The translations under genes and the position numbers were made by a program. The notes under the pieces are model-generated. The model did no database searches and had not been told where the DNA came from. It was given only the letters and a program-made list of their open reading frames with translations. From the NCBI GenBank assembly GCA_035533595.1, contig DATLTN010000069.1, forward strand, positions 1 through 37,461: a stretch of DNA of 37,461 bases. The letters are read 5' to 3'. Below are positions 1 through 37,461 of the stretch, one piece after another. Within the stretch, counting starts at the first letter, position 1; every line of letters begins with the position of its first letter. This stretch comes from Acidimicrobiales bacterium (GTDB lineage: Bacteria; Actinomycetota; Acidimicrobiia; Acidimicrobiales; Bog-793).

Positions 1-351
1 GCAAGCGAAACCAACAAGAAAGGCGATAGCAGCTGGACAGCAGAGCTCATCAGTCGCATGTTCAATGAGTCTGCAGAAGCGATGCAACAGATGCTCCGCC
101 TGCTTGCGGACGCTGACGGCGACGAAGTGTCGACAAATGAGATCGCATCCCGGCTCGGTCTGCCGAAGGGTGCGATGTCGGTTGCCGGGATGGCCGGCGC
201 GCTTGGTCGCCGAGTCTCAAGTCGCTACGGCATGTCCGGGCTCCCATGGACAACGAGGTGGCGCTTTATTGACCCGGCCGACGAGGCTCAGGGCACCGAA
301 ACGCTGTTTGCCATGCCGCCCTGGGTGTGCAAACTGATTCGCGAGAGCTAG
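1..351 (+). CDS. DUF6416-like hypothetical protein, 5' end outside the window
   Basis: The reading frame is open from base 1, and the residues before the ATG at 58 (including a DSSWTAELISR stretch) read as normal protein, so the gene probably starts upstream of the window. The visible part is 116 codons ending in TAG. It has a small helical segment resembling a winged helix (ADGDEVSTNEIASRLGLPKG, then VAGMAGALGRRV), followed by PWTTRW and a C-terminal FAMPPWVCKLI. This matches my memory of the DUF6416 family, small actinobacterial proteins often found near integrases or in genomic islands. No enzymatic motif is visible, and the HTH-like segment suggests DNA binding only as inference. The gene is convergent with the integrase and shares a hairpin terminator with it, so it is probably cargo of the integrated element. 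Base composition is less GC-rich than in the genes to the right. Confidence 0.6.
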   Translation, partial: ASETNKKGDSSWTAELISRMFNESAEAMQQMLRLLADADGDEVSTNEIASRLGLPKGAMSVAGMAGALGRRVSSRYGMSGLPWTTRWRFIDPADEAQGTETLFAMPPWVCKLIRES

Positions 352-365
352 CTGTCGCACCTGGT

Positions 366-400
366 CAGCGCCCCCGAGCGGAGATAACTCGGGGGCGCTG
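366..400. terminator. Bidirectional hairpin terminator between convergent genes
   Basis: A perfect 13-bp inverted repeat (CAGCGCCCCCGAG with CTCGGGGGCGCTG) encloses a 9-nt loop. It lies in the 85-bp gap between the stop of the DUF6416-like gene and the stop of the integrase. No T-tract follows on either side, as is common in high-GC genomes. Confidence 0.75.
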
Positions 401-436
401 ATTCGCGTCCCGACACTCGCGTCGAGTCGCCAGTCC

Positions 437-2050
437 TCACGATCTCCCAGAATTGGCGTGCCGGGCACTGTGGACGACATTGCCGAGGTGTTCCGCTGCT
501 TCACGGCGTGCCGACATGCGCGCCTTGCTGTAGTGCTTCGCCAAGACTTCCGGCGAGTGCCCTTGGCGCTGTGCGACCACGCTGATGTTGAATCCGGCGT
601 CGAGAAGTTCGCTCGAGGTGAACTTGCGAAAGCCATTGAACGACAGGTTGAAGTTCAGGCCGAGCCCTGTCGCTTGCTCTCGCCTGAGAGCGGCCTCACA
701 CGCCTGCTGCGCCCATTCCGCCGTGCGGTTGAGGCTCCGCCCGACGTCGGAGTAGGACATCGCCGCACCGTCACGTGGCTTCGGCCCCCGGCGGCCCGTC
801 CGGTCGACGCTCCCCGATCGTCGCAGATGCAGCGCTTCGTTCTCCAACGAGATCGTCTCGGGCCGCTTGTCCTCGACGCCGAGATACTCCTTCAACACCC
901 TGAGACGCTTGCTCACGCGATCCGGGAGCATCGGCTTCGAACCGTCCGGCTCTGACGGAAAGAGGAACGGATCCTCGGCCGTCCGCGCGCCCACCGAGGT
1001 GCAGCGTTCCTCGATCTCCTCGAGCAGGCCGCACAGCAACCCAAGCGTCTCCCCGTCGAGCGGAACCTCCCGGCGGTGCTGCGCGCGCTTCGGATCCTTC
1101 AGACTCCCATCGACGTCCGCTGCCGCCCACACCCATAGCGAGGAGCGAGCGAGGTCGAGGTCCGAACGTCGCAATGCGACCAGCTCCCCGAGTCGGGCTC
1201 CGGTCGTCGCCGCGAGAACGAGGATCGGTGCGACCTCCGGTGTGTGTTCGAACGCGGTGTGCAAGATCAGGGCGATGTCGTCGGCCTCCGGGGGCAGCCG
1301 CTCCCTCGGGACATAGCTGCTCTTCGGCATCTGAAAGTCGAGCAGGGGGTGGTGCATGACCTTGCCGGTCCGCCGGCCCCACTTGAAGGCGCCCGAGAGC
1401 AGCGCTTTGACCTGGTTCATCGAGCCGCTGCTCTGCCCCGCGCGCCGCATCCGTGCGAAGCACCGGTCGATGTCATCGGGCGTGACCCGTCGCGCCGACT
1501 TCGTGCCGATGATCGGGAAGACCCAGTTCCTTGCCGAGCTCTCGTAGCGGTAGATCGTTCGCTGTTCCCTGCCTTGTTCCTCGAGATAGGCCAGGTAGTG
1601 CCCGATGAGGTCTTCGAGCGTCCACCGCGTCGCGTCCTGGTCCTGCGGCACAGCGCGCCGGAGCTGCTCGCGGAGCAACCCGCGGACGAACTCGACGTCC
1701 TCCTTCGCGCCGCGAACGCGCCGATGGGCGCGGTTGCCGTTGACCTGAACCTGAATACGGGTCGTTCTCGTTCGCTGCTGCGGCGGCCGCCGGCGTGCCC
1801 GAGCCGACATGCTGAGGTGCTCGACCCGCACGCACAACGGCTCGTCCGGACACGGGTTGACGACTTCATTTGCGGCGAGCGGGCCGTGTTTGAGTTCCCA
1901 GGCGCGCCGGTGCGCCGTCACTTGCTTCCCATCGACCTGCAGCTTCCCCGTTCCGCGTTGCGGGTTCCGGCTGCCGAGCCACAGGTGGTGCTCGCCGGTG
2001 CGGTCGACGTGGGACTCGAAGCGCTCGAGGGCCTGTCGGTCGTCTGCCAC
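437..2050 (-). CDS. Tyrosine recombinase with degenerate HNH-like N-terminus (phage/ICE-type integrase)
   Basis: A 537-residue site-specific recombinase predicted to integrate or excise a mobile element. The GTG start at 2050 is preceded by GGAGG at 7-nt spacing. A longer reading from 2335 would run through the tRNA and is rejected. Residues 5-80 resemble an HNH_3-type fold (AHRRAWELKHGP, then VVNPCPDEPLCVRVEHL), but the usual catalytic His before the first Cys is Asn65. Residues about 141-225 are a SAM-like core-binding domain and 255-512 the catalytic domain. Box I Arg is R286 (TTGARLGEL). Box II reads N472-G-F-R475 where most members have HxxR. H498 (QGHS) and nucleophile Y507 (KHYSKA) are present. 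Residues about 400-465 are an insertion with an HTH-like helix pair (MSYSDVGRSLNRTAEWAQQA). The gene lies 144 bp from the tRNA-Lys 3' end, a typical int/att arrangement. I recall similar integrases with the HTH insertion in mycobacteria, so the family probably exists. Substrate range is unknown. Confidence 0.9.
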   Translation of the reverse strand: MADDRQALERFESHVDRTGEHHLWLGSRNPQRGTGKLQVDGKQVTAHRRAWELKHGPLAANEVVNPCPDEPLCVRVEHLSMSARARRRPPQQRTRTTRIQVQVNGNRAHRRVRGAKEDVEFVRGLLREQLRRAVPQDQDATRWTLEDLIGHYLAYLEEQGREQRTIYRYESSARNWVFPIIGTKSARRVTPDDIDRCFARMRRAGQSSGSMNQVKALLSGAFKWGRRTGKVMHHPLLDFQMPKSSYVPRERLPPEADDIALILHTAFEHTPEVAPILVLAATTGARLGELVALRRSDLDLARSSLWVWAAADVDGSLKDPKRAQHRREVPLDGETLGLLCGLLEEIEERCTSVGARTAEDPFLFPSEPDGSKPMLPDRVSKRLRVLKEYLGVEDKRPETISLENEALHLRRSGSVDRTGRRGPKPRDGAAMSYSDVGRSLNRTAEWAQQACEAALRREQATGLGLNFNLSFNGFRKFTSSELLDAGFNISVVAQRQGHSPEVLAKHYSKARMSARREAAEHLGNVVHSARHANSGRS

Positions 2051-2087
2051 GCCATCACCTCCACCGCCTGTCCGGCGCCTTCGGTGA

Positions 2088-2155
2088 CTGTATCGCCCGG
2101 CTGTATCGGAGGCTGTATCGCGCCACTTTTCGAGAAGCGAACCACCGCGATACAG
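2088..2155. repeat. CTGTATCG repeat cluster between integrase and tRNA attachment site
   Basis: Three direct copies of CTGTATCG start at 2088, 2101 and 2113 (spacing 13 and 12 bp), and one inverted copy (CGATACAG) lies at 2148-2155. All sit in the 144 bp between the integrase start codon and the tRNA-Lys. This is where arm-type recombinase sites, excisionase sites or an integrase operator would be expected. Function is inferred from position and repetition only. Confidence 0.6.
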
Positions 2156-2193
2156 CTGCCGCCTCGCCCTTATGCCTCCGACCTGGGAGTTTG

Positions 2194-2269
2194 TGGTGCG
2201 CCCCGAGGGACTTGAACCCTCAACCTGCGGATTAAGAGTCCGTTGCTCTGCCAATTGAGCTAGAGGCGC
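2194..2269 (-). tRNA. tRNA-Lys (anticodon CUU)
   Basis: A complete cloverleaf reads on the minus strand. The acceptor stem is GCGCCTC paired with GGGGCGC (one U-G), with discriminator A at 2197 and an encoded CCA at 2196-2194. The D-arm is GCTC/GAGC. The anticodon loop is CTCTTAA with anticodon CTT, reading AAG (lysine). The T-arm has GGGTTCAAGTCCC. The top pair of the anticodon stem is an A-C mismatch. The 3' end faces the integrase, so the tRNA 3' half probably serves as attB/attL of the element to its left. The other att copy would lie outside the window. Confidence 0.96.
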
Positions 2270-2368
2270 CAGGTGGAGACTGCATCGTAGTCGCCGCCGG
2301 GACCAGCGAGTCGTGGCCGTCCCTGCGCGCTCCACGGATTCCCCGGTCGGCCGCTCGACGCTGCGTGG

Positions 2369-2660
2369 TCAGCGCAGGATCACGGTCGTCGTGCTGAGCA
2401 CGCCGTTGAAGGAGGCCTGCTCGACGATCGTGGCGTGACGTTTCGCGGCAGCGATCAGCTGGCGACACAGGTGGAGTTGCTCGGGCAGGCCCCGTCCCAG
2501 AAGTTGTTGGCGCCGTCGACGTGGGCGTTCGACCAGTTGAAGGCCGACGCCGAGCTGATGGCCGGCAGCGCCAGCACGGACCCGAAGGCGAGTGCCACCG
2601 CGATGATGGCGTAGGGGAGACGACGGAGCGAGCGATGCGACGCAGCGGTGGACGCAGGAC
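2369..2660 (-). pseudogene. Remnant of a small secreted protein (frameshifted)
   Basis: On the minus strand one frame shows a signal-peptide-like segment (arginines, then AIIAVALAFGSVLALPAIS, then an ASA-type cleavage region), followed by FNWSNAHVDGANNFWDG and ACPSNSTCVAS, and stops at 2455. The adjacent frame continues with QLIAAAKRHATIVEQAS and FNGVLSTTTVILR to a TGA at 2369, with the codon usage of a real gene. A one-base loss near 2455-2475 would join the two. GGAGGAGG lies upstream near 2660, but no usable start codon follows it in frame. I do not recognise the family. It lies between tRNA-Lys and the ylxP-like gene and appears to be decaying, or this stretch contains base errors. The rest of 2270-2773 shows no other supported gene. 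Confidence 0.4.
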
Positions 2661-2773
2661 CTCCTCCGGGGGGCGGTGAGACGTCTCTACACGGGAATCG
2701 ATCTGATGCCGAATGTTTGTGATGCCAAAACTTTTGACCCACGACGATCTGCTTGGGGGGACAAGATCCACTG

Positions 2774-3061
2774 ATGCCCACCGCCTGTCTCACCCTCGAC
2801 CTGCGCCTGCCGGCGGCAATGACGCTGAAGGACAAGCGGCAGGTCCTCCGCCACCTCCTAGACACGGCCCGCAGCCGCTACCGGGTCGCCGCCGCCGAGC
2901 TCGACCACCAGGATCTCCATCAGCGGGCGCTGCTCGGCTTCGCCGCGGTGGCCGCCGACGCGGCGCACGTCGAGGAGGTCCTCGACGAGGTGGAGCGCTT
3001 CGTCTGGTCCCACCCCGAGCTGGAGGTCATCGGGAGCGTGCGCTCCTGGACCGAGGAATGA
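2774..3061 (+). CDS. YlxP/DUF503 family protein
   Basis: A 95-residue protein starting MPTACLTLDLRLPAAMTLKDKRQ, the characteristic start of the DUF503 (YlxP) family: a beta strand, then a SLKdKR-like motif, then helices. The middle (RSRYRVAAAELDHQD) and end (EVIGSVRSW) also fit. The usual length is 90-100 residues, so it is complete. In many bacteria ylxP lies between infB and rbfA and is linked by position to ribosome maturation. Here it stands alone, so context says little. The ATG at 2774 is preferred over an in-frame TTG at 2753, because the family N-terminus begins here and a G-rich stretch (2755-2760) can serve as the ribosome-binding site. Biochemical role is uncertain. Confidence 0.85.
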   Translation: MPTACLTLDLRLPAAMTLKDKRQVLRHLLDTARSRYRVAAAELDHQDLHQRALLGFAAVAADAAHVEEVLDEVERFVWSHPELEVIGSVRSWTEE

Positions 3062-3079
3062 GCCAGGTGCGCAGTCGAG

Positions 3080-3119
3080 GAGCGAGCCGGCCCTCGGTTC
3101 CTCCAAGGCCGGCTCGCTC
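3080..3119 (+). terminator. Hairpin terminator after the ylxP-like gene
   Basis: A 13-bp perfect inverted repeat (GAGCGAGCCGGCC with GGCCGGCTCGCTC) around a 14-nt loop begins 18 bp after the ylxP stop. It also lies just downstream of the broken transpeptidase gene on the other strand, so it may act in both directions. Confidence 0.75.
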
Positions 3120-3131
3120 GCGACGTCGACC

Positions 3132-3690
3132 TCAGGACTGGATGATCACCGGTGTGCCGAGCGGCAAGGTGCCCGCGAGGCGCACGATCGTCGAGTTCGA
3201 CACCCGGAGGCAGCCGTGGCTCACGTTCCCCCCGACGCTCGACGGGTCGTTCGTGCCGTGCAGGCCGATCGCCGCCGAAGCTCTGCAGCACGTTCGAGTA
3301 CGCCGACAGCCCGAACGCGTAGGGACCGTAGGCGGCGTCGGGCGAGGGCTGCTTCAGCAGATCGACGATGTAGTAGGTGCCGAGCGGTGTCGGGAGGACC
3401 GATCGCCCCCACGCCCACCGGCGTGACGAGCATCCTGGAGGAGCCCTTGAACACCGTCAGCTGGTGCGCCGACAGGCTGACGAGGACGCGTAGGGAACCT
3501 GCGCGACGCTCATCTGGGATGCCTTCACCCACCCGGTCGAACCGTCGGGGCGGGTGGGCAGGTAGACCTTGATCCAAGTCGGGTAGTACTCGAGGTCGGC
3601 AACCAGGAAGACGAGCGGCTGGCCGGCCGCCGTACCTTCGGGGACGGCTTCTATCTGGCACCAGCAATTGGCAAAATCGTGACCGCGCCC
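3132..3690 (-). pseudogene. L,D-transpeptidase (YkuD) pseudogene with three frameshifts
   Basis: The minus strand carries, in successive frames, the parts of an L,D-transpeptidase that would form 3-3 cross-links in peptidoglycan. First comes EAVPEGTAAGQPLVFLVADL and YYPTWIKVYLPTRPDGSTGW. A shift near 3488-3492 leads to RVLVSLSAHQLTVF and TPVGVG. A shift near 3381-3390 leads to GTYYIVDLLKQPSPD and AYGPYAFGLSAYSNVLQSF. A shift near 3271 leads to IGLHGTNDPSSVGGNVSHGC and LRVSN, ending PVIIQS at a TGA (3132-3134). The catalytic HGT...SHGC motif is intact, and the shifts are one deletion and two insertions. The N-terminus, including any signal peptide, is missing, and the frame runs into the end of the MFS gene. 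Either this is a recently decayed gene or this stretch has sequencing errors. It occupies nearly all of 3062-3697. Confidence 0.85.
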
Positions 3691-3697
3691 GAAGGCG

Positions 3698-4975
3698 CTA
3701 AGAGCTGTCGGCGATCGGCAGCGCGGCGGTCAGATCTCCCGGCTCCTGCAGCCAGCCACCGACCACCACCGCGGTCGCGAATCCGAGCACGCCGACCACC
3801 GGGCAGGCGAAGCTGAGCGAGGAGGTGGCGATCAGCCCGGCGTCGAGCAGCGGTCCCCCGGCGGTGCCGGCGTCGGAGACGAAGCGCCACACCGAGAGGA
3901 AGGCGGCGCGCCCGACGGCGGGGGCACGGTCGGCCCCCATCGTCATGATGATCCCGCTCCCAAGGCCGTTCCCGAAACTCACGAGCAGCGCGGCGAGGAA
4001 GACCGTCGAGAAGACGTGGGTAAGCGGCATCACCATGTGGCCGATCGACAGCAGCACGAGGCAGGGCACCGCGACCACGCGCCGCCCGAAACGGTCCGAG
4101 ATCATCCCCGCCGGATAGAAGAGCGAGAGGTCCATCAGCGAGGAGAGGCCGAAGATGAGGTCGATCTGGCTCGCCGAGAGGCCGACGTGGGAGCCCCACA
4201 GCGGGATGATCGCCTGCCGGCTGCCGCGCAGCAGGCTGATCCCGAAGGTCCCGACGCCGGCAGTGGCGAACTCGTGGCGGTTGTCGGCGACGATGCGCAG
4301 CGGCTGCACCCGCCCGCCGACCCGCTCGTAGGCGCCCGGGTCCTTCGAGTCGCGCCGCCAGACGAGCGCCGCGAAGCCGAGGATGATCGCGACGAGGAAG
4401 GTGAGGAACGAGCCGCGCACCGGCTTCGCGCCGAAGATCGCGAGGACGACGAAGGGGCCGAGGACCTGCCCGGCGCGGGAGACCCCGCCGAGGGTGCCGA
4501 GCGCCCTACCGCGCATCGCGAGCGGCGCCACCCGGCTGAGGTGGGTGAGGCGCACGAGCGACCACACCGCCCAGCCGCAGGAGGCGATGAAGACCCCGAC
4601 GCCGAGCATCAGCACCGAGTGGGTGGCGAGCACGCTCGAGACCCCGACGAGGAGGAAGACGGCCGCCACCCAGGTGGAGCGGGACTCGCCGAGGCGGGCC
4701 ACGACCCAGCCCGAGGGAAGGTCGAAGAGCATCGTCCCGAAGGCGTTGAGGCCGACGATCACACCCGCCACCGAGGCGTGCGCGCCGTCCTGCTTGGCGG
4801 CGATCGCGAGGATCGGGATAATCGCCCCCTGCCCTGTCGCGAGCACGAGGAAGGGCAGGTAGACCTGGGCGAAGAGCGGGCCGAGGACGCCCGCCTTGTC
4901 GTCCCCGCGCCCCGTCCCCGCCATCACCTCTCCCTCGGCATCACCGCCCCTGCGCCGGAGGAGGCGCCGGGTCAT
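3698..4975 (-). CDS. MFS transporter
   Basis: A 425-residue polytopic membrane protein of the major facilitator superfamily, with about 12 hydrophobic segments in two halves. The loop between segments 2 and 3 carries GWVVARLGESRSTW, a weak form of the MFS motif A; the second half has a clearer one, GMISDRFGRRVVAVP. A MRGRALGTLGGVSRAGQVLG stretch resembles motif C of drug exporters, so efflux is possible, but the substrate cannot be read from sequence. The start may be the ATG at 4975, with GGGAGG upstream, or the ATG at 4924, which follows GAGGGAGAGG closely; the shorter form removes an arginine-rich tail. It is last in a minus-strand operon with the quinone oxidoreductase 33 bp upstream. Its 3' end abuts the broken transpeptidase gene. 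Confidence 0.88.
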   Translation of the reverse strand: MTRRLLRRRGGDAEGEVMAGTGRGDDKAGVLGPLFAQVYLPFLVLATGQGAIIPILAIAAKQDGAHASVAGVIVGLNAFGTMLFDLPSGWVVARLGESRSTWVAAVFLLVGVSSVLATHSVLMLGVGVFIASCGWAVWSLVRLTHLSRVAPLAMRGRALGTLGGVSRAGQVLGPFVVLAIFGAKPVRGSFLTFLVAIILGFAALVWRRDSKDPGAYERVGGRVQPLRIVADNRHEFATAGVGTFGISLLRGSRQAIIPLWGSHVGLSASQIDLIFGLSSLMDLSLFYPAGMISDRFGRRVVAVPCLVLLSIGHMVMPLTHVFSTVFLAALLVSFGNGLGSGIIMTMGADRAPAVGRAAFLSVWRFVSDAGTAGGPLLDAGLIATSSLSFACPVVGVLGFATAVVVGGWLQEPGDLTAALPIADSS

Positions 4976-5008
4976 GCTTCCACGCGCGCCTCCCGGCGCT
5001 CCAGGTGG

Positions 5009-5968
5009 CTACGGGGCGATGAGGAGGAGCTTGCCGGTCGTCCCCCGTCCCTCGAGGTCGCGGTGCGCGGCGGCGGCCTCGGAGAAGGGGTAGCGGGCGC
5101 CGATGCGCACGTCGAGGGTGCCGGCGAGGATCCAGCCGAACAGACGCTCGGCGCGCTCGAGGAGCTCGTCGCGGCTGCGAGTGTAGTCCCCGAGGCTCGG
5201 GCGGGTGATCTTGCGCGAGGCGCTCAGGCGCGAGAGGTCGAAGGGCGGCACCGGGCCGCTCGCCGCCCCGTAGAGGGCGAGGGTCCCGAAGGGGGCGAGC
5301 GCCGCGAGACTGGCGTCGAAGGTCGCCTTGCCGACGGCGTCGTAGGCGACGGCCACTCCCCCGCCGCCGGTCGCCTCGGCGACCGCTCCCGCCACGTCGT
5401 CGTAGCCGACGACGAGCTCGGCGCCGGCGGCGCGGGCGAGCGCTTCCTTCTCCGGGCTCGACACCGTGGCGACGACGCGCCCGCCGCGGTTCACGATGAT
5501 CTGGGTGAGGAGGAGGCCGACGCCGCCCGCCGCGGCGTGCACGAGGGCCACCTCGCCGGGCGCCACCGGGTGCGTCGAATCGGCGAGGTACTGCGCCGTC
5601 AGCCCCTGCAGCAGCACCGCGGCCGCGACCTCCTCGGAGATCTCCTCGGGGAGGGGCACGAGCTGGTCGAAGGAGACGACCACCTCCTCGGCGTAGCTCG
5701 CCGGCGCCGTCTTCCAGGCGACGCGGTCGCCGAGCGCGACACCGCTCACGCCCTCGCCGAGGGCGGTCACGCGCCCCGCGCCCTCGGCACCGGGGACGAC
5801 CGGCGCCTCGCCGCCGCGGCTGCCGGCGCGCACGAAGGTGTCCATGAAGTTCACCCCCGCGGCGTGCACCTTCACCAGCACCTCGCCGGCGGCGGGCACC
5901 GGCGAAGGGCGCTCGGCCACCTCCAGCACCTCGGGCCCACCGAAGACCTTCGCCTCGACGACCTGCAT
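5009..5968 (-). CDS. NADPH:quinone oxidoreductase, zinc-independent MDR family
   Basis: A 319-residue medium-chain dehydrogenase/reductase of the quinone oxidoreductase type, predicted to transfer electrons from NAD(P)H to quinones or other carbonyl acceptors in the cytoplasm. The N-terminus (MQVVEAKVFGGPEVLEVAE) and GEVLVKVHAAGVNFMDTFVR are typical of Qor. The nucleotide-binding domain has VHAAAGGVGLLLTQI (AAxGGVG) at about residues 147-161. The zinc-ligand cysteines of alcohol dehydrogenases are absent. KLLLIAP is the usual C-terminus. Length matches the family (320-330). It starts 3 bp after the FAD/Fe-S dehydrogenase stop and is probably translationally coupled to it. The true acceptor is unknown. 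Confidence 0.9.
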   Translation of the reverse strand: MQVVEAKVFGGPEVLEVAERPSPVPAAGEVLVKVHAAGVNFMDTFVRAGSRGGEAPVVPGAEGAGRVTALGEGVSGVALGDRVAWKTAPASYAEEVVVSFDQLVPLPEEISEEVAAAVLLQGLTAQYLADSTHPVAPGEVALVHAAAGGVGLLLTQIIVNRGGRVVATVSSPEKEALARAAGAELVVGYDDVAGAVAEATGGGGVAVAYDAVGKATFDASLAALAPFGTLALYGAASGPVPPFDLSRLSASRKITRPSLGDYTRSRDELLERAERLFGWILAGTLDVRIGARYPFSEAAAAHRDLEGRGTTGKLLLIAP

Positions 5969-5971
5969 CGC

Positions 5972-8890
5972 CTACCTCCCTCTCGCTTCGTGTTCCGGTT
6001 CGAGCGTCGCGCCGACCGCGCCGAGACCGAGGGCGCTGTGCAGCACCTCGGCGAGGTGCAGGCCGCGCCGGCCGGCGAGGGCGGAGAGCTGGGTGCGGCA
6101 GCTGAAGCCGTCGGCGAGCAGCAGCTCGCCCTCCTCCCCCTCCGCCAGCTGCGCGAGGGTGCCGGCGCGCGCCACCTGCTCGGAGAGGGCGCCGTGGCCG
6201 GCCTCGACGCCGAAGTTGCCCGCCAGCCCACAGCAGCCCGTGGAGGAGCGCACGCGCGCGCCGAGGGCGGCGAGGAGCGCGGCGGTCGGTGCGAAGCCGC
6301 CGGCCGCCTGCTCGTGACAGTGGACCTGCGCGAAGAGCGCCTCGTCGAGGTGCCCCGTCGGGAGCTCGCGCCCGGCGAGCAACCCGGCGAGCGAGGTGAC
6401 CTGCCCCGAGAGGCGCTCGGCCCGCTCGCGCCAGCGGCGGTCGCGGGGGCGCGCGAAGAGCTCGGCGGCGTCCTCGGCGAGCATCGAGAGGCAGCTCGGC
6501 TCGAGGACGACGACGGGCAGGCCGGCCTCGAGCGCGGGGGCGAGGGCCCGCAGCGTGCGCCGCAGCGCCCGCCGGGCGGCGCGGAAGCGCCCCGTCGAGT
6601 ACCAGGTGAGGCCGCAGCAGGCGGCCGACGGGCAGGGCTCGGCGGAGAAGCCGGTGGCGCCGAGGACCTCGGCCGCGGCACGGGCGATCGCCGGGTCGAA
6701 GTGGCGGGTGAAGGTGTCGCCGAAGAGCAGCACCCTCTCGCCCTCCCCGCCGGCCCGAGCGACAGCGGTGCGGCGCTCGCCGCGCCCCGCGAAGCGGGGC
6801 AGCACCGCGTCGGCCTCGATGCCGGCGAGGCGGCGCAACGGGCGGGCGCGGCGGCTCGAGACGAGGAGGTTCGCGGCCGCCGGCAGGCGCGCCGCGAGGC
6901 GTGCCCAACGGGGGAGGCCACCGAGCAGGTAGTGCGTCCGTGGGCGCAGCCGCCAGGCGTAGCGGCGGGAGAGGAACTCCGCCTTGTAGGTGGTCATGTC
7001 CACCCCGACGGGGCAGTCGCTCTTGCAGGCCTTGCAGCCGAGGCAGAGGTCGAGCGCCTCCTCGACCTCGCGCGAGCGCCAGCCGTCGCGGATCACCTCG
7101 CCCTCCAGCATCTCGGCGAGCAGGCGGATGCGGCCGCGCGTCGAGTGCGCCTCCTCGCGGGTCACCTGGTAGCTCGGGCACATCCCGCCGCCGACGGGGC
7201 GGCGGCAGCGCCCCACGCCTACACAGCGGCGCGCCGCAGCGGCGAGGTCGCCGCCGTCGGCGCGCAGTGCGAGGCGGGTGCGCGGCGAGAGCGCGGGCAG
7301 GCTCGTCTTGATCCGCAGGTCGCCGTCGATCGGCCGCGGCTCGACGATGAGGCCGGGGTTCAGCAGGTTGGCCGGGTCGAAGGCCGCCTTGAAGGCCGCG
7401 AAGGCCTCGAGGACCTCCGGCGGGTACTGGCGCGCGAGTAGCTCGCTGCGGGCCTGGCCGTCGCCGTGCTCCCCCGAGAGCGAGCCGCCGTGCGCGACGA
7501 CGAGGTCGGCGGCGTCCTCCATGAAGCTGCGGAAGGCGGCGACGCCGGGCGTCGAGCGGAAGTCGAAGTCGATGCGAATGTGCACGCAGCCCTCCCCGTA
7601 GTGGCCGTAGTGCACGCCGTGGCGGCCGTGCTCGGCGAGCAGGCGGTCGAAGCCGACGAGGTACTCACTCAGGCGCTCGGGGGGCACCGCCGCGTCCTCG
7701 AAACCGGGGAAGGCCTCTCCCCCGCCGGGGAGGCGCGTCGCGAGGCCCGCTCCGTCCTCACGGATCCGCCAGATCGCCCGCTGCTCTGGCGCCGGGCCGA
7801 CGACCCGCCCGCGCACCGCGCCGCCGAGCGAGGAGAGGAGCCGTTCCCCCTCGGCCGCGGCGCCAGCGGCGCTCTCGCCGCCGACCTCGACGAGCAGCCA
7901 GGCGCCCCCGCCGCCGAGGAGCTCGACACTGCCGCGGCGCCCCGCCGCCTCGGAGAGGGCGACGACGCGCTCGTCGATCCCCTCGATCGTGAGCGGCACC
8001 GCCCCGAGGGCGGCCGGGTCGAGGAGCGCGGGGACGAAGGCCGCGGCGGCGTAGACGTCGGGGAAGGCGAGGACGACGAGGGCGCGCGCCGCGGGAGGGT
8101 GCACGAGCCCGAGCGTCGCGCCGAGGAGCAGGGCGCAGGTCCCCTCGCTCCCGACGAGGGCGCGCGCGAGGTGCGGGCCGCCGTCGGCGAGGAGGTGCTG
8201 CAGGTTGTAGCCCGAGACCCGCCGCGGCAAGAGGGGGGCGTAGGCGCGTGCCAGCGCCTCGCCGTGGCGGGCGACGAGGCCCTCGAGGTCGCGCTGCAGC
8301 GCCCCAGCACGCGCCGCCTCCTCCCCGGCACGGAGCGTCCCGCCGAGGGTGAGGCGCTGGCCGTCGGCGAGCAGCACGTCGAGCGACTCGACGTTGGCGT
8401 CGGTCTTCCCGTAGCGCAGCGAGTGCGCGCCGCAGGCGTTGTTGCCGATCATCCCGCCGACGGTGCAGCGGTCGTGCGTCGAGGGGTCGGGGCCGAAGGC
8501 GAGGCCGTGCGGCGCGGCGGCGCGCTGCAGCGAGTCGAGCACCACCCCCGGCTCGACGCGCGCGAGGGCGCGCTCGGGGTCGACCTCGAGGACGTGGTCG
8601 AGGTGGCGCGAGCAGTCGATCACCACCCCGCCCCCGACCGCCTGGCCGCCGGTGCTCGTGCCGCCGCCGCGCGCCGTCACCGGCACGCCGTGCTCCGCAC
8701 AGGCCGAGAGCGTGGCCGCGATGTCGTCGGTTGAGCGGGGGAAGACGACCCCCACGGGGACGATCCGGTAGTTCGAGGCGTCGGTCGCGTAGAGGGCCCG
8801 CGCCGAGGCGTCGAAGTGCGCCTCGCCCGCGAGCTCGCGGCCGAGGCGCTCGGCGAGCGCTCCGCCGCTCGCGGTCTTCACGGTGCGCAC
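5972..8890 (-). CDS. FAD-linked oxidase / Fe-S dehydrogenase fusion (YdiJ/GlcD-GlcF type)
   Basis: A 972-residue fusion predicted to oxidise a 2-hydroxyacid (D-lactate, glycolate or D-2-hydroxyglutarate). Residues about 40-220 are a PCMH-type FAD-binding domain (VTARGGGTSTGGQAVGGGVV, TVGGMIGNNACGAHSLRYGK). Residues about 250-515 are the FAD oxidase C-terminal domain, with HYGHYGEGCVHIRI and SLSGEHGDGQARSE. Residues 555-625 hold Cys sets for 4Fe-4S clusters: C555, C561 and C570-Pro, then CLGCKACKSDCPVG (C615, C618, C621, C625). The C-terminal part has two CCG motifs (SAACCGLTWYSTG and STGCCGLAGNFG), as in GlcF and heterodisulfide reductase subunits. The GTG at 8890 has AGGAGGG upstream. The upstream gene is a riboflavin kinase, which could supply FMN, the precursor of the FAD this enzyme needs. 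The exact substrate cannot be told from sequence. Confidence 0.92.
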   Translation of the reverse strand: MRTVKTASGGALAERLGRELAGEAHFDASARALYATDASNYRIVPVGVVFPRSTDDIAATLSACAEHGVPVTARGGGTSTGGQAVGGGVVIDCSRHLDHVLEVDPERALARVEPGVVLDSLQRAAAPHGLAFGPDPSTHDRCTVGGMIGNNACGAHSLRYGKTDANVESLDVLLADGQRLTLGGTLRAGEEAARAGALQRDLEGLVARHGEALARAYAPLLPRRVSGYNLQHLLADGGPHLARALVGSEGTCALLLGATLGLVHPPAARALVVLAFPDVYAAAAFVPALLDPAALGAVPLTIEGIDERVVALSEAAGRRGSVELLGGGGAWLLVEVGGESAAGAAAEGERLLSSLGGAVRGRVVGPAPEQRAIWRIREDGAGLATRLPGGGEAFPGFEDAAVPPERLSEYLVGFDRLLAEHGRHGVHYGHYGEGCVHIRIDFDFRSTPGVAAFRSFMEDAADLVVAHGGSLSGEHGDGQARSELLARQYPPEVLEAFAAFKAAFDPANLLNPGLIVEPRPIDGDLRIKTSLPALSPRTRLALRADGGDLAAAARRCVGVGRCRRPVGGGMCPSYQVTREEAHSTRGRIRLLAEMLEGEVIRDGWRSREVEEALDLCLGCKACKSDCPVGVDMTTYKAEFLSRRYAWRLRPRTHYLLGGLPRWARLAARLPAAANLLVSSRRARPLRRLAGIEADAVLPRFAGRGERRTAVARAGGEGERVLLFGDTFTRHFDPAIARAAAEVLGATGFSAEPCPSAACCGLTWYSTGRFRAARRALRRTLRALAPALEAGLPVVVLEPSCLSMLAEDAAELFARPRDRRWRERAERLSGQVTSLAGLLAGRELPTGHLDEALFAQVHCHEQAAGGFAPTAALLAALGARVRSSTGCCGLAGNFGVEAGHGALSEQVARAGTLAQLAEGEEGELLLADGFSCRTQLSALAGRRGLHLAEVLHSALGLGAVGATLEPEHEARGR

Positions 8891-8942
8891 GCGACGCCCT
8901 CCTCGGGGCGCGCTGCGCCGGGCTCGGCGGGCAGGGCGCTCC

Positions 8943-9341
8943 TCAGTTCGGGGTGATGCGGTCCCGCGCCCCGAGGAGCGCGCGCACCGCCTCGACGTCC
9001 TGGCGGATCTGCTCGATCAGCTCGTCGACGCTCTCGAAGCGCCGCTGCGAGCGCAGCTCGTTGGTGACGGTCACCCGCAGGCGCTCGCCGTAGAGGTCGT
9101 CGTCGAAGTCGAGGAGGTAGGCCTCGACGAGGCGCGGCGAGGTCGCGTCGTGGAAGGTGAGGCGGCGCCCGAGCGAGATCGCCGAGAGGTAGAAGCTGCC
9201 GTCGGCCCGCTCGACGAAGCCCGCGTAGACGCCGTCAGCGAGCGCGGGCTCCTCTTCCTGCTCGACGTTCGCGGTCGGGTAGCCAAGCTGACGGCCGCGG
9301 TGGTCACCTTCGACGACGATGCCCTCGAGGACGTACTCCAC
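8943..9341 (-). CDS. Stand-alone riboflavin kinase domain protein
   Basis: A 132-residue protein matching only the riboflavin kinase half of bifunctional RibF. GIVVEGDHRGRQLGYPTANV is the classic RFK motif (G-x-lGfPTANl). VYAGFV, the segment around LTFHDATSPRLVEAYLLDFD (the family's E...LlDF) and FESVDELIEQIRQDVEAVRA all fit in order. The FMN adenylyltransferase half (HxGH nucleotidyltransferase) is absent: the GTG start at 9341 has its own site (AGGG, 7-8 nt upstream), and upstream lies the end of an MFS gene 25 bp away. It should phosphorylate riboflavin to FMN. The full bifunctional ribF presumably lies elsewhere. The position between two transporters and a large flavoenzyme suggests local cofactor or flavin handling, which is inference. 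Confidence 0.88.
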   Translation of the reverse strand: MEYVLEGIVVEGDHRGRQLGYPTANVEQEEEPALADGVYAGFVERADGSFYLSAISLGRRLTFHDATSPRLVEAYLLDFDDDLYGERLRVTVTNELRSQRRFESVDELIEQIRQDVEAVRALLGARDRITPN

Positions 9342-9366
9342 CGGATCACCCTACCCAGCTGGCCGC

Positions 9367-10632
9367 TCACGACCCCAACCCGGAGCGCTCCGCCCCCTCG
9401 ACCGGGAGCGGCCGCGGCGCGCCGGCGGCACGCCCCGGCACCCTCCGCCAGCAGGCGAGCGCCGCCGCCGCGAGGAGGGCGAGCACCCCGCCCGCGACGT
9501 AGAAGGGGAGGACGGGCGAGAGCGAGAAGAGCGCACCGCAGCCCGCCGCCCCCGCCGCCGTCGCGCCGGTGCGCGCCGAGCCGACCAGGCCCTGCGCGGC
9601 GCCCTGCTCGTCGGGGCGGACGGCCCCGGAGAGGACCGAGAGGGCCGCCGGGGTGACGAAGACCGCCCCCGCCGACTCGAGGCAGCCGAAGACGAGCAGC
9701 GCCACCACGCTGTGCAGCCCCGGGTAGACGCAGGCGAAGATCGCCGAGGCGGCGATGCCGAAGGCGACGAGCAGGCGCCGGTCGACGCGGTCGGCGAGGC
9801 GCCCGGCCCCCGGCGAGAGGAGGGCGTAGGGGAGGCAGTAGAGGGTCCAGGAGGCGCCGATCTCCACCGAGTCCGCCCCCCGGAGGTGCAGGAGCAGGCT
9901 CCAGCAAGCCTCGTAGAGCCCGCCGACCAGTCCGACGGCGGCGAAGACGAGGGCCGCGCCGACGAGCGAGGGCGAGAGGAGGGCGCGCGCCCTGCCGCCG
10001 GCGGGGCGGGGGGCGGCGACCGCCCCCGGCGCGGCGGCGAGGCGGCCGCGGGGGAGCACTCCGAGGGCCGGCACCGCGGCCGCGCCGGCCGAGAGCGCGG
10101 CGCCGATGAAGAGCCAGTGCATCGAGGAGGCGCCGATGATGCTGCCGACGAGCGGGCCGATCGCGAGCGCGAGCGTCTGCGCGCCGTAGAGGACGCCGAA
10201 GGCGCCGCCCCGACCCGCCGGCGGCAGGACGAGGCCGATCGTCGCCGTCGCGGCGACGGTCACCGAGCCGGCGCCCGCGCCCTGCAGCGCCCGGAAGGCG
10301 ATGCCGGCGAAGGCGCCCGGGACGAGCACGAAGCCGACGCAGCCGGCGGCGAAGGCGGCGAGCCCGCCGAGGACGACCGGGCGCGGGCCGAGGCGGTCGA
10401 CGAGGCGGCCGAGGGGGAACTGGGTGAGCATCCCCGAGGCGAAGTAGGAGGCCATCACGAGGCCGACGAGCGCCGGGCTCGACCCGTGCTGGCGAAGGTA
10501 GGTCGGGAGGAGCGGGACGATGGCGCCGCCGCCCATCCATTCGAGGAACTCGAGGGTGCAGAGCGCGACCACGAGACGGCGCAGCTCGGGGGTGAGGCCC
10601 GGCAGCAGGCGGGTCACCGGCACCTGCGCCAC
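9367..10632 (-). CDS. MFS transporter, first gene of the flavoenzyme operon
   Basis: A 421-residue MFS protein with about 12 predicted membrane spans. GRLVDRLGPRPVVLGG is motif A between spans 2 and 3. The phrases GALQGAGAGSVTVA-like (ALQGAGAGSVTVAATATIGL) and GRLADRVDRRLLVAFG in the second half support the family. The open frame extends further upstream to 10851, but that part is arginine-rich and antisense to the neighbouring gene, so the GTG at 10632 (weak GAAGG upstream) is chosen; the GTG at 10623 is an alternative. It reads away from the gene at 10747, so the 114-bp gap holds divergent promoters. The riboflavin kinase follows 25 bp downstream. The substrate is unknown; a flavin or the hydroxyacid oxidised by the operon's dehydrogenase are speculative candidates. 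Confidence 0.87.
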   Translation of the reverse strand: MAQVPVTRLLPGLTPELRRLVVALCTLEFLEWMGGGAIVPLLPTYLRQHGSSPALVGLVMASYFASGMLTQFPLGRLVDRLGPRPVVLGGLAAFAAGCVGFVLVPGAFAGIAFRALQGAGAGSVTVAATATIGLVLPPAGRGGAFGVLYGAQTLALAIGPLVGSIIGASSMHWLFIGAALSAGAAAVPALGVLPRGRLAAAPGAVAAPRPAGGRARALLSPSLVGAALVFAAVGLVGGLYEACWSLLLHLRGADSVEIGASWTLYCLPYALLSPGAGRLADRVDRRLLVAFGIAASAIFACVYPGLHSVVALLVFGCLESAGAVFVTPAALSVLSGAVRPDEQGAAQGLVGSARTGATAAGAAGCGALFSLSPVLPFYVAGGVLALLAAAALACWRRVPGRAAGAPRPLPVEGAERSGLGS

Positions 10633-10699
10633 GCTACCTTCGACGGCCCCGAGCCCCGCAGGCCGCCACGACCCGCGCAGGCAGCGTGCGTAGTGTTTC

Positions 10700-10717
10700 G
10701 GGCGGCCCGGGCCGCCC
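10700..10717. promoter_or_regulatory. 18-bp perfect palindrome in a divergent promoter region
   Basis: GGGCGGCCCGGGCCGCCC is a perfect palindrome located between the divergently transcribed MFS gene (start 10632) and membrane protein gene (start 10747). A possible -10 element for the plus-strand gene (TAGTGT, 10691-10696) lies just before it, so the palindrome would fall near the transcription start or in the leader. It could be an operator or an RNA hairpin. In such GC-rich DNA a chance palindrome is possible. Confidence 0.35.
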
Positions 10718-10746
10718 CGGCCCGAAGAGACGAGGACGACGCCAGC

Positions 10747-11715
10747 GTGAGCCGCAAGCGACGCGACCAACGACCGAGAGCCAGCACCGCGCCGCGACCG
10801 CCTGCCCCGGCCGCGGCACCGGCACCGACCAAACAGGCGGTGCGGCGCCACGCGCTGCGCGCCGTCGTGCTCGGCCGCTTCCCCGCGCTCGTCGCCATCG
10901 CCCTCGTGCTGTTCGGCGTCCTCGGCTACCTAGCCCTCATCCCGGTGACCGTGATCAACGGGCAGAAGCTCGCGGCGCTCGTCCCGAGCAAGGCCCTCCT
11001 CCCCCACCTGCAGCCTGCACCGGCCTTCGCCGGGACGATCCCCGTGCTGCCGAACAAGCTCGCCTCGGTCATCGCCGCCGCGAACGACGACCCCGGCCAC
11101 ACCGCGGCCTACTCCGAACAGTGGTTCGGCACAGGCTCGAACGGTGGCAACGAGCAGCTCAACCTCACGATCCTGCCGAGCGCCGCGGTGGCAAAGGACC
11201 TCTTCGCCCAGGAGGTGCAGCAGAACCTCACCGCCGCCTCGATCACCGCGGCGAAGAACGTCCTCGAGCACCGCTTCACCGTGGGCGGCCTCGACGCCGA
11301 GGGCGCGCAGTACTCGATCCCGCGCTCCGCGCAGAGCTCGAGCGGGAGCTCGGTGAAGCTGCGGCCGACGACGGGCTTCACCGTGATCGCCCGCGACGGC
11401 CGGGCCGTGGTGCGCGAGACCGCGCAGGGCGCGACGGTCACGAGGGCGCAGTCCGAGGCGCTCGCCCACCAGGTCGACGCCCTCCTCGCGAAGCGCCTCG
11501 GCTCCTTCCCGAGCATCGCCGCCACCCACTACCCGACCACCGCCTCGCTCCTCTACCTCCTCGTCCTGCTCGCGCTCGTCGCCACCGCCCTCCTCACCCC
11601 CTCGGTCGCCCGCCGACGCGCCGCGGCGCGACGCCAGCGGGAGGCCGAGCGCGCCCGCTACCAGTACCGGGTGCGGGGAGCGAAGAACCTGCGGCGCCAT
11701 CGCACCCCCTACTGA
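10747..11715 (+). CDS. Two-TM membrane protein of unknown function
   Basis: A 322-residue protein I do not recognise. The N-terminus is basic and Pro/Ala-rich (VSRKRRDQRPRASTAPRPPA). One membrane span follows at about residues 44-66 (VAIALVLFGVLGYLALI), then an extracytoplasmic region of about 200 residues with no cysteines, then a second span at about 264-283 (SLLYLLVLLALVATALL) and a basic cytoplasmic tail of about 39 residues rich in Arg and ending RHRTPY. The ectodomain includes a VIARDGRAVVRETAQGA segment of beta-strand character. The GTG at 10747 is the first start after the divergent promoter region; the longer open frame to the left is a shadow. The kynureninase frame overlaps its 3' end, so the two are probably cotranscribed. 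Confidence 0.75.
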   Translation: MSRKRRDQRPRASTAPRPPAPAAAPAPTKQAVRRHALRAVVLGRFPALVAIALVLFGVLGYLALIPVTVINGQKLAALVPSKALLPHLQPAPAFAGTIPVLPNKLASVIAAANDDPGHTAAYSEQWFGTGSNGGNEQLNLTILPSAAVAKDLFAQEVQQNLTAASITAAKNVLEHRFTVGGLDAEGAQYSIPRSAQSSSGSSVKLRPTTGFTVIARDGRAVVRETAQGATVTRAQSEALAHQVDALLAKRLGSFPSIAATHYPTTASLLYLLVLLALVATALLTPSVARRRAAARRQREAERARYQYRVRGAKNLRRHRTPY

Positions 11716-12934
11716 GCCCGCCGCCGCGGCGCTCTCGCGCGCCGCGTGCACCGCGCTCGACGCCGCCGACCCGCTCGCGCGACGCCGCGAGCGCTTCGAC
11801 CTCCCCGAGGGAGTCATCTACCTCGACGGCAACTCGCTCGGCGCGATGCCCGCCAACGTCGCCGGCCACCTCCGCCGCCTGCTCTACGAGGAGTGGGGCG
11901 AGGGGCTGATCCGCAGCTGGCAGCGCGCCGCGTGGTGGGAGAAGCCCCTCGCGCTCGGCGAGCGCATCGCCCCCCTCCTCGGCGCCGCCCCGGGGCAGGT
12001 GATCGTCGGGGACTCGACCTCGGTCGACCTGTTCAAGGTGCTCGTCGCCGCCGCACGCCTCCGCCCCGGCCGGCGCGTCGTCGTCAGCGAGGCGGGGAAC
12101 TTCCCGACCGACCTCTACCTCCTCGAGAGCGCCCTCGAGCTCACCGGGGGCGAGAGCCGCCTCGTCGAGCGCGACGAGCGGGCCGTCGCCGCCGCCCTCG
12201 ACGAGGGGGTCGCGGCGCTCTTCCTCACCCACGTCGACTACCGCAGCGCCGCGATGTTCGACCTCAAGGAGATGACCGCCCTCGCGCACGGGGCGGGCGC
12301 GCTGATGATCGTCGACCTCTGCCACAGCGTCGGCGCCGTGCCGCTCGCGCTCGACGAGGCGGGGGTCGACTTCGCCGTCGGCTGCACCTACAAGTACCTG
12401 AACGGCGGGCCGGGCTCCCCCGCCTTCGTCTACGCCGCCGCCCGCCACCACGAAGCGGTGCGCCAGCCGCTCGCCGGGTGGGGCGGCCACGCTCGTCCCT
12501 TCGACTTCGAGGCCGCCTACGAGGCGGCGCCGGGGATCGCCCGCTTCTCCTCGGGTACCCCCTCGGTCCTCGCCCTCGCCGCCCTCGAGGCGGCGCTCGG
12601 CGCCTTCGACGGCGTCTCGGTGGAGGCGCTGCGGGAGAAGAGCCGCCTGCTCTCCGAGCTCGTCATCGGCCTCGTCGCGGCGCGGCAGCTGCCGGGGCTC
12701 TCCCTCGCCTCACCGAGGGACTTCGCGTGCCGCGGCAGCCACCTCGCCTACCGCCACGGCGCGGCGCGCGCCCTGCAGGAGGCGCTCGCGGCGCGCGGTG
12801 TGGTCGCCGACTTCCGGCCGCCCGACCTGCTGCGCCTCGGCCTCGCGCCCCTCTACCTGCGCGCCGTCGACTGCTTCGACGCCGTCGAGGTCCTCGCCGA
12901 GCTGCTCTCGGCCCCGCCCTTCGCAGCCGCCTGA
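11699..12934 (+). CDS. kynU: Kynureninase with a probable ATC start codon
   Basis: A PLP-dependent hydrolase predicted to split kynurenine (or 3-hydroxykynurenine) into anthranilate and alanine. FDLPEGVIYLDGNSLGAMP is the typical kynureninase N-terminus. DLCHSVGAVPLALDEAGVDF has the PLP aspartate and CTYKYLNGGPGSPAFVY the Schiff-base lysine (K in YKYLNGGPG). GWGGHARPFDFE and APGIARFSSGTPSVLALAAL also fit. The conserved N-terminus lies upstream of the first ATG (11846), and there is no in-frame ATG, GTG, TTG or CTG between 11582 and 11846. The only plausible initiator is ATC at 11699, giving a 411-residue protein, close to the usual 415, beginning IAPPTEPAAAALSRAA. Alternatively the first 50 residues are lost and translation begins at 11846 (362 residues). 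It overlaps the preceding gene by 17 bp. No other kynurenine-pathway gene is in the window. Confidence 0.85.
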   Translation: MAPPTEPAAAALSRAACTALDAADPLARRRERFDLPEGVIYLDGNSLGAMPANVAGHLRRLLYEEWGEGLIRSWQRAAWWEKPLALGERIAPLLGAAPGQVIVGDSTSVDLFKVLVAAARLRPGRRVVVSEAGNFPTDLYLLESALELTGGESRLVERDERAVAAALDEGVAALFLTHVDYRSAAMFDLKEMTALAHGAGALMIVDLCHSVGAVPLALDEAGVDFAVGCTYKYLNGGPGSPAFVYAAARHHEAVRQPLAGWGGHARPFDFEAAYEAAPGIARFSSGTPSVLALAALEAALGAFDGVSVEALREKSRLLSELVIGLVAARQLPGLSLASPRDFACRGSHLAYRHGAARALQEALAARGVVADFRPPDLLRLGLAPLYLRAVDCFDAVEVLAELLSAPPFAAA

Positions 12935-12955
12935 GCGCCCGAGGGCGCGCGCGAC

Positions 12956-12989
12956 GGAGCGGCCGGTGGGAGAACCCACCGACCGCTCC
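12956..12989. terminator. Bidirectional hairpin terminator
   Basis: GGAGCGG-C-CGGTGGG pairs with CCCACCG-A-CCGCTCC around an AGAA tetraloop: 14 base pairs with one C-A mismatch. It lies in the 76-bp gap between the convergent kynureninase and secreted coiled-coil genes. Confidence 0.85.
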
Positions 12990-13010
12990 GGTTGTCCGCG
13001 TGAGGAGCGG

Positions 13011-13745
13011 TCAGGAGCCGGTGTAGCCGCCCGTCGCGAGGGCGATCACGCTGGCGTCGTAGGAGGCGTTCGCCATCGAGATGTTGGCGTCGCGCACCTG
13101 CTCGTTCGACGAGACGAAGACGTGAGTGTTGCCCGGGTAGCCCTGGGGCGTCTGCGCGAGCACACGGGCCACCACCGAGGTCATGTTGGTGGTCACGTGC
13201 GCGACACGGGTGACGTACTTGTTGTAGTGGTTGAGGGCGTTCTGGTAGCCGGGCAGGCCGTTCAGCGACGAGACCTCGGAGCTCAACGTCGCCTCGTTGC
13301 CGACGAGCACGTTCGCCTGCGCGAGGGCGGAGTCACCCTCGATCGTGATGAAGACCTGCGGGGTCATCACCACGTACACCCGGTTGTCCTTCAGCATCGC
13401 GGCGCGGTCGGCGCGCAGCTGGGCGAAGGTGGCGTCGTTCGGCACCTTGGCGACGAGGGCGTTGATGCTCGCCTGCTCGGTCGTGATGCGGGCGCTCAAC
13501 GTGTTCGCGTCCTGGGTCGTGAGGGAGTGCGCCCCCTGCACGTCGCTCAGCAGGTGCTGGAGCTGGGTCGCGCGGTTGGCGAGCTGCTGCTCGAGCTGCT
13601 GCTTCTGCTGGGTGAACTTGGAGCCCTGGGCCCCGGTCGCACCGGTCGCGCTCGCCGGCGCCGCACCGGCCGCCGCCGCGAAGCTGAACGCACCACTCGC
13701 GATCAGCGCACCGCTCATTGCCATCTGCCACTTGTGATTGCTCAT
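13011..13745 (-). CDS. Secreted coiled-coil protein of unknown function
   Basis: A 244-residue protein starting at ATG 13745 (GGGGG eight nt upstream). The start MSNHKWQMAMSGALIASGAF and the Ala-rich stretch to about residue 33 form a Sec-type signal peptide with a likely AxA cleavage site. Residues about 42-110 are rich in Gln, Leu and Ala with heptad spacing (QQKQQLEQQLANRATQLQHL), indicating a coiled coil. A beta-rich segment (DNRVYVVMTPQVFITIEGD) and a second helical part follow. There are no cysteines. It ends ALATGGYTGS. I do not recognise the family. An extracellular or envelope role is inferred from the signal peptide only. It is transcribed alone; the 173-bp gap upstream (13746-13918) is less GC-rich and may hold its promoter, but I see no clear -35/-10 pair there. 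Confidence 0.75.
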   Translation of the reverse strand: MSNHKWQMAMSGALIASGAFSFAAAAGAAPASATGATGAQGSKFTQQKQQLEQQLANRATQLQHLLSDVQGAHSLTTQDANTLSARITTEQASINALVAKVPNDATFAQLRADRAAMLKDNRVYVVMTPQVFITIEGDSALAQANVLVGNEATLSSEVSSLNGLPGYQNALNHYNKYVTRVAHVTTNMTSVVARVLAQTPQGYPGNTHVFVSSNEQVRDANISMANASYDASVIALATGGYTGS

Positions 13746-13918
13746 CCTGCCGACCCCCTTGACGCTGCCGCCCTGCCGCCCTTTGCGGCTCAGGGACAAC
13801 ATGCCCCTCGGCTGTGTTGGAACTGTGAGCGAGCGTGCAGCGCCACATCATCGATTCGTCATGGCATTGTTTGCCGATTACGCAAGTCCGATGAGCCGGG
13901 TCGCCCCGAAGTGCCTGC

Positions 13919-14428
13919 TCAGCGACGCGTGAGGATGCCCTTCGCGTAGGCGGCCTGCCCCGCGTGCTGGAGGTTGTCGGAGAGGACGCTCACGAGGCGC
14001 ACACCGAGGGTCACCGGCGGCTCGTAGGAGGTATCGACGACCCGGTCGAGGTCACCGTCGGCGAGACCGCCGACGAAGGCGAGCGTCGCCACCAGCACCG
14101 TCTCGTGGTAGCCGAGGAGGAGCTCGCCGGGAACGGCACCGAGGAGGGCGACCTCGTCGGGGCCGTGGCCGTAGCCCGTCGCGGCGGGCGCAAAGGGGAG
14201 GTCGAAGCGCTCGCACCACCCCCCTGAGGTCCAGCGCTGCTCGGACCCCGCGGCTTTCGCGACGTGGTCGTCCTGGATGCGGGTGAGGTGCCAGACGAGC
14301 CAGGCGATCGAGTTCGCCGCCGCGTCGGGGCGGCCGGCGAGCAGCGCCTCGTCACAACCGTCGAGCGCCCGGCGGCAGAGCGAGCCCACCCGCCCGAAGG
14401 CCTCCGTCAGCAGTTCGGCACTGGTCAT
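13919..14428 (-). CDS. DinB / DUF664-like family protein
   Basis: A 169-residue protein of the DinB-like four-helix-bundle family, which in actinobacteria includes mycothiol-dependent S-transferases. The metal-ligand histidines fit: WLVWHLTRIQDDHVAK near residue 50 and DNLQHAGQAAYAKGIL near the C-terminus. The middle part (LLLGYHETVLVATLAFVGGL) is also typical. ATG 14428 is preceded by GGGAGGAGCGCG, a strong ribosome-binding site; the longer frame to 14485 is not needed. Function is not established: related proteins catalyse thiol-dependent isomerisation, detoxification or bacillithiol/mycothiol transfer. It reads away from the MFS gene that begins 98 bp to the right. Confidence 0.82.
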   Translation of the reverse strand: MTSAELLTEAFGRVGSLCRRALDGCDEALLAGRPDAAANSIAWLVWHLTRIQDDHVAKAAGSEQRWTSGGWCERFDLPFAPAATGYGHGPDEVALLGAVPGELLLGYHETVLVATLAFVGGLADGDLDRVVDTSYEPPVTLGVRLVSVLSDNLQHAGQAAYAKGILTRR

Positions 14429-14525
14429 CGCGCTCCTCCCCGCCGCGGCGGCCGCCGCGCCCCTAGGCGGGCCAAATGATCCCACCGGGCGCGCCCGAAA
14501 CGTGCGCCCCGGGGAGTGCGACCCT

Positions 14526-15869
14526 ATGGTGAACGTGGTGCGAATCGGGGGGAAACACCAGGAATCCGCCGCGCCGCCGGCGGGCTACGAGGCAAAGGCC
14601 TGGTCGTGGAGCGCCTTCGTCTCCACCTACCTGCCGGCGCTCATCCTCGCCATCGGCACCGGCATCGCCCTCCCGGTGGTGCCGAAGATCGCGAAGTCCT
14701 TCCACGTCGGCTTCTCGCTCGCGACCGGGGTCACCACCGCCTTCCTCATCGGCAGCGTCCTCGGGACGATCCCCACCGGGTGGCTGGTCGACCGCGTCGG
14801 ACGGCGGCGGATCATGCTCCTCGGCCCGATCCTCACGGCGGCGATGGCCTTCCTCGTGCTCACCGCCCGCAACTTCCCCGAGCTGCTCGTCTACCGCTTC
14901 TTCGACGGCTGCGCCTCGCAGATGTGGCTGATCGGCCGGCTGGCGGGGATCTCGCACGGCGCCGCCCCCAACCAGCGGGGGCGCCAGGTCAGCTGGATGT
15001 TCGGGATGGACAACACCGGCAAGTTCGTCGGGCCGCTGTTCGGCATCCCGATCTACCACCTCTGGGGGACACGCGCCCCCTTCGCCGCTTACGGCTTCCT
15101 CGCGCTCGTCGCCCTCGTCCCCGCGTACCTGTTCACCAAGGACACCCCCCGCCGCGACCTGCCCGCCACGACGGCGACGGGCACGGCGACCTCGGCGCCG
15201 GCACCGGCCGAGGCGGCGCGCCGCCTCACCACCCGCCAGATCGTCCTGCCGCGGCTCGTCTACTTCGCCGTCGCCTTCTGCGCGGGGCTCGCGCGCGGGC
15301 CGGTGCAGGCCCAGGTGTACACGCTGTACTCCTCCTACCGGTACCACGTCGGGACGAACGGCATCGGCTACCTCGCGGGGGCGATGGGCTTCATCGCGCT
15401 GCCGATCGGCTTCACCGCGGGCTGGATGATGGACCGCTTCGGGCGAAAACGGACGATGGTGCCGGGCTTCACCGGCGTCGCCCTCACCACCACCGGCCTC
15501 GCGATGACCGCCTTTTTCCACATGAGCCTCACGGCGTTCATCGTGATCTTCCTCCTCGGGATCGTGATGCAGTCGCTCACCGGTGGCTCGATCCAGACCG
15601 TCGGCGCCGACGTCGCGCCCCCCGAGGCGCGCGGCCGCTTCCTCGGCCTGTGGCGCTTCACCGGCCAGGGGGGCACCGCCATCTCCCCGGTGATCTTCGC
15701 CCTCATCGCGCACAACAACCGCTACGGCCCCGCCTTCCTCTACATCGGCTGCGCGGCGGCGATGGTCGCCATCCTCGTCGCCCGCTTCGTCCCCGAGACC
15801 GGGGGGCGCAACGCGAAGCCACAGGTGGCGACGGCGCCGCTCGAGGTGCCGGTCGTCGCGAAGCGCTGA
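14526..15869 (+). CDS. MFS transporter
   Basis: A 447-residue MFS permease with about 12 membrane spans. Motif A is clear in both halves: GWLVDRVGRRRIMLLGP and GWMMDRFGRKRTMVPG. The N-terminal cytoplasmic tail (MVNVVRIGGKHQESAAPPAG) is short, and a central loop around residue 220 is Ala/Thr/Pro-rich (TTATGTATSAPAPAEAARR). RGRFLGLWRFTGQGGTAISP near the C-terminus resembles a SVWRFVSDAGTAGGP segment in the MFS protein at 3698-4975, so the two may belong to the same subfamily. The ATG at 14526 has GGGGAG ten nt upstream. The direction of transport and the substrate are unknown. No terminator was recognised between this gene and the next one, 71 bp downstream. Confidence 0.9.
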   Translation: MVNVVRIGGKHQESAAPPAGYEAKAWSWSAFVSTYLPALILAIGTGIALPVVPKIAKSFHVGFSLATGVTTAFLIGSVLGTIPTGWLVDRVGRRRIMLLGPILTAAMAFLVLTARNFPELLVYRFFDGCASQMWLIGRLAGISHGAAPNQRGRQVSWMFGMDNTGKFVGPLFGIPIYHLWGTRAPFAAYGFLALVALVPAYLFTKDTPRRDLPATTATGTATSAPAPAEAARRLTTRQIVLPRLVYFAVAFCAGLARGPVQAQVYTLYSSYRYHVGTNGIGYLAGAMGFIALPIGFTAGWMMDRFGRKRTMVPGFTGVALTTTGLAMTAFFHMSLTAFIVIFLLGIVMQSLTGGSIQTVGADVAPPEARGRFLGLWRFTGQGGTAISPVIFALIAHNNRYGPAFLYIGCAAAMVAILVARFVPETGGRNAKPQVATAPLEVPVVAKR

Positions 15870-15940
15870 GCCCGAGCCGCGCGCGCCGGCAGGCCTTTCG
15901 GGAGGCAGGATCGCAGGTCGGTTGAGTAGTCTGCTTGCCC

Positions 15941-17215
15941 ATTGTGCGCGATCACCACGGCGCGGCGCGGCCCGCGACGCGTAGCCGGTGCTCCCCGGGC
16001 GCCCTCGGGTGCCGGCGGACGGGCCTGCTCGCCCTCCTCCTGTTCGGCGCGGCGGGGCCGGTGGTCGGCGCCGCGACGCTCGGCCAGGCCACCGTCACCA
16101 CCGACCGCAGCCAGATCAACATCCTCGAGAACAAGCTCGCCGCCGAGGGCAACGCCGACGAGGGGCTCGTCGCCCACTTCGACGCCGTCGCCGCCCACCT
16201 CGCCTTCCTGCAGCGCGAGATCGGGGGCGACGACTCCAAGCTGAAGACGGACCACAAGACCGTCGCCGTCGCCACCACGCACGTCCGGCAGTGGGCGATC
16301 GACGCCTACGTGGCCGCGACCTCGGGCGAGTCGCCGACCGCGACCTTCTTCGGCACCGGGGCGAACGCCAACCACGTCGCCGAGGCCCAGACCTACCTCG
16401 GGGTGACGAGCGGCACGCTCGACGACGCGGTGAGCGCCCTCCAGCAGGACGAGAACCACACCAACGCCACCGAGCTGACGCTCGAGAAGGAGCGTGCCGA
16501 GACCCAGCAGACGCTGCGCGACCTCGCCTCCTCCCGGCGGGCCGCCGAGGCGGGGATCGCCCGCGACGACGAGCTCCTCAACTCGGTGAAGGGCAACCTG
16601 CTGGCGCTCGTCACCGCGGCGGCGCAGCGCCGCGAGCAGGCTCGGGTGCTCGCGAGCGAGCGGGCGCTCGCCCAGCAGGCGCAGCAGACGACCTTCAACG
16701 GGGTGCTGCCGACCTCGCACGTCTCCTCCGGGAGCTATGCGAACCCGCTCCGCGACCTACGCGGCCTCTCCGCGGAGCGCATCGACCAGGGCGTCGACTT
16801 CAGCGGCTACGGCCCGGTCTACGCGGTCGGCGACGGCGTGGTGATCAGCACCGGCAACGGCGGCTGGCCCGGCGGCACCTTCATCTCGTACCGTCTCTCG
16901 GACGGCCCCGCCGCGGGGCTCGTCGTCTACGCCGCCGAGGACGTCAACCCCTCGGTGCAGGTCGGTCAGCAGGTGGACGCGAACACCGTCCTCGGCCAGC
17001 TCTACGAGGGGGCGACGGGGATGGAGATGGGCTGGTCGGACGCCTCTGGCGACGGGACGACGATGGCCTCGGACAACCGCCAGTACTACGGCGGCAACTC
17101 GACGGCCTTCGGCGCCAACTTCTCCGCGCTGGTGCAGTCCCTCGGCGGGCCCGGGGGCCAGATGCAGAGCAGCCCGCCGACGGGCTCGCTCCCCTCCAAC
17201 TGGCCCAGCTGGTAG
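15941..17215 (+). CDS. Secreted coiled-coil protein with degenerate M23 (LytM-like) domain
   Basis: A protein of about 424 residues with a signal peptide (TGLLALLLFGAAGPVVGAATL), a long coiled-coil region (about residues 45-255, heptads such as LTLEKERAETQQTLRDL), and a C-terminal LytM/M23-like beta domain (RIDQGVDFSGYGPVYAVGDG, VGQQVDANTVLGQLYEG, MEMGWSD). In active M23 enzymes the HxxxD and HxH motifs bind zinc. Here the first His is Gln (D-Q-G-V-D), and the HxH pair is not visible (VYAAEDVN where YxAEHI is common). So it is probably a non-catalytic peptidoglycan-binding or hydrolase-activating protein of EnvC/NlpD type, which is inference. I recall actinobacterial relatives with a similar degenerate motif. 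The start is GTG 15941 or TTG 15935. Its stop is 1 bp from the stop of the convergent HAAS-PASTA gene. Confidence 0.8.
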   Translation: MVRDHHGAARPATRSRCSPGALGCRRTGLLALLLFGAAGPVVGAATLGQATVTTDRSQINILENKLAAEGNADEGLVAHFDAVAAHLAFLQREIGGDDSKLKTDHKTVAVATTHVRQWAIDAYVAATSGESPTATFFGTGANANHVAEAQTYLGVTSGTLDDAVSALQQDENHTNATELTLEKERAETQQTLRDLASSRRAAEAGIARDDELLNSVKGNLLALVTAAAQRREQARVLASERALAQQAQQTTFNGVLPTSHVSSGSYANPLRDLRGLSAERIDQGVDFSGYGPVYAVGDGVVISTGNGGWPGGTFISYRLSDGPAAGLVVYAAEDVNPSVQVGQQVDANTVLGQLYEGATGMEMGWSDASGDGTTMASDNRQYYGGNSTAFGANFSALVQSLGGPGGQMQSSPPTGSLPSNWPSW

Positions 17216-17216
17216 C

Positions 17217-17930
17217 TCAGCCCGGAGAGGGCACCGCCGCGGGCGCGCCTCGCAGGGTGACGAGCACCTGCACGACCGAGCCGACGACGAGCCGCGTCCC
17301 CGCTCCCGGCCACTCGCTGGTGACGACACCGGGGTGCCCCGCCGTCGGGCTCTGCTCGAAGCGGACGACCGGCTGCAGCCCGGCCGCCTGCAGCGCGCCG
17401 ACCGCCGCCGCCTCGCTCAGGCCGACGTCCGCGGGGGCGGCGATCACCGGGCGGGTACCGCGCAGCGCCGCAGCGCGCCGCGGGGTCGTGACGACCGAGG
17501 AGGCCTGGTTGGTGCGCGTGAAGGCGGGGGCCGCGACGGCGAGGAGGAGGACGACGAGGACGAGCGCGGCGGCGGCCACCCCTCCCGCGGCGAGGAGGCC
17601 GTGGCGGCGGAGGGGCGCGAGATCGAGGAGGAGAGCACGCGGCAGCGGCGGGGGCGCGACGATCGTCGCCTCGTTCTCCTCCTCCGCCTCCTCCTCGAGG
17701 CCGTCGGCGGCGATCTCCTCGGGGGTGCCGAGGCGGTCGAGGAGGGTGCGCAGCGCGCTCTCGGTCTCGCTCTCGCTCTCAGCGGCCAGCTCGGCGCGGG
17801 CGTCGGCGATGTGCTGCGCGACGGCTTCGCCGATCTCCTCGCGCCGCGACGCGGGAAGGGCGCCGAGCGCCGCGTCAAGTGCGGCGAGGTAGCGGACGAC
17901 GATCGCCTCGCGCTGCGGGTCGGTGGCCAT
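17217..17930 (-). CDS. HAAS-domain membrane protein with C-terminal PASTA domain
   Basis: A 237-residue single-span protein. Residues about 5-75 match the HAAS-type cytoplasmic domain that often accompanies PadR regulators (VVRYLAALDAALGALPASRR, EEIGEAVAQHIADARAEL, LDRLGTPEEIAADG). An acidic linker follows (about 78-88), then a membrane span at about 111-135. The external part ends with a PASTA-like domain at about 163-227 (VGLSEAAAVGALQAAGLQPV, PGAGTRLVVGSVVQVLVT). PASTA domains bind peptidoglycan fragments or beta-lactams. The start ATG 17930 lies 2 nt after the PadR stop, so the two are coupled. I infer a sensor that links envelope state to PadR. The HAAS plus PASTA architecture is not one I know as standard. 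It is convergent with the degenerate M23 gene. Confidence 0.78.
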   Translation of the reverse strand: MATDPQREAIVVRYLAALDAALGALPASRREEIGEAVAQHIADARAELAAESESETESALRTLLDRLGTPEEIAADGLEEEAEEENEATIVAPPPLPRALLLDLAPLRRHGLLAAGGVAAAALVLVVLLLAVAAPAFTRTNQASSVVTTPRRAAALRGTRPVIAAPADVGLSEAAAVGALQAAGLQPVVRFEQSPTAGHPGVVTSEWPGAGTRLVVGSVVQVLVTLRGAPAAVPSPG

Positions 17931-17932
17931 GC

Positions 17933-18277
17933 TCACGCCCCTTCCAAGAGGATGCGGTCGACGGTGTCGCGAAAGCGCCCCCACTGCTCGGCGAAGCCAT
18001 CGAGCGCCGCGGCGCCGTCGCGCGTGAGGCTGTAGTAGCGGCGCGGCGGCCCCTGCGTCGACTCCCGCCAGGCGGTGTCGACGAGCCCCTCGCGGCGCAA
18101 GCGACTGAGGAGCGGGTAGAGGGTCCCCTCGCTCGTCACCAGGCCGTCGGCGTCGGCGAGGGTGCGCGCGAGCTCGAAGCCGTAGCGCTCCTGCTTGCGC
18201 AGCAGCGCCAGCACGCAGTACTCGATCGCGCCCCGCCGCATCTGGCTCATCAGCTTCGATGCCGGGCCAGGTACCAT
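17933..18277 (-). CDS. PadR family transcriptional regulator
   Basis: A 114-residue winged-helix regulator. The N-terminal PadR domain is clear: RRGAIEYCVLALLRKQERYG, FELARTLADADGLVTSEGTL, YPLLSRLRREGLVDTAWRES, then PPRRYYSLTRDGAAALDGFA. The short C-terminal helix indicates the small PadR-s2 type that dimerises through helix alpha4. The ATG at 18277 gives MVPGPASKLMSQMRRG; the internal ATG at 18250 is an alternative. A -10-like TATAGT ends 7 nt before 18277, which suggests a leaderless transcript starting at this ATG. The HAAS-PASTA gene follows at once, the usual PadR/HAAS arrangement, and probably autoregulates with it. Confidence 0.9.
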   Translation of the reverse strand: MVPGPASKLMSQMRRGAIEYCVLALLRKQERYGFELARTLADADGLVTSEGTLYPLLSRLRREGLVDTAWRESTQGPPRRYYSLTRDGAAALDGFAEQWGRFRDTVDRILLEGA

Positions 18278-18290
18278 GCACAGCACTATA
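18278..18290 (-). promoter_or_regulatory. -10 element for a leaderless padR transcript
   Basis: On the minus strand TATAGT (18290-18285) is followed by 7 nt (GCTGTGC) and then ATG (18277), placing the start of transcription at or next to the start codon. No Shine-Dalgarno sequence precedes the ATG. No good -35 is visible. Leaderless genes are common in actinobacteria. TATAGTGCTGTGCATGGTA could also hold the PadR operator, but the symmetry is weak. Confidence 0.5.
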
Positions 18291-18326
18291 GCTGCGCCGG
18301 CGCCGGCGGGAGGTCGCGGCGCTCGC

Positions 18327-19154
<828 letters not shown>

Positions 19155-19183
19155 CGCTCGCTCGACGGGCGGTCGTGCTTCTG

Positions 19184-19227
19184 GCGTGAGAGAGGAGGAG
19201 GCCCGTGGGCCACCTCCTCTCTCACGC
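19184..19227 (-). terminator. Strong hairpin terminator of nrdJ
   Basis: A 15-bp perfect inverted repeat (GCGTGAGAGAGGAGG with CCTCCTCTCTCACGC) with further pairing inside (GGCC/GGCC) lies between the nrdJ stop and the SDR start, both on the minus strand. No T-tract follows. It should end nrdJ transcription. Confidence 0.85.
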
Positions 19228-19246
19228 TCGGGCAGGGTGCGTCAGC

Positions 19247-22200
19247 TCACGAGCAGCCGCTCGTCGAGCCGCAGGACGGGCAGGCGTAGCAGGAGCCCGC
19301 CCGCTGCATGATGTTGCCGCAGGAGTAGCAGAAGGGCGCGTCCCGGTTCTCGAACAGCGGCCGCTCCTCGACCACGGGGATCGAGGCGGAGCGGGCGGGC
19401 GCCCGGTCGCGGTCACCGCCCTCTCCGAAGGTCTCGCGGTCCGAGCGGGCCGCCGTGCCGCTCTCCACGTCCTCGAAGCCCGGCAGCGTCGGCTGCGTGC
19501 GCTCCCCCGTCGAGAGGATCCCGAGGTCGATCCGCTCGTCGAGACTCAGGTAGTCGAGCGCCAGCCGGCGGAAGATGTAGTCGACGAGGCTCGAGGCGAG
19601 GCGCAGGTCGGCGTCGTCGGTGATCCCCGCCGGCTCGAAGCGCATGTTGGTGTACTTGTTCACGAAGGTCTTGAGCGGCACCCCGTGCTGCAGGCCGAGG
19701 CTCACCGAGATGGCGAAGGCGTCCATCACCCCCGACAGCGTCGAGCCCTGCTTGGAGACCTTCATGAAGACCTCGCCGGGGCGGCCGTCGTCGTACTCGC
19801 CGACCGTCACGTAGCCCTCGCAATCCGCGACGCGGAAGGAGAAGGTGTTGGAGCGGCGGCGGCGGGGCAGGCGGGTGCGGGCCGTCGTCGGCGGAGCCGG
19901 AACGGCGAGCGCGTCCTGCAGCTCGGCGATGCGGGCGAGCAGCGCCGACTCCCGCTCGCTCGAGATGCCGAGCTCGATGTCGAGGGCGTCGTCCGCGTTC
20001 TTGGTCGCCGAGAGCGGTTGCGCGACCTTGGTGTTGTCGCGGTAGATGGCGACCGCCTTCAGGCCGAGCTTCCAGGCGTCGATGTGCAGCTGCTCGACGT
20101 CCTCGATGGTCACGTCCGAGGGCATGTTCACCGTCTTGGAGATGCCGCCGGAGATGAAGGGCTGCACGGCCCCGAGCATCTTCACGTGGCCGCCGTAGTG
20201 GATCGCGTTGTCGCCCATCGAGCAGGCGAAGACCGGAAGGTGCTCGGCCTTCAGCGCCGGTGCCCCGAGGATCGAGTGGTGCTCGGCGATGTAGGCGACG
20301 ATCACCTCGATCTCCTCGGCCGAGTAGCCGAGGTTGCGCAGCGCACGCGGGATCGTCTGGTTGACGATCGACATCGTCCCGCCACCGACGAGCTTCTTCG
20401 TCTTCACGAGGCCGAGGTCGGGCTCGACCCCCGTCGTGTCGCAGTCCATGAGGAAGCTGATCGTCCCGGTGGGGGCGAGCACGCTCGCCTGCGCGTTGCG
20501 CACGCCGTAGGCCTCGCCGAGCTCGACCGACGTCGCCCAGGACTCCCGCGCCGCCTCGAGGAGATCGCCCGGCACGCGGCTGCGGTCGATCCCGTCGACG
20601 GCGTCGAGGTGCATCTTCAGCACGTTGATCATCGCCTCGGCGTTGTCGTGGAAGCCGGCGAAGGGACCCATCCGCGAGGCGATGCGCCCCGAGGTGGCGT
20701 AGCTGTGCCCGGTCATGAGCGCGGTGATCGCTGCGCTGAGCGAGCGCGCGTCGTCGGAGTCGTAGGGCATGCCGAGCGCCATCAGCATCGCGCCGAGGTT
20801 GGCGTAGCCGATGCCGATCTCCCGGAAGGCGCGGGTGTTCTCGCCGATCTTCTCGGTCGGGTAGTCGGCGTTGCCGACGATGATCTCCTGCGCGGTGAAG
20901 ATCACCTCGACCGCCGCCTTGAAGCCCTCGACGTCGAAGTGGTCCTCGTGGTCCAAGAAGGCGAGGAGGTTGAGGCTTGCGAGGTTGCACGCCGAGTTGT
21001 CGAGGTGCAGGTACTCGCTGCAGGGGTTGGAGCCGTTGATCCGGCCGGTGTTCGGCGCGGTGTGCCAGCGGTTGATCGTGGTGTCGAACTGCAGGCCGGG
21101 GTCGGCGCACTCCCACGCGGCCTCCGCGATCTCACGGAAGAGCTGGCGGGCCGGGAGGGTCTCCATGATCTCGCCGTTAGTGCGCGCGGTGAGGCCCCAC
21201 TCGCGCCCCTCGAGGACCGCCTCCATGAACTCGTCGCTCACTCGCACCGAGTTGTTCGCGTTCTGGTATTGGATGGAGTGGCTGTCGACGCCGTCGAGGT
21301 CCATGTCGAAGCCTGCCGCCGCGAGGGCACGCGCCTTTCGCTCCTCCTTGGCCTTGCACCAGATGAACTCCTGGACGTCGGGGTGGTCGGCGTCGAGGAT
21401 GACCATCTTCGCGGCGCGGCGCGTCTTGCCGCCGGACTTGATCGTCCCGGCCGAGGCGTCGGCGCCGCGCATGAAGCTCACCGGTCCCGAGGCCGTGCCG
21501 CCGCCGGCGAGGAGCTCCTTGGAGGAGCGGATCTTGGAGAGGTTGACCCCCGAGCCGGAGCCGCCCTTGAAGATCGTCCCCTCCTCGACGTACCAGTTGA
21601 GGATCGCCGACATCGAGTCGTCGACGGCGAGGATGAAGCAGTTGTGGACGCGCAGGCCGGCGCTCAAGTACTCGCCGCTCTCGGTCTGGATGTCGAAGAC
21701 CTCCTGCACACCGACGCTCTCGATGCGCTCGATCTCGAGCTGCTTCGTCGCCCGGGTGGCAAGGCCGGGGAGGCCCAGGCTCTCCTCGACCAGCCCCGCC
21801 TTGCGGGGACCGATAAACCCGATCTCGGCTGCGAAGGCGATCCGGTCGCCGAGCGGCCGAATCGCGAGCTGCCAGCAGCCCTTCCGGTCCTCGCGGGCGT
21901 CGCCCTTGAAGCGGACACGGGAGTAGATGCCGAAGCGCGCGAGGAGCGCTTGCGTGCCACGCACGATCCCTTCGGAGACCATGTCGAAGGCGATGCACGC
22001 CGAGCGCTCGCGTACCTGCACGTAGCCCTCGGCCTGGAACAGGCTCCGCAAGTAGGCCGCCACCACGGGGAGCGGGGCGGTGTAGAGCTGCTCAGGGACG
22101 GTCATCTCCGCCTCCCGCTGGCGAAGGCCCCACCGCTCGACGAAGGGCGCGAGCTCGTTCCCGTAGAGCCGGGTCCTCCGGCAGTCAAGGGTGGGGTCCA

Positions 22201-23152
22201 TCGTCTCCACCGCCCGCTCGTGGCGGTGGACGCCGGGGAAGACCTGGTCGATCGCGCTGAGCACCCACTCGCGCTCGGCGTCAGTAACGGTCATCGCCTC
22301 GATCGTGAGGGAGCGGTTCGTCCCTTCGTACTGACCGACGAAGCCGTCGGACTGCAGCCAGCCGGCGAGCGCCGCCTCGGCGATCGCCGCCGAGGTGATC
22401 TCTCCTGCGCCGTGGCTCTCGGTGCGATGCCACATCAGGCGGTCGCCGGCCTTCAGAGAGCCGGCGGCGACGAAGTGGCCGTGGCGGCTGTCCGAAGCCC
22501 GCCACACGAGGTGGTCCGCGGTGACGTCGAGCTGCTGGCCCGACTTGGCGTGCAGCCGCAGCACCTCCTTTTGGCCGTTGGCCTTCACCGCGACGACGCT
22601 CGTCACGCCGTGTGCGTCGAACACCTTGGTGCCGACCGCGCGCTCCTCGACCAACCGGCCGATCGGAACCAGGCCAGCGGGGGTGCTGACGAGCGCCCCG
22701 TAGGGCTGGCAGGCGCTCGCCTGCTGGGGGACGCCCTTCACCCCGATGTTGAACCACACCGGCGAGTTGAAGGCCGCCTTCTGGAAGGCGATGAGGTACT
22801 TGAGCTCGTCGGAGAAGGCGGCGGCCTCCTCGGCGTCGACGAAGTAGCCGTCCTTCACCCCCCAGGCGGTGACCGTGTCGACGACGCGGTCGATCACCTG
22901 GCGCAGCGACGTCTCGCGCTCGGGGGTGCCGACCGTGCCGCGGAAGTACTTCTGGGCGAGGATGTTCGTGGCGTTCAGGCTCCAGGTGAGCGGAACCTCC
23001 ACGCCGAGCTGTTCGAAGGCGACCTCACCGGTGCGGTAGTCGCTGATCCGCGAGTCGCGCCGCTCCCACTCGAGCATCTCGTAGGGGTGTCGACTGCCAT
23101 CGGTGAAGTGTCGGCGGATGCCGATCTCCACACGCTCTCCGGTAACTGCCAT
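19247..23152 (-). CDS. nrdJ: Class II (B12-dependent) ribonucleotide reductase with intein
   Basis: An adenosylcobalamin-dependent ribonucleoside reductase that makes deoxynucleotides in the cytoplasm. The precursor is 1301 residues; removing the 357-residue intein leaves 944. N-extein: WSLNATNILAQKYFRGTVGT, then FNSPVWFNIGV and PQQASA before the insertion. C-extein: CFILAVDDSMSAILNWYVEE, GSGSGVNLSKIR, NPCSEYLHLDNSACNLASLN with the thiyl-radical Cys in NPCSE, and the AGTIKSGGKTRRAAKMV segment of class II enzymes. The C-terminus is Cys-rich (CYSCGNIMQRAGSCYACPSC, ending GCS), matching the redox and zinc-binding tail. ATG 23152 has GAGAGGAG 10 nt upstream. The gene has its own promoter with NrdR-like boxes and a strong terminator, and no nrdR is in the window. 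It does not need oxygen or an iron radical subunit. Confidence 0.96.
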   Translation of the reverse strand: MAVTGERVEIGIRRHFTDGSRHPYEMLEWERRDSRISDYRTGEVAFEQLGVEVPLTWSLNATNILAQKYFRGTVGTPERETSLRQVIDRVVDTVTAWGVKDGYFVDAEEAAAFSDELKYLIAFQKAAFNSPVWFNIGVKGVPQQASACQPYGALVSTPAGLVPIGRLVEERAVGTKVFDAHGVTSVVAVKANGQKEVLRLHAKSGQQLDVTADHLVWRASDSRHGHFVAAGSLKAGDRLMWHRTESHGAGEITSAAIAEAALAGWLQSDGFVGQYEGTNRSLTIEAMTVTDAEREWVLSAIDQVFPGVHRHERAVETMDPTLDCRRTRLYGNELAPFVERWGLRQREAEMTVPEQLYTAPLPVVAAYLRSLFQAEGYVQVRERSACIAFDMVSEGIVRGTQALLARFGIYSRVRFKGDAREDRKGCWQLAIRPLGDRIAFAAEIGFIGPRKAGLVEESLGLPGLATRATKQLEIERIESVGVQEVFDIQTESGEYLSAGLRVHNCFILAVDDSMSAILNWYVEEGTIFKGGSGSGVNLSKIRSSKELLAGGGTASGPVSFMRGADASAGTIKSGGKTRRAAKMVILDADHPDVQEFIWCKAKEERKARALAAAGFDMDLDGVDSHSIQYQNANNSVRVSDEFMEAVLEGREWGLTARTNGEIMETLPARQLFREIAEAAWECADPGLQFDTTINRWHTAPNTGRINGSNPCSEYLHLDNSACNLASLNLLAFLDHEDHFDVEGFKAAVEVIFTAQEIIVGNADYPTEKIGENTRAFREIGIGYANLGAMLMALGMPYDSDDARSLSAAITALMTGHSYATSGRIASRMGPFAGFHDNAEAMINVLKMHLDAVDGIDRSRVPGDLLEAARESWATSVELGEAYGVRNAQASVLAPTGTISFLMDCDTTGVEPDLGLVKTKKLVGGGTMSIVNQTIPRALRNLGYSAEEIEVIVAYIAEHHSILGAPALKAEHLPVFACSMGDNAIHYGGHVKMLGAVQPFISGGISKTVNMPSDVTIEDVEQLHIDAWKLGLKAVAIYRDNTKVAQPLSATKNADDALDIELGISSERESALLARIAELQDALAVPAPPTTARTRLPRRRRSNTFSFRVADCEGYVTVGEYDDGRPGEVFMKVSKQGSTLSGVMDAFAISVSLGLQHGVPLKTFVNKYTNMRFEPAGITDDADLRLASSLVDYIFRRLALDYLSLDERIDLGILSTGERTQPTLPGFEDVESGTAARSDRETFGEGGDRDRAPARSASIPVVEERPLFENRDAPFCYSCGNIMQRAGSCYACPSCGSTSGCS
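21641..22711 (-). other. Intein with LAGLIDADG homing endonuclease, in NrdJ
   Basis: A 357-residue in-frame protein-splicing element. It starts with Cys1 (CQPYGALVSTPAGLVPIGRL; block A) at 22711. Block B contains TADHLVW (residues 65-70). The ending VFDIQTESGEYLSAGLRVHN gives blocks F and G, with the terminal His-Asn, followed by Cys+1 of the C-extein (codon 21640-21638). The endonuclease domain has two dodecapeptide-like motifs, LAGWLQSDG (115-123) and LRSLFQAEG (221-229), each keeping the acidic metal ligand (D122, E228), so it may still cut DNA. The insertion separates PQQASA from CFILAVDD, so Cys+1 is the conserved NrdJ cysteine, probably one of the redox pair (equivalent to C225 of E. 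coli NrdA; inference). Confidence 0.93.
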
Positions 23153-23254
23153 CGTTGCTCGCTCCTCTCGGCGCCTGCCACCAGGCCCGCCCGCCACGCA
23201 CTTTTCCAACCATCAACTAGCACGGGCCTGTATCGCTCCCCGTCCTTCGGAGCG

Positions 23255-23364
23255 CCCTGCCCAAGATGTGAGCCTCAACAGCAAAACCACTACATGTTGT
23301 GGTCCGGCATCCCCCCGCTACCAGATGGGAGTTAATTACACGCGCGTGCTTACAGCCGTGTCAA
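23255..23364 (-). promoter_or_regulatory. nrdJ promoter with NrdR-like boxes
   Basis: On the minus strand TTGACA (23364-23359) is followed after 18 nt by TGTAAT (23340-23335), a good promoter. Downstream, ACCACAACATGTAGTGGT (23303-23286) is a near-perfect palindrome resembling an NrdR box. Weaker matches are centred 31 bp to each side: CTCCCATCTGGTAGC near 23325, overlapping the start of transcription, and CTCACATCTTGGGC near 23263. NrdR boxes normally occur as pairs about 31 bp apart. The leader would be about 175 nt. I looked for the conserved B12-box of cobalamin riboswitches and did not see it. The rest of 23153-23402 shows no gene. Confidence 0.6.
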
Positions 23365-23402
23365 TAGAAACGTTTCGGGACCCGCAGAACTTCCCGACGG
23401 CC

Positions 23403-24599
23403 TCAGAGACGCTCGAGGGTCTTGCGCAGCGTCCGCACCGCCTGGCCGATGCGCTGCTCGTTCTCGATCAGCGCGAAGCGCACGAAGCCGTCGCCGCCCG
23501 GCCCGAAGCCGACCCCGGGGGCGGTCGCGACCTTGGCCTCGGCGACGAGGAACTTCGCAAACTCGAGCGACCCCATCTCCTTGTAGGGCTCGGGGATCGG
23601 CGCCCAGACGAACATCGTCCCCTTCGGCTTGTCGATCGCCCAGCCGATCCGCTGCAGCCCCTCGCAGAGGGCGTCGCGCCGATGCTGGTAGATGTCGTTC
23701 ACGAACTTCGGGTACTCCGAGGCCTCGTTCATCGCCACCGTCGCGGCGATCTGGATCGGCTGGAAGCTCCCGTAGTCGAGATAACTCTTCAGCTTGGTGA
23801 GCGCCTGCACGACCTCGGTGTTGCCGACCATGAAGGCGATCCGCCAGCCGGCCATCGAGAAGGACTTGGTGAGAGTGTAGAGCTCGACGGCCACCTCCGA
23901 GGCGCCGGGGACCTCGAGGATCGAGGGCGGCCGGTAGCCGTCGAAGGAGGTCTCGGCGTAGGCGAAGTCGTGCACGAGGACGACGTCATGCTCGTGGGCG
24001 AAGGCGACGAGGCGGGTCATCGTCGCGAGGTCGATGCAGGCCGTGGTCGGGTTGTGCGGGAAGGAGAAGATCACCACCCGCGGCTTCGGCCAGGCCGACT
24101 GCCAGGCCTCGAGGAGGTTCGCGAAGAAGTGCTCCCCGGCGTCGACCTCGTCGGTGCCGAGGTTGGCGAGCGGCACCATGCGCACGTCGGCGCCGGCGAA
24201 GAGGGGCGCGTAGATGTGGATCGGGTAGGACGGCGCGGGCACGAGCGCGGTGTCGCCAGGACCAACGAGCACCCACATGAGGTGCGAGAGGCCCTCCTTC
24301 GCGCCGATCGTCGTCACCACCTCGCGGTCGGGGTCGACGGCGACCCCGAAGCGGCGGAAGTAGAGGTCGGCGATCGCCTGACGGAGCTTGGGGATCCCCT
24401 TCGAGGAGGAGTAGCGATGGTTGCGCGGGTTGTGCGCGGCCTCGGCGAGCTTGTCGACGGCGATCTCCGGGGAGGGGATGTCGGGGTTGCCGAAGCCGAG
24501 GTCGATGACGTCCTCGCCGGCGCGGCGTGCTGCCAACTTCAACGCGTCTACCTCGGCAAACACGTAGGGCGGCAGTCCGTTGATGCGGCGGAAGTCCAT
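23403..24599 (-). CDS. Class I/II aminotransferase (AlaC / LL-DAP-aminotransferase-like)
   Basis: A 398-residue PLP enzyme of fold type [21 protein letters not shown] and [20 protein letters not shown] are typical of the alanine-aminotransferase/LL-diaminopimelate-like group. The PLP lysine is in [37 protein letters not shown] holds the Asn that binds the pyridine O3', and [15 protein letters not shown] the Asp/Tyr. [16 protein letters not shown] is the substrate-carboxylate Arg region near the end. The best guess is a glutamate-pyruvate or related transaminase. It is the last gene of a minus-strand run with the LLM oxidoreductase 44 bp upstream. ATG 24599 fits the family N-terminus; no strong Shine-Dalgarno sequence is present. 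Confidence 0.9.
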
Positions 24600-24643
24600 C
24601 GCGAAAGGCTACCAACGATGCTCTTGCAGGTTGTCCGTCGCGC

Positions 24644-25381
24644 TCACGCCCCGGGTGGCGGCGCGGCGCGTGCGAGCCCCGCGGCGGCCGCCGCCTCGAC
24701 GAGGCGCCCGGCCCGGCCGGGCCAGTGGACGATGATCCAGCCCGCCCCCGCGAGGGCGACCCCCGACAGCCGCGCCGCCGCCTCGGCCCGGTCACCCGGC
24801 AGGTTCCCGGCCCAGGTCACCGGGCCGAGGCGGGCATGTGCCGCGAGATCATCGGGTGCGGCCGCCCAGAAGTTGAGCGGGCAGCCGAGGCGGAGCGCGA
24901 TGGCGTTGGTCGCGGGCGCGCCACCGCCGACCCAGGTCGTCACCCCGGCGGCGACGAGGCGGGTGGCGACCTCTTCGAGCTGCGCGCGGCGCTCGCCGGC
25001 GGGGGCGAAGGCGACGCCGTAGGCGGCGTTCTCGGGGGCGTTCTTCGCGTCCCCCGTCCCGAGGCCGGCGATCAGCCGCCCCCCCGACAGCGCCTCGACG
25101 GCGAGCAGCGAGGTGACGAGGTGCTCGGGCTCCATGATCCCGATGCGGGCGACGAGGGGGCCGATCAGCAGGCGCTCGGTGCGCGCCGCGAGCGCGCCGA
25201 GGAGAGGGAACAGGGCGCGCGCCGGCATCGTCGGGTTGCCGAGCGGCCACAGGTGGTCGTAACAGAAGACCCCGTCGAGGCCGGCGGCCTCGGCCTCCTC
25301 GGCGGCCTCCAGTGCGGGCGAGGCGGAGGGCTCGAAGACCGGCAGCGCCACACCGAGGCGCACCACCGGCGCCCCGCTCAT
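24644..25381 (-). CDS. LLM-class flavin/F420-dependent oxidoreductase
   Basis: A 245-residue luciferase-like monooxygenase family protein, a TIM-barrel that binds F420 or FMN. RLGVALPVFEPSASPALEAA at the start, then AGLDGVFCYDHLWPLG and ERLLIGPLVARIGIMEPEHL and SGGRLIAGLGTGD follow the family order. Members are usually 280-350 residues, so this is a short version with a reduced insertion region. It starts 1 bp after the SRPBCC gene's stop, so translation is probably coupled. The substrate is unknown. F420 use is inferred from the actinobacterial context. Confidence 0.85.
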   Translation of the reverse strand: MSGAPVVRLGVALPVFEPSASPALEAAEEAEAAGLDGVFCYDHLWPLGNPTMPARALFPLLGALAARTERLLIGPLVARIGIMEPEHLVTSLLAVEALSGGRLIAGLGTGDAKNAPENAAYGVAFAPAGERRAQLEEVATRLVAAGVTTWVGGGAPATNAIALRLGCPLNFWAAAPDDLAAHARLGPVTWAGNLPGDRAEAAARLSGVALAGAGWIIVHWPGRAGRLVEAAAAAGLARAAPPPGA

Positions 25382-25382
25382 C

Positions 25383-25823
25383 TCAGCCCCGCGACTCGAC
25401 CCGCGCCTTCAGGTCGCGCACCGCGGCGTGGAGGATGTGCCCCTCGGCGCGGCGGCGGACGAAGCCGGGGATCGCGACCCGCAGCTCGACGGCGAGGGCG
25501 TAGGTCACCTGCGTCGCGCCGTCGCCGTCCGCGACGAAGCGGTACGAGCCGTCGAGGCGGCTCGTGATGTCCCCCTCGCGCTGCACCCAGGAGACCTCCT
25601 CGGGGGCGCGCGAGTAGTCGTAGGCGAGGACGTAGTTGGTGGAGCGGCCGAAGGCGCCGGCGCGGAAGGCGACGACGAGGGCGCGGCCCTGCGCGTCATG
25701 TTCGAGGACCTCGACCTGCTTCACGTCCGAGACCCACTCGGGGTAGGCCTCGAAATCGGTGGCCACGGCGAAACAGCGCTCGGGAGGTCCCGATATCACC
25801 ACCTGCTCGGCCGTCCGCTCCAC
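25383..25823 (-). CDS. SRPBCC / polyketide-cyclase-like protein
   Basis: A 146-residue START/Bet v1-fold protein. PPERCFAVATDFEAYPEWVS, then VKQVEVLEHDAQGR and EEVSWVQREGDITSRLDGSY are typical of the actinobacterial SRPBCC proteins of the Coq10/cyclase-dehydrase group. Such proteins bind hydrophobic ligands in a deep cavity. GTG 25823 has GAGAGGGA upstream and begins VERTAEQVV, the family start; the longer frame to 25940 is a shadow of the intergenic gap. It lies directly before the LLM oxidoreductase, so the two may act on the same small molecule, which is inference. Confidence 0.86.
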   Translation of the reverse strand: MERTAEQVVISGPPERCFAVATDFEAYPEWVSDVKQVEVLEHDAQGRALVVAFRAGAFGRSTNYVLAYDYSRAPEEVSWVQREGDITSRLDGSYRFVADGDGATQVTYALAVELRVAIPGFVRRRAEGHILHAAVRDLKARVESRG

Positions 25824-25887
25824 CGTCGTCCCTCTCGTGTGCTGGTCGCCCCAGCCTGGCACGGCCGCCCGCGCGGCCGGGGGATTC

Positions 25888-27015
25888 TCAGCCCCCGGCG
25901 CGCAGCAGCGCCCCGTCGAGGCGCGCCGCCAGCTCGTCATAGTCGAAGGTGGCCGCGGCGCGCGCCCGCGCCGCGGCGGCGAGGCGGGCGCGGCGGGCCG
26001 GGTCGGCGAGCAGCGAGGCGATCGCCTCGCTCGCCACCTTGAGGTCGGCGGGGCGGTCGACGACGAGGCCGGTCTCCTCGTGCAGGACCGCCTCGTGCGC
26101 GCCCCCCGAGAGGCCGGCGACCTGCGCGACGCCCGCCGCCGCGGCCTCCAGGAAGACGATCCCGAAGCCCTCCTGCTCGAGGCCGAGCCAGCGGTTGCGA
26201 CAGAGCATCACCGCGAGGTCGGCGGCGCCGAGGAGCGCGGGGAGCTCGTCGTCGGGGACGCGCCCCAACAGGCGCACCGGCGCCTCGTGGCGCTCGATCA
26301 GACGGGCGAGCCGCTCCTCGTCGCGCCCGCTGCCGCCGATCAGCACCGAGAGCCCCGGGTGGCGGGGGGCGAGGGCCGCTGCGGCCTCGATGAGCACGTC
26401 CATGCCCTTGCGGGGGACGAGGCGGCTCACGCTCACGACGAGCGGCGCGCCCTCCCCCACCCCGAGGCGGCGGCGCACCGCGGCGCGCTCCTCCTCGCCG
26501 ATCGGGTGGAAGCGCCCCGCGTCCACGCCGGGGGGGACGAGGACGGTCTCGGGCATCGCGCGGCCGACGATGCGGCGCGCCTCGCCCGCGGGGTAGCCCC
26601 CCGCCGCGATGACGAGGGCCGCACCGCGGATCGTGCGGGCGAGCAGCCGGGAGAGGCCGGGGAGGCGCGCCGGCACGGTGACCTCGGCGCCGTGCAGGAC
26701 GAGGGCGTAGGGGTGCGCGAGCGAGGGGCCGAGGCCGCCGACGGGGAGAGCAGGGTCGAGGACCACGAGCGAGGCACCGCACTCGGCCGCCAGCGCGTCG
26801 ATCCTCCGGCGCAGCGCGGGGCCCGGCAGCAGCATCGGCGTCTCGACGCGCACGACCCGGTAGGGCTGCGCGGCGTCGAAGGCCTCGGCGCCGGGCTGGG
26901 CGCGGGTGAGGACGGTGAAGCGCTCCGGCGGGAGGCGGCGCCACAGCTCATGGAGGTAGGACTGGATCCCACCGACCTTGGGGGGGAAGTCGTTGGTGAC
27001 GAGTAGGTGGCTCAC
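25888..27015 (-). CDS. GT4 glycosyltransferase, PimB-like
   Basis: A 375-residue GT-B glycosyltransferase of family 4. The N-terminus LLVTNDFPPKVGGIQSYLHE is the PimB/PimB' type (phosphatidylinositol mannoside alpha-1,6-mannosyltransferase) found in mycobacteria and relatives. VLVPPGVDAGRFHP and VVSVSRLVPRKGMDVLIEAA form the start of the nucleotide-sugar domain. GRVPDDELPALLGAADLAVM and EQEGFGIVFLEAAAAGVAQV hold the E-x7-E motif. It probably uses GDP-mannose to elongate an envelope lipid at the inner face of the membrane. Its acceptor is inferred from similarity; other alpha-mannosyl transfers are possible. GTG 27015 starts the protein. Confidence 0.85.
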   Translation of the reverse strand: MSHLLVTNDFPPKVGGIQSYLHELWRRLPPERFTVLTRAQPGAEAFDAAQPYRVVRVETPMLLPGPALRRRIDALAAECGASLVVLDPALPVGGLGPSLAHPYALVLHGAEVTVPARLPGLSRLLARTIRGAALVIAAGGYPAGEARRIVGRAMPETVLVPPGVDAGRFHPIGEEERAAVRRRLGVGEGAPLVVSVSRLVPRKGMDVLIEAAAALAPRHPGLSVLIGGSGRDEERLARLIERHEAPVRLLGRVPDDELPALLGAADLAVMLCRNRWLGLEQEGFGIVFLEAAAAGVAQVAGLSGGAHEAVLHEETGLVVDRPADLKVASEAIASLLADPARRARLAAAARARAAATFDYDELAARLDGALLRAGG

Positions 27016-27072
27016 CGCCGTCGGCCTCTCCGGCCCGCTCCCCCGTCGGCGCCGCGCCCGCGGCGCGTGGCC

Positions 27073-27276
27073 TCAGCCGGCGCGTCGCTGGTGGCGGATG
27101 CCGGGGAGGAGCCCGGCGCCCTCGAGGAGGCGCACGGCGCGCGCCTCGTCGGCGTCGATGACGATCGCGTCGGCGGGGTCGTGATCGAGGAGGAACGAGA
27201 CCACGCAGTCGTCACAGGCGTGCGTCGCCTGCAGCGTGCAATCGTCGCAACTGATCGTGAGCACCGAGCTGTCCAC
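27073..27276 (-). CDS. Small four-cysteine conserved protein
   Basis: A 67-residue protein with two CxxC-type pairs (ISCDDCTLQATHACDDCVVS), which should bind a zinc ion, followed by FLLDHDPADAIVIDADEARA and a helix (RLLEGAGLLP). I recall similar short proteins in actinobacterial genomes, annotated as hypothetical. GTG 27276 has GGAGG upstream. It sits between the PimB-like gene and another small zinc-ribbon gene. No function is assigned. Confidence 0.75.
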   Translation of the reverse strand: MDSSVLTISCDDCTLQATHACDDCVVSFLLDHDPADAIVIDADEARAVRLLEGAGLLPGIRHQRRAG

Positions 27277-27367
27277 GGCGCCTCCTCTCCTCCGGGCGGG
27301 ATGCTCCCGCTATCGATCTCGTCTCTGGAGATGATCGTCGGAGGGTGTATCAGCGGCTCGGGCGGAC

Positions 27368-27601
27368 TCAGGACTTCGGTGCCGCGGGCGCGCTCTCCTC
27401 GTCGGCGATCGTCTCGATCGCGTTCGAGCGCCCGCACCAGCGGCAGGTCACCGACTCGATGTCGAGGGAGAGGATCTCCTCCTCCTCGACGACGAGGTCG
27501 CCACCCAGGCTGTAGTGGTGAAAGGCGCGGGCGCGCTTGGTCGACAGGACGTCGAAACGGGTGAGGTTCCCGCAGGCGCTGCAGCGGTATCGAGTGGCCA
27601 C
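27368..27601 (-). CDS. Small zinc-ribbon protein
   Basis: A 77-residue protein with CSACG at residues 7-11 and CRWCG near residue 54, two knuckles of a zinc ribbon. Between them are RFDVLSTKRARAFHHYSLGG and an acidic stretch (DLVVEEEEILSLDIESV). GTG 27601 (MATRYRCSACG) is used. I recall it as a conserved actinobacterial hypothetical protein of this size. The acidic linker and zinc fingers suggest protein or RNA binding, as inference. It is 54 bp upstream of the rdgB stop side of the next gene. Confidence 0.78.
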   Translation of the reverse strand: MATRYRCSACGNLTRFDVLSTKRARAFHHYSLGGDLVVEEEEILSLDIESVTCRWCGRSNAIETIADEESAPAAPKS

Positions 27602-27655
27602 GACCGAAAACTAGTCGAGCCCCGGCGTTCCGCCCGGGTCCCCCGGAGGCCTTGC

Positions 27656-28249
27656 TCAGCGGGCGGCGAGCTCGATCGCGAGCTCGCGCAGCGCCCGTCC
27701 GCGGTGGCTGAGCGCGTGCTTCTCGTCGGGGTCGAGCTCGGAGTAGCTGCGCCCTCCTCCGCCGTCGGGGAGGAAGACCGGGTCGTAGCCGAAGCCGCCG
27801 CCGCCGCGGGGCGCGTCGGCGATCGTCCCCTCGACGATCCCCTCGGCGGCGATCTCGCTCCCGTCGGGGAAGCTCACCGTGACGACCGAGATGAAGCGGG
27901 CGCGGCGGTCGGGCCGGCTGCCGAGGGCGAGGAGGAGCTTGTCGACGTTGTCCTGGTAGGTCGCGCTCGGTCCCGCGTAGCGCGCCGAGTAGAGGCCCGG
28001 CGCGCCGCCGAGGGCGTCGACCTCGAGGCCCGAGTCGTCGGCGACCGCCGCGAGGCCGGTCGCCCGGCAGAGCGCCTCGGACTTCAGGCGGGCGTTGTCG
28101 AGGAAGGTCCGCCCGATCTCCTCGACGTAGGGGACCGAGGAGGGGCGCGCGACGAGCTCGACGTCGGGGAGGACCGCCTCGAGGATCATCCGCATCTCCA
28201 CCTCCTTGTCGGGATTGGCCGTCGCGAGGACGAGCTGCAGCCCGCTCAC
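27656..28249 (-). CDS. rdgB: XTP/dITP pyrophosphatase
   Basis: A 197-residue HAM1/RdgB nucleotide-sanitising enzyme that hydrolyses dITP, XTP and dUTP-like bases to monophosphates. [18 protein letters not shown] is the classic N-terminus (T/SxNxxK). [19 protein letters not shown] and [16 protein letters not shown] follow, then [20 protein letters not shown] and [17 protein letters not shown] 28249 overlaps the rph stop (GTGA), so the two are translationally coupled. This is the rph-rdgB order of mycobacteria (Rv1340-Rv1341). Confidence 0.96.
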
Positions 28250-29016
28250 GAAGGCCGCCCGATGACCCTCGGCTCGGGCGCCTCCGCGAGCAGCAGCTGC
28301 TGCGCGGCGACGAGCTCGTCGATCCCGCTCTTCGCGAGCGCGAGCAGCTCGCCGAGCTCCTCGGCCGAGAAGGGCATCCCCTCGGCGGTCCCCTGCACCT
28401 CGACGTAGCGCCCCGTGCCGGTCATCACGACGTTCATGTCGACCTCGGCGCGGGAGTCCTCGGAGTAGTCGAGGTCGAGCATGCAGACTCCCTCGACGAC
28501 GCCGACCGAGACGGCGGCGAGCGGGTCCGAGAGCGGGTGGCGGGCGAGGACCCCCGTCGTGAGCAGTCGGCTGAGCGCGTCGTGCAGCGCGACGTAGGCG
28601 CCGGTGATGGAGGCGGTGCGCGTCCCCCCGTCGGCCTGCAGGACGTCGCAGTCGAGGATCACCTGCCGCTCGCCCAACGCGGCCATGTCGCACACCGCCC
28701 GCAGCGAGCGGCCGATCAGCCGCTGGATCTCGTGCGTGCGACCGCTCTGGTGGCCACGCGCCGCCTCGCGCGAGACGCGCTCGGGAGAGGAGCCCGGCAG
28801 CAGCGAGTACTCGGCCGTCACCCACCCCTTGCCGCTGCCGCGCATCCAGCGAGGGGTGTCCTCCTCGATCGAGGCGGTGCAGAGGACCTTGGTGCGCCCC
28901 ATCGTGGCGAGCACCGATCCGGCGGCGAACTCGGTGTAGTCCCGCTCGAGGGTCACGGGCCGCAGCTCGTCGATGACGCGGCCGTCACGGCGCGTGAGGT
29001 TCACCGGTGTGGTCAT
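28246..29016 (-). CDS. rph: Ribonuclease PH
   Basis: A 256-residue phosphorolytic 3'-5' exoribonuclease that trims tRNA 3' ends. [40 protein letters not shown], and [20 protein letters not shown] and [20 protein letters not shown] follow the RNase PH order. Asp residues of the active site ([17 protein letters not shown] and [20 protein letters not shown]) are in place. The length (about 240-260) is normal. ATG 29016 has AAGGAG upstream. murI lies 42 bp upstream. Confidence 0.97.
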
Positions 29017-29058
29017 GGGGGTCGCTCCTTGGTCGGCGCCGAAACTACAAGGTGCGGC

Positions 29059-29868
29059 TCAGGGCGCGGCGAGGGGGAGGTGCTCGGCGTGGTGCAGCTC
29101 GGGGCCGAGGAGGCGGCTCCCCATCTCGGCGAACCAGCCGACGTCCCCCGACGAGAGGAAGCGGTGCTCGGTCGTGCGCTCGCCGCGCCGGCCGAGGCCC
29201 GTCGCCTGCAGGATCGAGCGCACGTCGAAGGCGGTCTCCTCGGCCGAGGAGACGAGGACCACGTCACGCCCCATCACGTCCGCGATCGTGCGCGCCAGGA
29301 AGGGGTAGTGCGTGCAGCCGAGGAGCAGCGTGTCGATGTCGAGCGTGGCGAGCGGCGAGAGCAGCCGCTCGGCGAGCACGTGCACCTGGTCGGTGTCGAT
29401 CTCTCCCCGCTCGACGAACTCGACGAAGCCGGGGCAGGCGGCGAGGTGCACCTCCGCGCCGATCCGCAGCGTCGCCGCGGCCCGCTGATAGGCGCCCGAG
29501 GAGATCGTGCCCACCGTCCCGATCACGCCGACCCGGCCGTTACGGGTGGCGAGCGCGGCGGAGCGCAGCCCGGCCTCGATCACCCCGAGGACGGGCACCG
29601 AGTAGGAGAAACGCAGCTCGTCGAGGGCCACCGCGGAGGCGGTGTTGCAGGCGACGACGACCATCTTCACTCCCTCGTGGACGACGAGGTGCTCGACGAT
29701 CTCGGCGCTGAACTTCGCGACCTCCTCGGCGCTGCGCGGGCCGTAGGGGTAGCGGGCGCTGTCGCCGACGTAGACGACCTGCTCCTCGGGGAGCAGGTCG
29801 ATCAGCGCACGGGCGACGGTGAGGCCGCCGAAGCCGCTGTCGAAGATGCCGATCGGCCGGTCGTCCAC
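29059..29868 (-). CDS. murI: Glutamate racemase
   Basis: A 269-residue enzyme converting L- to D-glutamate for peptidoglycan. IGIFDSGFGGLTVARALIDL and VYVGDSARYPYGPRSAEEV are the N-terminal family signatures. The two catalytic Cys are in VVACNTASAVALDEL and LLGCTHYPFLARTI. GTG 29868 has no visible ribosome-binding site because it follows a sequence that could pair with an upstream repeat. Its place between cysM and rph matches mycobacterial gene order (Rv1338), without the rhomboid gene (Rv1337) that lies between them there. Confidence 0.96.
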   Translation of the reverse strand: MDDRPIGIFDSGFGGLTVARALIDLLPEEQVVYVGDSARYPYGPRSAEEVAKFSAEIVEHLVVHEGVKMVVVACNTASAVALDELRFSYSVPVLGVIEAGLRSAALATRNGRVGVIGTVGTISSGAYQRAAATLRIGAEVHLAACPGFVEFVERGEIDTDQVHVLAERLLSPLATLDIDTLLLGCTHYPFLARTIADVMGRDVVLVSSAEETAFDVRSILQATGLGRRGERTTEHRFLSSGDVGWFAEMGSRLLGPELHHAEHLPLAAP

Positions 29869-29947
29869 CGGGCCAAGGCTAAAGCGCCTGTTCGCCGGGC
29901 GTGCCGGCCGCTGCGCGTGCCGCGCCTCCCCCGCCGACCTTGGCCCG
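29869..29947 (-). repeat. Inverted repeat in the murI leader
   Basis: CGGGCCAAGG (29869-29878) and CCTTGGCCCG (29938-29947) are perfect 10-bp complements 59 bp apart, with some smaller pairs between. On the minus strand the second arm ends directly at the murI start codon. The structure could mask initiation of murI or act as a terminator for cysM. The rest of the 169-bp gap (29869-30037) shows no gene. Confidence 0.4.
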
Positions 29948-30037
29948 CCGAGCGGGGCGATGCTCGAGGTCGACAGGCTCTCCGCGGCGCCCTCGACGTC
30001 GATCGGGCGCGGCGCGCGTCGTCCTGGCGCCGGAAGC

Positions 30038-30985
30038 TCAGAAGTAGATGACCTTCTTTGCCCGCTCGACGACCTCGTCGAGGGGGTCGGTCCAGGCGCC
30101 GGTCGAGAGGTACTTCCATCCCGCGTCCGGGGAGAGCACGACGATCGTCCCCCGCTCGATGCGCCCGGCGCAGCGCACCGCGCCGGCGAAGGCCGCCCCC
30201 GTCGAGATCCCCGAGAAGATCCCGAGCTCGGCGAGGCGGCGGGTGAAGACGATCGAGTCGAGCGGCGAGACGACGGTCTTCATGTCGAGCAGCTGCTCGC
30301 CCCCCTCGTCCTCGAAGATCGGCGGCACGTAGCCGTCGTCCAGGTTGCGCAGGCCGTCGACCATCTCCCCCGTCGGCGGCTCGACGGCCCACACCTTCAC
30401 CTCGGGGTTCTGCTCCTTCAGGTAGCGGCCGACGCCGAGGAGCGTGCCGCTCGTCCCGAGGCCGGCGACGAAGTGGGTGACCTCAGGGCAGTCCCTCCAG
30501 ATCTCCGGGCCGGTCCCCTCGTAGTGGGCGCGGGGGTTCGCCGGGTTGCCGTACTGGTAGAGGAAGACCCACTCGGGGTGCTCGGCCGCGAGCGCCCGCA
30601 CGAGCCTCACCGCGCCGTTGGAGCCCTCCGAGCCGGGCGACTCGATGACCTCGGCGCCGAAGATCTCCAGCAGCTGGCGGCGCTCGATCGAGACGTTGGT
30701 CGGGAGGACGACTTTCAGGTGGTAGCCGCGGGCCCGGCAGACGAGGGCGAGGCCGATGCCGGTGTTGCCGGAGGAGGACTCGATGAGCGTCGCTCCCGGC
30801 TCGAGCACGCCACGCTTCTCAGCGTCCTCGACGAGGCTCAGCGCGACGCGGTCCTTCACCGAGCCGCCGGGGTTCATCCCCTCGAGCTTCACGAGGATCT
30901 GCACCTGCGGGTTGGGGCTGAGCGGCGAGACGTCGACGAGCGGGGTATTGCCGATCAGGTCGAGGATGTTGTCGTAGCGGGCCAT
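30038..30985 (-). CDS. cysM: O-phosphoserine sulfhydrylase (CysM type)
   Basis: A 315-residue fold-type II PLP enzyme. NILDLIGNTPLVDVSPLSPN, then GMNPGGSVKDRVALSLVEDA with the PLP lysine in SVKDR, SSSGNTGIGLALVCRARGY, and VAGLGTSGTLLGVGRYLKE are the cysteine-synthase signatures. The segment GEMVDGLRNLDDGYVPPIFE and the loss of the KcsaE/SAT-docking type C-terminus are like mycobacterial CysM, which uses O-phosphoserine and a thiocarboxylated CysO as sulfur donor. It starts 13 bp after the CysO stop, in the order cysO-cysM. It should make cysteine as CysO-Cys. Confidence 0.93.
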   Translation of the reverse strand: MARYDNILDLIGNTPLVDVSPLSPNPQVQILVKLEGMNPGGSVKDRVALSLVEDAEKRGVLEPGATLIESSSGNTGIGLALVCRARGYHLKVVLPTNVSIERRQLLEIFGAEVIESPGSEGSNGAVRLVRALAAEHPEWVFLYQYGNPANPRAHYEGTGPEIWRDCPEVTHFVAGLGTSGTLLGVGRYLKEQNPEVKVWAVEPPTGEMVDGLRNLDDGYVPPIFEDEGGEQLLDMKTVVSPLDSIVFTRRLAELGIFSGISTGAAFAGAVRCAGRIERGTIVVLSPDAGWKYLSTGAWTDPLDEVVERAKKVIYF

Positions 30986-30998
30986 CCGGCGCGCGCGC

Positions 30999-31274
30999 TC
31001 AGCCGCCGGCGACCGCGGGGAGGATGGAGAGCACGTCGCCCTCGCCCACCTTGGTGTCGAGCTTGTCCAGATAGCGGACGTCGTCGTCGTTCAGGTAGAC
31101 GTTCACGAAGCGGTGCAGTGAGCCGTCCTCGGTGAGCACCTGGCCCCCGAGGCCGGGGTAGGCGGCGACGAGCTCCTGCAAGATGTCGCCGACGGTCGCC
31201 CCGTCGAGGCGCACCGACGGCTGACCGGCGGCGGCCTGGCGGAGCAGGGTGGGGAGACGAACTTCGACGGCCAC
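30999..31274 (-). CDS. cysO: Sulfur-carrier protein CysO (ThiS/MoaD family)
   Basis: A 91-residue beta-grasp carrier. VAVEVRLPTLLRQAAAGQPS and VRLDGATVGDILQELVAAYP form the first half; SLHRFVNVYLNDDDVRYLDK and EGDVLSILPAVAGG follow. The C-terminal Gly-Gly is the site that is adenylated and turned into a thiocarboxylate. GTG 31274 has GGAGGG five nt upstream; the longer frame to 31466 is a shadow. It is cotranscribed with cysM. The activating enzyme (MoeZ/MoeB-like) is not in the window. Confidence 0.93.
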   Translation of the reverse strand: MAVEVRLPTLLRQAAAGQPSVRLDGATVGDILQELVAAYPGLGGQVLTEDGSLHRFVNVYLNDDDVRYLDKLDTKVGEGDVLSILPAVAGG

Positions 31275-31294
31275 GGTGCCCTCCGGCGATCGGG

Positions 31295-31313
31295 AAATAC
31301 GACCGAATCGGTC
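31295..31313 (-). promoter_or_regulatory. Palindrome upstream of cysO
   Basis: GACCGAATCGGTC (31301-31313) has 6-bp arms around a single base. On the minus strand it is followed directly by GTATTT (31300-31295), a possible -10 element for cysO-cysM, so a protein bound here could control cysO. The regulator is not known; the spacing fits an operator in the promoter spacer. Confidence 0.4.
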
Positions 31314-31368
31314 AGAGTTTACCGCTCGCCCGGCCACCGCCCATCCGGAGCGGCCCGCCGCACGGGGT

Positions 31369-31385
31369 GGCCACCGTCGGTGGCC
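31369..31385. promoter_or_regulatory. Inverted repeat upstream of the Rieske oxygenase gene
   Basis: GGCCACC-GTC-GGTGGCC is a perfect 7-bp inverted repeat with a 3-bp centre, lying 74 bp before the oxygenase start in the divergent 184-bp region shared with cysO. It could be an operator for the catabolic cluster. No regulator gene is next to it. Confidence 0.35.
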
Positions 31386-31458
31386 CCGGGCGGTACCTTC
31401 TCGGGAGACGATCTCGCAGAAAGGCGCGCCGACCGGCCGCGCCGCGAAAGGGGGCGGC

Positions 31459-32817
31459 ATGGTCACCGTCGAGCAGAACGAGCGCTGGACCCGCGTCGGG
31501 CCGGGGACGCCCGGCGGAGAGCTCCTCCGCCGCTACTGGCAGCCCTTCCTCCCCGTCGCCAAGCTCGACGAGAACCCGGTGCAGCCGGTGCGCCTGCTCG
31601 GCGAGGACCTCGTCTGCTACCGCGACCGCTCCGGCACCGTCGGCCTCGTCGGCGAGCGCTGCGCGCACCGCCTGGTGAACATGGCCTTCGGCATCCCCGA
31701 GGCGCACGGCCTGCGCTGTCCCTACCACGGCTGGTGCTACGACGAGACCGGGCAGTGCGTCGAGACCCCCCTCGAGTCCCCGAACTCGCGCCTGCACGAC
31801 AGCGTCTCGATCGGCGGCTACCCCGTCGAGGAGATGGGCGGCCTGCTCTTTGCCTACCTGGGCCCCGGCGAGCCGCCCGTGCTCCCCCCGTGGGACGTGC
31901 TCGTGCACCCCCGGGCGCTGCGCCAGATCGGCCTCACGGTGATCCCCTGCAACTGGCTGCAGTGCCAGGAGAATGCCTCGGACCCGGTGCACAGCGTCTA
32001 CCTGCACGGCCATTTCTTCAAGTACGTCCTCGAGCGCGACGGCCTCTTGGAGGAGCGCGCCGCCGACCCGACGACGCACCGCTCGCACACGAGCATCGCC
32101 CAGGGGATCGGCTACGACCGGGTGATCTCCCGCCTGGACGAGCACGGCGTGCAAAAGGCGATGGTGTACACCCCCGAGCGCGGAGCGAAGGAGTACGAGG
32201 AGCGCTGGCACTCCTACATGATCTTCCCGAACATCGCCCGCGTCGGCGGTGGCGGGCTGCGCTTCGAGATGCAGTTCCGCGTCCCCGTCGACGACACGCA
32301 CACCAACCACATCGTCTACGACATCTACGTCGTCCCCGACGGGGTCGACGTCGAGATACCGGCGACGCCGCCCTGCTACGAGATCCCGATCTTCGACGCC
32401 GAGGGCAAACCGATCCTCGACTACGTGCTCGCCCAGGACATGGCCGCCTGGTGGTCACAGGGCGAGATCGTCGACCGCTCCAAGGAGCAGGTCGCGGCCA
32501 CCGACGAGGCGGTGCTCCACTTCCGGCGCCTCCTCGACGACCAGATCTCCCTCGTCGCGGCGGGCGGTGACCCGATGAACGTCTACCGCGACGCCGCCGA
32601 GGTCGGGGAGGTCATCGAGGGGCACCCGAGGGTCGGCGACGCCGGGTACCGCGGGATGCGCATGGGCGCCTACCGCTCGATGTTCCACAAGGGCTACTGG
32701 CGCGACGACGCCGACCGTCACGGCCCGCTCCTCGAGCAGGTGAAGGCGCTGATGCAGCAGGCCGAGGAGGCCGCCGCGCAGCGGGTCGAGCAGGCCGCGC
32801 CCGCCCCCGTCAGCTGA
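31459..32817 (+). CDS. Rieske-type aromatic-ring-hydroxylating oxygenase, alpha subunit
   Basis: A 452-residue oxygenase component. The Rieske 2Fe-2S motif is ERCAHRLVNM (CxH) and RCPYHGWCYDETGQ (CxxH). The mononuclear iron site is ENASDPVHSVYLHGHFF, with D, H and H in the usual D-x2-H-x4-H spacing. Residues about 30-150 are the Rieske domain and the rest the catalytic helix-grip domain. It resembles phthalate-4,5-dioxygenase or phenylpropionate-type large subunits, which act as ring hydroxylases or O-demethylases. ATG 31459 has AAGGGGG upstream. No beta subunit, ferredoxin or reductase gene is next to it, so electrons must come from elsewhere. The three divergent-strand genes to the right are likely partners. 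Confidence 0.92.
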   Translation: MVTVEQNERWTRVGPGTPGGELLRRYWQPFLPVAKLDENPVQPVRLLGEDLVCYRDRSGTVGLVGERCAHRLVNMAFGIPEAHGLRCPYHGWCYDETGQCVETPLESPNSRLHDSVSIGGYPVEEMGGLLFAYLGPGEPPVLPPWDVLVHPRALRQIGLTVIPCNWLQCQENASDPVHSVYLHGHFFKYVLERDGLLEERAADPTTHRSHTSIAQGIGYDRVISRLDEHGVQKAMVYTPERGAKEYEERWHSYMIFPNIARVGGGGLRFEMQFRVPVDDTHTNHIVYDIYVVPDGVDVEIPATPPCYEIPIFDAEGKPILDYVLAQDMAAWWSQGEIVDRSKEQVAATDEAVLHFRRLLDDQISLVAAGGDPMNVYRDAAEVGEVIEGHPRVGDAGYRGMRMGAYRSMFHKGYWRDDADRHGPLLEQVKALMQQAEEAAAQRVEQAAPAPVS

Positions 32818-32838
32818 GCGGGCGCCCGGCGCGGCCGC

Positions 32839-34008
32839 TCACGCGCCGGCGTGCTCGTGCGCGCTGCGGTGCTGGCGCAGCAGGTCGGTGCCGTAGTCGT
32901 TGCCGTTCGGGGTCCGCATCACGGTGTGGATGTGGCTCTTCATCGGGCCGTCGCTCTTGAAGACGACGCCGGGCTCGTGGTCGAACTCGACGAGCAGCAC
33001 CGGGCTGTGCACCCGGTAGTAGAAGACGCTCTCGTCCTCGGTGGCGCCCATCCAGGTGAAGTAGGTCTCGTCGAGGTGCGCCCGCACCTCGGCCATCTTC
33101 GCCGCGGCGTGGCCATCGGGCAGGCGGCCGACGTAGCAGCCGATGAGCGCGAGCAGCGCCGACTGCTGCACCGGGTCGAGCTCGCCGTGGGCGATGCCGG
33201 AGTAGTCGAGGACGAGGTTGTCGCAGAACGCCCCGGCGTACAGCCCCGGCGGCAGCTCCTCGGCGACCACCGCGCGCCGTGCCTGGGCGGGGTCGAGGGA
33301 CTGCACCAGGTCGAGCGCGAGGCGCTCCTCGGCCTCGAGGACGCGTGTCCCCGCGTAGCGCCCCGCCTCGGCGACGAGCGGCTCCGAGCCGAGGAGGTAG
33401 GGCGTGAGCACCAGTTGGTCGCCGAGCACGAAGACGTTGAGGTTGAGGTGGTGGCCGTCGAGCTGGAAGCCGTAGGGACCGTCGGCCGACGGGCTCCCGA
33501 AGAGGCACAACCAGTAGTTCCACTCGCCGAACTCGCTGTAGCCGCGCTCGTCGCGACGGCCGGTGATCTCCTGGATCGTCTCGTTGAGGCGCATCACCCC
33601 GCGGGCCTCGGCGAAGCCGGCGGGGCTGAGCGCCGCCGCGAGGAGCTCGAGGGCGCGGTCACGCTCCGGGTCGCCCATCTCGTCCAGGCAGCGCCCGTGA
33701 CGCATCAGGAAGCGGTGGATGTTCGACCACCGTCGCCAGGCGTCGCTCTCGAGGGGGAACTGCACCTCGCGCCTCGCGTCCTCGTCGAGGAGCGACGCGT
33801 AGGACTCGATGCGGGCGCGCACCGCCGACGTCGGGGCGCCGCCCTTCCCGAGCGGGAAGAGCCCCTCGACGGGGCCGGAGGAGGTGACGACGCCGACGAG
33901 CGGCTCGGCGATCGCCCGCTCGGCGCGCTCGAGCATCACCTGGTGGCGCTCGCTCGGGGTGCCGAGGAAGCGCGCCGAGGAGGGCGGCCCGACCCGTAGC
34001 TCCATCAT
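32839..34008 (-). CDS. DUF3500 family protein
   Basis: A 389-residue protein of the DUF3500 family. FPLESDAWRRWSNIHRFLMR, FGEWNYWLCLFGSPSADGPY and GFQLDGHHLNLNVFVLGDQL are in the family order; the GHHLNLN segment is the most conserved. SPVLLVEFDHEPGVVF and HIHTVMRTPNGNDYGTDLLR end the protein, with several histidines that could bind metal. No function is known for the family; metal or hydrolase chemistry is only a guess. ATG 34008 has GGAGGATCACC upstream. It follows the aldolase by 16 bp and is convergent with the oxygenase, 21 bp apart at their stops. Confidence 0.82.
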   Translation of the reverse strand: MMELRVGPPSSARFLGTPSERHQVMLERAERAIAEPLVGVVTSSGPVEGLFPLGKGGAPTSAVRARIESYASLLDEDARREVQFPLESDAWRRWSNIHRFLMRHGRCLDEMGDPERDRALELLAAALSPAGFAEARGVMRLNETIQEITGRRDERGYSEFGEWNYWLCLFGSPSADGPYGFQLDGHHLNLNVFVLGDQLVLTPYLLGSEPLVAEAGRYAGTRVLEAEERLALDLVQSLDPAQARRAVVAEELPPGLYAGAFCDNLVLDYSGIAHGELDPVQQSALLALIGCYVGRLPDGHAAAKMAEVRAHLDETYFTWMGATEDESVFYYRVHSPVLLVEFDHEPGVVFKSDGPMKSHIHTVMRTPNGNDYGTDLLRQHRSAHEHAGA

Positions 34009-34024
34009 GGTGATCCTCCGATCG

Positions 34025-34735
34025 TCACCGCTCGCGGCGCGCCCGCTCGGTCTTGCGGACGAGGTACTCCCAGCCCATCTGCAGCAGTGGCGGCGCCCAG
34101 CAGCGGGCCCGCTTGGCGAGCGCCTCCTCGTCAGAGGACCAGGTCTTCACCTCGCCGGCGGCGAGCTGGCTCGCGCACGCCCGCTCGAGCAGTACCGTCG
34201 CCATGATCGCGGCCGGCACGTCGGGGCCCGTGACCGCCATCCCGTGGTGGGGGATCAGCGCCGCGGGCCGGTCGCCGAGGGTGCGCGCGAGGTCCTCACC
34301 GAGCTCCTGGGTGACGATCAGGTCGCCGGTGCGGGTGAAGCGGGGGATGTCCGGCGGGACGAAGAGCGTCGCGTCGTGGGAGATCGGCAGCAGCGGCTGC
34401 TGGGTCGCGGCGAAGGCCACGGCCGAGAAGGCGTGGGTGTGGACGACGCAGTTCACGTCGGGGCGGGCTCGCATGATCTCGGTGTGGATCGGATACTCGC
34501 CGTGGCGCCGCCCCTCGCCTTCGAGCACCTCGCCGTCGAAGGAGACGAGGAGCACGTTCTCCCGCTCGATTTCCTCGAAGCCGAACAGGTGCGCCTTCAT
34601 CCAGATGCCCCGGCCCTCGGGGTCGCGCACCGAGACGTGGCCCCAGACCATGTCGGAGAACTGCTCGTTGCCGAGCACGTGGCACGCGGTGACGACGAGG
34701 CCGACCGGGTCCTCCGCCTGCTGCTGCTCCGACAT
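34025..34735 (-). CDS. Class II aldolase/adducin family protein
   Basis: A 236-residue zinc-dependent lyase or decarboxylase of the FucA/AraD family. MVWGHVSVRDPEGRGIWMKA, the zinc histidines VNCVVHTHAFSAVAFAATQQ (HTH) and ALIPHHGMAVTGPDVPAAIM (HHG), and EIMRARPDVN are typical. Family members include aldolases for sugar phosphates and dihydroxybenzoate or dihydroxyphthalate decarboxylases, so a decarboxylase acting on a Rieske product is plausible but unproven. ATG 34735 has AGGAGGTAGCG upstream. It is flanked by the DUF3500 gene (16 bp downstream) and the aldo-keto reductase (42 bp upstream). Confidence 0.88.
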   Translation of the reverse strand: MSEQQQAEDPVGLVVTACHVLGNEQFSDMVWGHVSVRDPEGRGIWMKAHLFGFEEIERENVLLVSFDGEVLEGEGRRHGEYPIHTEIMRARPDVNCVVHTHAFSAVAFAATQQPLLPISHDATLFVPPDIPRFTRTGDLIVTQELGEDLARTLGDRPAALIPHHGMAVTGPDVPAAIMATVLLERACASQLAAGEVKTWSSDEEALAKRARCWAPPLLQMGWEYLVRKTERARRER

Positions 34736-34777
34736 CGCTACCTCCTGTGGGCACTTCGGTGATGTGGACCGCCCCGG

Positions 34778-35722
34778 CTAGTGGATCGCCGCTTCCTCGA
34801 GCTCGTGCCGCTCGGCCTCGCCGAAGTGGCCCATCTCGACCGCGGCGATCGCCTCGGCGACGTGCGCGGGCTCGGAGAGGCCGAGGATCGCCGTCGAGAC
34901 CCCCGGCGTCGAGATCACGTAGCGGATCGCCGTCTTCACGAGCGAGTCCCCCAAGCGCCGGGCGGTCGGGATGAGGCGGCTGCCGGGGCCCTCGCTCGGC
35001 CCCTCGCCGGTGAGGATCCCCCGCCCGAGCACCTGGATCGCCATCACGCCGACGCCCGCGCCGGCGGCCGTCGAGATCACCCGCCGGTAGTCGGCGCCCT
35101 CGGCCTCGGGGCCGACCTCGACCGCGGCGCTCGGGTTGAGCAGGCTGAACGAGGCGTTGATGCTCCCGAAGACCCCCGAGGCGATGGCCTCGGCGATGGC
35201 CTCGGGGTCACCACCGAAGGAGGTGAAGCCCGTGGTGCGGATCACCCCTGCATCCAGCAGCTCCTGGAGGGCACTCGCGACGCCGTTGTGCCCGAAGACC
35301 TCCTCCAGGTTGAGCAGCGCGCCGACGTTCATCTTCTCGCCCTCTTCGTGGGCGCGCGCGAAGCGGTTGTGCGAGAGCAGTACGTCCACCTTGTCGAGGC
35401 CGAGGCGCTCGAGGCTCTGCTCGAAGCCGGCGAGCACCGCCGAGCGGGGGTCCTTCAGGTCCTCGGGCTGCAGGCAGAACTTCGTCGAGATCGAGGGGCG
35501 CGCGCCGAGCTCCTTCAGCGCCCGGCCGAGGTTGGTCTCCGAGACCCCCCATCCGTAGGCGTAGGCGGTGTCGAAGTAGTCGATGCCGCCATCGAGCGCA
35601 GCCTTGATCGTCTCGATCCGCAGCGCCTCGTCGTCGCCCACCATCAGGCGGGCGTTCGGGCCGCAACCGAATCCGATGACGGGCAGCTCGATCCCTGTCT
35701 CGCCGAGTGCGCGTCGTTCCAT
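34778..35722 (-). CDS. Aldo-keto reductase
   Basis: A 314-residue NAD(P)-dependent TIM-barrel oxidoreductase. MERRALGETGIELPVIGFGC is the AKR start. DTAYAYGWGVSETNLGRALK gives D and Y of the tetrad, STKFCLQ the Lys and LLSHNRFARA the His. VIRTTGFTSFGGDPEAIAEA and GVMAIQVLGRGILTGE follow; the Lys/Ser/Arg cofactor segment is less clear. ATG 35722 has GGGGGGCGAGC upstream; ATG 35779 is an alternative preceded by TACAGT, a possible -10. It is first in the three-gene minus-strand set with the aldolase and DUF3500 genes and could reduce or oxidise an aldehyde in the pathway. Confidence 0.9.
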   Translation of the reverse strand: MERRALGETGIELPVIGFGCGPNARLMVGDDEALRIETIKAALDGGIDYFDTAYAYGWGVSETNLGRALKELGARPSISTKFCLQPEDLKDPRSAVLAGFEQSLERLGLDKVDVLLSHNRFARAHEEGEKMNVGALLNLEEVFGHNGVASALQELLDAGVIRTTGFTSFGGDPEAIAEAIASGVFGSINASFSLLNPSAAVEVGPEAEGADYRRVISTAAGAGVGVMAIQVLGRGILTGEGPSEGPGSRLIPTARRLGDSLVKTAIRYVISTPGVSTAILGLSEPAHVAEAIAAVEMGHFGEAERHELEEAAIH

Positions 35723-35830
35723 GCTCGCCCCCCACGCGTCGTCCGAAGCCGGGTCCGCCCCGCTTGCTCGGCGGGTCATCCCCGCCCGGTCACTGTAGAC
35801 AAGGACCCCGCACACCCCACTGGGCGCCAC

Positions 35831-35869
35831 CATCCCCACCGGCCGGCTTCGCCATCTCCACCGGCCGGC
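35831..35869. repeat. 17-bp tandem-like direct repeat upstream of the aldo-keto reductase
   Basis: CATCCCCACCGGCCGGC (35831-35847) is repeated as CATCTCCACCGGCCGGC (35853-35869), one mismatch, 22 bp apart from start to start (about two helical turns). It lies between mec and the catabolic genes. It may be an operator pair. The 175-bp gap 35723-35897 otherwise holds only the candidate -10 (TACAGT) near 35790. Confidence 0.4.
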
Positions 35870-35897
35870 GTGGCTGCCACCCCCGCTGCCGTCGCCT

Positions 35898-36320
35898 CTA
35901 GGAGGAGCTGCTCCTCGGGGCGACGACCGCTTCCTCGCTCACCTCGCCGCCCACGATGCGGTACGAGCGCAGCGACGGGAGCTCGTCGCGCAGCGAGACG
36001 AGGACGTAGTGCCAGGTCGGGTCGGGCGCCTGCGCGACGTCGGTGGGCGAGGGATAAGGGTCGGTGTGGGTGTGGGAGTGGAAGACGCCGATGATCGAGG
36101 CCCCCGCCGCCTCGGCCTCCCGGTCGGCACGGAGGTGGTCGCGGGGGTCCACCGTGTACAGGCGCGCCGACGCCGCCGCGTTCCGGGTCGGGAAGACCGT
36201 GTGCACCACGCCGCTCGCAGGGTCGCCGGCGATCAGGCCGCAGCCCTCATTGGGGAGTTCGGCGAGGCAGTGGGCGACGATCGCGGCGAGCTGCTCCTCG
36301 TCGAGCGTGAGACCGCTCAT
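35898..36320 (-). CDS. mec: CysO-cysteine peptidase Mec (M67/JAMM family)
   Basis: A 140-residue zinc metalloprotease that releases cysteine from the CysO-Cys adduct. The JAMM elements are in order: the catalytic Glu in LPNEGCGLIAGD, and GVFHSHTHTDPYPSPTDV (H-x-H...S...D, zinc ligands). ARLYTVDPRDHLRADREAEA between them is typical of bacterial Mec proteins. The length matches mycobacterial Mec (about 146). In mycobacteria mec, cysO and cysM are adjacent; here a 4.5-kb block separates mec from cysO. Its promoter lies in the 84-bp divergent gap shared with smpB. Confidence 0.92.
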   Translation of the reverse strand: MSGLTLDEEQLAAIVAHCLAELPNEGCGLIAGDPASGVVHTVFPTRNAAASARLYTVDPRDHLRADREAEAAGASIIGVFHSHTHTDPYPSPTDVAQAPDPTWHYVLVSLRDELPSLRSYRIVGGEVSEEAVVAPRSSSS

Positions 36321-36404
36321 CGGGTCGGCACGCGCGGGTTGTCCAGCTCAGACCGCATGCGCGGCGGACGGTCGGGCACGGGCCGGAGGCTACCGTTTCC
36401 GGTC

Positions 36405-36929
36405 ATGCCCATGAAGACGACGGCCGTCGCGACGAAGAGGGCCGTCAAGGGCAACGAGCGCCGCGACGCGAACCGCAAGGTCGCGCAGAACCGTCGGGCG
36501 CGCCACGAGTACGACATCCTCGAGACCTTCGAGTGCGGGATGGCGCTGCGCGGCGGCGAGGTGAAGTCGTTGCGCGCCGGCCAGGTGAGCCTCCAGGACG
36601 CCTACGCACGCATCGACAACGGGGAGATGTACCTGCTCGGCACGCGCATCGCCCCCTACGAGTACTCGAGCGGGTTCGGCTACGTGGACCCCGAGCGCCC
36701 GCGCAAGCTCCTCCTCCACCGGGCCCAGATCGACGAGCTCCGCGGCAAGGTGACCCAGCAGTCGCTGACCCTCGTCCCACTGTCGATCTACTTCAAGGAG
36801 GGGAAGGCCAAGGTGGAGATCGCCCTCGCACGCGGCCGCCACCTCTACGACAAGCGCAGGGCGATCGCGGAGCGCGACTCCAACCGCGAAGCGGAGCGGG
36901 CGATCCGCGAGCACCAGCGCCGGGGCTGA
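36405..36929 (+). CDS. smpB: SsrA-binding protein SmpB
   Basis: A 174-residue protein that binds tmRNA for trans-translation on stalled ribosomes. The family order is clear: VAQNRRARHEYDILETFECG, MALRGGEVKSLRAGQVSLQD, YARIDNGEMYLLGTRIAPYE, RPRKLLLHRAQIDELRGKVT and ALARGRHLYDKRRAIAERDS. The C-terminal tail is rich in Arg/Lys as expected. The ATG is 36405 or 36411; the first is used, with GGAGG further upstream. tmRNA follows 76 bp downstream. The N-terminal extension of about 23 residues is slightly longer than in E. coli. Confidence 0.97.
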   Translation: MPMKTTAVATKRAVKGNERRDANRKVAQNRRARHEYDILETFECGMALRGGEVKSLRAGQVSLQDAYARIDNGEMYLLGTRIAPYEYSSGFGYVDPERPRKLLLHRAQIDELRGKVTQQSLTLVPLSIYFKEGKAKVEIALARGRHLYDKRRAIAERDSNREAERAIREHQRRG

Positions 36930-37005
36930 TCAGTCTCCCGGCAGCGCTCGCGGGACGACACGTCACAGCGGCGCTGTACGCTCGAAGCGAAGCAACTACC
37001 AACCA

Positions 37006-37356
37006 GGGGGTGACTGGCTTCGACTTCGGTCGTCAATATGGGAGAAGCGAGCCGTGGTCTCCGGAGCCACGTTAAAGAGCCGGAACCATAAAACAAACGC
37101 CGAGCCCAAGCTCGCGCTTGCTGCCTAACTAGCAGCAACGTCTGCCCGGCCCCAGCCCTGCGGGTCGATTCCAGGCGTCATTTAGTAGGGCTTACCTGAA
37201 GGTCATCGCCAGTGTGGCCATCAGGGACATTTCAGCTGGCTAGGGACCCGCAGATGTGCCGACTGCGAGGCGGGACCCGAAACTAAGCATTCGGCTGCGC
37301 TCGGAGAAGGCCCATTGCGAAGCTGAAGGACCCGGGTTCGATTCCCGGCACCTCCA
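37006..37356 (+). ncRNA. ssrA: Transfer-messenger RNA (tmRNA)
   Basis: The 5' end GGGGGTGACTGGCTTCGAC and the 3' end CCGGGTTCGATTCCCGGCAC form the tRNA-like part. The acceptor stem is GGGGGTG (37006-37012) with CACCTCC (37349-37355), with one wobble pair, then discriminator A; the CCA is not fully encoded (CCG). The tag reading frame reads ACA-AAC-GCC-GAG..., giving T-N-A-E-P-K-L-A-L-A-A, then TAA at 37126-37128. The LALAA ending is the usual proteolysis signal. The resume codon is inferred by alignment with E. coli GCA-AAC. It follows smpB, a common pairing. Confidence 0.95.
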
Positions 37357-37380
37357 CCGCGAGATGTTCACGAAATGACG

Positions 37381-37426
37381 GGCTCTGTGTTCGCGAAACC
37401 CCCAAAAGGGGCCGCGAACCGGAGCC
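37381..37426 (+). terminator. Hairpin terminator after tmRNA
   Basis: GTTCGCG (37389-37395) pairs with CGCGAAC (37413-37419), with an inner CCCC/GGGG pair. The outer ends GGCTC (37381-37385) and GAGCC (37422-37426) also pair. It is 25 bp after the tmRNA 3' end. Nothing else is recognisable to 37461. Confidence 0.75.
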
Positions 37427-37461
37427 TGAAGTCATCTACAGATCGAGTCCGAGGTCAGGGC

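Follow-up and report, generated by a model that had tools for sequence, protein, structure and literature searches.

A degenerate HNH-type module as the probable arm-site reader of a tRNA-Lys-associated tyrosine recombinase family in Acidimicrobiia

The locus and its integrase

The window, that is the whole stretch of DNA analysed here, spans 37,461 nucleotides and makes up one entire contig (G000:C69) of a 2.8 Mb Acidimicrobiales assembly. Its left end carries a tyrosine recombinase gene whose GTG start codon is preceded, 7 nt upstream, by the sequence GGAGG (Table 1). A tRNA-Lys gene lies on the 5' side of the integrase gene and likewise adjoins nearly all intact copies of this gene in other genomes; a short array of repeats is found between the two. 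Since the integrase sits beside the 3' end of the tRNA, the element begins at the tRNA and extends leftwards off the contig. A tmRNA gene with the tag AEPKLALAA occupies the opposite end of the window (37006-37358).

Table 1. Coordinates of the features at the integrase locus of the window
Feature	Position	Strand	Basis
Open reading frame within the presumed element, 97 aa	58..351	+	no NCBIfam match
Tyrosine recombinase (integrase) CDS, 537 aa, GTG start at 2050	437..2050	-	open frame, PF00589, phrog_1, AlphaFold model
Box II, N472-x-x-R475	626..637	-	alignment
HTH-like insertion in catalytic domain, residues ~394-463, clade A only	662..871	-	alignment, helices in model
Core-binding (SAM-like) domain, residues 142-240	1331..1627	-	weak Pfam Phage_int_M / SAM_3 matches, PDB 2kkp (2.4e-4), model
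Arm-binding (AB) domain, residues 92-134	1649..1777	-	alignment, two strands and a helix in model
HNH-like module, residues 1-82	1805..2050	-	PHROG HNH profiles, AlphaFold, BFVD matches, alignment
Beta-hairpin of the HNH-like module, residues 34-47, proposed DNA reader	1910..1951	-	covariation peak with array
Third direct repeat, CGATACAG	2088..2095	-	
Second direct repeat, CGATACAG	2101..2108	-	
First direct repeat, CGATACAG	2113..2120	-	
Inverted repeat copy, 35 bp from first direct copy	2148..2155	+	
tRNA-Lys (CTT), presumed attachment site	2194..2269	-	ARAGORN, same neighbour in relatives

The catalytic domain is recognised by Pfam (PF00589, 2e-11) and by the PHROG integrase family phrog_1 (9e-46), and the full AlphaFold model of the protein matches the Tn1549 and lambda integrases. 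The initial annotation had singled out three features, a degenerate HNH_3-type N-terminus, an HTH-like insertion and an NxxR sequence at box II, and all three were confirmed by profiles, alignment and structure prediction. R286, H498 and Y507, which it had listed as retained, are indeed in place in the alignment, as are N472-x-x-R475 and the beta-hairpin lysine; across the family the arginine of box I, the lysine, the arginine of box II, the His/Trp position and the tyrosine nucleophile are kept. The box II histidine, a conserved but not strictly defining residue, is replaced by N472 in the window and by leucine in most relatives. The first histidine of the catalytic pentad is only weakly conserved in the IntBPP-1 subgroup (PMC8138268), and its absence therefore does not exclude membership of the tyrosine recombinases. 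Aligned across relatives, box II reads NxxR in the window protein and its nearest kin (L007/L048), LxxR in clades A and B1 and HxxR in clade B2 (L087-L089; clades described below). The asparagine is thus particular to a small group, but NxxR is not unusual in itself, because the histidine has been replaced, mostly by leucine, in nearly the whole family.

Two further domains of the window protein depart from the common plan. Its AB domain lacks the first strand, the segment G-S-M/L-R..P-G-x-W-K-L of the relatives being missing from the alignment, and is modelled as two strands and a helix where an AB domain has three strands and a helix; the relatives possess the whole segment. The HTH-like insertion is real: it is missing from the sister clades B1 and B2, and its helices (433-439 and 444-461) are present in the AlphaFold model. 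The insertion of one relative matches HTH_23 weakly (0.008, below cut-off). The suggestion that the insertion links the protein to mycobacterial integrases found no support, as a query made of the insertion plus the C-terminus had no match among 50,697 phage records or 72,556 plasmids.

Relatives and the mobile element

Genome sweeps at the level of class (296 genomes), order (397) and phylum (396), together with a scan of 84,980 species genomes, recovered the same protein almost only from Acidimicrobiia MAGs or from MAGs labelled just Actinomycetota or Actinomycetes; one broken copy occurs in a MAG labelled Rubrobacter. Nineteen full or nearly full relatives, nearly all from Acidimicrobiia, share the HNH-like N-terminus, and an alignment of 20 proteins including the window protein, over most of their length, resolves three clades: A, to which the window protein belongs and which carries the HTH-like insertion, and B1 and B2, which are devoid of it. 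Among the matches read, a profile of the N-terminus searched against the 397 genomes of the order (E <1e-20) picked up nothing but integrases, along with truncated or broken reading frames of that kind. The N-terminus is thus routine among relatives in the order, which form one family, an outcome that the initial annotation had named as refuting its view; outside the order the fusion was hardly found. Broken integrase copies with N-terminal deletions or frameshifts were encountered as well (L007/L048 in G287, L050 in G482, L061 and L071), several of them still at tRNA-Lys. In another observation, the B2 members L087, L088 and L089 combine a clade-A-like HNH module and array with a catalytic domain that is distant and retains HxxR; it seems that N-terminal module and array are passed between integrases as one unit.

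The nature of the element is best judged from its relatives. A second copy of the tRNA end lies 6.6 kb downstream in G087 (L038) and 9.5 kb downstream in L088; none was found in the window's own assembly. Between the tRNA-end repeats of L088 lies a long MobF-like relaxase/helicase gene, homologues of which occur in L074, L084 and L089, and L075 encodes a MobF relaxase scoring 210.6 bits against a curated cut-off of 100. By their gene content the relatives' elements look like integrative mobilizable elements. Truncated by the end of the contig, the window element is classified by analogy with these relatives; it is most likely a small, mobilizable integrative element at the tRNA-Lys 3' end. A prophage identity was considered and dropped: the elements are not evidently prophages, and the phage, plasmid and IMG/VR collections contained no full relative. 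ARAGORN also predicts tRNA-Lys (CTT) genes on the opposite strand inside two integrase genes (L077:10695-10777 and L044:2192-2274, both on the minus strand); their anticodon position is odd and they are perhaps false.

An N-terminal module of nuclease descent

The N-terminus of the window protein matches two PHROG families of HNH endonucleases, phrog_1872 (2.8e-14, residues 6-113) and phrog_826 (3.3e-13, residues 5-92). The Pfam HNH_3 match of the window protein itself (5.6e-4) falls below the cut-off, and that of the relative L043 lies above it (27.6 vs 24.8 bits). AlphaFold, supplied with 13 family sequences, models residues 1-87 at a mean pLDDT of 89 as a helix, a hairpin (35-39/42-45), a second helix (46-55) and two strands (62-65 and 80-83), so that the HNH fold is kept in the model. 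This model has 98 matches at E<=1e-3 among the predicted viral proteins of BFVD; the top 50 have TMq values of 0.63-0.83, and those among them that bear a name are almost all phage HNH nucleases. The leading solved structures are I-PpoI, Smad MH1, NFI and I-HmuI, all of them weak matches (Foldseek E 0.1, VIA Z about 6); no family reached a Z of 8 or more in VIA-align. The comparison with Smad5 MH1 aligns 81 residues at an rmsd of 2.9 with a VIA Z of 6.2 and a Foldseek E of about 0.2, again a weak match. A profile of the N-terminus searched against PDB sequences returned chance matches only.

The active site of the ancestral enzyme has gone. Alignment to intact HNH proteins from phages and Actinomycetota places their catalytic histidine on Asn65 if it is anchored on Cys67, and on Pro66 if it is ungapped. 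Neither position is a conserved histidine in the family, and the loss of the catalytic residue, as originally claimed, therefore stands; the accompanying claim that Asn65 has taken its place depends on the register. The trailing asparagine motif of the intact proteins (ENM, ENS or DNS) is absent, and both the catalytic histidine and the metal-ligand asparagine are missing in the window protein and nearly all of its relatives. By contrast with this active site, the zinc-type frame has been kept. Cys67, Cys73 and His78 never vary among intact members, and the window protein retains all three together with His21, a position that is His or Cys in the family and Cys in the intact enzymes; judged from these residues, the module would still bind zinc. 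In total, 21 module residues are invariant among the 13 sequences. By fold and descent the module is a member of the HNH_3 or His-Me finger group; as an active enzyme it is not.

The repeat array beside the tRNA

In nearly every member, the stretch from the tRNA-Lys to the integrase gene harbours one inverted and usually three direct copies of an 8-bp motif. According to an automatic search with fixed geometry, the direct repeats are mostly spaced 11-13 bp apart and the inverted copy lies mostly 32-37 bp upstream; the first direct copy is located 36-190 bp before the integrase start. The array scored above the best of 120 shuffles (28.5; shuffle mean 22.4) in 19 of 24 upstream regions. The motifs of L074, L084, L085 and L173 were read by eye, the automatic search having chosen another chain there. 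The motif varies between elements: it is GATACAGC in the window, GATGCACC in L076 and GATAGACT in L086, with GATACACC, GATAGCCC, GAGGAACC and CGGTAACC in others, and the clade B1 motifs are NATAGACT or GTTAGACT. In the two elements whose other end is known, the repeat of the left array was not found at the far end, making the array one-sided, unlike that of lambda. A likeness to integron attC-type hairpins, raised by the nested inverted repeats that the copies form, was dropped as an explanation because of the array's place beside the tRNA core and its covariation with the protein.

The same genome contains a further pair of window-type arrays (G000:C5:142-228 and 2072-2115; L002 and L005). 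Both are built of GATACAGC repeats and contain an inner inverted repeat; the first has the outer inverted copy in addition. Their neighbours are toxin-antitoxin-like and HEPN-like genes, and neither an integrase nor a tRNA gene lies close by. A second type of direct repeat, resembling CGCGTATC and spaced 12-13 bp apart, is seen at the far ends of two elements (L038:9200-9450 and L088:19000-19245) and before the tRNA end in L082, and a copy of CGCGTATC also lies within the left array of L073 and L049. These repeats are possibly sites for the arm-binding domain or for an excision factor.

What the array is for bears directly on the role of the module. It is conceivable, if unlikely, that the HNH-like module reads the repeats as an autoregulator, the copies being operators for integrase transcription that take no part in recombination. 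The array does occupy the short stretch between tRNA and integrase start where the promoter must lie, no copy of its repeat was seen at the far end of either complete element, and the additional arrays of this genome have no integrase nearby. A plain operator, however, would not need four copies at fixed spacing, and direct repeats about a helical turn apart, with an inverted copy beside the tRNA core, have the geometry of arm-type sites. We therefore regard arm-site recognition as the better reading of the array.

Covariation of module and array

The relation between protein and DNA was assessed by comparing pairwise motif similarity with pairwise identity for each protein domain (Spearman). 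Among the 13 members of clades A and B2 the correlation is 0.85 for the HNH-like domain and 0.89 for its hairpin (residues 34-47), against 0.27 for the AB, 0.07 for the core-binding and 0.06 for the catalytic domain. In the same 13 members, the partial correlation of the module given the distance of the core-binding and catalytic domains is 0.88 (0 of 5000 permutations), a test that ignores kinship, and a register-free comparison of the motifs gave the same result. With all 19 members the module reaches 0.74 (partial 0.73), pooled figures that are inflated by the split of clade B1 from the rest. As this split dominates the column scan over all clades, the analysis also drew on restricted member sets. 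Residues 37-50, on the beta-hairpin, emerged from a blind scan along the entire protein as the best 14-residue window in both member sets. The best window outside the module attains 0.59, and for random picks of 73 other columns the maxima are 0.29 and 0.48.

Of four members first held out, two fit well (0.85 and 0.64), and L173 (0.33) and L082 (0.25) fit weakly. Eight members added later are mostly fragments whose motifs and alignment were set by hand; with them the peak stays at 37-50 and falls to 0.70 (0.64 without near-duplicates), and the window 34-47 falls to 0.62 (0.53 without near-duplicates). In this enlarged set no residue-base pair is stronger than that of residue 36 and base 5 (z 8.6): of 15 members with arginine or lysine at position 36, 14 have C5, against none of the 12 with any other residue there. 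An arginine that reads a G would be expected to favour just such a C:G pair. Residue 43 is glutamine in all seven members with GATACAC or GATACAG, and asparagine or histidine in members with GATGCACC, the asparagine occurring in two distant clades; aspartate, serine, threonine, glutamate, leucine and valine accompany other motifs.

Because the repeats adjoin the 5' end of the gene, some of the correlation may come from linkage. Taken to its limit, this would reduce the covariation to hitchhiking, in which the 5' end of the integrase gene and the adjacent non-coding DNA diverge or move together with no contact between protein and repeats. Array and module do lie within a few hundred base pairs of each other, and the clade-A-like module and array on the distant catalytic domain of B2 point to an exchange of blocks. 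Yet the correlation rises from 0.41 at the first residues, nearest the array, to 0.91 at 38-51 and drops to about 0.3 or less by 66-70, still inside the module, a profile that linkage to the array alone would not produce. The correlation also holds within clade A alone (0.88), where a few catalytic-domain columns rank high too. We consider hitchhiking improbable as the whole explanation, somewhat more so than the operator reading, and recognition of the repeats by the hairpin accounts better for the profile.

A nuclease remnant as probable arm-site reader

Taken together, sequence, model and covariation suggest that the gene encodes the integrase of a tRNA-Lys element and that its dead HNH_3-type module probably reads the attachment-site array as an arm-site reader. 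The N-terminal 82 or so residues would descend from a zinc-bearing endonuclease of the His-Me finger type that lost its catalytic histidine and metal-ligand asparagine and kept its fold, the three invariant zinc-type ligands and a fourth, Cys or His. Residues 36, 38 and 43 of the hairpin would enter the major groove and read each 8-bp repeat, each repeat being bound by a single integrase protomer. On the hairpin, these positions would correspond to Arg74, Gln76 and Lys81 of Smad. The module would replace or supplement the usual arm-binding domain, of which the window protein has a shortened version, and catalysis would be left to the ordinary C-terminal domain (R286, the lysine, R475, H498 and Y507) despite N472. 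The initial proposal of an arm-site recognition module thus appears probable, given the predicted HNH fold and a hairpin that covaries with the repeats beside the gene; its variant, recognition of the tRNA site, found no support, subclades that differ in module and repeats all using tRNA-Lys.

Two lesser alternatives concern the module itself. That the protein is an ordinary integrase dragging along a decaying, functionless N-terminal remnant is very unlikely: broken copies of the family exist (L007, L050, L061 and L071), but intact copies in three clades have kept the module, 21 of its residues do not vary in 13 sequences, and a functionless remnant would not track the repeats. That the module still cuts DNA, for instance nicking the target to aid integration, is less plausible still, for despite the retained fold and Cys/His positions, and a histidine at position 65 in the single member L043, neither candidate position holds a conserved histidine and the downstream asparagine motif of the intact relatives is gone.

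Beyond the arm-site reading as such, we incline, with less assurance, to a broader view: that a dead homing-endonuclease domain has become the integrase's sequence-specific array reader, an independent bacterial parallel of Smad MH1, in which the link between hairpin residues 36 and 43 and bases 5 and 4 evolves rapidly among elements that share one tRNA target. What makes the family interesting is the putative reader made from a degraded nuclease, together with the covariation, all of it computational, rather than NxxR. Arm-site recognition sets the direction and specificity of integrases; if the reading is true, the family offers a set of naturally occurring hairpins, each with its own target repeat, in which the link from residue to base is directly testable.

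Comparison with known systems

The family shares with integrases of the lambda and Tn1549 type (PMC8138268) the AB, core-binding and catalytic domains, the catalytic Arg, Lys, Arg, His and Tyr, and a gene beside a tRNA with a repeat array near the core. It differs from them in the extra HNH-derived module before the AB domain, in the replacement of the box II histidine by leucine or asparagine, in the HTH-like insertion of clade A and in the shortened AB domain of the window protein. The survey of complex tyrosine recombinases does not contain the word HNH (Smyshlyaev et al. 2021, PMC8138268), and no HNH-integrase fusion was found in the open-access literature searched. The integrases of Fionnbharth and kindred actinobacteriophages (PMC10865867) are likewise tyrosine integrases with arm-type sites and tRNA-Lys targets, but their N-terminal domain is described as arm-type and lambda-like. 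The matches of the window protein among phages extend over about 43% of its length (the best over residues 99-329), with an identity of about 26%.

With HNH_3-type phage endonucleases (PF13392; phrog_1872 and phrog_826) the module has in common the fold, the motifs AHR.AWE..HGP and CV..xHL and the Cys/Cys/His positions. Unlike them, it is devoid of the catalytic histidine and the trailing asparagine motif, has one residue more between the two cysteines and is fused to an integrase.

The closest functional analogy is with Smad MH1 and NFI, where an endonuclease-like fold without catalysis serves as a DNA reader. This is a comparison of how the domains work, with weak structural scores and no membership at the sequence level, and the reader is attached to an integrase here and to a transcription factor there. 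Smad MH1 contacts bases through two residues of strand 2, Arg74 (a G) and Gln76, and through Lys81 of strand 3 (PMC5727232). MH1 has been described as a degraded homing endonuclease (Grishin 2001, as cited in PMC4999995 and PMC4256011), and the integrase family, if our reading is true, would be a bacterial case of the same passage from selfish nuclease to DNA-binding domain that has been proposed for Smad MH1.
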